Assembly (NCBI RefSeq): GCF_000185145.2
Contig: NZ_GL833119.1
Span: 2,049,464 to 2,113,463 of the forward strand
DNA: 64,000 nt
Direction of reading: 5' to 3'
From: Hoylesella oralis ATCC 33269
GTDB lineage: Bacteria; Bacteroidota; Bacteroidia; Bacteroidales; Bacteroidaceae
Within the stretch, counting starts at the first letter, position 1. Every line of letters starts with the position of its first letter. Of the stretch, positions 1 through 64,000 are shown piece by piece. The notes beneath the pieces are model-generated. The model made no database searches and had not been told where the DNA came from. It worked only from the letters and a program-made list of their open reading frames with translations. The position numbers and the translations under genes are program-made.

Positions 1-1030
1 GGTAACCATAAAACTTGCCGTAAGCAAGCCCGCCGAAAAGATCAGGCAGAGCGCCTACGTGTGCTACGAAACACAGAAGATGGATATCATCAAAAATATC
101 TTTAATGCAGGCGATCTGAAACGCGTAATCATCTTCTCCGGCTCAAAACAGAAAGTTAAGCAAATTACCAAAGCGCTGCAGCAGAAGAACGTAAACTGCG
201 GAGAAATGCACTCCGACCTTGAACAAGCGCAGAGAGACGACATGATGTTCAAGTTCAAGAGCGGGCAACTCGATGTGATTGTTGCCACCGACATCATATC
301 TCGAGGTATCGATATCGATGATATAGCCATGGTTATTAACTACGATGTGCCCCACGATGCCGAAGACTATGTGCATCGCATTGGTCGTACAGCACGGGCC
401 GACCGCGACGGTGTAGCCATTACCTTGATCAACGAAGACGATATCTATTATTTCCAGCAAATTGAAAAGTTCCTCGGGAAACCTGTAGAGAAGACCGCCT
501 TGCCTGAAGGACTGGGCAAAGGACCGGAATATAAATCGCACGGAAAACCGCAACGCGGCGGGCGTTCGGCCAAAGCCATACGCAGAAAGAGTCGCGACAC
601 CAATGCCCATCGCCATAAGCCTAAGGTAAACGGCGATGATAGGCAACAGCACAAATCCGACAACAGCAATGGCACAAAAGCGGAGAGGTCCCGACAAACC
701 GGCGATAAAGAGCGAAACAACAGAAACAAAAACCGCCAGCAACAGAGCAATAAACCACGACACGACCGCCAACAGCAGTCCGATGGTCCGCAACAGCAGC
801 AGGCAGATCGCCGGCAGCAACGAAATGGCAAGCAAGGCAGGCAGCAGGATAATCGACAACAGCAGCATGGAAATCAACAACACAAGCCTAATTCTAACAA
901 GAATAGAAATTACAGACAGAACAGAAATAAGTCTGCTACGCAACCGGCAAAAACAGCCCCGAAACAAGAAAGCCGTATCAAACAGCTGATCAAGAAACCG
1001 CTGAAATGGTTGAAATCTTTTGGAAGATAA
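1..1030 (+). CDS. DEAD-box RNA helicase, C-terminal part (5' end outside window)
   Basis: The reading frame is open to the left edge, so only the helicase core's second RecA-like lobe and the tail are present. Motif IV (RVIIFSGSKQ), motif V (VIVATDIISRGIDID) and motif VI (YVHRIGRTARADRDG) are all visible, placing it in the RhlE/DEAD-box family that unwinds short RNA duplexes with ATP. From about residue 170 the protein becomes a low-complexity basic tail rich in Q, N, R and K, ending in a short basic helix (LIKKPLKWLKSFGR); such tails bind RNA non-specifically. A strong terminator follows directly. A GTG at 59 is an internal codon, not a start. Confidence 0.93.
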   Translation, partial: VTIKLAVSKPAEKIRQSAYVCYETQKMDIIKNIFNAGDLKRVIIFSGSKQKVKQITKALQQKNVNCGEMHSDLEQAQRDDMMFKFKSGQLDVIVATDIISRGIDIDDIAMVINYDVPHDAEDYVHRIGRTARADRDGVAITLINEDDIYYFQQIEKFLGKPVEKTALPEGLGKGPEYKSHGKPQRGGRSAKAIRRKSRDTNAHRHKPKVNGDDRQQHKSDNSNGTKAERSRQTGDKERNNRNKNRQQQSNKPRHDRQQQSDGPQQQQADRRQQRNGKQGRQQDNRQQQHGNQQHKPNSNKNRNYRQNRNKSATQPAKTAPKQESRIKQLIKKPLKWLKSFGR

Positions 1031-1048
1031 AAGATTAAAAACCGTCTA

Positions 1049-1097
1049 AAACCGAGATAAGGCTGGTGCTTTTGCAACACCAGCCTTATCTCGGTTT
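1049..1097 (+). terminator. Rho-independent terminator of the helicase gene
   Basis: A perfect 20-bp inverted repeat (arms 1049-1068 and 1078-1097) with a 9-nt loop begins 18 bp after the helicase stop codon. It is bounded by A-rich sequence upstream and ends in TTT, so it could stop transcription from both sides. Confidence 0.85.
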
Positions 1098-1100
1098 ATA

Positions 1101-1165
1101 TTCGCCACACTTTTTGAATATCATGAACGACACACAACAAAAACTTTGTCGTATTCTGTGGCGAA
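1101..1165. other. Nested inverted repeats of unknown role
   Basis: A 9-bp perfect inverted repeat (1101-1109 with 1157-1165, TTCGCCACA/TGTGGCGAA) encloses a 6-bp one (1127-1132 with 1147-1152, ACGACA/TGTCGT). The pair could fold into a two-tier stem in RNA. It lies between two converging genes, beyond the helicase terminator, and no promoter was recognised beside it. Confidence 0.4.
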
Positions 1166-1178
1166 AATACCACATACA

Positions 1179-1288
1179 AACGACCGCTACAGACGTTACC
1201 CCTATCAGACAGAGCCAATACCCCTATCAAGTACAGGCAACATTCCTGTCTGCCATAACCGGCGCCCCTATCAAGCATAGTCCTAATC
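1179..1288 (+). repeat. Array A of degenerate 22-bp direct repeats
   Basis: The 9-mer CCCCTATCA occurs at 1199, 1221 and 1265, that is at offsets of 22 and 44 bp, and the slot at 1243 holds a decayed copy (TTCCTGTCT). Taking units at 1179, 1201, 1223, 1245 and 1267, the third unit matches the best unit of array C (55591) at about 14 of 22 positions, including AGTACAGG. There are no spacers, so this is not a CRISPR. The rest of the gene-free stretch 1289-1457 shows only a 9-bp inverted repeat at 1417-1442. Confidence 0.6.
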
Positions 1289-1457
1289 TTGATCCGGCAC
1301 AGCACGCACAGCCATCGCTACTTCTCGTTCCACCCAAGAGACGAAGCGCCTTGCAGAATTTGGAATTCCCCTCACCCGTTCATTTTCTCGGACATTGCCT
1401 TTTTGCTTTTCCCTCACGGTTCCTTTGCGGTTGAAGGAACCGGAGAAGAACAGAGCC

Positions 1458-1790
1458 CTAATGATGTTCGGGCACTACGGCGAAGTATTTCACGTCGTGT
1501 TCGGTCAGATTTTCCATGTAATGGCTGTGCCCCATCGGACAATAATGCACCTCTCCGGCGTGCGCCTCCTCTACTCTACCGTCGTAATGAAAAGTAAGCG
1601 TGCCCTCGAGCACATAAATAACTTCACAGTTCCGCTCATGCACATGGCTACCACTCGATGCCCCCGGCGTAAGCGTAGACAGCATAATCTTACACTTCTC
1701 GTCGGCGTAATTGCGCGAATAGAGCCTACCCCGACCGCCTTTGAAACCGTCGATAGCAAGCTCTTCAATATCGTTAAAACCGATTACCAT
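1458..1790 (-). CDS. Small single-domain cupin protein
   Basis: A 110-residue cupin beta-barrel. Cupin motif 1 is present as GSHVHERNCEVIYVLEG (two His and a Glu for metal) and motif 2 as GEVHYCPMGHSHY with the third His, so a metal site is intact. Such stand-alone cupins bind small ligands or act as isomerases or dioxygenases; the substrate cannot be told. Its start codon lies 1 bp after the stop codon of the TonB-dependent receptor gene, so the two are surely cotranscribed and translation may be coupled. No T-tract terminator was seen after it. Confidence 0.85.
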   Translation of the reverse strand: MVIGFNDIEELAIDGFKGGRGRLYSRNYADEKCKIMLSTLTPGASSGSHVHERNCEVIYVLEGTLTFHYDGRVEEAHAGEVHYCPMGHSHYMENLTEHDVKYFAVVPEHH

Positions 1791-1791
1791 A

Positions 1792-4700
1792 TCAGAACGT
1801 GTACTTCAAGCCAATCTGTCCGCGCCAGCGAGAATAGTAATCGTCAGGATTCTTTAGCACGTAATCGGGCGTCTGAAGGAACTGGAATTTACCGTTGCCG
1901 CTATAGGTGAGTGGACTCATAAATTCGCTCGAATAGCCCGAGCCATAGCTGCGCCCCCAGTTCTTGTTGAGCAGATTGGCCACGTTCATAATATCCATAG
2001 TCAGTTCAAGGCCGTGTACGTACTTTCCAACCCTGATGTTGACCTTCTGGGCTACATGCAAATCGAAATGGTTTTCAAACTGCAGGTTGTCCGCATAGCG
2101 CTTGTAATACTCTCCCCTGTGATCTCTAAGGTAAGGCGTATTGGCAAGCCACTGCTTAAAGTTAGCCCGCTGCTGGTCGGCGGTGAAGTCTTTAGTCGGC
2201 ATGAACTGCATTTGGTCGATCTGCTCGTCGGTTGGTATGAACATCAAGTCGTTGCCCCGTCCGTTATCGCCATTGATATCGTTTCTATATAGGATGGAAT
2301 ATGGCGAGCCGCTGCGCCCCTCGTAAATAATACCGACAGTAGTCGTGAGGAGTTTGTTCCGCCCCCAGTCGAGATGATAAAAGGCAGACGCCTTGATAAT
2401 GTGGGGAATATTGAAGGCGCTGTTGCCCAGTTCAGGGCTGTTGGAGAAGCGATACGTGTGCGTATTGTTCCAGTTGCTGGCCGCTACGGACGAAGTAACG
2501 CTACTGATGCTCTTCGATTTGGTGAAGGTATAGCTTGCCGTGAGGTCGAGACCGAAGTCGAAACGCTTTTCACCCTTTATGGAAAGACTGTAAGTATATC
2601 CCTTGCTCGTGTTCTTCAGCAGATAGATGTCGCTATACGGCGTGCCCTTGGTTTTACGCTCATACATGGGGCGGTTGTCCCACGCATAGCCGTAGGGCAT
2701 CTGGCTGAATGTTTTTCCGGTTTCCTCGTATGCAATATTCTGGTAGTACACATCGTTCAATGTTTTCGAATAAATGGCCTCGGCCGTCCAGTCGATGCCC
2801 AGCAGATTGAAGTCGAAGCCGAGATTGAAGCGGAGGCTCTGCGCGAACTTGAAGTTCTTGTCGAACAGATTGATCGTCTGGCTCCCGCTCGCCTTCAGAA
2901 GCGCAGCGTTGTCTTCCTGCTTATTGGGATCGAGGATAAGGCGCAAGTCTTTCGTGCCGCTGGTGCGGTAATTAGAGAACTGCACGCCCGTGTTAGAGAA
3001 GTTGTTGCTCAGCCAAACGAACGGGATGCGGCCGGTAAAGATGCCCACGCCTCCGCGGAGGATAAACTTGCGGTTGTTCTCGATGTCCCAGCGGAAGCCG
3101 GCCCGCGGACTCCACATCGGCGTAGAGCTGAGCCGCTGGTTGGTCTTGTAGTTCCACCCCTGTGCGGTAGCATACTCGTTGAAGCCCTTGTTCTCGGTGG
3201 GCGTGTCGAAGAAGAGCGGCATATCCATGCGTAGGCCGTAGGTAAGCTGAAAGCTGTTCGTTACGTCCCATTTATCCTGCACGTAGAATCCCAGCTGGCC
3301 GGCACCGAATTCGGGTTTCCAGTGCGCATCACCCGTTACATCTACGTTGGCCCGCTGAAAGCGGTAGTCCTTGATGCTCGTTCCGTCGGGATTGCCGGCT
3401 TTCCAGTTATCGTAATAGTTTTTGAACTCGTCGTAGCTGTCGAAGGTGTAGCCGCCGTAAAGATTCGGAATATATAGGTTGGCAAACTGATAGAACTCGT
3501 TGTGAGTTCCGAACGTAAAGGTGTGGTTGCCCTTATACCACGTAAGGTTGTCTTCCAAGGTAAACACGTCTTGGTCGAGGCTGTTGGCCATAGAATTATA
3601 GTCGTTGCCGATATATACGGCCCCGCCTCCGGTGCCAACGTTTGAAACCGTCACCGAGGGGAAAGGCGCCCCCGAGGTACGCGCATCGCGCACGTTTACG
3701 TAAGTGGCGCGGGCTTCGTTGCTCAGCACTGCCGACAAGCGGCTCTGTAGTTCCGCAATAAACGTATGCGTTTTCGAGGCGAACTCGTAGGGGCGGTCGC
3801 CGCTCACCAGAATCTTCCGGCCTCCGTTCGCCTTTGTTTGGTTACCCTTCACGTAGCTCCAGCGCACGGAAAGTTTATTGAAGTCGTTGATATTCCAGTC
3901 GAGCTTCAGTCCCATTTTCTCGCTTTTGGTATAGATCGACGGCGTAACGTAGTCTTGCCCGTAGTTGTAGCCCTGTGCCGATGCCATTTCTTTGATATTC
4001 TCGAGAATTTCTTTGGCGCGGTCTACGGGTACGTCAGAGCCTTCGGCTCCCAAGCCATACTGGTTGGGATAATGCTTGTCCGACTTCTCGTAATTGGCGA
4101 AGAAGAACAGCTTATTCTTCACGATCGGGCCGCCGAGCGTAAAGCCGAAGAGGTATTCCCGCTCGTCTTGGTAAGGCTGGGCATAGGTGCCGTCGGGATT
4201 TTTATAGTGTCGGCCGACGAGGTTTTCATTATTCCCATAGGCGTAGGCGCTTCCGTGGAAATCGTTGGTGCCGCTCTTGGTGATGGCATTGATGGCCCCG
4301 CCAGTAAAACCGCTCTGGCGCACGTCGAACGGCGCAATGTTAATCTGTATCTGGTCGATGGTTTCCATAGAAACGGGCTGCGTATTTGCCTGCCCACCGT
4401 TACTTCCGCTGGCAGTCAGTCCGAACACATCGTTATTCATGGCACCGTCTATCTGGAAAGCGTTATAGCGGTTATTGGTTCCCGCGAACGACATGGCGCC
4501 CGACTGATTGTTCGTAGTTAGCTGCGGGTTCATGCGGGCTATATCGGAAATACTGTGCGACACCGAGGGCATCTTACCTATCATGTCTGCATCGATGCTC
4601 ATGGCCGCTCCCGTTTTGCTGGCGTTCAGCCCCGACTTTCCCGTAACCACGAGCTCTTGCAGCTCGTGTGCGTCTTCTTCGAGAGAGCAAGACAGGTTGC

Positions 4701-5001
4701 GCGTCTCGCCGAGCAGCAAAGTCACGTTGTTGAAACTCTTGGGCTGGTGCCCCACGTAGGTTATCTCCACGGTGTAAGGCCCTCCCACGCGCATTCCCTG
4801 TATGGTGTAGCGCCCGTCGGTGTTGGTTATGGCGCGATAAACAGTGCCTGAGGGTTCGTGTTTTGCCGTGACCGTGGCTCCGATCACTTCGCCGCCTGCC
4901 GAGGTGATCTTTCCGCTGATGCCCGACGTTGTGACTTGCGCCATGACGGCAGAGGCGAGCAAGAGCATCGCCGCCGTCAAAACTTGCATTTTTCTAAGCA
5001 T
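1792..5001 (-). CDS. TonB-dependent outer-membrane receptor with carboxypeptidase-regulatory-like N-terminus
   Basis: About 1069 residues. I chose the start at 5001 because it gives a clean signal peptide (MLRKMQVLTAAMLLLASAVMA) 64 nt below a good -7 box; the frame runs open further upstream but encodes nothing recognisable there. After cleavage comes a CarboxypepD_reg-like Ig fold (about residues 23-110), then a plug domain and a long beta-barrel that ends in an aromatic residue (QIGLKYTF), the usual signal for BAM insertion. This layout is that of the Oar-like/large TonB receptor group, which imports ligands across the outer membrane using TonB energy. No SusD gene follows, so a glycan ligand is not implied; the partner is a cupin. 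Confidence 0.9.
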   Translation of the reverse strand: MLRKMQVLTAAMLLLASAVMAQVTTSGISGKITSAGGEVIGATVTAKHEPSGTVYRAITNTDGRYTIQGMRVGGPYTVEITYVGHQPKSFNNVTLLLGETRNLSCSLEEDAHELQELVVTGKSGLNASKTGAAMSIDADMIGKMPSVSHSISDIARMNPQLTTNNQSGAMSFAGTNNRYNAFQIDGAMNNDVFGLTASGSNGGQANTQPVSMETIDQIQINIAPFDVRQSGFTGGAINAITKSGTNDFHGSAYAYGNNENLVGRHYKNPDGTYAQPYQDEREYLFGFTLGGPIVKNKLFFFANYEKSDKHYPNQYGLGAEGSDVPVDRAKEILENIKEMASAQGYNYGQDYVTPSIYTKSEKMGLKLDWNINDFNKLSVRWSYVKGNQTKANGGRKILVSGDRPYEFASKTHTFIAELQSRLSAVLSNEARATYVNVRDARTSGAPFPSVTVSNVGTGGGAVYIGNDYNSMANSLDQDVFTLEDNLTWYKGNHTFTFGTHNEFYQFANLYIPNLYGGYTFDSYDEFKNYYDNWKAGNPDGTSIKDYRFQRANVDVTGDAHWKPEFGAGQLGFYVQDKWDVTNSFQLTYGLRMDMPLFFDTPTENKGFNEYATAQGWNYKTNQRLSSTPMWSPRAGFRWDIENNRKFILRGGVGIFTGRIPFVWLSNNFSNTGVQFSNYRTSGTKDLRLILDPNKQEDNAALLKASGSQTINLFDKNFKFAQSLRFNLGFDFNLLGIDWTAEAIYSKTLNDVYYQNIAYEETGKTFSQMPYGYAWDNRPMYERKTKGTPYSDIYLLKNTSKGYTYSLSIKGEKRFDFGLDLTASYTFTKSKSISSVTSSVAASNWNNTHTYRFSNSPELGNSAFNIPHIIKASAFYHLDWGRNKLLTTTVGIIYEGRSGSPYSILYRNDINGDNGRGNDLMFIPTDEQIDQMQFMPTKDFTADQQRANFKQWLANTPYLRDHRGEYYKRYADNLQFENHFDLHVAQKVNIRVGKYVHGLELTMDIMNVANLLNKNWGRSYGSGYSSEFMSPLTYSGNGKFQFLQTPDYVLKNPDDYYSRWRGQIGLKYTF

Positions 5002-5064
5002 ACCTTGGTGTTTTTTAATTAATGATTGCGGGGCGTCGAGCCCGCGCCGTTTAGTATTATGTTG

Positions 5065-5072
5065 CAAAAATA
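5065..5072 (-). promoter_or_regulatory. -7 box of the TonB receptor-cupin operon
   Basis: TATTTTTG on the minus strand fits the Bacteroidetes -7 consensus TAnnTTTG and lies 64 nt upstream of the receptor start. No good -33 element is obvious. The remainder of 5073-5436 holds no gene; an 8-bp inverted repeat (5134-5141 with 5200-5207, ACGGCAGA/TCTGCCGT) is the only other structure seen. Confidence 0.5.
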
Positions 5073-5436
5073 AGCAAAATAATCCAAAAATCGTTGCAGC
5101 ACATACAAAAACTTCATGCATGCCCCACAAATAACGGCAGAACGCCCACCAAAGAAACGGGCATCCCGCTACCATAAGCCTTCTGGTCGGTGCACGCCGT
5201 CTGCCGTAAAGCAAGGTGCCCACACCGCCGCCCGGACCGCTGAAATACGAAACAATACACGGACAATTCAACGGAACTATCAAAACTGATGTTGAAAAGA
5301 AAAAGTTATCGTTAACGGCAACCACATTCGTGTTACTGCAGAGAAAGATGCTGCAAATTTGAAATGGAACGAGATGCATCTACCAGTTCCACACGTATTT
5401 ATAATAGAGAGTTATAAAAGAAATCAAATTCTATCT

Positions 5437-5562
5437 TTATAAAAATAACTGTTCCTCGTTATCAGTGTCTTCTTCTTCCCACTCTTCGTCAAGGAAGTCC
5501 GGATCGCCGGAGTGTTTAGCAGGACCTACCCCCGGACTGGCGGAGATCATCAGTTCATTCAC
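5437..5562 (-). pseudogene. Possible small acidic peptide gene, start unclear (intact or frameshifted)
   Basis: A frame ending at 5437 encodes a tail rich in Asp and Glu with the segment ISASPGVGPAKHSGDPDF followed by an acidic run and QLFL. The composition, with an SPGVG/GDP segment followed by an acidic tail, resembles the short peptides common in Prevotella and relatives, whose function is unknown. No ATG opens this frame: the possible starts are TTG at 5568, GTG at 5562 or an internal ATG. The frame stays open through the upstream terminator. An ATG at about 5605 is in another frame, and a 2-bp TA duplication (ATGTATATG instead of ATGTATG) would explain its displacement. It could be a decayed gene. 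Confidence 0.35.
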
Positions 5563-5620
5563 ATCCAAGGTAACTCTATCGGCCTTGGACTTTACATATA
5601 CATTCTTTTGTGACGCAAAA

Positions 5621-5662
5621 GAAAGCTCCCATCCGAGATAATTATCTCGGATGGGAGCTTTC
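5621..5662. terminator. Perfect 42-bp palindromic terminator
   Basis: Arms 5621-5639 and 5644-5662 are perfectly complementary and even the four central bases (AATT) are palindromic. In minus orientation it follows the small exported protein gene ending at 5701 and runs into TTTTG, so it most likely ends that transcript. Confidence 0.8.
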
Positions 5663-5700
5663 TGTCCATAACATACAAACTTTTTTTAATTACAGTTTGT

Positions 5701-6174
5701 TTAATATTTAAAAGGACCATATCTTACTTCTGCATTCCACTCTCCCTGCAAACGCAACGACGAAATGGTAAACAGACGTCCACTACCAACAGGTGCTCGA
5801 CCATCTTTATAGAAATAAGAACCGTCATCAAAATCACAAGAAACCGTTTCTGCATTGGTAAACTTCTTCACCAATTCTTTTACAGTATTATTGGCCGTTG
5901 CCTTGGATGATGTTTTTATGTAAAAGCGTGCTTCTGCAAATTTAGAGTTTCTAAAATTGAAAACTATTCTATCAAAATTAACTCCTTGATAATTTTTATG
6001 TTCATACACCACCTGCTCGGATGTAACAGAAATCGGAATACCGAATTCGTTTTCTAACAATGGTACTATCTCTTGATAGCTCTTTCCAAACTCTGCTTCA
6101 CCTATCTTTGCAAGACCTGTAGCCCATGTCGTTGTCGCAATGAACATACAAATCGCCAAGAATACTTTTTTCAT
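5701..6174 (-). CDS. Small exported protein of unknown function
   Basis: 157 residues from the ATG at 6174, which gives a signal peptide (MKKVFLAICMFIATTTWA) with Ala at the cleavage site; the frame extends upstream to 6264 but that part is not protein-like. The mature protein is mixed alpha/beta with no cysteine pair, no lipobox and no recognisable catalytic motif. It probably resides in the periplasm. A long leader of about 80 nt separates it from a TAATTTTG -7 box at 6262-6269, and a strong palindromic terminator closes it, so it is a single-gene transcript. I do not recognise the family. Confidence 0.75.
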   Translation of the reverse strand: MKKVFLAICMFIATTTWATGLAKIGEAEFGKSYQEIVPLLENEFGIPISVTSEQVVYEHKNYQGVNFDRIVFNFRNSKFAEARFYIKTSSKATANNTVKELVKKFTNAETVSCDFDDGSYFYKDGRAPVGSGRLFTISSLRLQGEWNAEVRYGPFKY

Positions 6175-6261
6175 TAACTTATTAAATTTATAAACTCGTA
6201 ACAATTTTAAAAATATAGCATAGTATATAGCCCTAAAAGCTATCTTTTCCAAATGCGAGCA

Positions 6262-6269
6262 CAAAATTA
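6262..6269 (-). promoter_or_regulatory. -7 box for the small exported protein gene
   Basis: TAATTTTG on the minus strand matches TAnnTTTG; 88 nt upstream of the ATG at 6174. No clear -33 TTG was found at the right distance. Confidence 0.4.
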
Positions 6270-6371
6270 CAAAATAAATTCGAAAACGATAAAATTATCA
6301 TAAAGTTTTTGCAAACAAAGAGTATCGTAAAAGAACTTATAAATCTTAAAATGAGAAAAATAATTGTTTTT

Positions 6372-7007
6372 TTATTCTACAGATAGGTGATGCGTGCGTT
6401 CGTCATAAGCATAAGTGAGAACAAAAACATCATTGATTCTGTAGTGGACGCATAGTGTTTTGCCTTTCATCTTCAGATTTTCTACAACTACAGAGCCCAA
6501 ACAGTTTTCTTGAAAAACTTGTAAGCGCATCTCAAAATACTGTAAATTTTGCTCCGAGAAATATTTATAAGTTGTTTCCTTGGCACTCCAATTGATTAAT
6601 TGCGCCTCTATCGTCGCAGCATATTCATCAGAACGGATGAATTTTCGAACAATACGAGATACTCGATCGCTAAAATATTCAATATCAACTGCCACTTTCT
6701 TTTCTTTTGAAACCACAACCGCAGCATAACCTTTAGTATCACTTATACTGATGTTCCATCCCTCAAGATAAGGTTTTCCATTCTGCCGGTGCTTGATTTC
6801 CATAACTGTGCCACCAGTTAATATAAAAACAAGTTCGTATACAGCAAGTTTTTCACGCAGACGTTCCTGATGATGGTAAGCAGTAAGATATGGCATGACT
6901 TTCGATAAACGTGCATCACAGGCAAGTAATTCATCTACGGTTTCTTCGATACGCCATATCCCTAATCTTATATTGGGGGCAATGTCTTCAATTGAAACGA
7001 GTGCCAT
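6372..7007 (-). CDS. 4'-phosphopantetheinyl transferase (Sfp/AcpT-like)
   Basis: 211 residues. It would transfer the phosphopantetheine arm of CoA to acyl or peptidyl carrier proteins. The magnesium motif AVDIE (D108, E110) and the signature WSAKETTYK (W140, K143, E144, K148) are intact. The upstream element that usually reads S-x-S-H here reads SISDTKG, with Asp in place of the conserved His that contacts CoA. The gene starts 8 bp after gldE ends, and PPTase genes commonly sit behind gldE in Bacteroidetes, so the family call is firm; the effect of the His change is unknown. Confidence 0.88.
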   Translation of the reverse strand: MALVSIEDIAPNIRLGIWRIEETVDELLACDARLSKVMPYLTAYHHQERLREKLAVYELVFILTGGTVMEIKHRQNGKPYLEGWNISISDTKGYAAVVVSKEKKVAVDIEYFSDRVSRIVRKFIRSDEYAATIEAQLINWSAKETTYKYFSEQNLQYFEMRLQVFQENCLGSVVVENLKMKGKTLCVHYRINDVFVLTYAYDERTHHLSVE

Positions 7008-7015
7008 ACGACCTA

Positions 7016-8359
7016 TTATTCTTCGAGAGATGCATCATGTTTTATCTCGTGTACGACTACTTTTATCTTGCTGATACGTCTTTCTTCTATACCCAAAATC
7101 TCGAAAGTATAGTTTTTATAATCAATTTTTTCACGTATACTGAGGAAATCACCCTTTATCTCAAGCAACAATCCGGCAAGCGAATCAGCATCGCCTTCGA
7201 CATCTTCGAATTCATCGTCTGCAATATTCAGTATACGACAAAAGTCGCTAAGTAGCGTTTTCCCTTCAAAGACATAAGTATTATAGTTGAGCTTAGAATA
7301 AATCTTTTCCTCTTCATCGTATTCATCATTGATCTCCCCTACAATTTCTTCCAAAATATCTTCCAAGGTTACAATACCACTGGTTCCGCCAAACTCATCG
7401 ACCACGATTGCTATATGAACTTTATTTTCTTGGAATTCACGCAGCAGATCATCGATTTTTTTCGTTTCAGGTACGAAATACGGTGGACGTATCAAACTTT
7501 GCCACCTAAAGCCGGCCGGCTTGTTTAAATGCGGAAGCAAATCCTTTATATAAAGTATTCCTCGAATATTATCATCATTATCTTGATAAACGGGTATTCT
7601 GCTATAATTATTTTTGATAATACACCTTAATACTTCATCGAACGGGCTGTGTATATCGATATCCACAATATCTTGGCGACTGGTCATAACCTCTTTGGCC
7701 GTCTCATCTCCGAAACGTATAATACCCTGCAATATGCTTTGCTCGTCCTTAATATCCTCTTTATCAGTAAGTTCTAACGCCTGTTCCAGATCATCCATAC
7801 TTAGCACATGACTTTCCTTTTGCACCACCTTTTCTGCCAACACGCCACTTCCCAATAGCAAATTCTCTATTGGCCAAAATAGTTTACGCATAAATAATAC
7901 ACCTTTTACGGCTCTTCTACAAAATTGCAAAGGGTTTTGTCGGCTATAAACTTTTGGCATAATCTCGCCAAATAATAATAAAAGAAAAGTAAGTATAACC
8001 GTTATACAGACAAACTGAAGCCAATAGGCCTTCGGTCCAAAATGAACAATTGAGCCAAAAACATAATTACACAACATGATAATCATGACATTAACGAAGT
8101 TATTGGCTATCAATATAGTAGCTAAAGTTCGTTCACTATCGTTACGAAGTTCTTCTATGTATTTATCTTTCTCTCTTTTTTCGCCGTCAAGTTCGGCAAT
8201 ATCTACCGGAGAAAGACTGAAAAATGCTATTTCCGAACCACTTGCAAAACCTGACACTAATAGTAGGATAGCAGCCAATAACGCTGCTATGATGACACCA
8301 ATCGTAGGATATTGCAGATAGACGTCGGTTAAAGAATCGTTTATATTAGAAAAGTTCAA
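7016..8359 (-). CDS. gldE: GldE-like hemolysin C/CorC family membrane protein
   Basis: 447 residues: an N-terminal DUF21/CNNM membrane domain with about four hydrophobic segments (residues 15-180), a pair of CBS domains (about 205-335, containing MTSRQDIVDID and DEFGGTSGIVTLEDILEEIVGEI), and a C-terminal CorC_HlyC domain. In gliding Bacteroidetes the homologue GldE supports assembly of the gliding/T9SS lipoproteins; the family otherwise is linked to Mg2+/Co2+ export. The start codon is TTG at 8359, since no ATG or GTG lies in frame before the first membrane segment. It sits between ssb and the PPTase gene, the standard order in this phylum. Confidence 0.9.
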   Translation of the reverse strand: MNFSNINDSLTDVYLQYPTIGVIIAALLAAILLLVSGFASGSEIAFFSLSPVDIAELDGEKREKDKYIEELRNDSERTLATILIANNFVNVMIIMLCNYVFGSIVHFGPKAYWLQFVCITVILTFLLLLFGEIMPKVYSRQNPLQFCRRAVKGVLFMRKLFWPIENLLLGSGVLAEKVVQKESHVLSMDDLEQALELTDKEDIKDEQSILQGIIRFGDETAKEVMTSRQDIVDIDIHSPFDEVLRCIIKNNYSRIPVYQDNDDNIRGILYIKDLLPHLNKPAGFRWQSLIRPPYFVPETKKIDDLLREFQENKVHIAIVVDEFGGTSGIVTLEDILEEIVGEINDEYDEEEKIYSKLNYNTYVFEGKTLLSDFCRILNIADDEFEDVEGDADSLAGLLLEIKGDFLSIREKIDYKNYTFEILGIEERRISKIKVVVHEIKHDASLEE

Positions 8360-8390
8360 TTTCTATCTATTAACAATAAATCGTAAATAT

Positions 8391-8804
8391 TTAAAAAGGT
8401 AACGGACCTTGTGTATCTGTAGAAATTGGTTTGTCTGACGATTCCTGTGTCTGATTACCTTCTCCTTGCATTAGCGGTTTGGGTGATAAAAGTTCCATAT
8501 TTTCGGCAAGAATTTCTGTCACGTATCGCTTCATTCCTCGCTGATCATCATAAGTACGGTAACGTATGCGCCCTTCTACATATAGCTTATCGCCTTTATG
8601 TACATATTTCTCAACAATTTTTGCTAATCCTCGATAAAATACAACAGTATGCCAATCAGTATGATTGGGTACTTTAGTCCCGTTTTGAAGTGTATAGCCT
8701 CGCTCGGTTGTGGCAAGACTTAGCTGCGCAACTGCCTGATCGACCTCAAAATATCTCACATCAGGCTCTTTACCCGCATTACCTATCAGCATTACCTTAT
8801 TCAT
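8391..8804 (-). CDS. ssb: Single-stranded DNA-binding protein
   Basis: 137 residues. The OB fold is evident from MNKVMLIGNAGKEPDVRYF through YVEGRIRYRTYDDQRGMKRY. A short linker leads to the tip GPLPF, a slightly divergent version of the usual acidic DDxIPF end through which SSB recruits repair and replication enzymes. It coats single-stranded DNA in replication and repair. The gene lies 31 bp upstream of gldE and 43 bp downstream of an uncharacterised gene, all on the minus strand. Confidence 0.95.
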   Translation of the reverse strand: MNKVMLIGNAGKEPDVRYFEVDQAVAQLSLATTERGYTLQNGTKVPNHTDWHTVVFYRGLAKIVEKYVHKGDKLYVEGRIRYRTYDDQRGMKRYVTEILAENMELLSPKPLMQGEGNQTQESSDKPISTDTQGPLPF

Positions 8805-8847
8805 ATTTGTAAGTCATTAAGTTAATTTATGTCCGTTCCACGTAAAA

Positions 8848-9405
8848 TTACTTCCACATACCAAGATATTTGAAATGAAAATTCTTGCCTTTGGCAGAAG
8901 GGAATTGTGAACGTCCATCAACACGAGAACGTAAATATTCAACAATTCTATTATAACAATCTAAACCGGAGTCTGCCTTACATTGGACTACAAAATGAGT
9001 ATCCCGATATTCGTGCTTACCCGTTGCCGGAACCATAACAACACGTTTAAAATCTAATACTCCCTCATACCAACCGGGATGATTTTCCGTTAATCGCGTA
9101 GCAACACTATTCATCAGTTCATGCTTATCATTGGCTAAACCGTTCGTAGGTATCATCGGATGCAAAGCTTTCTTTTGTTTAAAATCCGTCATCGTTTCGG
9201 CTGTAGTCTTTATAATAATAAAGTACACTCTAGGCCTTACTTTATAACGCTTCGGATAGAAAACATTACTTGAGACGTAATCTCTTATATCTGCTTCAAT
9301 ATCTGGTGTCATCTCTATCTCGGGAATAGAATGAAGAAAATCCAAAGCCTCTTCAACATTGTATACTAAAGCTTCTCTATCAAAGTATCTTAAATATAAA
9401 TTCAT
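8848..9405 (-). CDS. Uncharacterised cytoplasmic protein upstream of ssb
   Basis: 185 residues from the ATG at 9405 (MNLYLRYFDREALVYN). The open frame runs on through a tRNA gene to 9564, but that part is tRNA sequence and cannot be coding. No signal peptide, membrane segment or known motif is seen; the protein is rich in charged and aromatic residues and has a strand-like middle (RPRVYFIIIKTTAETM). Its position between the tRNA cluster and ssb suggests it is read through from the tRNA promoter or from a weak promoter in the 9406-9436 gap. I do not recognise the family. Confidence 0.75.
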   Translation of the reverse strand: MNLYLRYFDREALVYNVEEALDFLHSIPEIEMTPDIEADIRDYVSSNVFYPKRYKVRPRVYFIIIKTTAETMTDFKQKKALHPMIPTNGLANDKHELMNSVATRLTENHPGWYEGVLDFKRVVMVPATGKHEYRDTHFVVQCKADSGLDCYNRIVEYLRSRVDGRSQFPSAKGKNFHFKYLGMWK

Positions 9406-9436
9406 TGATGTGTATGTTTCTCTTAAAAATACAATG

Positions 9437-9509
9437 AGCGGCAAACGGGGCTCGAACCCGCGACCTCGACCTTGGCAAGGTCGCGCTCTACCAACTGAGC
9501 TATTGCCGC
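9437..9509 (-). tRNA. tRNA-Gly (anticodon GCC), copy 2
   Basis: Cloverleaf read on the minus strand: acceptor GCGGCAA/TTGCCGC, D arm AGCTCAGTTGGTAGAGC, anticodon loop TTGCCAA (GCC), T arm with GGTTCGAGCC. 73 nt, no encoded CCA. Identical in sequence to the copy at 9775-9847. Confidence 0.95.
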
Positions 9510-9534
9510 AGAGCGTAAAAAAGTATAATAAAAA

Positions 9535-9621
9535 TGGTGAAGAGGAGGAGACTCGAACTCCCACGAAACAATTTTCACTACCCCCTCAAAGTAGCGCGTC
9601 TACCAATTCCGCCACCTCTCC
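9535..9621 (-). tRNA. tRNA-Leu (anticodon GAG)
   Basis: Minus-strand class II tRNA with a long variable arm: acceptor GGAGAGG pairs with CCTCTTC (one G-U), D arm GGCGGAATTGGTAGACGC, anticodon loop TTGAGGG giving GAG, T loop TTCGAGT. CCA is encoded at the 3' end (9535-9537), unlike its neighbours. Confidence 0.93.
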
Positions 9622-9648
9622 AACAAGTCTTTCTCTCTGAATAAATTG

Positions 9649-9730
9649 TGCCCAGAACAGGACTCGAACCTGCACGTCGTAAAACACACGCACCTGAAAC
9701 GTGCGCGTCTACCAATTCCGCCACCTGGGC
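9649..9730 (-). tRNA. tRNA-Leu (anticodon CAG)
   Basis: Minus-strand class II tRNA: acceptor GCCCAGG with TTCTGGGC, anticodon loop TTCAGGT giving CAG, long variable arm, T arm CAGGTTCGAGTCCTG. No encoded CCA. Confidence 0.93.
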
Positions 9731-9774
9731 AACTTGAAGTTCCCGACTTCATTCCATCATTTATTCAAGAAATG

Positions 9775-9847
9775 AGCGGCAAACGGGGCTCGAACCCGCG
9801 ACCTCGACCTTGGCAAGGTCGCGCTCTACCAACTGAGCTATTGCCGC
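9775..9847 (-). tRNA. tRNA-Gly (anticodon GCC), copy 1
   Basis: First gene of the tRNA cluster in transcription order. Same 73-nt sequence as the copy at 9437-9509; the pair forms a perfect direct repeat flanking the two tRNA-Leu genes. Confidence 0.95.
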
Positions 9848-9886
9848 ATTATCCCTTATTAAGGAGCACTTCTCTAAATGCGGTTG

Positions 9887-9917
9887 CAAAGGTAATGTTT
9901 TTTTCCGACTTTCCAAA
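9887..9917 (-). promoter_or_regulatory. Promoter of the tRNA cluster
   Basis: On the minus strand TTTG (9914-9917), a 19-bp spacer and TACCTTTG (9887-9894) match the Bacteroidetes consensus. Transcription would start near 9880, about 35 nt before the first tRNA-Gly. Confidence 0.75.
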
Positions 9918-9957
9918 CTTTTACTGTATTTTTTTTCTAAAAAGTAAATTGGAGCCG

Positions 9958-11130
9958 TTAGTCCATTCTACTTTTATAATCTTCATAGCCAAACTGTCGC
10001 AAAATCTCAAGCCTCCCATCATCATGAGCTATAACTATTGATGGATGAGTTATCCCATTAAACATACACGTCTTTACAGTTGTATAATGTATCATGTCTT
10101 CAAAAATCACATTTTCTCCCACTTTCAACTCATGATCAAATTGCCACATGCCCATAAAATCACCTGCCAAACAGCTATTTCCCCCCAAACGATAGAGAAA
10201 CTCCTTCGCCTTGTCATTTACATTAGATTCCTCAACTATTTCTGCTCCACGCACATTAGGCATATACGGCATTTCAAGACAATCGGGCATATGACAAGTA
10301 AAACTAACATTCAACACAGCCGTGCGTATATATTGGTCTTCTACTATATCGACGACTTGTGATACAAGGGAACCAATTTGCCATGCAAAAGCACTCCCCG
10401 GTTCGAGGATTATTTTCAAATTAGGGTATCGTGCATGAAATCTTTGAAGAATATATACAAGCCGTTCTATATCATAATCTTTCCGTGTAATAAGGTGCCC
10501 ACCTCCGAAATTGATCCACTTTAGTTGTGGAAACCATTTCGAGAACTTTCCCTCAATATGAGCCAATGTACGCTCAAATACATCGGCTCCGCTCTCACAA
10601 TGGCAATGACAATGAAAACCATCCACGTCTTTGGGTAGCACAGCGGGTAATTTATCTGCCGTTATCCCGAAGCGTGTACCGGGCGAACATGGATTATATA
10701 AATCGGTACTAACCTCAGAATATTCTGGATTTACACGTAACCCAATGCTAATATCTGGATTTTCTTTGCACACACGTTTATGAAATCGTTCATATTGAGA
10801 CAGCGAATTAAAGGTAAGATGGCTTGAATAAGACGCAATATCATTAATTTCATAATCAGTATATGCAGGCGAAAAAGTATGTGTTTTCGCTCCAAACTCT
10901 TCAAATCCGAGACGTGCCTCATATAAAGAACTCGCCGTAGTAGCCCGAATATATTCTCTGAATATCGGGAAACATTTCCATAAAGCAAAGGCCTTAAAAG
11001 CTAGAATAATCTCCACATCAGCCCGTTCCGCCACCTTATTTATTATAGACAAATTATGCCGAAGCCTACGCTCTTCCGCCACATATGCCGGTTTGTCTAA
11101 GCCATCAAAAGTTTTCAAGTCCACTTTCAT
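9958..11130 (-). CDS. nspC: Carboxynorspermidine decarboxylase
   Basis: 390 residues from ATG 11130. A PLP-dependent fold III decarboxylase that makes norspermidine or spermidine from the carboxy-polyamine, the last step of the alternative polyamine route. The PLP lysine lies in ILAFKAFALWKCF, the phosphate-binding and active-site residues in HCHCHCESGADVFE, and the second active-site Cys in NSCLAGDFMGMW. An in-frame ATG at 11157 lies only 1 nt after a TATCTTTG -7 box and so should not be on the transcript; hence the internal ATG. No carboxynorspermidine dehydrogenase is next to it. Confidence 0.92.
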   Translation of the reverse strand: MKVDLKTFDGLDKPAYVAEERRLRHNLSIINKVAERADVEIILAFKAFALWKCFPIFREYIRATTASSLYEARLGFEEFGAKTHTFSPAYTDYEINDIASYSSHLTFNSLSQYERFHKRVCKENPDISIGLRVNPEYSEVSTDLYNPCSPGTRFGITADKLPAVLPKDVDGFHCHCHCESGADVFERTLAHIEGKFSKWFPQLKWINFGGGHLITRKDYDIERLVYILQRFHARYPNLKIILEPGSAFAWQIGSLVSQVVDIVEDQYIRTAVLNVSFTCHMPDCLEMPYMPNVRGAEIVEESNVNDKAKEFLYRLGGNSCLAGDFMGMWQFDHELKVGENVIFEDMIHYTTVKTCMFNGITHPSIVIAHDDGRLEILRQFGYEDYKSRMD

Positions 11131-11158
11131 CCCAATATTAAAAATCGTTTTTATCATG

Positions 11159-11166
11159 CAAAGATA
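11159..11166 (-). promoter_or_regulatory. -7 box of nspC
   Basis: TATCTTTG on the minus strand. The expected start site near 11153 places the ATG at 11130 in a leader of about 22 nt. Divergent from the promoter at 11188-11218. Confidence 0.6.
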
Positions 11167-11187
11167 GCTTTTTATTATCGGATATAA

Positions 11188-11218
11188 TTGCAAGATTGCA
11201 AGTTTTTTCATACATTTG
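11188..11218 (+). promoter_or_regulatory. Promoter of the TenI-like gene
   Basis: TTG at 11188-11190, 20-bp spacer, TACATTTG at 11211-11218. The likely start site is about 10 nt upstream of the ATG at 11233/11239. Confidence 0.65.
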
Positions 11219-11238
11219 CAAACCGAAAAGTAATGACG

Positions 11239-11847
11239 ATGAAGCTTGTAATACTTACTAAATCTACATTTTTCGTAGAAGAAGACAATATACTCGCCAC
11301 CCTCTTCAATGAAGGTATGGAAAATCTTCATGTATACAAGCCGGGGGCATCTTCTTTATATTTAGAGCGGTTGTTGTCTTTATTACCCGAAGAACATCAC
11401 AGTAAAATCACTATTCATAACCATTACCATCTAAAAAACGAATTTCATTTGGCAGGCATACATATAGACAATGATAAAGCAACGTATCCTTCCGGTTATA
11501 AAGGTAGCATTGGCAGATCATGTACAGACTTGACAACATTGAAAAAACTAAAAAAGAAATCCGATTATGTTTTCCTCGGAAACATCTTCGATAGCATAGA
11601 ATTCAAAGAAAAAAAGTCGAATTTCAATATAAAACAGTTGGAGGAAGCCTCTTATCAAGGCCTTATAGACAAGCATGTATTTGCTTTTGGAGGCATGAAT
11701 ATCGAGCATGCTAAAATTGTCAGGCAACTCGGCTTCGGCGGAATAGTCATATGTGGCGACCTATGGCAGCATTTCGATATACACAGACAGACTGATTTTA
11801 AAACAATTCTGACTCATTTTGAAAAATTACATAAAACAATTAGTTAA
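11239..11847 (+). CDS. Thiamine phosphate synthase/TenI-family protein
   Basis: About 202 residues. A TIM-barrel of the ThiE/TenI type: the N-terminus MKLVILTKSTFFVEEDN, the core HNHYHLKNEFHLAGIHI, and the C-terminal glycine-rich phosphate-binding part FGGMNIEHAKIVRQLGFGG. The family includes thiamine phosphate synthase and the aminase-independent isomerase TenI; the residues visible do not decide between them, and no other thiamine gene is nearby. ATG at 11233 (MTMKL) is an equally possible start. It is transcribed away from nspC and lies 38 bp before prs. Confidence 0.75.
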   Translation: MKLVILTKSTFFVEEDNILATLFNEGMENLHVYKPGASSLYLERLLSLLPEEHHSKITIHNHYHLKNEFHLAGIHIDNDKATYPSGYKGSIGRSCTDLTTLKKLKKKSDYVFLGNIFDSIEFKEKKSNFNIKQLEEASYQGLIDKHVFAFGGMNIEHAKIVRQLGFGGIVICGDLWQHFDIHRQTDFKTILTHFEKLHKTIS

Positions 11848-11885
11848 AAGAAATACACTTTATAATTTCATAAACGCTAAAAGAA

Positions 11886-12824
11886 ATGAGTGAAAATAAC
11901 TCTTTTTTGGTATTCTCAGGTACTAACACGAGATACCTTGCAGAGAAGATCTGCGCAAGTTTAGATTGCCCACTGGGAAACTTGGTTGTTACAAGATTTT
12001 CCGACGGAGAGTTTGCCGTATCTTACGAAGAGTCAATCCGCGGCCGTGATGTATTCCTCGTTCAGAGCACATTCCCTAACTCTGATAATCTTATGGAGCT
12101 ATTATTAATGATCGATGCAGCCAAACGTGCATCGGCGCGTAACGTCATAGCTGTGATACCTTACTTTGGTTGGGCTCGTCAAGACCGCAAAGATAAACCG
12201 AGAGTGAGCATTGGAGCTAAACTGGTTGCCGATTTGCTGAGCGTAGCAGGTATAGATCGTTTAATTACAATGGATTTACATGCCGATCAAATTCAGGGGT
12301 TCTTCGATGTACCAGTAGACCATCTCTACGCTTCCGGTGTCATTTTGCCGTATCTACAGAGCCTCAAACTAAAGGAACTCGTTATTGCAAGTCCGGATGT
12401 TGGGGGTTCTAAGCGCGCTAACACCTATGCCAAATATTTAGGATGCCCATTAGTTCTTTGCAATAAGACACGTGCTCGTGCCAACGTTGTGGACAGTATG
12501 CAAATCATCGGTGATGTAAAAGGCAAAAATGTGGTGATTGTAGATGATATGGTCGATACAGCCGGTACTATCACTAAGGCTGCCGATATCATGAAAAAGG
12601 CCGGTGCACTGAGCGTACGCGCATGTGCTTCTCACTGTGTCATGAGCGGTCCGGCATCGGAACGCGTACAAGCATCCTCGATAGAAGAGATTGTTTTCTC
12701 CGATTCAATTCCTTATACCAACCGTTGTTCAAAGGTGAAGCAGCTATCAGTTGCCGACATGTTTGCCGAGACCATACGCCGCGTAGTAAATAACCAGAGT
12801 ATATCCTCGCAATACCTCGTATAA
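11886..12824 (+). CDS. prs: Ribose-phosphate pyrophosphokinase (PRPP synthetase)
   Basis: 312 residues, full family length. Makes PRPP from ribose 5-phosphate and ATP for purine, pyrimidine, histidine, tryptophan and NAD synthesis. The substrate loops are clear: RFSDGEF, the ATP-site VIPYFGWARQDRK, the divalent cation motif (MDLHADQIQGFFD) and the PRPP loop VVIVDDMVDTAGT near residue 220. Ten bases separate it from the TlpA-like lipoprotein gene, so they are probably cotranscribed. Confidence 0.97.
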   Translation: MSENNSFLVFSGTNTRYLAEKICASLDCPLGNLVVTRFSDGEFAVSYEESIRGRDVFLVQSTFPNSDNLMELLLMIDAAKRASARNVIAVIPYFGWARQDRKDKPRVSIGAKLVADLLSVAGIDRLITMDLHADQIQGFFDVPVDHLYASGVILPYLQSLKLKELVIASPDVGGSKRANTYAKYLGCPLVLCNKTRARANVVDSMQIIGDVKGKNVVIVDDMVDTAGTITKAADIMKKAGALSVRACASHCVMSGPASERVQASSIEEIVFSDSIPYTNRCSKVKQLSVADMFAETIRRVVNNQSISSQYLV

Positions 12825-12834
12825 TCCGAACTAT

Positions 12835-13356
12835 ATGAAACTAAATCTGAAAATCTTCATACTGGCTTTCGCCGGATTTATATTTCTCGGCTGTCAGTCC
12901 AAAACTTCCCCGAAACAGGAGCCACAATCCCCAAATACCGAAAATATCTTGCCAGATTTCAAAATGAATCATATCGGCGGAGGAAGCATATCCGTAAGGG
13001 ACGAGATAAGTAAACATAAGATTACGGTCATCGATTTCTGGGCAAGTTGGTGCGGCCCGTGTATGCAAGAAGCTCCTTATATGGTCGACTTATACAACAA
13101 ATACAGCGATAAAGGCTTAGGTATCATCGGTATTTCACTCGATAAAGATGAACAATCATGGAAAAATGCCGTAAAACGTATGCACATGAATTGGACTCAT
13201 ATCTCCGATCTTCAGGGGTGGAATAACGCCGCAGCACAGATGTTGGGAATAACCTCTATACCTTTCACCATTGTTGTAAACAGCGAAGGAGCCATCCTCA
13301 CAGCCGGACTGCGCGGCGAAGAACTTGCAACTTTCGTAGCAAGTAAATTGCAATAA
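12835..13356 (+). CDS. TlpA-like thioredoxin-fold lipoprotein
   Basis: 173 residues. Signal peptide with lipobox FLGC (Cys about residue 20), then a short Ser/Pro-rich linker and an AhpC/TSA-TlpA domain with the redox motif WCGPC and the cis-Pro SIPFTI. It should be a membrane-anchored periplasmic disulfide reductase. It lies between prs and a terminator; the cytochrome c assembly genes 5 kb downstream are possible clients, since TlpA/ResA proteins reduce apocytochrome cysteines, but this is inference. Confidence 0.88.
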   Translation: MKLNLKIFILAFAGFIFLGCQSKTSPKQEPQSPNTENILPDFKMNHIGGGSISVRDEISKHKITVIDFWASWCGPCMQEAPYMVDLYNKYSDKGLGIIGISLDKDEQSWKNAVKRMHMNWTHISDLQGWNNAAAQMLGITSIPFTIVVNSEGAILTAGLRGEELATFVASKLQ

Positions 13357-13361
13357 ATATT

Positions 13362-13400
13362 ATAGGCGTATCTTTCTGTCTTATAAGCAGATACGCCTAT
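13362..13400 (+). terminator. Terminator after the TlpA-like gene
   Basis: A 12-bp perfect stem (13362-13373 with 13389-13400, ATAGGCGTATCT/AGATACGCCTAT) starts 5 bp after the stop codon and is followed by ATTTTA. Confidence 0.75.
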
Positions 13401-13439
13401 ATTTTACAAAGATACCTCTCAATATCGTTAAAAACCGGA

Positions 13440-13505
13440 TATATGTAGCACAGGTAGCAGACTTAAGCAATATACATATATTCCCTATATCAATCTCATC
13501 ATCTT
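13440..13505 (+). repeat. Array E of degenerate 22-bp direct repeats
   Basis: Units at 13440 and 13462 match units 1 and 2 of array C (55591, 55613) at about 15 and 14 of 22 positions respectively, keeping the same order and the 22-bp step; the third (13484) is more decayed. It begins 40 bp past the terminator of the TlpA-like gene. Further on, GTCGAA/TTCGAC (13524-13539) followed by TGTTTTT is a weak hairpin. Confidence 0.5.
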
Positions 13506-13702
13506 ACTATATACAATACTCTCGTCGAATTTCTTCGACTGTTTTTGCTATTCCTTAAATTATTATATCATTCTAACGGGGTAACAAAATCCATCCGATA
13601 CCTAATAATATAATAGCTATATAATGAAAACAGCTCTAAAAACCTCATAACAAGCCTTCTATACCTAAAAGTAAGGAATATGTTTTTCATTACTTTTAAG
13701 TA

Positions 13703-13733
13703 TTGCAACGATACTATAAATAACGTATCTTTG
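13703..13733 (+). promoter_or_regulatory. Promoter of the candidate small RNA
   Basis: TTG at 13703-13705, 20-bp spacer, TATCTTTG at 13726-13733. It stands 280 bp upstream of the next coding start, which has its own promoter, so it should drive a separate transcript beginning near 13739. Confidence 0.65.
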
Positions 13734-13738
13734 CATTA

Positions 13739-13868
13739 AGAATAAGTGCAGTGACGGTTACCACTTTCGATCGACAATGGTCACAATCCAATTCAATTAT
13801 TATTATGTTAATAACAAGACAATTGAAGACGGAAACGCAACTGAAAAACTGCACTTATCTTTTTGTCT
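13739..13868 (+). ncRNA. Candidate structured small RNA (6S-like layout)
   Basis: The predicted transcript is closed by an 11-bp perfect stem, 13742-13752 (ATAAGTGCAGT) with 13848-13858 (ACTGCACTTAT), right after the expected start site, and the closing stem is followed by CTTTTTGTCTT. Inside, TTCAATT/AATTGAA and TTATTA/TAATAA can stack into one long hairpin around the TGT at the apex, and GTGAC/GTCAC can form another. A terminal stem, large open middle and long apical hairpin recall 6S RNA, but the length (about 120 nt) is short and I cannot prove the family. No open reading frame is present. Confidence 0.5.
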
Positions 13869-13933
13869 TATTTCTATCGCCACAAATAGGTATTTTTTAT
13901 TAAAAGTTTATTAAAAATACATTATTTTAGGTA

Positions 13934-13964
13934 TTGTACGGTCATTTTAAACGACTTACTTTTG
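13934..13964 (+). promoter_or_regulatory. Promoter of the porin-imelysin-cytochrome locus
   Basis: TTG at 13934-13936, 20-bp spacer, TACTTTTG at 13957-13964; start site expected near 13970, leaving a leader of about 44 nt before the ATG at 14014. No Fur-like palindrome was recognised around it. Confidence 0.7.
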
Positions 13965-14013
13965 CAGCTGTAATATGATCAAAATGTTTTTTTAAACAAC
14001 ACAATTTATTCAA

Positions 14014-15327
14014 ATGAACAAATTTATAGTAGCTTTTGTCGTAGGTATGACAATAGGAAGTTTTACGTCTCAGCATGTAAAAGCACAAGTAAACGCTTCC
14101 GACAGTGTTATGCAACATGCCAAAGGCAATCGGCTAAGTATAGGGGGATATGGAGAAGTGGCTTATTCTCGTAACTTTTATAGCGATAATCAATACCGTT
14201 ATCGTAATCAAAGCAAGTATAAAGATGATCCAAGCAACGGGCGTTTTGACATTCCTCACACCGTTATTTATTTGGGTTACGACTTCGGAAAGGGCTGGAC
14301 ATTGGGCACAGAAATCGAGTTTGAACACACAGGAACGGGCTCTGCTACCGAAATAGAAGCCGATGAAGGCGGAGAGTATGAAGTTGAAGTAGAAAAAGGC
14401 GGCGAAGTTGAGTTGGAACAGTTTTGGATCAACAAGCGCTTTGCCCAATGGGCAAACATAAAACTCGGTCATATCATCGTGCCGGTTGGTCTGAATAACG
14501 CACATCATGAGCCTTTAAACTTCTTCACGATATACCGTCCGGAGGGAGAAAACACCATCCTTCCCTCTACATGGCACGATACTGGTGTTAGTTTTTGGGG
14601 CAAGTATGGCAAATTCCGCTACGAAATAATGATGGTAGCCGGACTTGACGCCATGATGTTTAGCCGTGATGGATGGATTCACAAAGGTGCCGGATCGGCT
14701 TATGAGTTCAAGCCAGCTAACAAATATGGCTTTGCGTTCCGTACAGATAATTATTCTATTAAAGGTCTACGTTTAGGATTGAGCGGATATTACGGCCAAT
14801 CCATGCACAACACCTACCCGAATGAGATGCAAGGAGCAGGAAAAACCTACGATAAAACCCAAGCCAACACATTTATAGGCTCATTTGATTTCACGCTTAA
14901 TCGGTTTAATTGGATCGTTAGAGGGCAGGCAGATTACGGATACATATCCGATACACCGATGTTAAACAGTGCAAAGGCCAATTCTCAAAAGAGCTCTCCG
15001 TACGACGTTACCAAAGTAGGAAAGAATGCTGTCGCCATAGGTATAGAAGCAGGATACGACATCTTCTCCCAAATAGTAAAACTTCGGGCTGATAAACAGA
15101 AGCTGTATGTGTTCGGCCGTTTCGACTATTACAACTCGTACATTCCCGAAAAAACACAGAGTAAGTACGAATATACATCAAGAAAATGTATGACTTTCGG
15201 AGTAAATTACTATCCCATACCGCAGATAGTCTTAAAAGCAGATTACTCCAAACGTTATTTAAAGGCTAACTATAACAATGAGCCCAGCATCAATATCGGT
15301 ATAGCCTATGAAGGTTTCTTTATGTAA
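14014..15327 (+). CDS. Porin-like outer-membrane beta-barrel protein
   Basis: 437 residues with a signal peptide ending in VKAQ. The body is a beta-barrel of alternating strands (RLSIGGYGEVAYSR, GWTLGTEIEFEHTG, INIGIAYEGFFM at the end with terminal Met after Phe). It resembles phosphate-selective (O/P-type) porins. Residues near 110-135 form a very acidic stretch with a Glu on almost every second residue (ADEGGEYEVEVEKGGEVELE), which could attract cations. It leads a run of genes for imelysin, a di-heme protein and cytochrome c assembly, so a role in taking up iron or a chelate is likely; substrate unproven. Confidence 0.8.
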   Translation: MNKFIVAFVVGMTIGSFTSQHVKAQVNASDSVMQHAKGNRLSIGGYGEVAYSRNFYSDNQYRYRNQSKYKDDPSNGRFDIPHTVIYLGYDFGKGWTLGTEIEFEHTGTGSATEIEADEGGEYEVEVEKGGEVELEQFWINKRFAQWANIKLGHIIVPVGLNNAHHEPLNFFTIYRPEGENTILPSTWHDTGVSFWGKYGKFRYEIMMVAGLDAMMFSRDGWIHKGAGSAYEFKPANKYGFAFRTDNYSIKGLRLGLSGYYGQSMHNTYPNEMQGAGKTYDKTQANTFIGSFDFTLNRFNWIVRGQADYGYISDTPMLNSAKANSQKSSPYDVTKVGKNAVAIGIEAGYDIFSQIVKLRADKQKLYVFGRFDYYNSYIPEKTQSKYEYTSRKCMTFGVNYYPIPQIVLKADYSKRYLKANYNNEPSINIGIAYEGFFM

Positions 15328-15377
15328 ATAAAGCAAATACAATATATTCAATTATAATTAATATAATAGAAAAACAA

Positions 15378-16724
15378 ATGAAAAAGTTATTCAGAAATGC
15401 ACTTTTCTTTGCAATGTCGGGCACACTTACATTAAGTACAGTTGCCTGTAGCAGTGACAACAACGGAAACGGTGGTACCGACTTAGCTACACAGAATGCG
15501 GAAATACAGAGTATCACACAACGCTATTTGAACGATGTAGTGTATCCCACTTACAGCAATTTGGCAATAGAAAGCGAAGGACTATACAATAAAATCGCAG
15601 CATTAAAGGCTAAACTCAACGCCGGAACGAACGTCAATCAAAGCGAGATAGACGCTATATGCTCGTCGTATAAGGCTGCTCGCAACTATTGGGAAGAGTC
15701 TGAAGCCTTTCTTTACGGCGCAGCAACAGACTTCAACATCGATCCACACATCGACACATGGCCTCTCGCAGTTGAAATTTTGGCCAAAGACCTGTCTAAT
15801 AAAGATAAGATTGCAGGCCTGAATGCCAATACAGGTGTCGATTTTGCACGAAAGAATTTAATTCCTGATAATCTCGGATTCCACGGGATAGAATTCATAT
15901 TCTTCCGCGATGGTAAAAATCGCCCTGCTACTTTCTTCAATAACAACGAAAAAGAGAATTATGTTGATCCGAATGGCAATGCTTATTTTAAAAATGTAAC
16001 GGTTACCGGAAAAGAAGAGGTGATCTTTGCATCGGCAGTAGCCGGCGACTTGCGTGACAAATGTTATCAGCTCGAAGTGGCTTGGGAGGGCAATAAAGCT
16101 CCTGCAAACCACATAGCACGCGTGGCAGAATGCGCAAAGAACTTCGATGATTTCGGCACTCTTACCAAAACAGGGTTAAGCTATGGTGAAGACTTGCTTG
16201 CTGCAAACACGTCAAAGAGCTCATTAGCGTCTGCATCATGGAAGAAAGTTCTCGAAACTATATTTATCTCCGGATGCTCGAATATCTGTGCAGAAGTGGC
16301 AGATCAGAAAATGGGACAGGCCTATCGAACCCACACCAGTTCTTCTCCGACATACCATGAAGGAGAGAATGGTAATAAAGAGGAAGATGATCCTAACTAT
16401 ATTGAGTCCCCGTACAGCTATAATTCTTTTACAGACTTCTATGATAATATTCAAAGTATTCAGAATAGTCTTTATGGGAATTACAATCAATCAGCCTACA
16501 GTGATAATTCGATCATGGCATATCTGACAGCCCACAATGCAGCAATGGCCACAAACCTACAAAACAAACTCACGGCAGCATTGCTCGCTTTAAAGGCATG
16601 CCAGAACAGTAATAAGGCATTTGTTCAAAACCCGGGAGCATCGTATGTTAAGACCGCAATGGATGCTGTCAGCGCACTTGACGATGCACTTACAGAAACA
16701 TCTAAGTGGGTTTTGGCAAACTGA
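15378..16724 (+). CDS. Imelysin family lipoprotein (M75-like iron-regulated protein)
   Basis: 448 residues. Signal peptide with lipobox TVAC, then an all-helical imelysin domain made of two bundles. The family signature GxHxxE appears as GFHGIE (about residues 166-171). Members (IrpA, ICMP, EfeO relatives) are iron-regulated surface or periplasmic proteins thought to bind iron or heme; peptidase activity, once claimed for imelysin, is not implied. It follows the porin-like gene by 50 bp and precedes the di-heme gene, a common Bacteroidetes arrangement. Confidence 0.9.
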   Translation: MKKLFRNALFFAMSGTLTLSTVACSSDNNGNGGTDLATQNAEIQSITQRYLNDVVYPTYSNLAIESEGLYNKIAALKAKLNAGTNVNQSEIDAICSSYKAARNYWEESEAFLYGAATDFNIDPHIDTWPLAVEILAKDLSNKDKIAGLNANTGVDFARKNLIPDNLGFHGIEFIFFRDGKNRPATFFNNNEKENYVDPNGNAYFKNVTVTGKEEVIFASAVAGDLRDKCYQLEVAWEGNKAPANHIARVAECAKNFDDFGTLTKTGLSYGEDLLAANTSKSSLASASWKKVLETIFISGCSNICAEVADQKMGQAYRTHTSSSPTYHEGENGNKEEDDPNYIESPYSYNSFTDFYDNIQSIQNSLYGNYNQSAYSDNSIMAYLTAHNAAMATNLQNKLTAALLALKACQNSNKAFVQNPGASYVKTAMDAVSALDDALTETSKWVLAN

Positions 16725-16745
16725 CAGACTTTCTACCAGCGATAA

Positions 16746-16797
16746 ATAGTAGTTGTATCTGCATTATACCAAATGATACAGGTACGACTATTATAGG
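16746..16797 (+). other. Intercistronic imperfect hairpin
   Basis: Between the imelysin and di-heme genes, AATAGT pairs with ACTATT and GTATC with GATAC across a loop. It has no T-tract, so it could be an mRNA processing or stability element rather than a terminator. Confidence 0.3.
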
Positions 16798-16830
16798 TTA
16801 AAAAGAAACAATGTGATCAATTACAACATT

Positions 16831-18546
16831 ATGAAACCATTTAAGAACTATAAACTTCTATTGCTTTGCTGTCTCATAGCGGGTACATTGCTATCATGTT
16901 CAGACGAAGATGAAAGACTGATCAGTACAAATGGCGAAGACGACTATAAGTATATAGGGCAGGCAGTAGAGGGATTTGACAAATCCGAATGGTATCCGGG
17001 AGGGGAATTAGGGACTACGGAAAACACGACCAGCAGTTGTTATGAAGACGAAACTCCATCTATAACAAACGGAGATTTTCTGCAACCTTTCAAACGTGGT
17101 GAGATATTATTCGAACATTATTTTCGCGAATCAAGTACGACAAAAGACTTTACCGGATTAGGTCCGGCATACGTTCGGGCAGCATGCATAGACTGCCATC
17201 CCGCTTATGGGCACGGGTGGCGCGTATCTAAATACAATGCCGACGAAAGAGGCAACGGCTATCTACTCGTAATATACCATCCTTCCGATGGTGCCAATAG
17301 TGACGACGGACCATACATAAGTGAAATAACCGGCATGCCACAAACACGTGCCGTATCTCCATTCCTTCCTCCTGTCGACGAAAACGGCATCAGTATCAAA
17401 TGGGAAAACATTACAGCAATGGAAAGCGGACTGCCGATGACTTTCCCCGATGGAGAGAAATATGACCTTATCTATCCCGAGGTTACGATTATGCCTACAG
17501 CATTCAATACAAGTCCCATACCCACCAACTATGCCGTACGTTTGGAGTCCACAATCGGATTATACGGTACCGGTCTTTTAGATGCCATACCGCAAGATTC
17601 CATGAAAGCCCAGTATGCCAAGGAAGCTAAATTCATAGAATTGAACCCGAACATGTGGGATAAAACCAAGAATGATTGGGCCGGCGATCCTAAACTTGGT
17701 AAAGCAAACGGTGCTTGGTATAAATTGGCAGACGGCACGATGAAGGTAAAGAAATTCACTTACGCTATGACGCGTGCCTCTCTCCAAGATGGGGCAGGTG
17801 CTAATGCGATGTGGAATATTACAAACGTAAGCCGCAGCGACCGTCCATACCTTTATACAACTTCGGCATGGGCCAAGGCAATGTCCGAGAATAGCAGTGT
17901 GATTGCCAAAATTCAGGCAGATCCTACATCTCCTTATTATGGCGACGGTACGCCGGATAGCATCCGTGGAATGGTAAGAAACTTGCTTGATCCGAAAACC
18001 AATCAGTTTAATAATAAATGGCATAACTTTGCCCCCGAGATGAGCGATCTTAACTTCTGGCAGTACATGGTTTGGCACCGTGGTCTTGCTGTAGCCCGTG
18101 CACGTGACTTGAACGATGCTACCGTACAAAGGGGTAAGAAAGTATTTATGGAAATCGGGTGTGCCAATTGTCATCGCCCGAAGTGGCAAACCGGTACAGA
18201 TGATTACTGGGCTCCGGCTCCTATCATTGCTAATCGTTTGAACTTGCCCATTTATCCGAAACAAACGATTTATCCATATACCGACTTAGTACAGCACAGA
18301 CTCTACATGAAGAATGGCATTCACGGGTCATGGTGTCGTACAACTCCATTATGGGGAAGGGGCTTATCTCTTGTAAATACAGGGCATGAAGATCGGTTAC
18401 ACGACTGTCGCGCCCGTAACGAAATAGAGGCTATCATGTGGCATGCATACAGTAAAAACAGCGATGCCTATAGGTCTGCCGAGAAATTCTATTACTTATC
18501 GAAGGCTGATAGAGACGCCGTAGTAAAATTCCTCAGATCGATCTAA
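16831..18546 (+). CDS. Di-heme c-type oxidoreductase lipoprotein (DUF1111/thiol oxidoreductase-like)
   Basis: 571 residues from ATG 16831; a GTG 18 bp upstream is less likely. Lipobox LLSC follows a hydrophobic leader. Two heme-binding CxxCH sites are present: CIDCH (residues 119-123) and CANCH (444-448), the second in a MauG/CCP-like C-terminal domain. The family is often called thiol oxidoreductase or di-heme peroxidase-like. It needs heme attached outside the cytoplasm, and the next gene encodes the attachment machinery. With imelysin and the porin-like protein, a role in periplasmic iron or heme redox is the best guess. Confidence 0.88.
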   Translation: MKPFKNYKLLLLCCLIAGTLLSCSDEDERLISTNGEDDYKYIGQAVEGFDKSEWYPGGELGTTENTTSSCYEDETPSITNGDFLQPFKRGEILFEHYFRESSTTKDFTGLGPAYVRAACIDCHPAYGHGWRVSKYNADERGNGYLLVIYHPSDGANSDDGPYISEITGMPQTRAVSPFLPPVDENGISIKWENITAMESGLPMTFPDGEKYDLIYPEVTIMPTAFNTSPIPTNYAVRLESTIGLYGTGLLDAIPQDSMKAQYAKEAKFIELNPNMWDKTKNDWAGDPKLGKANGAWYKLADGTMKVKKFTYAMTRASLQDGAGANAMWNITNVSRSDRPYLYTTSAWAKAMSENSSVIAKIQADPTSPYYGDGTPDSIRGMVRNLLDPKTNQFNNKWHNFAPEMSDLNFWQYMVWHRGLAVARARDLNDATVQRGKKVFMEIGCANCHRPKWQTGTDDYWAPAPIIANRLNLPIYPKQTIYPYTDLVQHRLYMKNGIHGSWCRTTPLWGRGLSLVNTGHEDRLHDCRARNEIEAIMWHAYSKNSDAYRSAEKFYYLSKADRDAVVKFLRSI

Positions 18547-18565
18547 CCCTTTATACATATCAATC

Positions 18566-18594
18566 ATAGGGATGAGGTATATACCCATCCCTAT
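18566..18594 (+). terminator. Hairpin terminator after the di-heme gene
   Basis: ATAGGGATG (18566-18574) pairs with CATCCCTAT (18586-18594), followed by ATTTTTAT. It lies 20 bp after the stop codon and 17 bp before the start of the next gene, so it may only attenuate read-through into ccsBA. Confidence 0.6.
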
Positions 18595-18610
18595 ATTTTT
18601 ATATACAAAA

Positions 18611-20848
18611 ATGATCAAGAAAGCACTCATATTTCTCTATATATGTATCATCATCGTAATGGCTACTGCCACTTTTGTAGAGAAATATACCGATACTACT
18701 TACACGGCATCATACATCTATGGGGCATGGTGGTTTATTCTTTTATGGACCATGCTTACTGCTACGGGCATTACATATATACTGAAAAGTAAAATGAGAC
18801 GGTGGAATCTGCTGTTGCTCCACCTCTCTTTCCTGATTATTCTCATTGGTGCACTGCTCACTCACCTCACATCTTATATTGGTGCCATCCATCTCCGAGA
18901 AGGCGAGACCACCGATAAATATTTCAAAAGAGATACGAATGAAGGCATGAAACAGTACGAACTGCCGTTCAAAATCGAGCTTCGTCGCTTTCACATCTAC
19001 TATCATGAGGGGACAGAGGCCATTTCCGACTATGCTTCAGATATCGTTATCACCCGCGGAAACACAATTAAAAGCGGCAAGGTGTCCATGAATAACATCA
19101 TGCGTTTTGCTGGCATACGCCTTTATCAAAGCTCTTACGACGATGACAAGAAAGGAACCGTTCTCTCGATCAATAGCGATCCTTACGGCATTCCGATAAC
19201 CTATGTAGGCTATTCGCTCTTGTTTTTCTCTCTACTCTATCTTCTGATCGATCCTAAAGGTACCTTTCGAACCTTATTGAAAAGTCCGTTACTGAAAAAA
19301 GGGATATTGCTTATACTGCTCACATGGGGCATCGGCACCCCTACATTTGCCGTTACAACTTTTCCAAAAGAAACTGCATACGAGTTCGGCAAACTCTACA
19401 TCGATTACAACAACCGTATCTGTCCGCTACAGACATTCGCCATTGATTTTACGAAAAAACTGTACGGCAAACCAATCTATAAGGAGTATAGTGCAGAGCA
19501 AGTACTTCTGGGTTTCATCTTTTGGGGAAACGAATGGAGCAATGAGCCCATTATTAAGATAAAGAACGGCGTTTTCAAAGAAACACTGCAACTGCCTGAT
19601 TATAGTTCCATCAATGCCTTCTTTAACATGGGGGCGCAAGGATACCGCTTGGCACCATATATCGAAGAGCTTTATGCCGGCAATCAAGATGCATTCCATA
19701 AGCAGGCAGGCGATTTAGACGATCGCATTCAGCTGGTATTGAACGTGCGCAAAGGCACATTACTCAAGGTTTTTCCCTATACAGACAGCAGAAATAAGCA
19801 TACTATACGGTGGTATGCGCCCACCGAAGCACTGCCGGTAAGTATTGATTCGATACACAGGAAATACATCAAAGAGTTGTTCAACATTCTTTATTCAGAT
19901 GCCCTTACCGGAAACTACGAGCACGCAAACAGCCTTATATGGGGGCTCCGCAAGTTCCAAGTAATAAATGGAAAGAAAAGCCTGCCCACGATTACACAGA
20001 CCAAAGCCGAACGATTATACAATTCTTTCCCCTTCGTGTCGTTCCTCTTTATGGCAAATCTCTGTCTTGGAGTGCTTGCCATCCTTTGGCTGATATACGG
20101 TATTACGGGGAAAAGCCGACTTTCACGACGCACGAACCGCATTATCGACGTTCTTTTTACCGCAACGTTCGTGCTCTTGTTCGGCGTATTAAGCCTATTA
20201 CTCGCCTTGCGATGGATTATTACAGGCAACATTCCCATGTCTAACGGGTACGAAACGATGCTTATGATAGCATGGTTCGTACAACTGTCGGTGCTGCTTT
20301 TACGCCGTCAAATGCGCCTCCTACTCGTGTTCGGTTCCCTACTTTCGGGCTTTTTCATGCTTGTCTGTCACATCGGACAGATGGATCCGACGATTACACA
20401 CCTTATGCCTGTACTCAACAGTCCGCTCTTGAGCATACATGTGAGTGTAATCATGATGAGCTATGCTCTCTTGGCATTGACGTTCGTTTGCGGCTTCACT
20501 GCCATTAGCATTGCCATGTTCGATAAAAAGAACCGAAAAATGTTGGAGGCACTTGCCGTTCTTTCGCGCATTTTCCTATACCCCGCCCTCGTCACACTGG
20601 GCTTGGGAATATTCATAGGTGCCATTTGGGCGAATATCAGTTGGGGCCGGTACTGGAGTTGGGACGCGAAAGAAGTATGGGCGCTCATCACATTCATGAT
20701 ATATGCCGTACCGGTGCACACACAATCCCTCCCACGTTTACAACGACCGATGGCATACCATATCTATACAACAATAGCCTTCCTCGCAATACTGATGACC
20801 TATTTCGGCGTAAACTATTTCCTTGGCGGTATGCACAGCTATGCTTGA
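18611..20848 (+). CDS. ccsBA: Cytochrome c assembly protein, CcsB(ResB)-CcsA fusion
   Basis: 745 residues from ATG 18611; I rejected the in-frame ATG at 18572 because it lies inside the terminator hairpin. The N-terminal half is ResB/CcsB-like, with membrane segments near residues 5-25, 37-55, 68-88 and 210-230 around a large extracytoplasmic domain. The C-terminal half is CcsA, with the heme-handling WWD motif near residue 673 (WANISWGRYWSWDAKEVW). Together they carry heme across the membrane and join it to CxxCH motifs (System II). The adjacent di-heme protein is an obvious client. The fused form is known from Bacteroidetes and epsilonproteobacteria. Confidence 0.92.
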   Translation: MIKKALIFLYICIIIVMATATFVEKYTDTTYTASYIYGAWWFILLWTMLTATGITYILKSKMRRWNLLLLHLSFLIILIGALLTHLTSYIGAIHLREGETTDKYFKRDTNEGMKQYELPFKIELRRFHIYYHEGTEAISDYASDIVITRGNTIKSGKVSMNNIMRFAGIRLYQSSYDDDKKGTVLSINSDPYGIPITYVGYSLLFFSLLYLLIDPKGTFRTLLKSPLLKKGILLILLTWGIGTPTFAVTTFPKETAYEFGKLYIDYNNRICPLQTFAIDFTKKLYGKPIYKEYSAEQVLLGFIFWGNEWSNEPIIKIKNGVFKETLQLPDYSSINAFFNMGAQGYRLAPYIEELYAGNQDAFHKQAGDLDDRIQLVLNVRKGTLLKVFPYTDSRNKHTIRWYAPTEALPVSIDSIHRKYIKELFNILYSDALTGNYEHANSLIWGLRKFQVINGKKSLPTITQTKAERLYNSFPFVSFLFMANLCLGVLAILWLIYGITGKSRLSRRTNRIIDVLFTATFVLLFGVLSLLLALRWIITGNIPMSNGYETMLMIAWFVQLSVLLLRRQMRLLLVFGSLLSGFFMLVCHIGQMDPTITHLMPVLNSPLLSIHVSVIMMSYALLALTFVCGFTAISIAMFDKKNRKMLEALAVLSRIFLYPALVTLGLGIFIGAIWANISWGRYWSWDAKEVWALITFMIYAVPVHTQSLPRLQRPMAYHIYTTIAFLAILMTYFGVNYFLGGMHSYA

Positions 20849-20893
20849 TACTGCTCGAAGAATACCCGCCACTAACCGATAAAAACAAGAACT

Positions 20894-20930
20894 GGAGGTT
20901 TGCAATATATAGTTTTGCAAACCTCCTTTA
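20894..20930 (+). terminator. Terminator after ccsBA
   Basis: 12-bp perfect stem GGAGGTTTGCAA/TTGCAAACCTCC (20894-20905 with 20915-20926) followed by TTTAATTTTC. Confidence 0.85.
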
Positions 20931-20956
20931 ATTTTCTTAATAACATATAAGTCTGT

Positions 20957-20987
20957 TTTGTAGAAATTATATTTTATTGTAACTTTG
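20957..20987 (+). promoter_or_regulatory. Promoter giving a near-leaderless transcript
   Basis: TTTG at 20957-20960, 19-bp spacer, TAACTTTG at 20980-20987. The ATG at 20995 is only 7 nt beyond the box, so the mRNA should begin at or within a few bases of the start codon. Confidence 0.7.
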
Positions 20988-20994
20988 CACAACA

Positions 20995-21564
20995 ATGAAA
21001 TTTATATTCTATTTATCATTCGCATTTTCGGTATTATCAGCTTCTGCAAAGATACCGAAAGCGTCGTCTCCAATAGCTAACAGAGTAAATACGGCAGCTA
21101 AGCACTTACCCTTATCGGCCATGCTTGTGGCGAAATACACCGATAATAGGCGGCACTGTCTGTATTACATATACCAAAACAGACTCTATTGCTTCGATGT
21201 AAAAAGCAATAAAACGCAAGATATTAACTTCGAAACGAACAATTATTCCTCCATCTTGAGGGCTTTTTCTGTGGCAGACGGCAATCTACTGTTCATAGCC
21301 GTGGAACGTAAAGGGCTTACAAACTCATATATTACCGACGGACAGGTATTGTGGGGCATAAACACCTTCAATAAACAATCGTTCAAAATAGGCGAAGGCT
21401 ACGATATATCTAAGCACAAAGACCATTTTCTTATAAAGAAAGGTGCGAGATGTCTCAATCCGCAAGCCCCGCAACACCGTCGCAAATGGATGATTAAAGA
21501 CCACTATTTCTATTTGGACGGCAAACCGATGTTCGTAAAAGAAGAATATTTATATCGTCCTTAA
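20995..21564 (+). CDS. Exported protein of unknown function
   Basis: 189 residues with a signal peptide (MKFIFYLSFAFSVLSASA). The mature part alternates short strands such as YYIYQNRLYCFDV and LLFIAVERKGLTN, which suggests a beta-sheet or partial beta-propeller fold, but no motif is recognisable. It has its own promoter and a downstream hairpin, so it stands alone between the cytochrome locus and the DUF5715 gene. Function unknown. Confidence 0.75.
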   Translation: MKFIFYLSFAFSVLSASAKIPKASSPIANRVNTAAKHLPLSAMLVAKYTDNRRHCLYYIYQNRLYCFDVKSNKTQDINFETNNYSSILRAFSVADGNLLFIAVERKGLTNSYITDGQVLWGINTFNKQSFKIGEGYDISKHKDHFLIKKGARCLNPQAPQHRRKWMIKDHYFYLDGKPMFVKEEYLYRP

Positions 21565-21587
21565 ACGCGATAAGAGTTTTCTCAACA

Positions 21588-21622
21588 CTCTCTAATGAAT
21601 AAAGAACGTACTCATTAGAGAG
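21588..21622. terminator. Terminator between converging genes
   Basis: 11-bp perfect stem CTCTCTAATGA/TCATTAGAGAG (21588-21598 with 21612-21622), then ATTATTT. It lies 24 bp after the plus-strand gene. The stretch 21623-21751 holds no gene; weak 22-bp periodicity (TATGTCT at 21645, TACGTCT at 21667) is visible. Confidence 0.65.
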
Positions 21623-21751
21623 ATTATTTAAGCCCGATAGATAATATGTCTACTGATCACAAACCATACGTCTGATAGAAATATTCTATAGAAATATCTG
21701 TCATAAAATAAATCTGCCTTATTGTCGAAAAATCGGAGAAGCGCCGTTATG

Positions 21752-22579
21752 TCAATTTACTGTGATATGAAAACACCCCTGATGCACTTCGTACTTGACT
21801 AAGCAACGTTTGTTGTTTCGCATGTCGTTCAGTACTTCGCTTAGTACCCATTTCAACGTGTCATTACGAACTTGTCGGCGAGAGGGGCCATCCGGCTCTT
21901 CTACAGTTTTATAACGGTTATAACAAATATCGAAAGTAGTTCCGTAAAGATGGCAACTATTCTGCGTTGCATTGCCATTATGTCCGCGTAACTTGTCCAC
22001 ATCGACCTTGCTACGCATTACACTTGTTACGATAATCTTATGCAAAGGAATGCCCTTAACTTGCAGACTATCAAAAAAATTACGCCCTATATCTTGAAGT
22101 AAGACTACGGCACGAGGTACCAAATACGGTATGCTGCTGCGCAAACGATCTACATAAAAGTAAGGATTACTGCCCACATACACAAGTTCCGCCTTACGAT
22201 TTTCGGCCTCTTCCCTATCCATTACCGGTTTTACACCATATCTATTAGCCGCCAACAGCTGCACATCATTTTGATCGGGAAAAGCATTTCCAAAGTTCGG
22301 AACACTATAAATTCGGTTTTTTATAAGGCTTCCATCGGCCTTAAAAAACTTAGATGTCGCAGAAGTACCTACAAAAATGCGGGCATCATCGGCCCCTTTG
22401 TTCGCCACAACCGCAGCTTCAGCCGCCGCCGAACTGTTCGAATTTCGGACTGTTGTATCGCTTGCAAAAGCCGTATCTTCCCTGCCCTGCGCCACTTTAG
22501 GAAATATACACCTCACCATGCCCAACAAAATAACGACGATACAAAAACCCTGCAGATATCTTTTTTTAGAAATTATCAT
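21752..22579 (-). CDS. DUF5715-like exported protein with M15 peptidase-type metal motif
   Basis: 275 residues with an N-terminal membrane anchor or uncleaved signal (residues 7-25) and an Ala/Ser-rich linker. The C-terminal domain carries S208-x-H210-x2-G213-x3-D217 (SCHLYGTTFD) and then E264 and H271 (YEVHQGCFHI). This is the spacing of zinc ligands and catalytic Glu in M15/VanY-type DD-carboxypeptidases, whose family motif is SxHxxGxAxD plus E and H. It may therefore trim peptidoglycan stem peptides in the periplasm. Bacteroides relatives are labelled DUF5715. The enzymatic role is inference from the motif. Confidence 0.78.
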   Translation of the reverse strand: MIISKKRYLQGFCIVVILLGMVRCIFPKVAQGREDTAFASDTTVRNSNSSAAAEAAVVANKGADDARIFVGTSATSKFFKADGSLIKNRIYSVPNFGNAFPDQNDVQLLAANRYGVKPVMDREEAENRKAELVYVGSNPYFYVDRLRSSIPYLVPRAVVLLQDIGRNFFDSLQVKGIPLHKIIVTSVMRSKVDVDKLRGHNGNATQNSCHLYGTTFDICYNRYKTVEEPDGPSRRQVRNDTLKWVLSEVLNDMRNNKRCLVKYEVHQGCFHITVN

Positions 22580-22604
22580 TGCCCCGTTGATTGCTATAGC
22601 TGTG

Positions 22605-22612
22605 CAAAGTTA
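22605..22612 (-). promoter_or_regulatory. -7 box of the DUF5715-like gene
   Basis: TAACTTTG on the minus strand, 26 nt upstream of the ATG. No clear -33 element. Confidence 0.55.
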
Positions 22613-22653
22613 CTAAAATAATTCATAAACGGATAAATGATAATTACGATTTC

Positions 22654-22684
22654 TTTGCGGATTTGAGGTTTTTTTGTAAATTTG
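22654..22684 (+). promoter_or_regulatory. Promoter of the phoH operon
   Basis: TTTG at 22654-22657, 19-bp spacer, TAAATTTG at 22677-22684; divergent from the DUF5715 promoter. The TTG start codon of phoH lies 37 nt downstream. Confidence 0.65.
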
Positions 22685-22721
22685 CACCTAAAATAATAAT
22701 AGCAAATTCAGTCTAAAAACA

Positions 22722-23717
22722 TTGATAGAGAAGCATATAATTCTTGAGGATATCGATCCCGTAGTGTTCTACGGCGTCAACAACAGCCATCTTCAAATGA
22801 TCAAATCGCTCTTTCCTAAGATGCGTATCGTGGCACGCGACAACGTGATAAGAGTACTTGGCGATGAGGAAGAGATGGTAAAGATCGAAGACAACATAGA
22901 GACCATACGCAAGCATGTGCTAAAATATAACACTCTTAACGAGGAAGATATTCTTGATATCATTAAAGGCAAGCAAACCAAAGCCGATGCTATTAAAGGA
23001 GTACTCGTTTACAGTATATCCGGAAAACCGATAAAGAGTCGTTCTGAAAACCAGCAGAAACTGGTCGAGGCCTATGAGAAAAACGACATGGTCTTTGCTG
23101 TTGGTCCTGCCGGAACGGGCAAAACCTACCTGAGTATTGCCCTTGCAGTGAAAGCACTTAAGGAAAAGATCGCTAAAAAGATTATCCTGTCGCGCCCCGC
23201 GGTGGAGGCCGGAGAGAAATTAGGTTTCCTTCCGGGTGACATGAAAGATAAAATCGATCCTTATTTGCAGCCACTCTACGATGCTCTCGAAGACATGATA
23301 CCGGCCGTAAAACTACAAGATATGATGGAAAAGCACATCATACAGATCGCTCCGTTGGCTTTCATGCGCGGACGAACACTAAGTGATGCGGTGGTAATCC
23401 TTGATGAAGCACAGAATACAACGCCTGCTCAAATACGTATGTTCCTCACCCGAATGGGATGGAATACCAAGATGATTATCACAGGCGATATGACTCAGGT
23501 GGATCTGCCCCGCGAACAAAAGAGCGGACTGCGCGAGGCATTGCGCATACTCGGCAATATAGAAGGCATAGGTGTAGTAACATTAGGACAAAAAGATATC
23601 GTACGCCATAAACTTGTTACCCGCATTGTAAATGCATACGATGCTTACGATAAGAAAAACAGCGATGAACACAAGCCGAAGCTGCAAGAAACAACATCTA
23701 ACAATATACAAGAATGA
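22722..23717 (+). CDS. phoH: PhoH-family P-loop ATPase
   Basis: 331 residues starting at TTG ([18 protein letters not shown]); homologues begin with the same sequence and no ATG is available nearby. An N-terminal KH-like part precedes the ATPase core with Walker A GPAGTGKT (residues 128-135) and Walker [10 protein letters not shown]. PhoH proteins are cytoplasmic NTPases linked to RNA metabolism and often to the endonuclease YbeY. It overlaps purC by 4 bp (ATGA), so the two genes are translationally coupled. Confidence 0.93.
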
Positions 23718-24661
23718 AGGCATTAACAAAGACTGATTTCCATTTTGAAGGACAAAAGAGCGTTTATCATGGTAAGGTACGCGATGTGTATAACATCAAC
23801 GACGATCTGATGGTAATGGTAGCCACCGACCGTATTTCGGCATTCGACGTTGTTCTGCCTAAAGGTATTCCTTTCAAAGGACAGGTGCTGAACCAGATTG
23901 CAGCCAAGTTTCTCGATGCTACAAAAGACATCTGTCCGAATTGGAAACTGGCAACACCCGATCCAATGGTAACAGTCGGTCTTAAATGCGAGGGGTTTCG
24001 TGTAGAAATGATCATTCGGTCAATTCTCACAGGTTCGGCTTGGCGTGCATATAAAGATGGGTGCAGAGACCTTTGTGGCGTAAAATTACCCGATGGAATG
24101 AGGGAAAATGAATGCTTCAAAGAGCCGATTGTCACCCCTACCACTAAGGCCGACGAGGGACACGACATGAATATATCGCGCGAAGAAATTATCTCGCAGG
24201 GCATCGTAAGTGCAGAAGACTATGCCATTATCGAAGACTATACCCGCAAACTCTTTAAGCGCGGTCAGGAAATTGCAGCCAAACAAGGACTGATACTCGT
24301 AGATACAAAATATGAATTCGGTAAGCGAAGCGGCAAAATCTACCTGATAGACGAGATACACACGCCGGACTCAAGCCGCTATTTTTATGCAGACGGCTAC
24401 GAAGAAAAGTTCGAAAAGGGTGAGCCGCAGCGGCAACTGTCTAAAGAGTTCGTACGCCAATGGCTCATCGAACATAATTTCATGAACGAACCCGGGCAGC
24501 AAATGCCGGAAATAACAGACGAGTATGCCGAAAGTGTAAGCGAAAGATATATCGAACTATACGAACACATAACCGGAGAAAAGTTCGATAAAGCGGTCGA
24601 AGAAGGCAATATTGCAGCAAGAATAGAGAAGAACGTAGCCGCTTATTTGGCATCGAGATAA
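23714..24661 (+). CDS. purC: SAICAR synthetase
   Basis: 315 residues. Joins aspartate to CAIR with ATP in purine synthesis. Clear family segments are [32 protein letters not shown] at the start, the central [14 protein letters not shown] and [32 protein letters not shown] near residues 190-225. It overlaps phoH by 4 bp and is followed after 102 bp by ubiE/menG; two short inverted repeats lie in that gap (ACAAGT/ACTTGT, AAGCC/GGCTT), without a T-tract. Confidence 0.96.
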
Positions 24662-24763
24662 GCGACAAGTCGGTCGACAAACTTGTACAAAAGCCCGAAA
24701 ACTCAGGCTTGATTGCATGCTTTAAGAAAATTGACGCTTTCTTCTATTTTTAAAAGAATACGG

Positions 24764-25498
24764 ATGTTTGAACAAGAAAAGATAAAACCATACGGGGAGA
24801 AGGGCGAAAAAGAGGAGCTCGTCGAACAAATGTTCGACAATATAGCACCCACTTATGATAAACTGAACCATCGCTTGTCGTGGGATATCGACAGAGGTTG
24901 GCGCAAAAAGGCTATCAAGCAGTTGATACCATACCGTCCCGCATCGATTCTTGACATAGCGACCGGAACCGGCGACTTTGCCATCTTGGCTGCCCAAATA
25001 CTGCATCCGGCAGGTCTTACAGGTGTAGACATTTCCGAAGGTATGATGGAAATAGGAAAAGAGAAGGTAAAAAGAGCCGGTCTCGACCATATCATTAACT
25101 TCCAAAAAGAAGACTGTCTTCACATGAGTTTTCCCGATAATACTTTCGAAGCGGTAACAGCTGCTTTCGGTATAAGGAACTTCCAAGACCTTCACAAAGG
25201 ACTGAAAGAGATGCACAGAGTATTGAAAACGGGCGGTCATCTTAGTATCGTGGAGCTGACAACTCCGGTTTCGTTCCCGATGAAGCAACTGTTCAAGATA
25301 TATTCACATACCTTTTTACCTGCTTACGGGCGACTGATTTCTAAAGACAGGAGTGCATATAACTATCTTACGGCAACAATAGAAGCCTTTCCGCAGGGAG
25401 AAACGATCGTTGAAGTTCTTAGGAATATAGGATTTGCAAAGGCTTCTTTCAAGAGGCTTACTTTCGGTATATGTACGATGTATTTTGCCGAAAAGTGA
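24764..25498 (+). CDS. ubiE: Demethylmenaquinone methyltransferase (UbiE/MenG)
   Basis: 244 residues from ATG 24764; the frame is open upstream but [19 protein letters not shown] is the normal N-terminus. It is a class I SAM methyltransferase: SAM loop [15 protein letters not shown] (near residue 60), then [12 protein letters not shown] and [12 protein letters not shown]. It performs the last C-methylation of menaquinone, the respiratory quinone of Bacteroidetes. It lies in the phoH-purC-ubiE-aroE-purM run. Confidence 0.95.
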
Positions 25499-25569
25499 TA
25501 TAAGATATATGCTGTCTGGTAACAAGTTGCCCTCAAACAATTGCCGGTTAAATAATAAATAACGACTAT

Positions 25570-26316
25570 ATGGACAAGTACGGACTGATAGGTTATCCGC
25601 TGGGACACTCTTTCTCGATAGGTTATTTTAACGAAAAGTTCGAGAATGAGGGTATCGATGCTAAGTATATCAACTTTGAAATACCCGACATAAAAGATTT
25701 CCCCGAAATCCTTGCATCCAATACAGACCTGAAAGGGCTGAACGTAACCATTCCCTACAAGGAAAAGGTTATAGATTATTTGGACTCGCTCAGTCCTGAG
25801 GCTAAAGCTATCGGGGCCGTTAATGTAATCCGTGTTACCCATAAAGGTGGGAAAATAGTGCTAAAAGGGTTCAACAGCGATGTGATCGGTTTCACAAAAA
25901 GCATAGAACCAATTCTCGAAAGTTACCACAAGAAGGCACTTATACTCGGAACCGGAGGCGCTTCGAAAGCCATAGACTACGGTTTGAAATCGCTCGGATT
26001 AGAGACATTATTTGCAAGCAGAAGCAATAAGCCCAATGCCATTCAGTACAAGGATATCACTGCCGATACGGTAAAAGAATACAACGTCATCGTAAACTGC
26101 ACCCCTTTGGGCATGTATCCGCATGCCGATTCGTGTCCGCAACTACCGTATGAGACAATGGATAACCATACCTTGCTCTACGATCTTATCTATAATCCCG
26201 ACGAAACCCTATTCATGAAAAAAGGCTTGGAGCATGGTGCAACGGTCAAGAATGGCTTGGAGATGTTGCTTTTACAGGCCTTTGCGAGCTGGGAGTTCTG
26301 GCACGGAACGGAATAA
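25570..26316 (+). CDS. aroE: Shikimate dehydrogenase
   Basis: 248 residues. Reduces 3-dehydroshikimate to shikimate with NADPH. The substrate site is YGLIGYPLGHSFSIGYFNEKF (SxS-like) and the catalytic Lys-Asp pair is in LNVTIPYKEKV and GFNSDVIGF; the nucleotide loop is ILGTGGASKA near residue 127, followed by NCTPLGMYP. Slightly short (family about 250-290) but complete. Seventy-one bases after ubiE. Confidence 0.95.
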   Translation: MDKYGLIGYPLGHSFSIGYFNEKFENEGIDAKYINFEIPDIKDFPEILASNTDLKGLNVTIPYKEKVIDYLDSLSPEAKAIGAVNVIRVTHKGGKIVLKGFNSDVIGFTKSIEPILESYHKKALILGTGGASKAIDYGLKSLGLETLFASRSNKPNAIQYKDITADTVKEYNVIVNCTPLGMYPHADSCPQLPYETMDNHTLLYDLIYNPDETLFMKKGLEHGATVKNGLEMLLLQAFASWEFWHGTE

Positions 26317-26363
26317 TCAAGATATGACATATTGAATTTACCTAATTTTTAAATTGCATACGA

Positions 26364-27527
26364 GTGGACAACAGATACATGATGCGTGGCGTGAGTGCCG
26401 CCAAGGAGGATGTACATAACGCCATAAAAAATATAGATAAGGGCATTTTTCCGCAGGCTTTCTGCAAGATTATACCCGACATTCTCGGCGGAGATCCGGA
26501 ATATTGCAACATTATGCATGCCGACGGAGCCGGCACAAAGTCGTCTTTAGCGTACATATATTGGAAAGAAACGGGCGATATAAGCGTTTGGAAAGGCATC
26601 GCACAGGACGCCATCGTAATGAATACCGATGACCTGTTATGCGTAGGGGCTGTAGACAACATTCTTGTTTCGAGCACTATCGGAAGAAACAAATTGCTTA
26701 TTCCGGGCGAAGTAGTATCGGCCATCATCAACGGGACCGACAATCTGCTCGCCGACATGCGCAAGATGGGAGTGGGAATTTACCCAACTGGCGGCGAAAC
26801 TGCCGATGTGGGAGACCTTGTACGCACCATTATAGTCGACTCAACCGTAACGTGTCGCATGAAACGTTGCGATGTTATCGATAATTCCAACATACGTCCC
26901 GGCGATGTTATCGTGGGATTGAGCTCTACCGGACAGGCAACCTACGAGAAACAATACAACGGTGGAATGGGAAGTAACGGACTTACAAGCGCCCGACACG
27001 ATGTTTTTTCAAAATATCTTGCCAATCTCTTTCCCGAGAGTTACGACCATGCGGTGCCGGAAAAACTGATATATAGCGGTACTAAAAAGCTGACCGACCG
27101 TATAAAAGGCGTAGAAATAAACGCAGGACAATTAGTTCTGTCGCCCACGCGCACCTATGCTCCGGTCATTAAACGCGTGCTCAACGAACTGCGACGGGAT
27201 ATTCATGGAATGGTACATTGTACGGGTGGCGCCCAAACTAAGGTTCTGCATTTCGTGAACGAGAATTGCAAAGTGATAAAAGACAATATGTTTCCCGTTC
27301 CTCCCCTATTCAAACTGATCCACGATGAGAGCGGAACAGACTGGGAAGAAATGTATCAGGTGTTCAATATGGGGCACCGCATGGAGATTTATGTACGTCC
27401 GGAAATTGCAGAAAAAGTAATCGCTATCAGCAAATCATTCAATATCGACGCCCGAATTATCGGTCATATAGAAGAAGGACAACGTTCGCTTACCATCCAA
27501 TCGGAGTATGGTACCTACAATTATTAA
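26364..27527 (+). CDS. purM: Phosphoribosylformylglycinamidine cyclo-ligase (AIR synthetase), Bacteroidetes type
   Basis: 387 residues starting at GTG (MDNRYMMRGVSAAKEDV). It closes the imidazole ring of AIR using ATP in purine synthesis. The AIRS signature region shows DGAGTKSSLAYIYW, MNTDDLLCVGAVDNIL and the glycine-rich YPTGGETADVGD (near residue 140). It is distinctly longer and divergent from the enteric PurM, as in other Bacteroidetes. It ends 9 bp before prfA. Confidence 0.92.
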   Translation: MDNRYMMRGVSAAKEDVHNAIKNIDKGIFPQAFCKIIPDILGGDPEYCNIMHADGAGTKSSLAYIYWKETGDISVWKGIAQDAIVMNTDDLLCVGAVDNILVSSTIGRNKLLIPGEVVSAIINGTDNLLADMRKMGVGIYPTGGETADVGDLVRTIIVDSTVTCRMKRCDVIDNSNIRPGDVIVGLSSTGQATYEKQYNGGMGSNGLTSARHDVFSKYLANLFPESYDHAVPEKLIYSGTKKLTDRIKGVEINAGQLVLSPTRTYAPVIKRVLNELRRDIHGMVHCTGGAQTKVLHFVNENCKVIKDNMFPVPPLFKLIHDESGTDWEEMYQVFNMGHRMEIYVRPEIAEKVIAISKSFNIDARIIGHIEEGQRSLTIQSEYGTYNY

Positions 27528-27536
27528 TTAAAGAAA

Positions 27537-28649
27537 ATGGCAGAAAACAACAGTATATTAGAGAAATTAGACGGCCTTGAAAGCCGCTACGAGGAGGTTT
27601 CAACGCTGATAACCGATCCGGATGTGATCAACGACCAGCAACGCTATGTAAAGCTGACCAAGGAATACAAGGATTTAGGAGATATAATGGAAGCCCGCAG
27701 GCGCTACATTGCCTGCCTGAATGCAATCCAAGAAGCCAAAGAATTGCTTGCCAACGAAAGCGATGCCGATATGAAAGAAATGGCACGCGAAGAACTGGCA
27801 ACGAACGAAGCTCTACAACCTAAGCTGGAAGAAGAGATAAAATTGGCACTCGTTCCTAAGGATCCGGAAGACGAAAAGAACGTGCAAATGGAGATTAGAG
27901 CGGGAACGGGCGGCGACGAAGCAGCGCTGTTCGCGGGCGACCTCTTCAATATGTATAAGAAATATTGCGACTCCAAGGGATGGACTCTTTCCGTTACGAG
28001 CGAATCGGAAGGCGCCGTAGGTGGTTTCAAGGAGATAGATTTCGCCGTTAGCGGTGCCAATGTGTACGGAACATTGAAGTATGAAAGCGGCGTACACCGA
28101 GTACAACGCGTGCCCGCAACAGAAACACAAGGCCGCATGCATACCTCTGCAGCTACTGTTGCCGTTCTGCCTGAAGCAGACAAATTCGAGGTGAACATCA
28201 ACGAGGGCGATATAAAATGGGACACATTCAGAAGTTCCGGTGCCGGTGGACAGAATGTAAACAAGGTGGAATCCGGTGTGCGTTTGCGTTATCCGTGGAG
28301 GAATCCGAACACTGGGGAGACCGAAGAAATACTCATAGAGTGTACGGAGACACGTGATCAACCCAAGAACAAAGAGCGTGCATTGTCGCGTCTTCGTACG
28401 TTTATATATGACCGCGAGCATCAAAAATATGTAGATGACATCGCAAACAGACGCAAGTCGTTGGTATCGACCGGCGACAGAAGTGCCAAAATACGCACTT
28501 ACAACTTTCCGCAGGGACGTGTTACAGACCACCGCATAGGCTTTACCACACACGATCTGCAAGGCTTCTTAGGAGGCAATATACAAGAAATGATCGATGC
28601 ACTCACCGTGGCCGAGAATGCTGAAAAGTTAAAAGAAACCGAATTATAA
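27537..28649 (+). CDS. prfA: Peptide chain release factor 1
   Basis: 370 residues. Recognises UAA and UAG stop codons and triggers peptide release. The catalytic GGQ is at residues 237-239 within SSGAGGQNVNKVES, and the codon-reading PxT-type region is VQRVPATETQGRMH. Length and order (coiled-coil N-domain, central PCRF domain, C-domain) are normal. It is tightly packed between purM (9 bp) and pyrF (9 bp). Confidence 0.97.
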   Translation: MAENNSILEKLDGLESRYEEVSTLITDPDVINDQQRYVKLTKEYKDLGDIMEARRRYIACLNAIQEAKELLANESDADMKEMAREELATNEALQPKLEEEIKLALVPKDPEDEKNVQMEIRAGTGGDEAALFAGDLFNMYKKYCDSKGWTLSVTSESEGAVGGFKEIDFAVSGANVYGTLKYESGVHRVQRVPATETQGRMHTSAATVAVLPEADKFEVNINEGDIKWDTFRSSGAGGQNVNKVESGVRLRYPWRNPNTGETEEILIECTETRDQPKNKERALSRLRTFIYDREHQKYVDDIANRRKSLVSTGDRSAKIRTYNFPQGRVTDHRIGFTTHDLQGFLGGNIQEMIDALTVAENAEKLKETEL

Positions 28650-28658
28650 CGAAGAGTA

Positions 28659-29480
28659 ATGAATAGAAAACAACTGGTCGAGCAGATTTTCACCAAGAGA
28701 AGTTTCCTTTGCGTAGGCCTCGATACCGACATAAAGAAAATACCGGAGCATCTGAAGAACGAAGAACACCCGATATTTTCTTTCAATAAAGCAATTATAG
28801 ATGCCACGGCTTCTTACTGTGTTTCCTATAAACCTAACCTCGCTTTCTACGAAAGTATGGGCGTGAAAGGAATCGTTGCATTCGAAAAAACCATAGCCTA
28901 TCTGAAAGAGAACTACCCTCAACACTTTATAATTGCCGACGCCAAGCGCGGTGATATAGGCAATACATCGGCAATGTATGCCCGTACGTTTTTCGAAGAA
29001 TACCGGCTCGATGCCCTGACAGTAGCCCCATATATGGGCGAAGACAGCGTAACGCCTTTCTTGGAATACAAAGATAAGTGGGTAATACTCCTTGCATTGA
29101 CAAGCAATAAGGGGAGCCAAGATTTCCAACTTACCACATCGACCGACGGTGAAAGGCTCTTTGAAAAGGTAATCCGCATATCACAACAGTGGGGAAACGA
29201 ACAGAACATGATGTACGTTGTGGGTGCCACCCAAGGCTCCATGTTCGAAACAGTACGCAAATATGCCCCCAACCATTTTCTTCTTGTGCCCGGCGTGGGC
29301 GCACAGGGCGGCAGTCTGCAGGAGGTATGTAAATATGGTATGACGAAAGAATGCGGCCTGCTGATCAACAGTTCGCGCGGTATTATATACGCAAGCAATG
29401 GCCGCGACTTTGCACAAGCAGCAAAAGAGAAGGCACAGGCATTACATCTGCAGATGTCAGACCTACTGGATATGCTTTAA
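28659..29480 (+). CDS. pyrF: Orotidine 5'-phosphate decarboxylase (type 2)
   Basis: 273 residues, the longer type of OMP decarboxylase, which makes UMP. Key parts are [17 protein letters not shown] at the start, the catalytic [15 protein letters not shown] near residue 95 and [14 protein letters not shown] near 215. The alternating Asp and Lys residues of the active site are present. It starts 9 bp after prfA and is followed after 35 bp by the HD-domain gene. Confidence 0.95.
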
Positions 29481-29515
29481 AGAAGGCATATCTATTTGAA
29501 TTAGAGCAACGGTAT

Positions 29516-30736
29516 ATGGACGATAGTAAAATCATAAGCGATCCGGTTTTCGGCTTTATAAAAATTCCACATGGTCTGCTTCTCGACATCGTAAGGCATC
29601 CATTGATACAACGCCTTACGAGAATTAAGCAATTGGGGTTAGCTTCTGTCGTTTATCCGGGGGCTCAACATACCCGTTTTCAGCACTCCCTCGGGGCTTT
29701 TCATCTGATGAGCGAAGCCATAACATCGCTTGGGCAGAAAGGAATATTCATCTTTGATAGCGAAGCAGAAGCCGTAGAAGCAGCGATACTGATGCATGAT
29801 ATCGGGCACGGACCGTTCTCGCATGTGCTTGAGAATACATTAATTCATGACATATCGCATGAAGAAATCTCGTTAATGATGATGGAACAAATTAACCGTG
29901 ACATGAACGGAAGCCTGAATTTAGCCATCAATATCTTTAAAGACAAATACCCCAAACGCTTTTTACACCAGCTGATTAGCAGTCAATTGGATATGGACCG
30001 TCTTGACTATCTGCGGCGCGACAGTTTCTTCACCGGTGTGAATGAAGGAAACATCGGTTCTGCACGTATCATCAAAATGCTGAATGTAATAGACGATCAG
30101 TTGGTGGTCGAAGCAAAAGGAATTTACTCCATCGAGAATTATCTTACCTCGCGAAGACTCATGTATTGGCAAGTTTACTTGCACAAAACGGCTGTCGCCT
30201 GCGAGAAGGTTTTAATTAATACGCTGAAAAGAGCAAAGCAATTGGTACGCGAAGGGCACGCTTTGTTCGCTTCTCCCGCCCTTCTGTATTTTCTGGAGAA
30301 CGAAGTCGATGCCAGAATATTTGAAGAAGACGACCGAGCATTGGCCTATTATGTGCAACTCGATGATAACGATATATGGAGTGCACTAAAGGTTTGGGCG
30401 ACATCCGATGATAAAATTCTGTCTATATTATCGACAGATATCATCGACCGACGGCTCTTTAAAGTGGAAATCCATGAGGAATCGATACAACAGGAGCAAT
30501 TGGAAACATTGAGAGAAAAACTTTCTACTCAATTCGGCATATCCTACAACGATACACAGTACTTATTGAGTGTAGACACGATACGAAAAGATATGTACGA
30601 CGTGAACGACGACCACATATCGATCTTGTACAAAGATGGCACGATAAAGGATATTGCCGAGGCTTCTGAAATTCTGAATGTTTCGCTTTTATCTAAAAAA
30701 ATCGTCAAATATTACCTATGTTATCAACGTTTCTGA
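29516..30736 (+). CDS. HD-domain phosphohydrolase (SAMHD1/dGTPase-like)
   Basis: 406 residues from ATG 29516; the frame extends upstream over the end of pyrF but that is not coding. The metal-binding HD tetrad is visible: HTRFQHSLG (about residue 50), ILMHDIGHGPFSH (about residues 90-102) and, further on, LDMDRLDYLRRD (near residue 163). Proteins of this shape hydrolyse dNTPs to nucleosides and triphosphate or cleave related nucleotides; the substrate is not known here. It ends the phoH-to-pyrF run; a separate promoter precedes lpxD. Confidence 0.88.
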   Translation: MDDSKIISDPVFGFIKIPHGLLLDIVRHPLIQRLTRIKQLGLASVVYPGAQHTRFQHSLGAFHLMSEAITSLGQKGIFIFDSEAEAVEAAILMHDIGHGPFSHVLENTLIHDISHEEISLMMMEQINRDMNGSLNLAINIFKDKYPKRFLHQLISSQLDMDRLDYLRRDSFFTGVNEGNIGSARIIKMLNVIDDQLVVEAKGIYSIENYLTSRRLMYWQVYLHKTAVACEKVLINTLKRAKQLVREGHALFASPALLYFLENEVDARIFEEDDRALAYYVQLDDNDIWSALKVWATSDDKILSILSTDIIDRRLFKVEIHEESIQQEQLETLREKLSTQFGISYNDTQYLLSVDTIRKDMYDVNDDHISILYKDGTIKDIAEASEILNVSLLSKKIVKYYLCYQRF

Positions 30737-30747
30737 ATTAATTTTGC

Positions 30748-30755
30748 TATATTTG
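30748..30755 (+). promoter_or_regulatory. -7 box of the lpxD operon
   Basis: TATATTTG, 28 nt upstream of the lpxD ATG at 30784. No TTG at the usual -33 distance. Confidence 0.5.
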
Positions 30756-30783
30756 CAGAATTAAATCAATCTATTTGATAAAA

Positions 30784-31827
30784 ATGGAATTTACCGCAAG
30801 ACAAATTGCCCAATTCGTACAAGGGCGCATTGAAGGAGATGAGAATGCTTCCGTCAGTACATTTGCCAAGATTGAAGAAGGCACGGAAGGTTCGCTATCA
30901 TTTCTTTCAAACCCCAAATACACACACTATATTTATAATACCAAATCATCGATTATTCTAATAGATGAAAATGTAGTTTTAGAGAAACCCGTAACTACAA
31001 CACTCATTCGTGTGCAGAATGCCTATGAATGTATAGCCAAATTACTGCAACTCTACGAGGCTTCCAAAACAAAGAAAACGGGGATAGACTCATTGGCTTT
31101 CATCTCTCCGACAGCAAAAATAGGTAAAGATGTATATATCGGAGCTTTTGCATATATAGGTGACAATACCGTTATCGGAGACGGCACACAAGTGCATCCG
31201 CATGCAGTGATTGGCGAAAATGTTACCATTGGCGAACACAGCATTATCTATCCCAATGTTACCATCTACCATGGATGCAAATTAGGCAACAGGGTTATTC
31301 TTCATGCAGGTTCGGTAATCGGTGCCGATGGTTTCGGTTTTGCACCGTCGGCAAATGGATATGACAAAATTCCCCAGATAGGAATAGTCACCATTGAAGA
31401 CGATGTAGAAATCGGAGCAAATACCTGTATCGATCGTTCAACAATGGGAAGTACCAACATACATAAAGGTGTAAAACTTGATAACTTAGTGCAAATCGCC
31501 CATAACACGGAGATTGGAAGCAACACGGTGATGAGTGCACAAGTAGGAGTTGCCGGCTCTACCAAGGTTGGAGAATGGTGCATGTTCGGCGGACAGGTAG
31601 GCATTGCCGGACATATACAAATAGGCAATAAAGTCTTTTTAGGAGCTCAATCCGGGGTTCCGAGTAGCTTAAAAGACAACCAATCGCTCATTGGAACACC
31701 ACCGATGGGGAAAACGGCATTCTTTAAATCGCATGCTATCTATAAAAGATTACCCGAGATTTACAAACAGTTGAATGCTCTGCAAAAAGAAGTGGAAGAA
31801 CTTAAAAACAGTAATTCAAGAACTTGA
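30784..31827 (+). CDS. lpxD: UDP-3-O-acylglucosamine N-acyltransferase
   Basis: 347 residues from ATG 30784 ([16 protein letters not shown]); a TTG 9 bp upstream is in frame but unlikely. It adds the N-linked hydroxyacyl chain in lipid A synthesis. An N-terminal uridine-binding domain is followed by left-handed beta-helix hexapeptide repeats ([45 protein letters not shown]), with the catalytic His in [11 protein letters not shown]. The order lpxD, lpxC-fabZ, lpxA is the Bacteroidetes lipid A cluster. Confidence 0.96.
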
Positions 31828-31879
31828 ATATAAAACGAATGTAAAATATAGCTTAATAAGAAAATAGGTTACATAATAA

Positions 31880-33271
31880 ATGGAAACGTCTAAACAAAGA
31901 ACATTAAAAGGTAGTTTTTCGCTCTATGGTAAAGGATTGCACACAGGACTAAGTCTTACGGTTACATTTAATCCTGCACCGGAGAATACCGGATATGCTA
32001 TTCAGCGAATAGATCTCGAAGAACAGCCCATAATAGAAGCAATTGCCGAAAACGTTGTGAACACAGAACGCGGTACTGTCTTAGCAAAAGGAGACGTTCG
32101 CGTTTCAACTGTGGAACATGGTCTTGCCGCCCTTTACGCTTTGGGAATAGACAATTGTCTTATTCAAGTCAATGGACCGGAATTCCCAATACTGGATGGT
32201 TCTGCTGCAATGTACGTTAATAAAATCGAAGAGATTGGTATTGAAGACCAAAACGCTCCCAAAGACTTCTATATTATTCGTAAAAAGATCGAAGTAAAAG
32301 ACGATACAACCGGTTCGTGCATTACAATCTTGCCCGATGAACAGTTCTCTATTACGGCAATGTGCTCATTCCAATCTAAATTTATCAATAGCCAATTTGC
32401 TACTTTAGATAACATAAATAACTTTTCTGAAGAGATTGCACCGGCTCGTACCTTTGTTTTTGTGCGCGACATCGTTCCTCTTCTCGAGGCTAACCTTATT
32501 AAAGGAGGTGACCTCGATAATGCCATTGTCATCTATGAACGTGAAGTAAGTCAGGAAAAATTAGACCAACTGGCCGACGTATTGAAAGTTCCTCATATGG
32601 ATGCAACCAAGATCGGTTACATACAGCATAAGCCTCTAATGTGGGAAAACGAATGTACACGCCATAAATTACTTGATATTATCGGCGATATGGCATTGAT
32701 AGGAAAGCCTATAAAAGGTAGAATTGTAGCAACACGCCCGGGACATACGGTTAACAACAAGTTTGCCCGTCTCATGCGAAAAGAAATCCGAAAGCACGAA
32801 GTACAAGCACCTATATACGATCCCAATGAAGAACCGATCATGGATAACAACCGCATACGCGAACTTCTTCCCCATCGTTATCCCATGCAACTCGTAGACA
32901 AAATCATCGCGATGGGCTCAAATAGCATTGTTGGTGTTAAGAATGTCACGGCTAATGAACCTTTCTTTCCCGGACACTTTCCGCAAGAACCCGTTATGCC
33001 GGGTGTGTTGCAGGTAGAAGCAATGGCACAATGCGGCGGATTATTGGTATTAAATCAGGTCGAAGAACCGGAACGTTGGTCTACATATTTCCTTCGTATA
33101 GATGATGTAAAATTCCGCCAGAAGATAGTTCCCGGCGACACATTGCTTTTCCGTGTAGAGTTGCTACATCCCGTACGTCATGGCATCAGTTCCATGAAAG
33201 GCTATATGTTCGTAGGCGACACTGTAGTTTCGGAAGCAACATTCACAGCACAGATCGTCAAGAATAAGTAA
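31880..33271 (+). CDS. lpxC-fabZ: LpxC-FabZ fusion: lipid A deacetylase and 3-hydroxyacyl-ACP dehydratase
   Basis: 463 residues. Residues 1 to about 310 are the zinc deacetylase LpxC ([17 protein letters not shown] with a zinc His; [14 protein letters not shown] and [12 protein letters not shown] with the catalytic residues), the committed step of lipid A synthesis. From about residue 320 comes FabZ ([39 protein letters not shown]) with its catalytic His and Glu. The fusion is normal for Bacteroidetes and links hydroxyacyl supply to lipid A. Five bases before lpxA. Confidence 0.96.
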
Positions 33272-33276
33272 TCGTT

Positions 33277-34047
33277 ATGAATCAAATCAGTCCGTTAGCT
33301 TTCGTTCATCCGGAAGCCAAACTTGGAGATAACAATATAATAGGTCCGTTCTGTTACATTGACAAAAATACTGTTATTGGAAACAGTAACGTGATGCAAA
33401 ACAGTGTAACGGTCAATTTCGGCGCACGCATCGGCGACAATAACGAAATATTCCCGGGCGCCAGCATATCCACAAAACCTCAAGACCTGAAATTTAAAGG
33501 TGAGGAGACATTGTGTGAGGTAGGAAATAACAATAGTATTCGTGAAAACGTAACAATCTCACGTGGCACTTTTTCTAAAGGAATAACTAAAGTAGGTAAT
33601 AACAATCTCTTGATGGAAAATATGCATATAGCACACGATTGTTTCTTTGGTAACAACCTTATCATAGGGAATTCTACAAAATTTGCCGGAGAAGTAACCG
33701 TCGATGATAATGCTATTATCAGTGCTGAAGTATTATGCCATCAATTCTGCAGGATCGGAGGATACGTCATGATCCAAGGAGGTAGCCGTTTTTCACAGGA
33801 CATCCCTCCGTATATCATAGCTGGGAAAGAGCCGATACGCTATGCAGGTATCAACGTTGTGGGATTGCGTCGCCACGGTTTCAGCAATGAACTTATCGAC
33901 CTTATACACAGTGCCTATCGCCTACTCTACTCAAAAGGAATTAAAGAAGAAGGTATACAAGAAATTCGTAAAAACCTTCAGATCACCCCCGAAATACAAT
34001 ATATTATTGATTTCGTAGAGTCTTCAGAACGCGGTATCATCAAATAG
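33277..34047 (+). CDS. lpxA: UDP-N-acetylglucosamine acyltransferase
   Basis: 256 residues. Left-handed beta-helix (GDNNIIGPFCYIDKN, VIGNSNVMQNSVTV) with the catalytic His in LLMENMHIAHDCFFGNN (about residue 120) and a helical C-terminal domain. It performs the first acylation of lipid A. It is 5 bp after lpxC-fabZ and 65 bp before miaA. Confidence 0.96.
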   Translation: MNQISPLAFVHPEAKLGDNNIIGPFCYIDKNTVIGNSNVMQNSVTVNFGARIGDNNEIFPGASISTKPQDLKFKGEETLCEVGNNNSIRENVTISRGTFSKGITKVGNNNLLMENMHIAHDCFFGNNLIIGNSTKFAGEVTVDDNAIISAEVLCHQFCRIGGYVMIQGGSRFSQDIPPYIIAGKEPIRYAGINVVGLRRHGFSNELIDLIHSAYRLLYSKGIKEEGIQEIRKNLQITPEIQYIIDFVESSERGIIK

Positions 34048-34112
34048 AATAATTACAAGGTTAGGAATGTAAAACCTTTGCTATATTCCTAATTTTATGT
34101 TCTTTATCTATC

Positions 34113-35009
34113 ATGAAATCTCTCGTTGTTATTATCGGTCCTACTGGCGTTGGGAAAACAGAGACGTGTTTGCGTATTGCAGAGCATCTCCATACGCCCA
34201 TTATTAATGCTGATTCCAGACAAATATTCAAAGAATTGCCTATTGGGACAGCTGCTCCCACGAAAGAACAACAGCAACGGATATATCATTATTTTGTAGG
34301 AAACCATCAAATAAAAGACTACTACAGCGCTTCCATATTCGAATGCGATGTATTGGAAGTACTTTCAAACTTATTCTTGAAACAGGATACTGCTCTTATG
34401 AGTGGCGGAAGTATGATGTATATTGATGCCGTATGTAATGGCATTGACGATATACCAACCGTTGATGAAGATACAAGAGAGCGTATGAAATACAGGCTTG
34501 CCACCGAGGGACTCCCCGCACTGGTGGAAGAACTGCACAAATTAGATCCCATACACTATAATATCGTAGATAAGAGCAATCCTCGACGTGTAGTCCATGC
34601 ACTCGAAATATGCCATATGACTGGCAGGACATATACCTCATTTCGTACTGCCACAATCAAGAAACGTCCGTTCAATATCATTAAGATCGGATTGAATAGA
34701 CCTCGTGAAGAAATGTACCAACGTATTAACTATCGTGTTCTCGATATGGTGGAACATGGTCTTGTAGAAGAAGCTCTAAACGTTTATCCTCTAAAAGGTA
34801 TAAACGCTTTAAATACCGTTGGTTACAAAGAACTGTTCGAGTTTTTTGAGAAAAACATAACGTTTGAAGAAGCTGTTATGAAAATACAATCCGATACAAG
34901 GCGGTACATGAGAAAACAACTTACATGGTTCAAAAAAGACGAAAAGATCAAATGGTTTCATCCCGACAATATTGAAGAAATCATAAATTATATTGATAAT
35001 ACGATATAG
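34113..35009 (+). CDS. miaA: tRNA dimethylallyltransferase
   Basis: 298 residues. Transfers a dimethylallyl group to A37 of tRNAs reading UNN codons. Walker A is GPTGVGKT (residues 9-16); INADSRQIFKELPIGTAAPT is the family signature, followed by SGGSMMYIDAVCNGIDDIP and NPRRVVHALEICHMTG. Complete. It lies between lpxA and a class A PBP gene that has its own -7 box. Confidence 0.95.
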   Translation: MKSLVVIIGPTGVGKTETCLRIAEHLHTPIINADSRQIFKELPIGTAAPTKEQQQRIYHYFVGNHQIKDYYSASIFECDVLEVLSNLFLKQDTALMSGGSMMYIDAVCNGIDDIPTVDEDTRERMKYRLATEGLPALVEELHKLDPIHYNIVDKSNPRRVVHALEICHMTGRTYTSFRTATIKKRPFNIIKIGLNRPREEMYQRINYRVLDMVEHGLVEEALNVYPLKGINALNTVGYKELFEFFEKNITFEEAVMKIQSDTRRYMRKQLTWFKKDEKIKWFHPDNIEEIINYIDNTI

Positions 35010-35025
35010 ATATACACTTATTTCG

Positions 35026-35033
35026 TATTTTTG
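35026..35033 (+). promoter_or_regulatory. -7 box of the class A PBP gene
   Basis: TATTTTTG, 25 nt upstream of the ATG at 35059. No clear -33 TTG. Confidence 0.5.
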
Positions 35034-35058
35034 TAATGTAATATACACATAATCTATT

Positions 35059-37560
35059 ATGTTTGAGAAATTAAAAAAACTTGCCACGTGGTGCTGGCAT
35101 AAATTACGTGCTTTCTTCCCATGGTATAAAAAACTCTACAAAGGGCATGCATGGTATACCAAAGGATTAATCGGATTTGTTTCGTTTATTATTGTATTAT
35201 TCTTATACCTTGGTGCTGTAGACATTAATTTCCTATGGCTCTTCGGTAAATCGCCGGGCTTTTCGCAAATTATGCATCCCAATACTTCCGAAGCATCTGA
35301 GATATACAGTGCCGACGGCAAACTTATCGGCAAATACTTCAATGAAAACAGAACACCCGTAAAGTACGGAGAAGTTAACCCGATGTTCTGGAAAACACTG
35401 ATAGATACCGAAGACGAACGCTTCTATCATCACTTCGGTATCGATTTCCAAGGCCTTTTCGCAGCTGTAAAGGACGCTATTACAAGAAACGATGCACGAG
35501 GTGCTTCCACTATAACGCAACAACTTGCCAAGAATATGTTCCGTGTACGCACGCAATATTCTACCGGATTGCTCGGAAAACTGCCGGGTATCAGAATGCT
35601 TATTATGAAAAGTAAGGAGTGGATTATCGCTCTGAAACTCGAAATGGTATACGATAAAAAAGATATTCTGACCATGTATGCCAACACAGTGGACTTCGGT
35701 TCCAATTCTTTCGGCATCAAAACAGCAAGCAAAACTTATTTTAACACAACTCCGGCTAATCTGACCGTGGAACAGAGTGCTGTATTGGTGGGTATGCTGA
35801 AAGCAACTACATTCTATAATCCGTTTACTAATCCAGAAAATAGTCTTAAACGACGCAACATTGTGCTCAATAATATGGTGCATAGAGGCGATCTGTCAAA
35901 AAAACAGTGCGACAGTATCAGCACTATTCCCATTAAACTAAGCTACAGTGTGGAGACCAATTACGACGGGCAGGCCCTATATTTCAGAGAAGCAGTTGCA
36001 GATTATCTGAAAGATTGGTGTAGAGACAACGGGTACGATCTCTATAATAGCGGTTTGAAAATATATACAACCATAGATACCCGCATGCAAAAATATGCAG
36101 AGGAAGCTGCCATCAAACAAATGAAGCAGGTTCAGCGTAATTTTAATAATCATTGGGGACACAACGATCCATGGATAGATGAAAACGGCAAAGTCATTCC
36201 CAATTTCATCGAAGGAATAGCTCGCAAGCAACCGGTATACAAGAACCTATTGGCAAAATTTCCCAATAATCCCGATTCTATCACCTACTATTTGAATAAG
36301 CCTCATACCGTTAAACTGTTCGATTATGAGAAAGGTACGATAGAAAAAGAGATGTCCACCATGGACTCTATACGCTACATGGTTCATTTTATGCATTGTG
36401 CTTTCGTGGCTATGGAGCCGCAAAGCGGTGCTGTAAAGGCATGGGTAGGCGACATAAACTTCAATTCTTGGAAATATGATAAGGTAACCGCCATGCGTCA
36501 ACCGGGCTCCACATTCAAGTTGTTTGTATATACAGAAGCCATGAATCAAGGGTTAACACCGTGTGACAAGCGTCGCGACGAATATATTTCCATGCAGGTA
36601 TTCGACAAGAAGCAGAACAAAGAGGTAACGTGGACGCCCTCGAATGCCAACGGATACTTCACCGGCGACTCTATACCACTGAAAAGTGCCTTTGCAAGAA
36701 GCATCAACTCCATCGCTGTAAGGCTCGGTCAAGAAATGGGGATCAAACGAATTGCCGAGACAGCCCATAAGATGGGCATTCATAGTCCACTCGACGAAAC
36801 GCCTTCTTTGGCTTTAGGTTCAAGCGATGTGAACCTTCTTGAGCTGGCAAATGCTTACTGTACGATTGCTGATGACGGCAAACACCACGAACCGGTGCTT
36901 GTTACAAAAATCGTTGATAAAGATGGGAAAGAGGTTTATGTAGGTCCCACAGATACCGAACAGGTAATACCTTACAAAAGTGCATACCTCGTGCAGCAGC
37001 TGTTGCTTGGCGGACTACGCGAACCGGGGGCTACCTCTATGAGCCTTTGGGGCTATGTGGGTAACTATCGCGATACCGAATGGGGAGGCAAAACCGGCAC
37101 AAGTAACAACCACTCCGATGCATGGTTCATGGCTGTAAGCCCAAAATTAGTGGTAGGAGCATGGGTTGGAGGCGAATATAGAAGCATACACTTCCGTACC
37201 GGCGCATTAGGACAAGGCAGCCGAACCGCACTGCCTATCTGCGGTTATTTCCTTGATGCCGTACTCAAAGATCCTGCTTTCAAGCAATATCATGCCAAAT
37301 TCGGCAAGCCTAAAGACGGTGCCGTTACAAGCGATATGTATACCTGTCAGAGTTATTATCAGCACTCGCGGCGCGATACGACTGCTACCGATAGCCTTAG
37401 ATCGGAAGCCGAAGAAGTGATACTCGATGAAAATGGCAACCCAATTATTAAAAAGATCGACGAAGAAGACGAGACAAAGGGTTCCGATAAGACCAAACCG
37501 ACAGATCAAAAGCAGCGCCGTAAGCCTACTGAAGAAGAAATCAACTTAGACAATATCTAA
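35059..37560 (+). CDS. Class A penicillin-binding protein (PBP1A-like)
   Basis: 833 residues. One N-terminal membrane anchor (about residues 32-55), then a GT51 glycosyltransferase with catalytic Glu118 in TEDERFYHHFG and the motif GASTITQQLAKN, then a transpeptidase with SxxK at Ser484 (PGSTFKLF), SxN as RSINS and the KTG box in GGKTGTSN. It polymerises and cross-links peptidoglycan. The C-terminal 80 residues are a charged Lys/Glu/Asp-rich tail. It is followed after 29 bp by the PIF1-like helicase gene. Confidence 0.95.
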   Translation: MFEKLKKLATWCWHKLRAFFPWYKKLYKGHAWYTKGLIGFVSFIIVLFLYLGAVDINFLWLFGKSPGFSQIMHPNTSEASEIYSADGKLIGKYFNENRTPVKYGEVNPMFWKTLIDTEDERFYHHFGIDFQGLFAAVKDAITRNDARGASTITQQLAKNMFRVRTQYSTGLLGKLPGIRMLIMKSKEWIIALKLEMVYDKKDILTMYANTVDFGSNSFGIKTASKTYFNTTPANLTVEQSAVLVGMLKATTFYNPFTNPENSLKRRNIVLNNMVHRGDLSKKQCDSISTIPIKLSYSVETNYDGQALYFREAVADYLKDWCRDNGYDLYNSGLKIYTTIDTRMQKYAEEAAIKQMKQVQRNFNNHWGHNDPWIDENGKVIPNFIEGIARKQPVYKNLLAKFPNNPDSITYYLNKPHTVKLFDYEKGTIEKEMSTMDSIRYMVHFMHCAFVAMEPQSGAVKAWVGDINFNSWKYDKVTAMRQPGSTFKLFVYTEAMNQGLTPCDKRRDEYISMQVFDKKQNKEVTWTPSNANGYFTGDSIPLKSAFARSINSIAVRLGQEMGIKRIAETAHKMGIHSPLDETPSLALGSSDVNLLELANAYCTIADDGKHHEPVLVTKIVDKDGKEVYVGPTDTEQVIPYKSAYLVQQLLLGGLREPGATSMSLWGYVGNYRDTEWGGKTGTSNNHSDAWFMAVSPKLVVGAWVGGEYRSIHFRTGALGQGSRTALPICGYFLDAVLKDPAFKQYHAKFGKPKDGAVTSDMYTCQSYYQHSRRDTTATDSLRSEAEEVILDENGNPIIKKIDEEDETKGSDKTKPTDQKQRRKPTEEEINLDNI

Positions 37561-37589
37561 GTTCTTTCCACCGCTACAGTGCAAAACTT

Positions 37590-39326
37590 GTGAAACAAAC
37601 CGACAGTCAATCGTTCGATATGGATAATCCGGAGCTGCAAAACGCACTTCAGATTATCCAATATACCCGTCGCTCGCTTTTCCTTACCGGTAAAGCTGGC
37701 ACGGGTAAATCTACATTTTTGCGCCATATTGCCGCAACTACTAAGAAAAAGCACATTATTCTTGCCCCCACAGGCATTGCTGCCATCAACGCCGGGGGCT
37801 CCACTTTACACAGCTTCTTTAAACTTCCGTTCCATCCATTACTACCGAACGACACCCGTTACAGCATACGCAACCTGCGGAACACATTGAAATATAACGG
37901 CGAAAAGCGCAAGCTGCTGAGAGAAATCGAACTTATCATCATCGATGAAATATCGATGGTACGGGCCGACATCATCGACTTTATAGACAAAGTGCTGCGT
38001 GTTTACTGCCGTAATATGCGCGAACCGTTCGGTGGAAAGCAGCTCTTAGTCGTGGGAGACATATATCAACTCGAACCTGTTCTGCGCGAAGACGAACGAC
38101 AATTGCTCACTCCGTTTTATCCATCCATATTCTTTTTCGATGCACATGTATTCAGAGAAATGCAACTGGTGTCTATTGAACTGAAAACAGTTTACCGCCA
38201 GAGCGATCCCGAATTTATCGGAATACTCGATCACATACGTACTTCTAAGGTAGTAAATGCCGATCTCGAATTGCTAAACCGGCGTGTGGGAGCCCCACTC
38301 GACACGGCAAATTCGAAGTTGGCTATTACTCTTTCAACCCGAAGAGACACGGTAGACTACATCAACGAACAACATTTGGCACAATTGCCCGGCACCTCTA
38401 CCGTGTTTAGAGGAAGCATCGAAGGCGAATTTCCCGACAACAGTCTGCCCACACCCATAGAACTTGAACTTAAAACAGGCGCTCAAATCCTTTTTATCCG
38501 CAACGATAAAAACAAGCGATGGGTAAATGGTACCCTCGGTACCGTTATCGGATTCGGCGACGAAGAAGACGGAATTATTTACGTACGCACCGAGAATGGC
38601 GAAGATTACGATGTAGAACGTGAGATATGGAGCAACATTAAATACACGTATAACGAGAAAGAGCAGAAGATCGAAGAGCAGGAAATCGGCACTTATTGCC
38701 AATTTCCGGTACGCTTGGCATGGGCCATCACCGTGCATAAAAGTCAGGGACTCACCTTTAACCAAGTGAGAATAGATTTCACGGGTGGCGTGTTTGCCGG
38801 CGGACAAGCATACGTGGCGCTCAGCCGTTGTACGAGCCTCGAGGGCATAAGTCTGCACGAAGCCATACGTAAAGACGAGGTTTTTGTCCGACCGGAGGTT
38901 ATTAAATTTGCTCATCATTATAATGATAACCGGTTAATACAAACCGCCTTGCAACAGAGTAAAGCCGATAAAGAGTACCACGATGCCGCTGCCGCATTCG
39001 ACAAAGGCGACATGCAGCAGGCTCTCGATAACTTTTTCTTGGCCATACACAGTCGTTACGATATAGAAAAGCCTTCTGCCAAACGCCTGATCCGCCGTAA
39101 ACTGAACATTATAAATAGACAACGGCAAGAGATAGAACGGCTGAAAAAAGAACGTAACGACCGCGATAATCTGCTGAAAAAATTAGCTGTAGAATATGTA
39201 ATGATGGGACGCGAATGCGAAAAAGAGGGCATGCAAGCCGCCGCTCTACGTAATTATGAAAAGGCATTGGAGCTATGTTCTGACATTCCCGAAGCCAAAC
39301 GTCGCATCAAGAAGCTGAAAAAATAA
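37590..39326 (+). CDS. PIF1/RecD-like DNA helicase with a helical repeat tail
   Basis: 578 residues starting at GTG. Superfamily 1B helicase: Walker A TGKAGTGKST (residues 33-42), Walker B LIIIDEISM, LVVGDIYQLEPV, and the C-terminal motifs WAITVHKSQGLTFNQV and AYVALSRCTSLEGI. It should unwind DNA 5' to 3' or resolve G-quadruplex DNA. From about residue 440 there is a coiled coil and one or two TPR-like helical pairs (AAALRNYEKALELCSDIPEA), so it may bind a partner. Possibly cotranscribed with the PBP gene; no terminator seen. Confidence 0.88.
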   Translation: MKQTDSQSFDMDNPELQNALQIIQYTRRSLFLTGKAGTGKSTFLRHIAATTKKKHIILAPTGIAAINAGGSTLHSFFKLPFHPLLPNDTRYSIRNLRNTLKYNGEKRKLLREIELIIIDEISMVRADIIDFIDKVLRVYCRNMREPFGGKQLLVVGDIYQLEPVLREDERQLLTPFYPSIFFFDAHVFREMQLVSIELKTVYRQSDPEFIGILDHIRTSKVVNADLELLNRRVGAPLDTANSKLAITLSTRRDTVDYINEQHLAQLPGTSTVFRGSIEGEFPDNSLPTPIELELKTGAQILFIRNDKNKRWVNGTLGTVIGFGDEEDGIIYVRTENGEDYDVEREIWSNIKYTYNEKEQKIEEQEIGTYCQFPVRLAWAITVHKSQGLTFNQVRIDFTGGVFAGGQAYVALSRCTSLEGISLHEAIRKDEVFVRPEVIKFAHHYNDNRLIQTALQQSKADKEYHDAAAAFDKGDMQQALDNFFLAIHSRYDIEKPSAKRLIRRKLNIINRQRQEIERLKKERNDRDNLLKKLAVEYVMMGRECEKEGMQAAALRNYEKALELCSDIPEAKRRIKKLKK

Positions 39327-39394
39327 AACCGTCTTTGTACAATTATCACCTCATACGCAAAGACCTACTCCCCACATTTCTTTCTATTTCCATG

Positions 39395-39482
39395 CATAGG
39401 CCAAGCGTCTACCACAGATAAACAGCCCACTTATCAGTATCAGACGGCACCTATATTCTCGATAGAAGTATCGGCAACCGAA
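39395..39482 (+). repeat. Array D of degenerate 22-bp direct repeats
   Basis: Four units at 39395, 39417, 39439 and 39461. The first matches array C unit 1 (55591) at 13 of 22 positions (CATAGGC, then TACC), the third matches array C unit 2 at 13 of 22, the fourth matches unit 1 at 11 of 22. It starts 69 bp after the helicase stop codon. The rest of 39327-39842 has no gene; an 8-bp inverted repeat CTCATTAA/TTAATGAG (39801-39831) lies just past the end of the GNAT gene. Confidence 0.5.
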
Positions 39483-39842
39483 AACGAACATGGAAAAGCA
39501 ATATTACATGCATGACTTTTAAATAAATTATTAAATCTCAATACAAATAATTCTTCATAAATTTATATTATACATTCGAAATATATTCCTTTACTATAAT
39601 CCTGAAATGAGAAAAATATCATAAACACTATGCAATCTCTTTATACACTATTGTATTCCATAATACATCCGTTCAACCCAATCGTGATTATGCCTTTTTA
39701 CTGGTAATACCTCTATAGAGAAAGAAAAGATTATAATATCGAAAATGCCATCTACCGCAAAAATATCAATAAAACAAAATTGGCACTTTTCTTCAATACC
39801 CTCATTAAATAATACAAATTCTATTAATGAGAGATGGAACTC

Positions 39843-40367
39843 TTACAAAAACAACTGCATTACAATGGCATCATGATATTCGTGACCATCGTAAAGCCAG
39901 TCTTTCAGCATTGTGTTCTGCTCGAAGCCGAGCTGGGAAAAAAGATTGACAGAGTCGGTATTCTCCATTTCCACAATAGCATACAACTGGTGCAGATGCA
40001 ATACTTTCAAGGCATAATCGACAATTTTGACCAATGCATGCTTGGCATACCCCAATCCCCGATAACGGTTTTGAATGACGATGCCAATCTCTGCACGCTG
40101 ATGACGCGGATTGAAATCCACGATATCTACTATGCCTACCGTTTCTTTTTGGCTGTTTTCAATCATGAACCTTACCTGTTTGTCAGTATAAATATCGCCG
40201 GCTGCGTTAGCAATATAGTCGTGGAGCATGTAACGTGAGTAAGGCACATTGGTTGTACCCACATTCCATAACTCTATGTTATTCTCTATCATGTACAGCG
40301 TATCGAGGTCTTCAGGCTCGATAGCTCTCAAAATTACCTGCGATGTTTTTTGATTGGATGGTGTCAT
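39843..40367 (-). CDS. GNAT-family N-acetyltransferase (RimJ/RimL type)
   Basis: 174 residues. Acetyltransf_3-type fold: LRAIEPEDLDTLYMIENN at the start, GIVDIVDFNPRHQRAEIGIVI, and the acetyl-CoA loop NRYRGLGYAKHAL (Q/RxxGxG/A pattern), ending in FEQNTMLKDWLYDGHEYHD. Substrate unknown; related enzymes acetylate ribosomal proteins or polyamines. It overlaps the glycosyltransferase gene by 4 bp, so it is coupled to it. Confidence 0.88.
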   Translation of the reverse strand: MTPSNQKTSQVILRAIEPEDLDTLYMIENNIELWNVGTTNVPYSRYMLHDYIANAAGDIYTDKQVRFMIENSQKETVGIVDIVDFNPRHQRAEIGIVIQNRYRGLGYAKHALVKIVDYALKVLHLHQLYAIVEMENTDSVNLFSQLGFEQNTMLKDWLYDGHEYHDAIVMQLFL

Positions 40368-41554
40368 GAAATTATGTCTTCCGGTGTTATAACAATGCCC
40401 GAACGACGATCGTAAGTGCCGATAATCACACCAGATCGAGGATTTAAGGCAAAATTGCTCAATATCTTTTGGAAACTATAGGCATCGATATCGTAAACGA
40501 TATAAGCCTTTTCCACCTCAGGAATATCTAAAGAGAGATGCCCTTCGGGCAATGTTTGTTCGTTACCTTCAAAAAATACGGCATAAAGCCCGCGTTCCTT
40601 AGAAAGCCTTCTGCATGCTGCAAGTACATCGGCATTACCCACAAACACATATAACGGCTGCTTATAACGGCGCATTCTGAAAAAACCAAGATTCTTCTCC
40701 ACCCTCTCCGTTAGCATTCTACCCAGTGCAAACGAAGCCTTAAAGAAAATGGCAGCCTTAATCGGAAGATTTATCAGCATGGTAGTATGGCTGTAGTGCT
40801 TTCTGAAAAAGATAAGCATCGCCTCATAAAACACATGTACATAACGGAAAGATGACTTCTCTGTGCTCTCTCCTTTGTAATGCAGAATACATAAAGGCAA
40901 ATACCAATTCTCATATCCGGCCTTGATAATGCGGTAAGACAGGTCGATGTCTTCTCCATACATGAAGAAATCTTCGTCAAGTAAGCCTATTTTATCGAGT
41001 ACGCTATGGCGCAGCATGCAATAAGCACCGCTGATAATCTCAATACGTTCGGGCCGGTTCCATGCGAGATACCCCATGTAATAACGACCAAAACGCCTGC
41101 TTCGCGGATATTTGGCACAAAGGCCGCACATTTTATAAAAAGCTGTCAACGGCGTCGGCAATCCTCGACGCGATTCCAAGGCATTACTGCCGTCGGCCTT
41201 TAGCATCCTCACTCCCACTCCTCCGGCGTTCGGATGAGTATCCATAAAGGCCACACTCTCTCTAACAACATCTTCTCCTACAAACGTATCTGGGTTGATC
41301 AACAGCACATACTCGCCCTCGCTTTGTCGGATAGCAATATTGTTGGCACGCGCAAAGCCATAATTATGATTGCTCGCAACGAGCTTCACGTATGGAAAAA
41401 TCTCCTTAATATAACTTACTGTATCGTCATGTGAATGGTTGTCTACCACATAAACTTCGGCCTCGACACCCTCGAGTGCTCGCTGCAGAGAAACAAGACA
41501 TTGCGACAGGTAACACCTTACATTATAGCTGACTATGATAACGGAGAGTTTCAA
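40364..41554 (-). CDS. Family 2 glycosyltransferase
   Basis: 396 residues starting at TTG (MKLSVIIVSYNVRCYLSQCL); no ATG is available. GT-A fold with the nucleotide-sugar site VYVVDNHSHDDTV and the metal motif LLINPDTF (DxD-like), plus YGEDIDLSYRIIKAGY. A hydrophobic patch near residue 260 may touch the membrane. After residue 300 comes a Rossmann-like extension (PLYVFVGNADVLAACRR) seen in some Bacteroidetes glycosyltransferases. It probably adds a rhamnose-like sugar to a surface glycan; the acceptor is unknown. Confidence 0.88.
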   Translation of the reverse strand: MKLSVIIVSYNVRCYLSQCLVSLQRALEGVEAEVYVVDNHSHDDTVSYIKEIFPYVKLVASNHNYGFARANNIAIRQSEGEYVLLINPDTFVGEDVVRESVAFMDTHPNAGGVGVRMLKADGSNALESRRGLPTPLTAFYKMCGLCAKYPRSRRFGRYYMGYLAWNRPERIEIISGAYCMLRHSVLDKIGLLDEDFFMYGEDIDLSYRIIKAGYENWYLPLCILHYKGESTEKSSFRYVHVFYEAMLIFFRKHYSHTTMLINLPIKAAIFFKASFALGRMLTERVEKNLGFFRMRRYKQPLYVFVGNADVLAACRRLSKERGLYAVFFEGNEQTLPEGHLSLDIPEVEKAYIVYDIDAYSFQKILSNFALNPRSGVIIGTYDRRSGIVITPEDIIS

Positions 41555-41595
41555 ACCTTTAACTCGTATTTTATTTAATTACTGTCTGGCTTCTT

Positions 41596-42030
41596 TTATT
41601 CTTCTTTCAACGTAGTTTCCTCTATGCAGCGATCCGTCGTAGGAACTATAAAGAAAAGACATAAAAACAAGATGATACCCATATAGCCGAATGCTACATT
41701 CATAAAAAGATAATAAAATAGAGTGTTGACAAGCATGGGAAAACAAAGCATGCTCAGTCGTATCAACCCCCATTTTGTTAATTGTATCTCACGATTATCA
41801 CTCGTGGTAAGATCACGGTTTACCCGTTTGAATTTGAATAATCGTAAAGATAACGGAATAGTGATGATTGTTAGCAGCTCCATGACAGACAATACAGTAA
41901 ATTCACACGGTTTGTCTGCTGCCCATTCTCCGGAAAGCAAAATGTCGTTCTCGAATAAAATAACGATCATCAAAGAAACGAAGATAGACAGATAAAACTC
42001 TATTGACAGTATATTACGGACTCTTCGCAT
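41596..42030 (-). CDS. Small integral membrane protein of unknown function
   Basis: 144 residues with about four hydrophobic helices (near residues 12-30, 50-65, 88-105, 112-132), short charged loops and an acidic end (ETTLKEE). No motif recognised. It lies 9 bp after recR and 41 bp before the glycosyltransferase gene, all on the minus strand. Function unknown. Confidence 0.75.
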   Translation of the reverse strand: MRRVRNILSIEFYLSIFVSLMIVILFENDILLSGEWAADKPCEFTVLSVMELLTIITIPLSLRLFKFKRVNRDLTTSDNREIQLTKWGLIRLSMLCFPMLVNTLFYYLFMNVAFGYMGIILFLCLFFIVPTTDRCIEETTLKEE

Positions 42031-42039
42031 GACTGAATA

Positions 42040-42651
42040 CTATTTATTGAATGGCGTTCGATTAAGTATCGAACGCCCCAAGGTTACTTCATCAGTATAT
42101 TCCAATTCATCTCCTACCGATATTCCTCGTGCAATGACACTTAATTTAACAGGAAAAGATTGAAGCTTACGTGATATATAAAAATTGGTCGTATCGCCCT
42201 CCATCGTCGAACTCAACGCAAGAATAATCTCGTCTATTCCTCCTTGCATCACCCTTTCTACGAGCGAATTTATTTCCAAGTCGTTAGGGCCAATGCCATC
42301 CATTGGCGAAATTATACCGCCAAGAACATGGTACAATCCCCTGAACTGTTGCGTATTTTCAACAGCCATTACATCCTGTATGTTTTCTACCACACAGATT
42401 GTAGAAGCATCGCGATGAGAGTCGGAACAAATAGAACATACATCTGTATCACTGATATTATGACATACGTTACAGTATTTGATATGCTGCTTCATTGTTG
42501 TAATGGCTGTAGAAAATGTTTCCACATCCTCATTACTTCGCCTCAACAAATGAAGTACGAGTCGCAAGGCTGTCTTACGTCCGATACCGGGTAACTTGGA
42601 AAATTCGTTAACCGCTTTTTCAAGCAATGCCGATGGATATTGCTGATCCAT
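42040..42651 (-). CDS. recR: Recombination protein RecR
   Basis: 203 residues. Helix-hairpin-helix ([20 protein letters not shown]), a Cys4 zinc finger ([18 protein letters not shown]) and a Toprim domain ([19 protein letters not shown], then [10 protein letters not shown]). With RecF and RecO it loads RecA at gaps. Its ATG overlaps the stop codon of the upstream barrel gene by 1 bp (TAATG), so translation is coupled. Confidence 0.97.
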
Positions 42652-43139
42652 TATAGATATACGCCTATGCCAACTTTCAGACCGAAGGTAGAATAGTCGC
42701 TATGCTTCTTAAATGACTGGTCATAATAAATTGCCGGCTCTATCGTTACCGTACGACTGATGAAGAAAGCATAACCGATTTCCACACCCGGCATGATATC
42801 ATTGTAATTATGGTTGGCATGAAGCAATTTGCAGTTCACTCCTAAATAAATACCATTCTGTTCAATATAATATCGACCGCCTACTCCAACAGAGATATTA
42901 TCCGGTACACCCTCGGTACCATTATGCTGTATCGATGCCTGAGCGAGAACCAGCAGGTCATCATCAACCATGTATCCGGCTTGAGCCTGCAAACCGACGT
43001 TGAAATTACTCAAGCCATTGTAACTAAGATTTAGACCTGTAAGTGATCCACCAACATATACCTTGTCTTGTTCAAACTGCGCACTGGCAGTAAACGTTAC
43101 CAACAAAGAAAATAGAATAAAAGCAATTTTTCTTTTCAT
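42651..43139 (-). CDS. Small outer-membrane beta-barrel protein
   Basis: 162 residues from ATG 43139, which starts a clean signal peptide ([21 protein letters not shown]); the frame extends upstream over cstA but is not coding there. The mature part is an eight-strand-type barrel ([45 protein letters not shown]). Role unknown; such proteins can be structural or adhesive. It begins 4 bp after cstA and overlaps recR by 1 bp, an unusual set of operon partners. Confidence 0.85.
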
Positions 43140-43143
43140 AAAA

Positions 43144-44661
43144 TTATTTTTTAGTTTGTTTGTAATACCAAATAAAGAACCATAGGGCTGCCATACCCAT
43201 ACATCCCATACCCAAAACATAAGCCAATGTATGGTTAAGTGCCAATGCCTGATTGCTGATGAAAATATAGGTAGAACATACGGCTGTCATAAACAATGCA
43301 GGAATCAGCGAAATAACAAATGCCTTCTTTCGAATGACAAGATATACGGTTACCGTCCACAATGTAAATACGGCAAGCGTTTGGTTAGACCATCCGAACC
43401 ATTGCCATATTATATTGAAACCATCCGGATTTTCCATCTGCCAAAACAACAGCGCTATCGCTGCCAAAAACATAGGCAATGCAATGTAGAAACGCTTTAT
43501 AACACTCTTTTGTTCAAGATGTAATGCCTCTGCTATAATCAAACGAGCACTACGAAAGGCCGTATCGCCACTCGTAATAGGAGCTGCAACAACACCGAAC
43601 ACAGCAAGTATACCGCCAAAAATACCCAGCCATCCGCTACATACATTCTCTACAACATTAGGAGCCGAGAAGAATTGTATTAATGATTTACCATTATCTG
43701 AGCCGACTTGTGCCATAAATTGATCGACAACATTTGCATCTACTACTTCTCTCCACCCTCCATAATAAAAGAAATAAGAGGATACTGTAGCCCAAATCAA
43801 TGCTACTATGCCCTCAGTAATCATCGAACCGTAGAAGATAGGACGCCCCATTTTCTCGCTTCCAAGGCATCGAGCCATCAACGGACTCTGCGTTCCATGA
43901 AAGCCACTGATAGCTCCACAGGCAATTGTGATAAACAGACAGGGGAAAAGGGAGTTCTTCTCAAAGAAAGACTCCGTACCTAATATCGACTGTGGATGGT
44001 TCAAATTAGCAGCGTCCAGCTTACTCCAAATCTCCGGAATAGCAGGCATTTTGACAAATAACACAACCATCAATGCCACTGCCATGAACAATAAAGCGAA
44101 AGCAAATATAGGATAGAACTTCCCTATAATCTTATCTATAGGCAACATTGTGGCCAATACATAATAAGCAAAAATAGCTATAACCCAAATAAAAGTAGAA
44201 CCTACGTAGTCTTTAAGTATAAGAGCCGGACTATAAACAAAGACAACACCGACCATCATCAAAAGGATTACCGAGAATAGAAGCATCACTTTCCTCGCAC
44301 GCCCCCCAAGATATGTTCCCACCAACTCGGGAAGATTGGCGCCTCCATGCCGCACACTAAGCATTCCACCGAAGTAATCATGCACGGCACCTGCAAAGAT
44401 GCAGCCAAATACAATCCACAGGTAAGAAGCCGGACCATACCATGCACCCATAATAGCTCCAAATATTGGACCGGTACCCGCAATATTCAAGAATTGAATC
44501 ATGAACACCTTCCAGTTCGGCAATGTAATATAATCTACGCCATCAGCCATCGATACAGATGGAGTCGGACGGTTATCGGGGCCGAACACACGCTCCACAA
44601 AGCGACCATAGATCAGATAACCTATAATTAAAGCCAATAAGGATATTATGAATGATATCAT
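43144..44661 (-). CDS. cstA: Carbon starvation protein CstA family transporter
   Basis: 505 residues from ATG 44661. Multi-pass membrane protein with the CstA core (FLNIAGTGPIFGAIMGAWYGPASYLWIVFG, then GGANLPELVGTYLGG and SGFHGTQSPLMARCLG). CstA relatives carry peptides or pyruvate into starving cells. It is shorter than the E. coli protein (about 700), as usual for this phylum. A -7 box at 44687-44694 lies 26 nt upstream, back to back with the promoter of the glycosidase-like gene. Confidence 0.92.
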   Translation of the reverse strand: MISFIISLLALIIGYLIYGRFVERVFGPDNRPTPSVSMADGVDYITLPNWKVFMIQFLNIAGTGPIFGAIMGAWYGPASYLWIVFGCIFAGAVHDYFGGMLSVRHGGANLPELVGTYLGGRARKVMLLFSVILLMMVGVVFVYSPALILKDYVGSTFIWVIAIFAYYVLATMLPIDKIIGKFYPIFAFALLFMAVALMVVLFVKMPAIPEIWSKLDAANLNHPQSILGTESFFEKNSLFPCLFITIACGAISGFHGTQSPLMARCLGSEKMGRPIFYGSMITEGIVALIWATVSSYFFYYGGWREVVDANVVDQFMAQVGSDNGKSLIQFFSAPNVVENVCSGWLGIFGGILAVFGVVAAPITSGDTAFRSARLIIAEALHLEQKSVIKRFYIALPMFLAAIALLFWQMENPDGFNIIWQWFGWSNQTLAVFTLWTVTVYLVIRKKAFVISLIPALFMTAVCSTYIFISNQALALNHTLAYVLGMGCMGMAALWFFIWYYKQTKK

Positions 44662-44686
44662 TATATGATTGTTTAAATACCTCTGC

Positions 44687-44694
44687 AAAAATAC
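44687..44694 (-). promoter_or_regulatory. -7 box of cstA
   Basis: TATTTTTG on the minus strand, in the 90-bp divergent region with the GHL10 gene. Confidence 0.5.
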
Positions 44695-44702
44695 ATAATT
44701 AA

Positions 44703-44734
44703 TTTGAGAAACGAGAAAAATATAAGTACCTTTG
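44703..44734 (+). promoter_or_regulatory. Promoter of the GHL10 gene
   Basis: TTTG at 44703-44706, 20-bp spacer, TACCTTTG at 44727-44734; leader of about 12 nt to the ATG at 44752. Confidence 0.7.
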
Positions 44735-44751
44735 CGACAAAATCGACTTTT

Positions 44752-46419
44752 ATGAAACGATTATTCGTCATTATACTATTAATATTCACATTCCTTCAAA
44801 CCGATGCACAGAGCTACGGATACATATATCCTAAAAGGGAAGTAAGGGCAGTGTGGCTTACAACTATCGGTGGACTTGACTGGCCTCACGGTTATGCGCA
44901 GTCTGTTTCTTCCATTCAAAAGCAACAAGACGATCTTAAAAAGTTATTAGACTTGTATCAGCGTGCCGGTATCAACACCATATTACTACAGACTCGCATC
45001 CGCGGCACAGTGATCTATCCCTCTCAATACGAACCATGGGACGGATGTCTTTCGGGCATCCATGGTAAATCTCCTAACTATGATGCTCTGCAATTTGCCA
45101 TTGATGAAACTCATAAACGGGGTATGGAACTCCACGCGTGGGTAGTTACAATACCGGTAGGCAAATGGAATGCGCTGGGATGCAGAAGGCTACGTTCGCG
45201 TTATCCATCGCTCATCAGGCGCATAGGAGAAGAAGGTTTCATGAATCCGGAGAATCCGCAAACGGCCCAATACTTAGCTAATATCTGCAAAGAAATAACC
45301 GACAACTACGATATCGACGGCATCCATCTCGATTACATACGTTATCCTGAAACATGGGATATCAAAGTTTCGCGCAGCAAAGGCAGAGAATATATAACTA
45401 ATATAGTACGAGAAATACACGATCAAGTAAAAGCTGAAAAACCTTGGGTAAAGATGAGTTGCTCTCCTATTGGCAAACACGATGACTTAAGTAGGTATTG
45501 GAGTTATGGATGGAATGCCTATACGAGAGTTTGTCAAGATGCCCAAGGATGGTTGCACAACGGACTTATGGATGAACTTTTCCCCATGATGTACTTCAAG
45601 GGAGACCAATTTTTCCCGTTCGCTATAGATTGGGCGGAACAAAGACACGGCAAAATCGTAGCACCCGGGCTGGGTATATACTTCATGGCCGCAACAGAAA
45701 AGAATTGGAAAATAGATACCATCGTCCAAGAAATGCACGTATTACGACAATATAGTTTGGGACATGCCTACTTCAGAGGGCGCTTCTTTACAGACAACAC
45801 CAAAGGAATATACACCTTTGCATCAGAACAATTCGACAAATATCCGGCTCTCGTACCGGCCATGACATGGGAACATTCTGTGCCTCCAATGGCACCTACA
45901 AAGATATATCTTAACCAAACAACTTCCACACTCCATTGGTCTGGTGCTATCAATACGGGCCATTCACCTTATTTATTATATAACGTTTACGCAAGTCGCA
46001 CCTACCCTGTAGACATTAACGAAGCCCGTAATCTGATAGCACAGCGTGTACAAAAGCCGTACATAAGGTTGGTAAATACAAAGGACTTTTATTATGCAGT
46101 AACGGCAATGGATAGATATGGAAACGAAAGCGAGGCTACACAATACGGTACACAAACAGGTACGACGGTCACAAAAGCACATGCCACCCTACTTACATGT
46201 AACGGTTATTGCCTACAAATCCCTCAAATCATGCTTCAAGGAGATACACAATACTTTACGATAGAAACGCTCACAGGAACTGTAGTTGCCACATTCAGGC
46301 AACACGGAAATTCAATAGATGTAAGCCGTATTGCTAACGGAATATACACATTGCGTACACTCAATCGAAAAGGGATATCACACCGACTCGGATATTTTGT
46401 CGTAAAAAGACGACCATAA
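44752..46419 (+). CDS. Exported GHL10/DUF187-family glycosidase-like protein
   Basis: 555 residues from ATG 44752. Signal peptide (MKRLFVIILLIFTFLQTDAQ) followed by a TIM barrel of the family-10-like hydrolase group: REVRAVWLTTIGGLDWP, NTILLQTRIRGTVIYPS, DGIHLDYIRYPE and MSCSPIGKHDD. After about residue 390 a fibronectin type III-like domain follows and then a C-terminal strand-rich end that resembles a type IX sorting domain (VSRIANGIYTLRTLNRKG). Relatives (YngK, DigH) act on denuded peptidoglycan glycan or related sugars. Its substrate here is not known. Confidence 0.85.
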   Translation: MKRLFVIILLIFTFLQTDAQSYGYIYPKREVRAVWLTTIGGLDWPHGYAQSVSSIQKQQDDLKKLLDLYQRAGINTILLQTRIRGTVIYPSQYEPWDGCLSGIHGKSPNYDALQFAIDETHKRGMELHAWVVTIPVGKWNALGCRRLRSRYPSLIRRIGEEGFMNPENPQTAQYLANICKEITDNYDIDGIHLDYIRYPETWDIKVSRSKGREYITNIVREIHDQVKAEKPWVKMSCSPIGKHDDLSRYWSYGWNAYTRVCQDAQGWLHNGLMDELFPMMYFKGDQFFPFAIDWAEQRHGKIVAPGLGIYFMAATEKNWKIDTIVQEMHVLRQYSLGHAYFRGRFFTDNTKGIYTFASEQFDKYPALVPAMTWEHSVPPMAPTKIYLNQTTSTLHWSGAINTGHSPYLLYNVYASRTYPVDINEARNLIAQRVQKPYIRLVNTKDFYYAVTAMDRYGNESEATQYGTQTGTTVTKAHATLLTCNGYCLQIPQIMLQGDTQYFTIETLTGTVVATFRQHGNSIDVSRIANGIYTLRTLNRKGISHRLGYFVVKRRP

Positions 46420-46463
46420 CAAAATATCACTATTCCTTCAAACCCAATATACGGTAATAAAAA

Positions 46464-47036
46464 CTATTGCATTCTCTTCAATTCTTCATAAATTCGTTGC
46501 ACCGGCAAGCCCATCACGTTGAAATAACTGCCGTGTAAAAACGTTACGCCGACGTAACCTATCCACTCTTGAATGCCGTAAGCACCCGCCTTATCGAAAG
46601 GTTTGTAACGGCCAATGTAATAATCTATCTCTTCTTTACCAAGCACCTTGAACGTAACATCCGTCTCAACGACAAAGGCGCTTTGCCTCTCCGTCGTGGT
46701 AAGACACACTCCCGTAATCACCTGATGCGTATTTCCACTTAGCAAACCAAGCATCCGTCGGGCGTCTTCTTCGTCCTTAGGTTTACCCAATACCTCTTTC
46801 TTATCGAACACTACCACCGTATCCGCGGTGATTACGAGTTCATCATCGGCAATCTCATAGGCCGCGGCTTTCTCCTTGGCAATATATAACGGGATCTCCG
46901 GTACAGGTAAATTCAATGGATAACTCTCTGCTATACCCTCGACAACTCTCACTGTAAACGGAATATCCAAACCGGCCAACAACTCTCTACGTCGGGGAGA
47001 ATTGGATGCCAATATAATTTTATACTTCATTTCCAT
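46464..47036 (-). CDS. maf: Maf-like nucleoside triphosphate pyrophosphatase
   Basis: 190 residues. The N-terminal phosphate loop ASNSPRRRELL, the Asp in ITADTVVVFD and GKPKDEEDARRML are the Maf signatures. It removes non-canonical or methylated nucleotides (dTTP/UTP type). An ATG 6 bp downstream (47030) is an alternative start. It lies 23 bp after the kdsC-like gene and converges with the GHL10 gene. Confidence 0.93.
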   Translation of the reverse strand: MEMKYKIILASNSPRRRELLAGLDIPFTVRVVEGIAESYPLNLPVPEIPLYIAKEKAAAYEIADDELVITADTVVVFDKKEVLGKPKDEEDARRMLGLLSGNTHQVITGVCLTTTERQSAFVVETDVTFKVLGKEEIDYYIGRYKPFDKAGAYGIQEWIGYVGVTFLHGSYFNVMGLPVQRIYEELKRMQ

Positions 47037-47059
47037 TACATCTCACTTAATCAAAACCC

Positions 47060-47578
47060 TTACCAACCGAAAGCTCTCGCATCGGAAAGCCACTTCCCCT
47101 GCGCTCTCAAAATCTGTTCAATGATATCTCTGCCACAACCGTAACCGCCCTTTACGGAACTTACATATCGGCTGATTTCCTTTATATCGGTAGCGGCATC
47201 GGCCGGACAACATGCACATCCGCACCGATTCATTACCTCGTAATCGGGAATATCATCGCCCATATAAACGATTTCATCATCAGAAAGTCCGTATGCACTC
47301 TTCACCTGCTCGTATTTCTCCACCTTTACGGCGCAGCCCATGTATATGTCTTCCACGCCCAAACGTTCATAACGAGCCCTTATGGCATCAGTGTTTCCAC
47401 CCGTTAGAATTACAATACGAAGCCCCGATTTCTGTGCCAATTGTATGGCATAACCATCTTTGATGTTCACTGTACGCAATGGTTCGCCGTCTTGTGACAT
47501 GGGAATAGTCTCGGCAGACAGCACACCATCCACATCGAAAATAACGGCACGCACCTTTTTTAAGTCGTAATCGATCAT
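47060..47578 (-). CDS. kdsC: KdsC-type HAD phosphatase (KDO 8-phosphate phosphatase)
   Basis: 172 residues. HAD motif I is FDVDGVLS (Asp nucleophile and acid), motif II ILTGGN, motif III and IV YMGDDIPDYEVM. Small size and lack of a cap fit KdsC, which frees KDO for the lipopolysaccharide core. It pairs with maf downstream, an arrangement common in Bacteroidetes. Confidence 0.92.
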   Translation of the reverse strand: MIDYDLKKVRAVIFDVDGVLSAETIPMSQDGEPLRTVNIKDGYAIQLAQKSGLRIVILTGGNTDAIRARYERLGVEDIYMGCAVKVEKYEQVKSAYGLSDDEIVYMGDDIPDYEVMNRCGCACCPADAATDIKEISRYVSSVKGGYGCGRDIIEQILRAQGKWLSDARAFGW

Positions 47579-47623
47579 AGAATATTAATTATCTAAGATT
47601 TAAAAAACGTTGTATAAATCGGC

Positions 47624-48142
47624 TTATTTTATAGAAATATTCTCCCATTTAAGCCGTTCTTCGGCCTTAGGCTTAGACTTTTCTGCCGGATAACCTATGG
47701 CAATAACACACAGCACCTGCAGATTTTCGGGAATATCGAGTATCCCGTGCAACACTTCATCGGCAGCATGCCCATCGCTCAACCCACGGCCACGCATCTG
47801 AACCCAGCAGGAACCCAGTCCTAAATCGGCAGCCTGATACTGCATGGATATAGCTGCAATGGCACCATCCTCTATCCAACAGTCGTTCATTTGGACATCT
47901 CCAAGAACTACAATGGCAAGCGGAGCCTCTTTCATGAACTGTGCACCCTTATCTTTCGCATCGGCTATCTTCTCTATAAGGCCTTTATCGTCCACTACAA
48001 TAAAGCGCCATGCCTGTTGCCCCTTAGAAGTAGGCGACATCAATGCCGCACGGAGAACCGTCTGAAGGTCTTCCGGCTTTATTTCTTCTGCAGTAAAATG
48101 GCGACAACTACGCCGCATTCGTACCAAATTATTAAAATCCAT
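47624..48142 (-). CDS. Nitroreductase-family flavoprotein
   Basis: 172 residues. FMN-binding residues are visible in RMRRSCRHFTAEEI and SPTSKGQQAWRFIVVDD, and the dimer region in AISMQYQAADLGLGSCWVQMRG. It should reduce quinones, nitro compounds or flavins with NAD(P)H. The promoter region contains TATCTTTG (48186-48193) and a 12-bp palindrome at the expected start site, so it may be controlled by a repressor. Confidence 0.9.
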   Translation of the reverse strand: MDFNNLVRMRRSCRHFTAEEIKPEDLQTVLRAALMSPTSKGQQAWRFIVVDDKGLIEKIADAKDKGAQFMKEAPLAIVVLGDVQMNDCWIEDGAIAAISMQYQAADLGLGSCWVQMRGRGLSDGHAADEVLHGILDIPENLQVLCVIAIGYPAEKSKPKAEERLKWENISIK

Positions 48143-48168
48143 CGCTGCTATCTGTTCGTTTTATATTT

Positions 48169-48193
48169 CATACATGTATGTCTGACAAAGATA
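48169..48193 (-). promoter_or_regulatory. Nitroreductase promoter with palindromic operator-like site
   Basis: -7 box TATCTTTG (48186-48193, minus strand); six bases on, at the expected transcription start, lies the perfect 12-bp palindrome CATACATGTATG (48169-48180). Confidence 0.5.
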
Positions 48194-48224
48194 ACCATTA
48201 ATCATCAAATAGGATTACCGAATA

Positions 48225-48255
48225 TTGCATTTTTACAAAACATTTATTATTTTTG
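48225..48255 (+). promoter_or_regulatory. Promoter giving a near-leaderless FemAB-like transcript
   Basis: TTG at 48225-48227, 20-bp spacer, TATTTTTG at 48248-48255; the ATG at 48260 is only 4 nt beyond the box. Confidence 0.65.
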
Positions 48256-48259
48256 CGAC

Positions 48260-49237
48260 ATGAAAGAGATAAAAGTTAGGATTATCTCTAAACAAAAGGA
48301 ATTGCCCGTTATGAACGACGGCAATTTTTTCCACAGTCCGGAGCTTTTCAAGATTATTGCAGACACACCGGGGCATACTCCTTATATGGCCATTGCTACC
48401 GACCATCACGGCAACATCGTAGCCCACATGCTCGCAATCATAAGGAGGAGAGGCTCTTTACTGCCTCCCTATCTCTATACACACGGGCATATATTCGGCG
48501 AAGGGGCATATCAAGACGGCATTAACAAGGAAGAAGTGTTCGGTTTAATGCTGCGCGAAACCACTCGAAAGTTCAAAAGAAGGCTGTGTCTTTATGCAGA
48601 ATTCAGCAATATCAGCACCAAAATGTTCGGCTACAGGCATTTCAGAGAGAACGGATACTTCCCTATCAGCTGGCAAGAAATACATAACTCGCTGCACAGT
48701 ATGCCACCCGAAAACAGACTGAGTAATAAACTTCTAAAACGTATCCGGCATTCCTACAATCTCGGAATAGTAACTCGAGAAGCAAAAAACGAGGCAGAAA
48801 TCCATCAATTCTATACCATACTCCACAGCTTCTACCGCCTGAAAATCAGGCGTTTCGTACCGCCTGAAAGTCAGATACGGGCCATAGGATGCGGACAGAA
48901 TGGCCATATATTCGTAACACTTTATAGGAATAAGGTCATTGGAGGGTGTATCTGTGTGCATTACAATGGCAATATGTTTCTGTGGTACCACGCTTCCAAG
49001 CGCAAAAGATACATGTTCTTGCATCCCAATACCCTAACCATCTGGCATGCGATAAAGTATGCTTACGACAACAATTATGCCCATATGTCTTTCTTGGATG
49101 CAGGTCTACCTTTGATAAAAAACCCACATAGAGACTTTATTTTGAGTTTCGGTGGCAAACCGGTAACCAAATATCGGTGGTTCAGAATATCTATACCGTG
49201 GATAAATAGTTTGCTGTCGTGGATATATCGGGAATGA
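48260..49237 (+). CDS. FemAB/GNAT-type acyltransferase-like protein
   Basis: 325 residues from ATG 48260; the frame is open upstream over the nitroreductase gene but that is not coding. It has the double-GNAT shape of FemAB or Acetyltransf_6 proteins: NDGNFFHSPELFKI near the start, a central NKLLKRIRHSYNLGIVTREA and a second domain with GGCICVHYNGNMFLWYHASK. Such proteins use aminoacyl-tRNA or acyl-CoA to modify cell-wall or lipid precursors. The specific reaction is unknown. Confidence 0.78.
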   Translation: MKEIKVRIISKQKELPVMNDGNFFHSPELFKIIADTPGHTPYMAIATDHHGNIVAHMLAIIRRRGSLLPPYLYTHGHIFGEGAYQDGINKEEVFGLMLRETTRKFKRRLCLYAEFSNISTKMFGYRHFRENGYFPISWQEIHNSLHSMPPENRLSNKLLKRIRHSYNLGIVTREAKNEAEIHQFYTILHSFYRLKIRRFVPPESQIRAIGCGQNGHIFVTLYRNKVIGGCICVHYNGNMFLWYHASKRKRYMFLHPNTLTIWHAIKYAYDNNYAHMSFLDAGLPLIKNPHRDFILSFGGKPVTKYRWFRISIPWINSLLSWIYRE

Positions 49238-49251
49238 AAAGTAACATATTT

Positions 49252-49283
49252 TTTGGCTTTTCAGTTTACATGCTGTATCTTTG
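49252..49283 (+). promoter_or_regulatory. Promoter of fmt
   Basis: TTTG at 49252-49255, 20-bp spacer, TATCTTTG at 49276-49283; the fmt ATG at 49292 is 8 nt beyond, so the leader is at most a few bases. Confidence 0.7.
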
Positions 49284-49291
49284 TATGCTGT

Positions 49292-50263
49292 ATGGATAAG
49301 AAAGATTTACGTATTATATTTATGGGAACACCCGAATTTGCGGTAGGTTCTCTGAAAAAACTTGTAGAAAACGGATACAATGTGGTGGCTGTGGTAACGC
49401 AACCCGATAAACCTGTGGGCAGACATCACTACACCCTGCACCCATCGGCAGTGAAAGTGTTTGCCACAGAACATGGCATCCCCGTGCTTCAACCGGTAAA
49501 AATGAAAGACCAGAGCTTTGTTGAAGAACTGCAATCTTACCATGCCGACCTGCAAATAGTAGTAGCCTTCCGCATGTTGCCGGAAGTGGTATGGGCAATG
49601 CCTCGTTTCGGTACGTTCAACGTCCACGCAGCCTTGTTGCCGCAATACCGTGGAGCAGCGCCCATCAACTGGGCGGTCATCAATGGTGAAACGCTCACCG
49701 GCGTAACCACTTTCTTCCTTGATCGCAACATAGACACAGGGCGTATCATTATGAAAAAGGAGTTCCCCATACCCGATGATGCCGATGCAGCATACGTGTA
49801 CGACGGGCTTATGAGGCTCGGCAGTGAGTTGTGCATAGAAACGGTAGACCGAATAATTGCCACAGACGGCAATGTTCCCTCCGTTCCACAGCCCGATATG
49901 GAAGGCAATTTGAAATTTGCACCGAAAATATTTAAGGAAACTTGCGAGATCGACTGGCACCGACGTGCCAAGAACGTCTACGATTTCGTGCGCGGACTTA
50001 GCCCTATACCGGCAGCATGGACTACACTTGTCAACGATGTCAACGGCAAAAGCATCGTTTTGAAAATATATCGAACGGTTAAAACCTACCGTCCTTGCAC
50101 TGCCGAAGCGGGCATTTTGCAAGTCGATAAGACGCATCTGTACATGGCAACTGCCGACAATTGGCTCGAAATAACGGAACTTCAGCCCGCCGGCAAAAAG
50201 CGAATGACGGCAAAAGACTTCCTCAACGGCATGCACGATATAGAAAACTATACTGCCAAATAA
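49292..50263 (+). CDS. fmt: Methionyl-tRNA formyltransferase
   Basis: 323 residues from ATG 49292 (MDKKDLRIIFMGTPEFAVG). Formylates initiator tRNA. The catalytic region is FNVHAALLPQYRGAAPINWAVINGE (Asn, His of the HxLLPxxRG motif) and the folate loop GVTTFFLDRNIDTG; the C-terminal tRNA-binding domain follows from residue 205. The frame is open back to 49253, but the promoter overlaps that part. Confidence 0.96.
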   Translation: MDKKDLRIIFMGTPEFAVGSLKKLVENGYNVVAVVTQPDKPVGRHHYTLHPSAVKVFATEHGIPVLQPVKMKDQSFVEELQSYHADLQIVVAFRMLPEVVWAMPRFGTFNVHAALLPQYRGAAPINWAVINGETLTGVTTFFLDRNIDTGRIIMKKEFPIPDDADAAYVYDGLMRLGSELCIETVDRIIATDGNVPSVPQPDMEGNLKFAPKIFKETCEIDWHRRAKNVYDFVRGLSPIPAAWTTLVNDVNGKSIVLKIYRTVKTYRPCTAEAGILQVDKTHLYMATADNWLEITELQPAGKKRMTAKDFLNGMHDIENYTAK

Positions 50264-50321
50264 GCATTTGTTCCGGTACAATATTTATTGCCTCACGCTT
50301 ACGTTTTATCGATTTTATTAT

Positions 50322-50329
50322 TAATTTTG
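50322..50329 (+). promoter_or_regulatory. -7 box of the Sua5/YrdC gene
   Basis: TAATTTTG, 28 nt upstream of the ATG at 50358. Confidence 0.45.
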
Positions 50330-50357
50330 CGCCGTTAAACAAATAAAGACAACCGTT

Positions 50358-50927
50358 ATGACTCAAGCAGAAGATATTAAAAACGCCGTCGAAATAATGA
50401 AAAAGGGAGGTGTTATCCTATACCCGACAGATACGGTATGGGGCATCGGGTGCGATGCTACCAATGCCGAAGCCGTGGCAAAAGTATATCGAATAAAACA
50501 ACGCGACGACTCTAAGGCACTGATATGCCTCGTAGACTCCGACGTGCGCATGCAAAGATATGTAAGAAACGTGCCGAATGTTGCTTGGGATATTATGGAA
50601 TTGGCCACCAAGCCCACCACTGTAATCCTCGATGATGCTGTGAATTTGGCACCTAACCTTATTGCCGAAGACGGCAGTATAGCCATGCGAATTACGAAAG
50701 AGCCGTTCTCTCACGAACTTTGCTACCGCTTTCAAAAGCCGTTGGTCAGCACAAGTGCCAACATAAGCGGTCAGCCTGCCGCTTCTAACTATCGTGATAT
50801 CAGCCAAGAGTTGCTCGATGCAGTGGACTATGTATGCTGGTCTCGTCGCCAAGAACATAAGCCCCATACCCCAAGCAGTATCATTAAACTGAATAAAAAC
50901 GGAGAAGTCAGCATCATCAGAAAATAA
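50358..50927 (+). CDS. Threonylcarbamoyl-AMP synthase (Sua5/YrdC/YciO family)
   Basis: 189 residues. YrdC domain: GGVILYPTDTVWGIGCDATN, KVYRIKQRDDSKALICLV and LVSTSANISGQPAA. The first enzyme of t6A37 tRNA modification if orthologous to TsaC/Sua5; YciO-type paralogues look alike, so the symbol is left open. It ends 8 bp before the ClC channel gene. Confidence 0.9.
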   Translation: MTQAEDIKNAVEIMKKGGVILYPTDTVWGIGCDATNAEAVAKVYRIKQRDDSKALICLVDSDVRMQRYVRNVPNVAWDIMELATKPTTVILDDAVNLAPNLIAEDGSIAMRITKEPFSHELCYRFQKPLVSTSANISGQPAASNYRDISQELLDAVDYVCWSRRQEHKPHTPSSIIKLNKNGEVSIIRK

Positions 50928-50935
50928 ACTTACCG

Positions 50936-52738
50936 ATGGAAGCCGTACACAATAGGAAGATTACCTTTATAGAAAGGGCCGTTCGATGGAGCAATGCACA
51001 TCTGGCACGCAGGCAGATGACGCTCATTCTTTCGTTCTTCATCGGCCTTTTGGCATCTGTTGCGGCCTATACACTCCATTGGATTATCTCTGAAATACAA
51101 TATTTGCTCACGGCCGGTTTCAGCTATACATCGTATAACTGGCTATACCTTGTGCTTCCTGTAGTGGGCATCTATCTCACGTCCTTGTTCGTTAAATACG
51201 TCGTAAAAGACAATATATCGCACGGTATCACGCGGGTTCTCTACGCTATATCTACCAAACAGTCGCATCTGAAAGGACATAATTGCTGGTCGTCGGTACT
51301 GGCTTCGGCCATTACCATAGGCTTCGGAGGCTCTGTGGGGGCCGAGGCGCCCATCGTATTGACAGGAAGTGCCATCGGCAGCAACCTCGGGCAACTGTTC
51401 AAGATGGACAATAAAACACTGATGCTCCTCGTAGGTTGTGGCGCTTCGGCGGCCATTGCGGGCATTTTCAAGGCCCCGATAGCAGGCCTTGTCTTTACAC
51501 TTGAAGTTCTTATGGTAGATCTTTCCATGGCTTCGCTGATGCCTATTCTCACGGCAAGCGTAACGGCTACCTGCTTCAGTTACATATTCATGGGCGGCAA
51601 TGCCATGTTCAATTTTCAATTAGACAGTGCATGGAGCATCCAAAGAATACCCCCCAGTATCTTGTTGGGACTGTTTTGCGGACTCATAAGTCTGTATTTT
51701 ATCCGCATGATGACGGCCTGCGAGAACGTTTTCGCCCAGCTGAAACAGTACCAATACACCAAACTTATGCTGGGTGGCATTATCCTGAGTTCGCTCATTT
51801 TCCTCTTTCCGTCGCTCTATGGCGAAGGCTATAACTCCATCAACATATTGTTGCAAGGCCAGACCGAGGCCGACTGGAACACGCTGCTCAATAACTCTCT
51901 CTTCTATGGTCACGGCAAATTGCTCGTACTCTACATTGCTTTAGTATTGCTCACAAAGGTATTTGCCACCTCTGCCACTAACGGCGGAGGCGGATGCGGC
52001 GGTACTTTCGCACCGTCATTGTTTATCGGTGGCTTCGGTGGGTTCCTGTTTGCGCGCCTTTGGAATATCAATCAAGTGGGCGTATATATTCCGGAAAAGA
52101 ACTTTACTCTATTAGGTATGGCGGGCGTAATGGCAGGTGTGATGCACGCACCCCTTACGGGTATCTTCCTTATAGCCGAAATTACCGGCGGTTACTCCCT
52201 CTTTATGCCGCTCATAATTGTAAGTATAGTATCCGTTCTTACTATCAGTATCTTCGAACCCCACAGCATCTACGCCATGCGTCTGGCACGCGAAGGCAAG
52301 CTCATAACGCATCATACCGATCGTTCCGTACTCACCTTGATGAGTTTAAAGAGCGTTGTAGATAAAGACTTCATACCTGTCAACCCCGATCTTCCGCTGG
52401 GCAAACTCGTGAATGTTATCAGCAGAAGCCACAGCAGTTTCCTGCCTGTTGTAGATAGCGGGGGCACCTTGCTCGGTGAGATAGACATTACAAAGATACG
52501 ACAGATAATGTTTCGCACCGAATTATATAACCGATTTACGGTTAAACAGATAATGACACCGGTGCAAGCAACGCTCGGAATTAACGATCCGATGGAGGAA
52601 GTGATGCGTAAGTTCGACACCAAGAACACCAATTTCTTGCCGGTAGTAGATGTAAACCAACGAATTATCGGTTACATTTCGCGCACACGTCTTTATTCCA
52701 TGTATCGTAAAACGGTGGAAGATTACTCAGCCGAATAG
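50936..52738 (+). CDS. ClC-family chloride channel or antiporter with CBS domains
   Basis: 600 residues. About ten membrane helices with the ClC selectivity segments GFGGSVGAEAPIVLTGSAIG (the GxxGxEGP motif, with A in place of G) and NGGGGCGGTFAPSLFIGGFGG. From about residue 450 two CBS domains (DKDFIPVNPDLPLGKLVN, VKQIMTPVQATLGINDP) could sense nucleotides. No decision between channel and H+/Cl- antiporter is possible by eye. Eight bases after the Sua5/YrdC gene. Confidence 0.92.
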   Translation: MEAVHNRKITFIERAVRWSNAHLARRQMTLILSFFIGLLASVAAYTLHWIISEIQYLLTAGFSYTSYNWLYLVLPVVGIYLTSLFVKYVVKDNISHGITRVLYAISTKQSHLKGHNCWSSVLASAITIGFGGSVGAEAPIVLTGSAIGSNLGQLFKMDNKTLMLLVGCGASAAIAGIFKAPIAGLVFTLEVLMVDLSMASLMPILTASVTATCFSYIFMGGNAMFNFQLDSAWSIQRIPPSILLGLFCGLISLYFIRMMTACENVFAQLKQYQYTKLMLGGIILSSLIFLFPSLYGEGYNSINILLQGQTEADWNTLLNNSLFYGHGKLLVLYIALVLLTKVFATSATNGGGGCGGTFAPSLFIGGFGGFLFARLWNINQVGVYIPEKNFTLLGMAGVMAGVMHAPLTGIFLIAEITGGYSLFMPLIIVSIVSVLTISIFEPHSIYAMRLAREGKLITHHTDRSVLTLMSLKSVVDKDFIPVNPDLPLGKLVNVISRSHSSFLPVVDSGGTLLGEIDITKIRQIMFRTELYNRFTVKQIMTPVQATLGINDPMEEVMRKFDTKNTNFLPVVDVNQRIIGYISRTRLYSMYRKTVEDYSAE

Positions 52739-52747
52739 GTCTCGCAT

Positions 52748-52792
52748 AAAATGTAACCGAAGCCATCCGCCAATATCGCAACACTACATTTT
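52748..52792 (+). other. Inverted repeat after the ClC gene
   Basis: AAAATGTA (52748-52755) pairs with TACATTTT (52785-52792) across 29 nt. No T-tract beyond TT; weak candidate for a terminator or processing site. Confidence 0.25.
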
Positions 52793-52830
52793 CCATGTTC
52801 ATTGAAACAAAATAAAAACAACTCCGCTTA

Positions 52831-52896
52831 GACCATATATCTAAGGTGCTTAAATAGGCATTCTGAGGAGCTTAGATGGTATATCTATTTACGGCA
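52831..52896 (+). repeat. Array B of degenerate 22-bp direct repeats
   Basis: GCTT occurs at 52826, 52848 and 52870, exactly 22 bp apart. The outer two copies agree at 15 of 22 positions, differing mainly where CCA is replaced by TGG. In the phase of array C (units 52831, 52853, 52875) the middle unit shares ATAGGCA and matches array C unit 1 at 13 of 22. It begins 93 bp after the ClC stop codon; 52897-53010 shows nothing further. Confidence 0.5.
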
Positions 52897-53010
52897 AAGG
52901 GCTATCTGTGATAAACACATGCTTCGTCCGCCTTCCGTTCCTCCTGCAAATACGGCTACCATTCCCTTGTTACATACTAGCCGTTACTAATTAAAAAGCA
53001 AGTCATTTAT

Positions 53011-53041
53011 TTTGTGTATTGCACCTTTTACGCTAACTTTG
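53011..53041 (+). promoter_or_regulatory. Promoter of rlmD
   Basis: TTTG at 53011-53014, 19-bp spacer, TAACTTTG at 53034-53041; 19 nt to the ATG at 53061. Confidence 0.7.
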
Positions 53042-53060
53042 CGGTGCAAAAGCGAACGAT

Positions 53061-54488
53061 ATGTCGAGAAAAAGGAAAGCATTACCGATACTTGAAAACG
53101 TAACTATAACAGACATTGCCGCCGAAGGAAAGTCGTTGGCGCGGGTTGAAGATATGGTTGTCTTCGTGCCTTTCACCGTTCCGGGCGACATTGTAGACCT
53201 GCAGGTGCGCAAGAAAAAACACCATTACTGCGAGGCCGAGGTCATCAGATTTATCGAATATAGCAACAAGCGACAGAAACCGATGTGCGAACACTTCGGC
53301 ATTTGCGGCGGTTGCAAGTGGCAAAACCTGCCCTACGAGGAGCAGCTAAAGGCGAAACAGCAGCAGGTTTTCGATCAATTATCGCGCATCGGAAAGGTAG
53401 AACTGCCCGAACTACGCCCGATACTCGGCTCTGTAAAGACCTCAGAATATAGAAATAAGCTGGAATTCGGCTTCTCCAACAAGCGCTGGCTTACCAAAGA
53501 AGAGGTGGCATCGGGTACAGAATTTAGCGATATGAATGCCGTGGGGTTCCATATTACAGGTGCTTTCGACAAGATATACCCCATTGAGAAATGCCATCTG
53601 ATGGACGACTTGCACAATAAGATACGTAATGAAATCCGCGATTACGCCCTTGCCAACGACCTTTCATTCTTCGACATCCGCCAACAGACCGGCCTGCTGC
53701 GCGACATGATGATACGCAACTCGAACACCGGAGAATGGATGCTCCTGCTACAGTTCAAACTTGAAACACTGGAAGATCGCCAAAAAGCAGAGACACTGCT
53801 GCAACATATCGCCGACAGGTTCCCGCAAATCACGTCGTTGTTGTATGTAGACAACCATAAAGGCAACGATACTTTCGGCGATCTTCCTGTAGAAGTGTTC
53901 AAAGGCAACGACCATATATTCGAGGAAATGGAAGGACTTAGGTTCAAAGTAGGGCCCAAGAGCTTCTACCAGACCAACACCGAACAGGCATTTCACCTAT
54001 ACAGTGTAGCCCGCGAATTGGCTTCTCTCACGGGTAAAGAACTCGTCTACGACCTTTATACCGGCACAGGAACCATCGCAAACTTCGTGGCCGGTCGTGC
54101 TAAAAAGGTGATCGGCATAGAATATGTGCCCGAAGCGATAGAAGACGCCAAGGTAAATTCGGCCGTTAACCGCATAGAAAACACCCTTTTCTTTGCAGGA
54201 GACATGAAAGATATCCTTACGGACGATTTCATCAGAGAGCACGGACAACCCGACGTGATTATCACTGATCCGCCACGAGCAGGCATGCATACCGATGTTA
54301 TACAAACCATCTTGCGGGCCAATCCGCAGCGGATAGTTTACGTAAGTTGCAATCCAGCGACACAAGCTCGCGATTTAGCAGCTTTAGACATGCAATATAA
54401 GGTGGATATCGTACAGCCCGTAGACATGTTTCCGCATACTCCACATGTGGAAAACGTGGTGCTTTTAACTCGTAAACAAACAACCTGA
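53061..54488 (+). CDS. rlmD: 23S rRNA (uracil-C5)-methyltransferase RlmD-like
   Basis: 475 residues. TRAM domain at the N-terminus, an iron-sulfur cluster site (CEHFGICGGCKWQN), a SAM loop VYDLYTGTGTIANFVAG and the catalytic Cys in IVYVSCNPATQARDL. The family makes m5U in 23S rRNA or tRNA; RlmD (U1939) is the usual bacterial label but RlmCD or TrmA-type specificity cannot be excluded. Followed after 17 bp by ansA. Confidence 0.9.
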   Translation: MSRKRKALPILENVTITDIAAEGKSLARVEDMVVFVPFTVPGDIVDLQVRKKKHHYCEAEVIRFIEYSNKRQKPMCEHFGICGGCKWQNLPYEEQLKAKQQQVFDQLSRIGKVELPELRPILGSVKTSEYRNKLEFGFSNKRWLTKEEVASGTEFSDMNAVGFHITGAFDKIYPIEKCHLMDDLHNKIRNEIRDYALANDLSFFDIRQQTGLLRDMMIRNSNTGEWMLLLQFKLETLEDRQKAETLLQHIADRFPQITSLLYVDNHKGNDTFGDLPVEVFKGNDHIFEEMEGLRFKVGPKSFYQTNTEQAFHLYSVARELASLTGKELVYDLYTGTGTIANFVAGRAKKVIGIEYVPEAIEDAKVNSAVNRIENTLFFAGDMKDILTDDFIREHGQPDVIITDPPRAGMHTDVIQTILRANPQRIVYVSCNPATQARDLAALDMQYKVDIVQPVDMFPHTPHVENVVLLTRKQTT

Positions 54489-54505
54489 AAAAACAAATCG
54501 ATATT

Positions 54506-55549
54506 ATGGTACAGCGCACAAACAAAGTATTGCTCATCTACACCGGCGGTACGATCGGCATGGGGCTTAATCCCGATACCAACGCATTGGAGCCCTTGGA
54601 TTTTAATCACTTGGTTAAAAAGCTGCCGGAGTTCTCTTATTTGGAGACCGACATAGATATCTATCAGTTCAATCCGGCCATCGACTCGAGTGACATGAGC
54701 CCTGCAATGTGGGCGCAGCTCGTGACTATCATCAGTGAACGCTACAACCGTTACGACGGTTTCGTTATTCTGCACGGCACGGACACGATGGCTTACACGG
54801 CTTCTGCCCTCTCCTTCATGCTCGAGAACCTCACTAAACCGGTGATACTTACGGGAAGTCAGCTACCTATAGGGCTATTGCGCACCGACGGAAAGGAGAA
54901 CTTGCTCACAAGTATAGAACTTGCATCGCACGCAAAAGCCGACGGTACGGCAATGGTTCCCGAGGTATGTATCTACTTCAGCGGCGTTCTGCTGCGCGGA
55001 AACCGCAGTACCAAGAAGAACGCCGATGGCTTTTCGGCCTTCGAGTCGTTCAATTATCCGCACCTGTGCGACGCGGGCGTGAACTTTGTGTTCCACGAAC
55101 ATCACATTTTGCAGCCCGACTTTTCGAAGCCTATGGCAGCACATACGGCCATGAATTCTAATGTAGTGGTCTTTTCTTTGTTCCCCGGAATTGAAGAAAA
55201 CATAGTGCATCACGTGCTCGATGCTCCCGAATTGCGCAGCATTGTGATGCGAACGTATGGCAGCGGTAACGCTCCCAAGACGCCTTGGATTATGCATTTG
55301 CTGGAAAAGGCGGCCGCCAGAGGCGTTACGATTGTTAATATCAGCCAGTGTATATCGGGCAGTGTGGAGATGGAAAGATACGACACAGGCTATCAACTGA
55401 AGCAAATTGGCGTGGTTACAGGTTACGACAGTACGGTAGAGGCTGCCGTTACGAAGCTGATGTATCTGCAAGCCATCTACGACGACAGCACTACCATCCG
55501 CCGAATGATGAACCGGTCGATAGCCGGAGAAATAACGATAACGGAATAA
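54506..55549 (+). CDS. ansA: Type I L-asparaginase
   Basis: 347 residues, no signal peptide, so cytoplasmic. The first catalytic Thr is in LLIYTGGTIGMG and the second site in GFVILHGTDTMAYTASALSF; GSQLPIG and YFSGVLLRGNRSTKK also fit. It hydrolyses asparagine to aspartate. It is 17 bp after rlmD and 20 bp before array C. Confidence 0.95.
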   Translation: MVQRTNKVLLIYTGGTIGMGLNPDTNALEPLDFNHLVKKLPEFSYLETDIDIYQFNPAIDSSDMSPAMWAQLVTIISERYNRYDGFVILHGTDTMAYTASALSFMLENLTKPVILTGSQLPIGLLRTDGKENLLTSIELASHAKADGTAMVPEVCIYFSGVLLRGNRSTKKNADGFSAFESFNYPHLCDAGVNFVFHEHHILQPDFSKPMAAHTAMNSNVVVFSLFPGIEENIVHHVLDAPELRSIVMRTYGSGNAPKTPWIMHLLEKAAARGVTIVNISQCISGSVEMERYDTGYQLKQIGVVTGYDSTVEAAVTKLMYLQAIYDDSTTIRRMMNRSIAGEITITE

Positions 55550-55568
55550 TCTCCGCGCCTGTATGCCG

Positions 55569-55634
55569 AACAGCGGGCATGTCTATCGATCATAGGCAGT
55601 ACAGGTACCGTACATAGGCGGTACATATATGTGC
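55569..55634 (+). repeat. Array C of 22-bp direct repeats (best conserved)
   Basis: Two adjacent units at 55591 and 55613 start with CATAGGC and GTAC in the same places; a weaker unit at 55569 precedes them. Unit 1 reads CATAGGCA at positions 1-8 and TACAGGTACC at 10-19, and it served as reference for the other arrays. It lies between the ansA stop codon and the terminator at 55666. Confidence 0.6.
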
Positions 55635-55665
55635 CACAGAGAATATTTCTAAATATGACAAAACA

Positions 55666-55697
55666 AAAAAAGATGTGCCTCGCAGCACATCTTTTTT
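55666..55697. terminator. Bidirectional terminator between ansA and dapA
   Basis: 13-bp stem AAAAAAGATGTGC/GCACATCTTTTTT (55666-55678 with 55685-55697) with A-tract on one side and T-tract on the other, serving both converging genes. Confidence 0.9.
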
Positions 55698-55712
55698 AAT
55701 AATATATCTTAT

Positions 55713-56600
55713 TTAAATTCTGATTTCCTTGAGTACCTCTGCCATTTTCTGCTTGGTTTTGATGGTGGTAGGCACAAGTGGCAGGCGCAACACATTCTCG
55801 ATATACCCCATATCGTTGAGCAGTGCTTTTACGCCGGCAGGGTTGCCTTCCACAAACAGAAGACTGTAGAGTTCGGTAAACATGTGGTGTATTCTGCGGG
55901 CAGGCTCGTATTCTCCCTTAAATTCAAGACGTATCATGCGCGAGAATTCCTTAGGAAGAGCGTTGCCGATCACCGATATTACACCTGCTGCACCGCTGGC
56001 TATCATGGAGAAAGCGAGCGCATCGTCGCCGCTGATCACATCGAATTGCGCCGGTTTATTCTTTATTATCTCGTCCATTTGCTCCAAACTACCGCTGGCT
56101 TCCTTTATTCCAACGATGTTAGAACAGTCGTTTGCCAAGCGTACAGTGGTATCCGCTTTCAGGTTTACCCCCGTTCTACCGGGCACATTGTAAAGCACAA
56201 CCGGTAACGGAGATGCCTCGGAAATGGTTTTGAAATGCTGATAAAGCCCTTCTTGAGAGGGCTTGTTATAATACGGACATATACTCAACATACCGTCGAT
56301 GCCGCTCCAATCGGAGTTTCTTATTTCGTCTACGACTGCTACAGTGTTGTTTCCGCCGCAATATTTAAGGATAGGTATTCTGCCGTTTACCGTCTGTTTG
56401 ACGAGTTCCGTTATTCTGTTTTTCTCATCAAAGGTCAAACAAGGCGTCTCGCCCGTAGTGGCAAGTATACACAGAAAGTCGGCTCCGTTGTCGATTTGGT
56501 ATTCTATAAGACGTTTAAGTGCTGCATAATCGACTTCTCTTTCCTGTGTAAACGGTGTGATAAGGGCTACTCCCAGTCCTTTAAAAATATTACCTGCCAT
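55713..56600 (-). CDS. dapA: 4-hydroxy-tetrahydrodipicolinate synthase
   Basis: 295 residues from ATG 56600 (MAGNIFKGLGVALITPFTQ); the frame is open upstream over the EamA gene. Condenses pyruvate with aspartate semialdehyde for lysine and diaminopimelate. The Schiff-base Lys is in IVGIKEASG, the Tyr in VLYNVPGRTG, and the TT pair in ILATTGETP. It has its own promoter (56625-56655), separate from the truA operon. Confidence 0.96.
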   Translation of the reverse strand: MAGNIFKGLGVALITPFTQEREVDYAALKRLIEYQIDNGADFLCILATTGETPCLTFDEKNRITELVKQTVNGRIPILKYCGGNNTVAVVDEIRNSDWSGIDGMLSICPYYNKPSQEGLYQHFKTISEASPLPVVLYNVPGRTGVNLKADTTVRLANDCSNIVGIKEASGSLEQMDEIIKNKPAQFDVISGDDALAFSMIASGAAGVISVIGNALPKEFSRMIRLEFKGEYEPARRIHHMFTELYSLLFVEGNPAGVKALLNDMGYIENVLRLPLVPTTIKTKQKMAEVLKEIRI

Positions 56601-56624
56601 AAATAATGTATAACGATTTCGTTG

Positions 56625-56655
56625 CAAATTTACGACAATATTGCCGAAATGCAAA
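56625..56655 (-). promoter_or_regulatory. Promoter of dapA
   Basis: On the minus strand TTTG (56652-56655), 19-bp spacer, TAAATTTG (56625-56632); 24 nt to the ATG. Confidence 0.7.
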
Positions 56656-56670
56656 ATAAATAAGTCACTT

Positions 56671-57591
56671 TTATTTCGAACCGAAATAAAGGAAAAGCAT
56701 GCCCAAAAGCACCAAGAGCAGGTCGATAGCTTTACCTTTGAGGTTCTTTTCGTGGAACACGGCGGCACCGAAAAGGAAACTGACGATAACACTACCGCGA
56801 CGAATCATGGAAACTATGGATATCATAGCCCCCGGAAGACTGAGGGAATAGAAGTAAACAAAATCGGCAATACATAGAAAGATGCTGATAAAGACAATGC
56901 TCCACGACCATCGGAACGGCGTTGAAGTATTGCGATACGGCACCCATAGCAGTAACAGAACGACAAACATCATGCCGCATTGGTAGATATTGAACCAGCT
57001 CTGTACCAACATACGATCCATACCTATACCACCTTCCTCGACCGGCGCCATGAGGTATTTGTCGTAAAGCCCGCTCACAGCACCGAGCAACGCAGCAAGT
57101 ACAAGAAAATAAATCCACTTGTCGTGCTTGAAATCGATACCTTCTTTCTTCCCACTTCGACTTAGAAGAAAGAAAGAAGCAACAGCTAACAGCACTCCAA
57201 TCCACTGATAAAGGTTGAGATGCTCGCCATAAACAATCATAGCCCCCACAAGCACCATCACCGGACGTGTGGCATTGATGGGCCCGACGATGGTTAAAGG
57301 CAGATGTTTCATGGCAAAATAGCCGAACGTCCACGACGACAACACGATACAACTCTTCAGTATAATATATTTATGCTGCTCCCATCCCCCCGACACAACA
57401 TGGAAAATGGATTGGTCGAGCACATGTGTAGCAGACGAAAACACAATGAACGGGAGGAATATAAGAGAGCAGAAAAGGGTGTTGAGAAACAATACAGGGA
57501 TGACGGCATTACCCGTCAGGGCATCTTTCTTGAATGCATCGTAGAAACCCAAGAGCATTGCAGAAAGGAAAGCCAGTGCAAGCCACATCAT
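56671..57591 (-). CDS. EamA/DMT-family membrane transporter
   Basis: 306 residues with about ten hydrophobic helices in two EamA repeats (MWLALAFLSAMLLGFYDA at the start; GPINATRPVMVLVGAMIVYGE ending the first repeat; RRGSVIVSFLFGAAVFHE ending the second). Such carriers export amino acids or metabolites; the substrate is unknown. It starts 4 bp after truA, with two adjacent ATG codons (57591, 57588). Confidence 0.88.
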   Translation of the reverse strand: MMWLALAFLSAMLLGFYDAFKKDALTGNAVIPVLFLNTLFCSLIFLPFIVFSSATHVLDQSIFHVVSGGWEQHKYIILKSCIVLSSWTFGYFAMKHLPLTIVGPINATRPVMVLVGAMIVYGEHLNLYQWIGVLLAVASFFLLSRSGKKEGIDFKHDKWIYFLVLAALLGAVSGLYDKYLMAPVEEGGIGMDRMLVQSWFNIYQCGMMFVVLLLLWVPYRNTSTPFRWSWSIVFISIFLCIADFVYFYSLSLPGAMISIVSMIRRGSVIVSFLFGAAVFHEKNLKGKAIDLLLVLLGMLFLYFGSK

Positions 57592-57595
57592 AATA

Positions 57596-58327
57596 TCAAT
57601 ATTTTATATCTTCTAAAAACAACGCATGTGCGGGCATACTCTCGCCTGCACCGGTGCGGTTGCGGCGCTCTACTATCTTTATAAACTCTTCCTTACTGAT
57701 ACGATGCCTGCCGACATCTATCAAAGTTCCCACAACTGCACGCACCATATTGCGCAGAAAACGGTTCGCAGTGATAACAAAATGCCAGCTGTCTGCATCG
57801 TCTTGCACCCACAGAGCTCGAGTTACACGGCATAGAGTGGTCTTGGAATCGTTATGCGACTTGCAGAAAGCGCCGAAATCTTCTACCTGCAACAGATGTT
57901 GGGCTACCTCGTTCATTGCACGGAAGTCGAGTTGATAATGCAATTCATAGGAATAAGCACGCTTAAACGGGTTCTTACGGCAGTGTACATAATAATGATA
58001 GGTACGGCTAACGGCACTGAAACGGGCGTGCATACTACTGTCTACCGCCACCACCCTATCCACCGAAATATCCTTGGGCAAAAGCCTGTTGAGCTTATAG
58101 GCAAGCTGAACCTCATCGACAGGTGTATCGAAATCGAAATGCGCTGCCATCATACGGGCGTGAACTCCGGCATCTGTCCTGCCTGCCCCCACCACCTCTA
58201 CAGGTTGCCTCAACAAAACAGAAAGAGCATTCTGCAACTCTACCTGCACGGAATTGCCGTTGGGTTGCACTTGCCAGCCATGGTAAGCAGTGCCATCATA
58301 GGCAAAATAGACGAAATAACGCTGCAT
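57596..58327 (-). CDS. truA: tRNA pseudouridine synthase A
   Basis: 243 residues. Makes pseudouridine at positions 38-40 of tRNAs. The catalytic Asp is in GAGRTDAGVHA (near residue 52) and the C-terminal part carries FVITANRFLRNMVRAVVGTL. Complete and intact. Fifteen bases after the Spy-like gene. Confidence 0.96.
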   Translation of the reverse strand: MQRYFVYFAYDGTAYHGWQVQPNGNSVQVELQNALSVLLRQPVEVVGAGRTDAGVHARMMAAHFDFDTPVDEVQLAYKLNRLLPKDISVDRVVAVDSSMHARFSAVSRTYHYYVHCRKNPFKRAYSYELHYQLDFRAMNEVAQHLLQVEDFGAFCKSHNDSKTTLCRVTRALWVQDDADSWHFVITANRFLRNMVRAVVGTLIDVGRHRISKEEFIKIVERRNRTGAGESMPAHALFLEDIKY

Positions 58328-58342
58328 CTGTTTGCGACAGGT

Positions 58343-58774
58343 TTATTTACGATGACCGATCACACGTTTGAACATCTGCCGATGAAACCTATCCTCAGCC
58401 CGAATGATACGGAAAACTTTGCCGGCAGGCAGTATGCGCAGGAACTTATTATGGTATTCTTGCTGTATCTCTTTCATCTTGATATCATTGCTATCATGCC
58501 GGCGTATGGCCGACTCACACGCCTTATCGTCGGTCAGATCTACATGTTTAAAACGCCTGTCATCATCGAAGAACACCATTTGTTTCTTCCTCATCTCGCG
58601 ATACAAAGGGAAAAAATCGGCAGCTTCTTGCGGAGTCAAGGCTGCTTCCATAGTAATGAATTGCTCTAAATCGGCTTGGAATTTAGCGGGATCAAATGGT
58701 CTTGGCCCCTGTGCATCGGCTTCCGAAACATGCAAGAGAGCCATTGCTATGAATATAACGAGTATCTTTTTCAA
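58343..58774 (-). CDS. Exported Spy/CpxP-like helical protein
   Basis: 143 residues starting at TTG (MKKILVIFIAMALLHVSEADA), with a signal peptide and no lipobox. The mature part is helical with LTPQEAADFFPLYREMRKKQ, a segment resembling the LTxxQ-type repeats of Spy/CpxP periplasmic chaperones, and is strongly basic at the end. It follows the sigma/anti-sigma pair, where Bacteroidetes often carry such a protein, possibly to sense envelope stress. Function is inferred. Confidence 0.72.
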   Translation of the reverse strand: MKKILVIFIAMALLHVSEADAQGPRPFDPAKFQADLEQFITMEAALTPQEAADFFPLYREMRKKQMVFFDDDRRFKHVDLTDDKACESAIRRHDSNDIKMKEIQQEYHNKFLRILPAGKVFRIIRAEDRFHRQMFKRVIGHRK

Positions 58775-58795
58775 TTTAATTTTGAGTTTTTATGT

Positions 58796-59164
58796 TTAAT
58801 AATTCGAAACGTAAGCATAGATATCTTCATTATCAAGCATCGAATAGTCGGCTGTCTGATCGATGATATTGTATGAATTTGATGAAGCATATTCCTCCTG
58901 CGTACCGACAAGACGGTGCGACTGTGCATCGTGTTTGGACAAAAACAAGTTCAATCCGAATACAACAGCACACACACTTGCCGCTGCCATGCCGACTATC
59001 CCATAGCGATAACGTAACTTCCGGTGCATGGCGACTATACGAGCACGGCGTTCCGGCAGCCTTTCCATTATACGATCGGGCAGGTTGTCGAAATATCCAT
59101 CGGGCACACGGAACGGTTGTTCCGCTCCTAAATGCTCTTTCAGAAATCTTTCTTCCTTATCCAT
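58796..59164 (-). CDS. Membrane-anchored putative anti-sigma factor
   Basis: 122 residues. A cytoplasmic N-terminal part (FRVPDGYFDNLPDRIMERLPE), one membrane segment (near residues 55-75) and a Ser/Asp-rich outer tail. The position right after an ECF sigma gene (47 bp) and the domain layout suggest an anti-sigma protein, but no zinc-binding HxxxCxxC motif is present, so the assignment is by context. Confidence 0.65.
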   Translation of the reverse strand: MDKEERFLKEHLGAEQPFRVPDGYFDNLPDRIMERLPERRARIVAMHRKLRYRYGIVGMAAASVCAVVFGLNLFLSKHDAQSHRLVGTQEEYASSNSYNIIDQTADYSMLDNEDIYAYVSNY

Positions 59165-59211
59165 TGTTCTTCTCTCCTTACATTGTTTTGACGTTAGAGC
59201 CTGCAGAAAGT

Positions 59212-59757
59212 TTAATCATTATGCCTAAAATATTCGGTTATTTTCTTCACCGCAAGGTGATAGCTGGCCTTCAGAGCACCCTCGCTCGTATTGAGGAGTT
59301 CGCTCATTTCCGAATATTTCATTTCGTCGAAATAGCGTAGATTGAACACAGTGCGCTGCACTTCGGGTAATAGGGCAATGGCCTGTTGCAACTGTGCCTG
59401 CGTTTCGTCGCCATCGAAATACTCGTCGGCCATCAGTCTATTAGCCACGGAACCATCTTCATCGGCACTGACAAGAGACGTACTCTTTTGCTTTCGCAGG
59501 AAATCAAGTGCCTCATTAATGGCGATCCGGTAAAGCCAAGTAGAGATTTTCGACCTGTTTTGAAAGTCTTCAATATTATTCCACGCCTTGATGAAAGTAT
59601 TTTGAAGAATATCGTTCGTATCTTCATGCTCCAATACGATACGGCGTATTTTCCAATACAGCGGTTCGCTGTACCGGCTGACCAAAACAGAAAACGCCGT
59701 TCGCTGTGTCTTCGGATCGGCCAATTCCTTTAATATTCGCCTCTCATCGTATGTCAT
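59212..59757 (-). CDS. ECF RNA polymerase sigma factor
   Basis: 181 residues. Sigma region 2 (EPLYWKIRRIVLEHEDTNDI, NTFIKAWNNI, STWLYRIAINEALDFLRKQ) and region 4 (LPEVQRTVFNLRYFDEMKYSEMSELLNTSEGALKASY) are complete, and region 3 is absent as in the ECF group. Its ATG overlaps the stop codon of the L,D-transpeptidase gene (ATGA), so its amount may be tied to that of the enzyme. It probably controls an envelope-stress regulon. Confidence 0.93.
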   Translation of the reverse strand: MTYDERRILKELADPKTQRTAFSVLVSRYSEPLYWKIRRIVLEHEDTNDILQNTFIKAWNNIEDFQNRSKISTWLYRIAINEALDFLRKQKSTSLVSADEDGSVANRLMADEYFDGDETQAQLQQAIALLPEVQRTVFNLRYFDEMKYSEMSELLNTSEGALKASYHLAVKKITEYFRHND

Positions 59758-61313
59758 TTCGTGTAATTCCCCAAATAATTATATATCACACGGTCATAAC
59801 CATACACGTCTGGGAACTCCTCCAACTGTCCGTACCGATCGGGATAAAGAGTATAATAAGTTATAAACAACGGCACTTCCGGTTCCACTTTCAGCGAACC
59901 GATCAGCTTACTTTTATCCACAGGTGGTCGAAATTCCACACCTCTTTGCCCCTTATCGCGCTGGTTACCGAGGTCTACAGTCATGGAATACCTTATCTTT
60001 TCGATAATTTTCTCATCTTTATTCTTCAAAAGAAATACCGCAAGATCTAAAGGTTTCTCTACACGTACACAACCATGAGATACGTCGCGACTGCTCTGTT
60101 CGAACACTCCGGGAGCGGAAGTATAATGAAGGAACACCGAAAAGTTATTGTTGAAACGGAAAATAATGCGCCCTAAAGCATTGCCTTCTCCACCCTCTTG
60201 TATCACAAAATAGTCGGAACTGTTGAGCATACTCCGCGAAACAAGGCTGACAGGAATACGCTTTATCGTTTTACGCTCACGTACATAATAGCGATGAGAA
60301 GCGAAATAGGCACTGTCGCCCGCATGATTAGCGATGCTTTTCCTAACGATACTGCGCGGTATAACCCACTGGGGATTTAAATCCATGCGCATGATACGGC
60401 TCGTAAGCAGCGGAGTTTTGGTTTCTAAAGAGCCACATCCTATCTTCATTTCTAATACACTGTCTTGGTCTACGGCCCGCAAATGAAAGGAAGGGATATT
60501 GACAAGCACATACTTACGGTGCCTCCACGGATAATCATAAAGCCTCCAACGGCAGCGTTCCATATTACAAAGCATTTTTATGCGCTCGGTCTGCGTACTA
60601 CATTGCTTCAGCCTGTTCAACAAAGAAACATAAAGTGGATTTTGTGGCTGTACCTCATGAAGAAATTGAGCCACGCTATCGTTTCCGATCTTTCGCAATG
60701 CAGCTTCGAAAAACAGCTTTCCTGCAAGTTCCATAGGTATATCATAAAGTCCGCGGAACGACTTATGCAAGCTGTCGGGCTCATAAACATCAAGGCGATT
60801 GAATATGCGTTTCGGGTTCATAAAGCCGAAACGCTGGCCCGCAGTGTATCGCAAATATGCTTTGGTCAGATTATATTCGAGGCGCGCCAGCAACCTGTTG
60901 ATATCATACTTCGCCGCGTCGACATTCAAACTGCGCAGGTGTGTCAAGTCATCTTCTATCGTCTGCGCCCGAAACTTACGAGGCGAAAAGCCCATCTCAG
61001 ATACCGTTTTGAGAAACGCAAGCAAGCTGTCTGCACGACAGTCTACCCCATTGCGGGTAATCCACAAAAACTTTCCTTTGCTTAGATAGTATGCACGTGT
61101 GCGATAGTCTGCCCATGTAGTGTCTTTATCCATACTGCCTATTCGACTTAGATATGCGGATATCCGGTGCGACTTTATAGCATAACCGGCCGTTTTCCAT
61201 TCGGAAAACGCCTCTATCGTCAAATCATGGTTCGGATTGGTAACCTTCTTATGGCATGCCGATACAATATACACCACAAGAAAGCAGGCCAAAATATACT
61301 TAAAAAACCTCAA
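59754..61313 (-). CDS. L,D-transpeptidase lipoprotein (YcbB/LdtD-like)
   Basis: 519 residues starting at TTG (MRFFKYILACFLVVYIVSAC), with lipobox VSAC; a stop codon upstream excludes a longer form. A YcbB-type N-terminal helical region is followed by a YkuD catalytic domain carrying HYTSAPGVFEQSSRDVSHGCVRV, with the active Cys in SHGCVRV. It would form 3-3 cross-links in peptidoglycan or attach proteins to it. It follows the mini exported protein by 10 bp and overlaps the sigma gene. Confidence 0.9.
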   Translation of the reverse strand: MRFFKYILACFLVVYIVSACHKKVTNPNHDLTIEAFSEWKTAGYAIKSHRISAYLSRIGSMDKDTTWADYRTRAYYLSKGKFLWITRNGVDCRADSLLAFLKTVSEMGFSPRKFRAQTIEDDLTHLRSLNVDAAKYDINRLLARLEYNLTKAYLRYTAGQRFGFMNPKRIFNRLDVYEPDSLHKSFRGLYDIPMELAGKLFFEAALRKIGNDSVAQFLHEVQPQNPLYVSLLNRLKQCSTQTERIKMLCNMERCRWRLYDYPWRHRKYVLVNIPSFHLRAVDQDSVLEMKIGCGSLETKTPLLTSRIMRMDLNPQWVIPRSIVRKSIANHAGDSAYFASHRYYVRERKTIKRIPVSLVSRSMLNSSDYFVIQEGGEGNALGRIIFRFNNNFSVFLHYTSAPGVFEQSSRDVSHGCVRVEKPLDLAVFLLKNKDEKIIEKIRYSMTVDLGNQRDKGQRGVEFRPPVDKSKLIGSLKVEPEVPLFITYYTLYPDRYGQLEEFPDVYGYDRVIYNYLGNYTK

Positions 61314-61323
61314 GAGATTAGTG

Positions 61324-61632
61324 TTACCTGATAGAGATTTTTCTTACAGTTCTCCCTATTTTGATGATATAGCAACCCTTTGGCAGGTTCATATCAAAGC
61401 GTTTGTCCTGCCCGTCTACCTTTATATTCATCACACAAACGCCAGCTACGTTATACACCTGCAGATTTTGGCCGTTCGCACCGGTAACATGAAGCACCGA
61501 ACCACTTACGGATATCGAAACTTCATCGAAATCATTCTCAATGATTTCTATAGCCTGATTGGCATACATCGTAGTTGGAACTCCTACAAACAAAGCTGCT
61601 GCGAAAAATATCGGAAGTATCTTTTTAATCAT
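61324..61632 (-). CDS. Tiny exported protein with a type IX-sorting-like C-terminal domain
   Basis: 102 residues. After the signal peptide (MIKKILPIFFAAALFVGVPTTMYA) and a short acidic linker there is nothing but an 80-residue domain of the T9SS type A C-terminal kind (LQVYNVAGVCVMNIKVDG, LPKGCYIIKIGRTVRKISI). Such domains normally direct larger cargo proteins to the surface; here no cargo is attached. It is the first gene of the run with the L,D-transpeptidase and the sigma factor. Confidence 0.75.
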   Translation of the reverse strand: MIKKILPIFFAAALFVGVPTTMYANQAIEIIENDFDEVSISVSGSVLHVTGANGQNLQVYNVAGVCVMNIKVDGQDKRFDMNLPKGCYIIKIGRTVRKISIR

Positions 61633-61739
61633 ATACGTACATGTTTGTGCCTTAAAAAAAATATTTTGTGCAAGGCAAAGATAAAAAGAATTATCGGTAT
61701 TTAATAGACATCAATTATAAACTTATTGTATAATTAGCA

Positions 61740-62657
61740 TTATTTAACGTCGAATATCATTCCTTCCTCACTCAAATAACTCTGCGGAAAAATAGCTTTA
61801 GCTTCATCGAGCAATACGTTTTCGTCTTCATAACGGGCACTATAATGGCCGAGCAACAGTTTACCGACGCCGGCATCGCGTGCAACTGCAGCGGCTTGAG
61901 TAGCCGTACTGTGGTAGTATAGTTTGGCTCTCTCAATGCTGTCGTTGCCGTATGTCGACTCATGATATAACAGGTCGACTCCTTTCACTAACCGATGAAG
62001 CGTGGAAATATATCGGGTATCGCTGCAATAAGCATACGAACGTGGCGGATCGGGCTCTCTCGTAAGCCTGCTATTGGGCACTATATCGCCATTAGGTGTT
62101 ACCCAATCGGCGCCATTCTTTATATTATTGATTTGCGAAACAGGAATTTCATAACAATCGATCATATCACGTAAGATGTGCCGACGTGTAGGCTTTTCGC
62201 GGAAAAGATAACCGCAACAGGCAATACGATGATCTAACGGTATTGTTTCCACGGTCAGACTGCGGTCTTCGAAAACCACTTTGTTTCCCGTTGTATCTAC
62301 TCCATGGAACGTTACATCGAAATCCAAACCATGACAAAACAATTCCAACTGCCGATAGAACAACGATTCGAACTCGATAGGTGCATAAACATGAAACGGA
62401 GATGTGCGCCCCAACATGCCAAAAGTCGATATCATACCGATGAGACCGAGGCAATGATCTCCGTGCAAATGGGATATGAACACGCTGTTGATCTTGGTGA
62501 AACTGATACGAGACCGGCGCAATTGTACCTGTGTACCCTCGCCGCAATCTATCATAAAATACTTTCCACGCATCTCAACAACCTGAGACGACGCCGAATG
62601 CCGTAGGGTTGGCAACGCACTGCCGCACCCTAAAATATGAATTTTGAATGGTTCCAT
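61740..62657 (-). CDS. rnz: Ribonuclease Z (tRNase Z)
   Basis: 305 residues. Metallo-beta-lactamase fold: zinc motif HLHGDH (H63, H65, D67, H68) preceded by FMIDCGEGTQVQLRRS, with a further His in LYHESTYGND and GHYSARYED. It cuts tRNA precursors at the 3' end. Length fits the short bacterial form. It stands alone between the mini exported protein and a lipoprotein gene. Confidence 0.95.
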   Translation of the reverse strand: MEPFKIHILGCGSALPTLRHSASSQVVEMRGKYFMIDCGEGTQVQLRRSRISFTKINSVFISHLHGDHCLGLIGMISTFGMLGRTSPFHVYAPIEFESLFYRQLELFCHGLDFDVTFHGVDTTGNKVVFEDRSLTVETIPLDHRIACCGYLFREKPTRRHILRDMIDCYEIPVSQINNIKNGADWVTPNGDIVPNSRLTREPDPPRSYAYCSDTRYISTLHRLVKGVDLLYHESTYGNDSIERAKLYYHSTATQAAAVARDAGVGKLLLGHYSARYEDENVLLDEAKAIFPQSYLSEEGMIFDVK

Positions 62658-62687
62658 GCCGAACGACCGGATAAAGAAACCGGCTGA

Positions 62688-63257
62688 TTACTTCTGTCTT
62701 TTGTAAGCAAATATGCCGCTTTTATTCTCAAGACATAACGAATCGGCTCCTAAAACATCGATGTCAAAGGTATCGCGGTTCAAAAGCAAGCGCCCATTGA
62801 GTATCTTCCATGCGGTCCAAGGGTTGCTTTCGGCCTTGACAAACGACTTTACATCGCCACCTTCTTGTATCTCGAAATTCTTGTCTATGCTCATCCATTT
62901 GCCCAATAAGGTAGTTATATTGATGGCATTTCGCACTATATTTTCACCATCCGTATTCTTTAATGCGATTACAGCAAGCCTGTCGCCGGGCATCTTTCCA
63001 CCTTTAACCTCGGAATTGTCACCACCTTCGAGTACCATGGTTAACGTATCGCCTTGATCGGTAATCAATGCGAACGTGCTCATCCCCATGTCTTCACCGC
63101 AAACACCATAAATCGTAGAATCGTTTTCCATTTCCGCATCAGCATTACCATCATGCTGTTGCTGTCCTGCAGATTTCTTGTTATTGCAAGAAAATAAGCA
63201 AATTGTCAACATCGCCGATACAACTACGCCTAATAGATATTTTCTTATTTGTTTCAT
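62688..63257 (-). CDS. Lipoprotein of unknown function (lipocalin-like)
   Basis: 189 residues. Lipobox LFSC (Cys about 24), an Asn/Lys/Gln/Asp-rich linker, then a strand-rich domain with TFALITDQGDTLTMVLEGG and LLGKWMSIDKNFEI, the latter resembling the start of lipocalin-like domains (GKW). Probably bound to the outer or inner membrane, facing the periplasm. It lies 30 bp upstream of rnz. Confidence 0.75.
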   Translation of the reverse strand: MKQIRKYLLGVVVSAMLTICLFSCNNKKSAGQQQHDGNADAEMENDSTIYGVCGEDMGMSTFALITDQGDTLTMVLEGGDNSEVKGGKMPGDRLAVIALKNTDGENIVRNAINITTLLGKWMSIDKNFEIQEGGDVKSFVKAESNPWTAWKILNGRLLLNRDTFDIDVLGADSLCLENKSGIFAYKRQK

Positions 63258-63313
63258 TTAATCGTATTTTTGATTGGAATTCAAAATGTTTATTTTTATC
63301 AACAAGTGTGCAT

Positions 63314-64000
63314 TCAACATGAATGCATATTATCTTCATCTTTTTTAGCCTCGTTCCACAGAGCGTCCATCTCGCTTAAAGTCATTTCGGTCAATGGTTT
63401 TCCTACTTTTAAAGTATGTTTTTCTATGTAATTGAACCTACGTATAAACTTCTGATTTGTAAGTTCCAAGGCATTATCGGGATTAAGATGATAAAGACGT
63501 GCCGCATTGATAACACTGAAAAGAAAGTCGCCTAACTCACGCGTAGAGCCTTCTTTGTCTTCTTTTCGCAACTCTTCTTCGAGTTCGGAAAGCTCTTCAC
63601 GCACCTTATCCCATACATCTTCTTTCTTTTCCCAGTCGAAACCTACGTTACGAGCCTTATCTTGAATACGATAAGACTTTATCAGCGATGGCAATGCATC
63701 GGGCACACCGGCAAGCACACTCTTATTTCCATCTTTCTCACGTTGCTTGATTTGTTCCCATGTTTCTTCTACCTGTTGGCTCGTTTCAGGCTTACTCACA
63801 TCGTTGTCGGTATGTTTACCGTCCTTAGGATTACCTTCCCAGCCCGTCCAATCGATAAAAGGATGACGAAACATCAACTTGTCGGCTTCCTTATTACATA
63901 TATCTGCAATATCGAAATCACCATCTTCCTCGCCTAAAATGGAATAAAACAGCACATGTTCCATTACATCTCCGAGTTCTTTGCATATATTTACGCGGTC
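63314..64000 (-). CDS. mazG: MazG nucleoside triphosphate pyrophosphohydrolase (5' end outside window)
   Basis: The frame is open to the right edge: DRVNICKELGDVMEHVLFYS continues the normal MazG N-terminal domain, so the ATG at 63964 is internal. About 228 residues are present. The metal-binding EExxE/ExxD repeats are visible in the second domain (VREELSELEEEL and TRELGDFLFSVINAARL). MazG hydrolyses NTPs to NMPs and lowers the nucleotide pool in stress. The N-terminal 40 or so residues lie beyond the window. Confidence 0.93.
   Translation of the reverse strand, partial: DRVNICKELGDVMEHVLFYSILGEEDGDFDIADICNKEADKLMFRHPFIDWTGWEGNPKDGKHTDNDVSKPETSQQVEETWEQIKQREKDGNKSVLAGVPDALPSLIKSYRIQDKARNVGFDWEKKEDVWDKVREELSELEEELRKEDKEGSTRELGDFLFSVINAARLYHLNPDNALELTNQKFIRRFNYIEKHTLKVGKPLTEMTLSEMDALWNEAKKDEDNMHSC

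Follow-up and report, generated by a model that had tools for sequence, protein, structure and literature searches.

What are the short, poorly matching units that follow one another every 22 bp in the intergenic DNA at 55569-55634? A preliminary description had placed them in a family of at least five arrays, with a period that would suit the binding of a protein to one face of the helix. The window, that is, the whole 64-kb stretch of DNA analysed here, corresponds to C4:2049464-2113463 in a four-contig genome of 2.84 Mb, and the closest named relatives of one encoded protein belong to Prevotellaceae (best identity 77%). Since standard repeat finding misses the window arrays (none of the five is present in the output of Tandem Repeats Finder), we used three controlled tests: autocorrelation of intergenic DNA at different lags, maximal segments at lag 22, and a 22-column profile. 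Gene calls were crude, coming from a purpose-written Markov scorer. The profile, with the consensus gATAGAtaTaccgTnTAtcgnn, went through eight refinement rounds and was trained solely on two 400-kb samples outside the window. Its seed was picked by eye from a listing that included window arrays, so 400 kb of unseen sequence serves as the clean test.

Arrays of the 64-kb window

The profile recovers all five arrays, one of them weakly, together with one that had been missed, and this bears out the idea of one family with a 22-bp step. The five were found in the places described. Plus-strand ORFs ending at 1030, 13356, 39326, 52738 and 55549 precede them, and the arrays start 149, 84, 69, 93 and 20 bp further on, respectively. 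The first, previously delimited as 1179-1288, appears as four units at 1185-1272 (score 16.9, run score 21.9, core fit 21/24), its far end giving an additional profile match at 1251 (7.5). The second (13440-13505) corresponds to three weak units at 13424-13489, with a core fit of 18/18 and a three-unit score of 8.2, and falls under the run-score cut-off. Three units each make up the arrays at 39392-39457 (formerly 39395-39482; score 23.4, run score 21.9, core fit 18/18) and 52824-52889 (formerly 52831-52896; score 29.2, run score 27.7, core fit 18/18). The array under study, first seen at 55569-55634, extends over four units at 55566-55653, with a score of 23.0 (at 55588), a run score of 28.7 and a core fit of 22/24. 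The array missed before consists of three units at 21611-21676 (score 24.1, run score 22.6, core fit 18/18) and starts 47 bp past an ORF ending at 21564. The profile places all six arrays on the minus strand. Overall, seven profile matches of at least 6 were found in the window, as against a mean of 0.115 for 200 column-permuted profiles, none of which matched the top score of 29.2 (best permuted 22.8).

Other details of the preliminary description stood in part. Unit-to-unit identity had been given as 13-15 of 22 positions; it is 14 of 22 for the pairs 1201/1223 and 55591/55613, but 12 of 22 for 52831/52853 and only 8-9 at 13440 and 39395. The arrays had also been said to have no open frame, but a 122-codon plus-strand ORF (1066-1434), which the crude gene caller did not accept, spans the first array. 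The exact motif of the best unit has five matches genome-wide with at most two mismatches; the sole one lying in an array is that of the window itself, and no array was noticed around the remaining four. A CRISPR array was rejected as an explanation: the units recur every 22 bp without a constant repeat.

Spread of the family over the genome

The excess autocorrelation at lag 22 that the preliminary description had led one to expect is present. Among lags 7-100, intergenic DNA has its maximum at lag 22 both in the window and in a pair of 400-kb samples from other parts of the contig, with lags 44 and 66 also among the strongest, and lag 22 comes out on top again in a fourth sample of 400 kb of fresh sequence. 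Maximal lag-22 segments scoring at least 10 number 39 in this genome, and each of eleven control lags yields 0-6 such segments. TG runs account for three of the 39, and there are copies of one another in the set. These TG dinucleotide runs, about 46-53 bp long and intergenic, lie at C4:1054749, 1786099 and 1966636; they score at lag 22, so raw array counts are slightly inflated.

Further members of the window family are plentiful. In the 400 kb of unseen DNA, the profile matches 40 of 168 gaps of at least 66 bp (contigs C1, C3 and C4), whereas about 0.2 would be matched by permuted profiles. With a stricter run score, 64 arrays were found in the first 864 kb, versus 0.5 for permuted profiles; the comparison with coding sequence is 64 in 140 kb of gaps versus 4 in 716 kb. 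Over 1.264 Mb the count reaches 108 arrays, a number without a permuted control of its own, and 103 of these have 3-5 units. By extrapolation, the whole genome holds roughly 240 arrays of the window family. On contigs C1, C3 and C4, they occupy 21-24% of the longer gaps.

The window family is absent from 80 loci of related genomes, with a profile match in one gap versus 1.75 by permutation. For homologues of the ORF at 54506-55549, which precedes the array under study, the downstream DNA was compared in 31 of the 80 loci, and no window-motif array was found in it; lag-22 segments are strong there in two loci (22.3 and 18.3) and weak in two more (6.4 and 7.9), the motifs all being different.

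Each unit is a degenerate dyad

The unit can be written as YANR-N7-YNTR, a degenerate dyad centred on column 10. Among 224 units chosen by the profile, column 4 is A in 95% and column 16 is T in 98%; further preferences are for a pyrimidine at column 3, a purine at columns 6 and 17, and T in most units at 14, so that Y3 mirrors R17 and A6 mirrors T14. No covariation was found between the dyad columns of these 224 units: for example, pair 3-17 is complementary at 0.594 both as observed and after shuffling, and 7 of 8 arm pairs lie within about one standard deviation of the shuffled value, pair 8-12 being slightly higher (0.375 vs 0.310). The largest excess over shuffling concerns columns one or two apart (9-10, 10-11, 19-20 and 15-17). 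Neighbouring units share 9.93 of 22 positions (160 pairs), and units from different arrays share 9.60. The corresponding values in positions are 17.2 and 16.5 for another family of this genome, TAAGGAGA, and 20.2 and 19.0 for the GTCAACC family, whose array goes with the HU-HIG gene (see below) at C4:1847531-1847935.

Without covariation, and with neighbours barely alike, the units look like independent sites for a protein on duplex DNA rather than hairpins or fresh duplications. Selection on single sites, phased at two helical turns, would be the natural reading of such variation. The suggestion that a protein lines one face of the helix fits well here, as dyad symmetry in the absence of covariation is what protein recognition of duplex DNA would be expected to leave. 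Judging from these sequence patterns, the window arrays are probably phased sites for a protein.

Could the arrays instead be selfish or neutral sequences, either minisatellites in decay or MITE-like elements, akin to BrickBuilt of Porphyromonas gingivalis? Near-perfect 22-bp arrays do occur in this genome and in its relatives, the window family is missing from the relatives' 80 loci, and a cassette consisting of an HU-HIG gene (see below) and its array is present three times among housekeeping genes of this genome. However, neighbouring window-family units are barely closer to each other than units across arrays, unlike fresh tandem copies, and the variation spares the fixed dyad columns. The six window arrays agree with the motif at 115 of 120 core positions, and the fit is complete in 16 of 20 units (background positions, 0.9%), values inflated by the fact that the profile itself selected the units. 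We therefore regard decaying or mobile repeats as an unlikely origin of the window family. As to BrickBuilt itself, its 23-nt step was rejected for the present arrays: the maximum falls at lag 22, and lag 23 does not figure among the strongest ones listed.

Conserved pyrimidine-purine (YR) steps, mostly TA and then CA or TG, occupy columns 3/4 in 96% and columns 16/17 in 97% of units, which puts them 13 bp apart inside a unit and 9 bp apart over the unit junction. In HU- and IHF-DNA complexes, two kinks lie 9 bp apart. This spacing is no more than a hint of such kinks, because other arrays show no enrichment of 9-bp YR spacing (9 vs 8.7 expected, and 20 vs 17.6).

Position and orientation relative to genes

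The rule that arrays lie past the stop codon of a gene, drawn earlier from the window, does not hold genome-wide, because divergent gaps contain no gene end. Genes were called on both sides of 105 arrays, of which 29 lie in such gaps (-+), 29 between ++ genes, 24 between -- genes and 23 in convergent (+-) gaps. These classes roughly follow the gaps available (111 -+, 165 ++, 118 -- and 84 +-). A check of strand bias showed the motif strand to be balanced relative to flanking genes, and the window-family arrays in unseen sequence divide into 19 on the plus and 21 on the minus strand. That all the window arrays follow plus-strand genes is a local coincidence.

A role in RNA 3' ends had been proposed on a par with chromosome folding. 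It is unsupported, since divergent gaps are used, the flank classes track the gaps and the strand is balanced. More generally, RNA elements such as tandem hairpins, terminators or mRNA 3'-end signals would agree with the stop codon before every window array and with the palindromic character of many arrays from other families (36% of 39 in this genome and 45% of 73 in relatives by a column-permutation test, p <= 0.05). Nevertheless, the dyad arms of the window family do not covary, G-T and A-C pairs are about equally common in the palindromic arrays (109 and 106), divergent gaps are not shunned, and Rfam has no match at the arrays, its matches above the gathering score being four tRNAs in the window and three tRNAs in seven relatives' loci. 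Hairpins were rejected for the window family on its lack of both covariation and strand bias, and we consider RNA elements of any of these kinds highly improbable. The four tRNA genes of the window (Gly, Leu, Leu, Gly) form a cluster on the minus strand at 9436-9847.

An orientation linked to the replichore was rejected as well. Arrays of the TAAGGAGA family switch strand within 1.0-2.0 Mb despite a positive GC skew there, and the window family is balanced between strands. GC skew is negative across the window and positive in nearly all 25-kb bins sampled over 1.0-2.0 Mb; with such a change of sign, an origin or terminus of replication may sit just before the window (from C4:2.00 Mb to the window start).

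Other 22-bp arrays accompany HU-HIG genes

The genome and many of its relatives hold further 22-bp arrays, with very different units that are often palindromic and range from perfect to degenerate. Strong examples in relatives' loci are L108:4023-4161 and L082:5155-5417, with others in L100, L114 and L047; in each of these last three loci, a pair of arrays from a single local family falls within about 20 kb, as though every species had a dispersed family of its own.

Several of the strongest arrays of this genome adjoin genes for HU-like proteins, namely HU-HIG (PF18291). In these proteins, both PF18291 and PF00216 score above the cut-off. A predicted model (pLDDT 91) has HU and IHF as its best PDB folds (E ~2e-4), and the fold comparison also met 4FMR, a solved structure of HU-HIG (PF18291). 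As modelled, HU-HIG proteins have the HU/IHF fold. They were found in all 60 congeners searched, with up to 30 matches per genome.

We analysed 80 HU-HIG genes. Half of them represent 40 loci that include 11 matches from this genome, some being weak HU matches and three being copies of a single cassette; the other 40 were picked from among the HU-HIG matches. The 80 are the best-scoring ones and no random draw. An upstream lag-22 segment of at least 10 accompanies 41 of them, compared with 0-5 at seven control lags, and the downstream figure is 8 of 80. The strong HU-HIG genes of this genome have an upstream array in six of seven cases (three being copies), the exception being L161. Outside this genome, 35 of 69 HU-HIG genes have an upstream array versus 38 of 950 other genes in relatives' loci (odds ratio 25). 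The gaps upstream of HU-HIG genes are long, however, and matching for gap length weakens the link: with gaps of at least 150 bp, arrays lie upstream of 34 of 63 HU-HIG genes versus 35 of 229 others (odds ratio 6.5, p 2e-9), and gap-matched within 28 shared genomes the figures are 29 of 53 versus 32 of 166 (odds ratio 5.1, p 2e-6). When the proteins are clustered at 60% identity, 17 of 39 clusters have any array. In other Bacteroidales families, upstream segments of at least 15 occur at 3 of 5 and 5 of 20 HU-HIG genes, and ordinary HU genes from such families have a segment of at least 10 in 1 of 24 cases, no more than at neighbouring lags.

Across 40 congeners (20 kb sampled from each), the number of HU-HIG genes correlates weakly with the array load (rho 0.32-0.35, p 0.025-0.042). 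Exceptions occur in either direction, among them three HU-HIG-rich genomes that show no array in the sampled 20 kb. In a tree of 75 HU-HIG proteins, some clades are mostly array-bearing, and the clade around L161 has no arrays at all. The latter consists of proteins of about 150 aa (L161, L233, L210, L178, L192, L195, L190 and others) and has members in many of the sampled genomes; it is possible that it represents a general architectural paralog.

Pairing of motifs with proteins

For the 32 HU-HIG genes whose arrays are good (three are copies), motifs become more alike as the identity of the proteins rises. For pairs below 70% identity the Mantel r is 0.44, a value matched by none of 2000 permutations, though promoter ancestry and base composition in common may contribute to it. 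Some promoter motifs also recur elsewhere in the same genome. The motif of the 147-aa HU-HIG of this genome (C4:1765645-1766088), TAAGGAGA, is found in 50 copies at 13 places of it and in none of 19 relatives; with a slightly altered pattern it is present in 4 of 60 genomes, this one included. In one of the genomes (G084), both places of the TAAGGAGA type have an HU-HIG match at a distance of about 260 bp. Likewise, the motif upstream of the HU-HIG gene of another genome (G126) has 56 copies at 12 places there and none in 59 other genomes.

In this genome, an HU-HIG gene with a TAAGGAGA array occurs three times among housekeeping genes, at C4:1765296-1766279, 1784856-1786413 and 1965284-1966951 (L034, L035 and L044). 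Two copies of the cassette are 99.8% identical across 1560 bp; inspection of the cassette by eye found no terminal inverted repeat at its ends and no transposase gene within it.

Which protein, then, might recognise the window family? The window motif has no convincing place upstream of HU-HIG genes: the best one, in another genome (L204), scores 13.9 against 14.6 for permuted profiles, and the upstream regions of L161 and L163-L166 of this genome score -1.3 or lower. The step from the window family to the HU superfamily is thus an analogy, as no HU-HIG gene was found to carry the window motif upstream, and L161 is a candidate by elimination only.

Proposed model

With this in mind, we tentatively favour the reading that the window arrays are phased dyad sites of a dimeric DNA-bending protein that, by analogy with the HU-HIG promoter arrays, may belong to the HU/IHF superfamily. 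Every 22 bp, or two helical turns, holds one degenerate dyad site, mostly 3-5 of them per cluster; the dimers would occupy these sites side by side along one face of the DNA, with the conserved YR steps as flexible points, and the bound protein would shape the chromosome or nearby promoters. Each HU-HIG paralog might bind its own array and perhaps regulate itself through it, because the motif changes with the paralog and some promoter-array families recur around the same genome.

A second reading is somewhat less probable in our view. It has the sites phased for a dimer from some superfamily other than HU, with an architectural or regulatory function. The HU-HIG promoter arrays would then be a separate matter, the period being common to both as two turns would suit any cooperative dimer. 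It would be in line with the absence of the window motif from the HU-HIG upstream regions scanned and with the ordinary genes of many kinds that the arrays adjoin, and motif and dyad alone do not name a fold. What speaks against it is the fact that HU-HIG promoters from different genera and families have the identical period, and the presence of an HU-HIG promoter's motif in some of the dispersed arrays.

Staying with an HU-fold protein, it is tempting to speculate, with still less assurance than for the window arrays themselves, that the expanded HU-fold set of Bacteroidales constitutes a DNA-architecture code: each paralog would recognise a dyad of its own, act on its gene by way of one such array and mark the chromosome with others, protein and motif would turn over between species, and the family of the window would have reached between one-fifth and one-quarter of the longer gaps. 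If this is true, HU-HIG proteins gain a concrete, testable DNA target, HU-fold proteins can act via sequence-specific phased arrays, much unannotated intergenic DNA in Prevotella-type genomes is explained, and natural protein-site pairs with fast-evolving specificity are on offer. Should the HU link fail, a degenerate site that is phased at two turns and occupies between one-fifth and one-quarter of the longer gaps is still a notable chromosome landmark.

Comparison with known systems

Several known systems share some of these features. REP/BIME elements with their RAYT transposases are species-specific, dispersed, palindromic intergenic repeats whose partner gene carries repeats beside it. 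Some HU-HIG genes likewise carry repeats alongside, but here the partner is an HU-fold protein, and the arms of the window family lack covariation. A REP/RAYT system was rejected: the Y1 transposase PF01797 has 0 matches in this genome, while 5 of 14 control genomes were positive. matS/MatP sites and replication iterons are dyad or direct-repeat protein sites, helix-phased and present in many or few copies; unlike them, the window family has 3-5 sites per array in 21-24% of the longer gaps. HU-HIG, reportedly described by Burroughs and colleagues in 2017, is the family (PF18291) whose promoters bear the 22-bp dyad arrays, and a search of a literature collection with few subscription papers turned up no account of target arrays for it.

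The TAACTGA direct repeats of Beggiatoaceae form many intergenic sets, 169 of them in one draft genome (PMC4679880). Unlike the window family, that repeat is a fixed heptamer, for which a post-transcriptional role has been proposed (PMC4679880).

The nearest known thing in the literature searched is BrickBuilt of P. gingivalis: a spacerless intergenic 23-nt minisatellite inside a MITE, with units 0-11% mismatched, 1 to 22.8 of them per copy, a 'leader', a 'tail' and terminal inverted repeats (PMC4596501). Both are species-restricted families of Bacteroidales with many intergenic copies, built of tandem units that measure about two helical turns and have no spacers between them. BrickBuilt is one sequence family with the ends just named, whereas the window family is a degenerate dyad, apparently lacking ends of this kind and mostly of 3-5 units. 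The BrickBuilt paper also mentions earlier reports of 22- and 41-nt repeats, and in its Table 1 BrickBuilt_14 adjoins a PF00216 (HU-type) gene (PMC4596501), an arrangement that recalls the HU-HIG arrays of the present genome.
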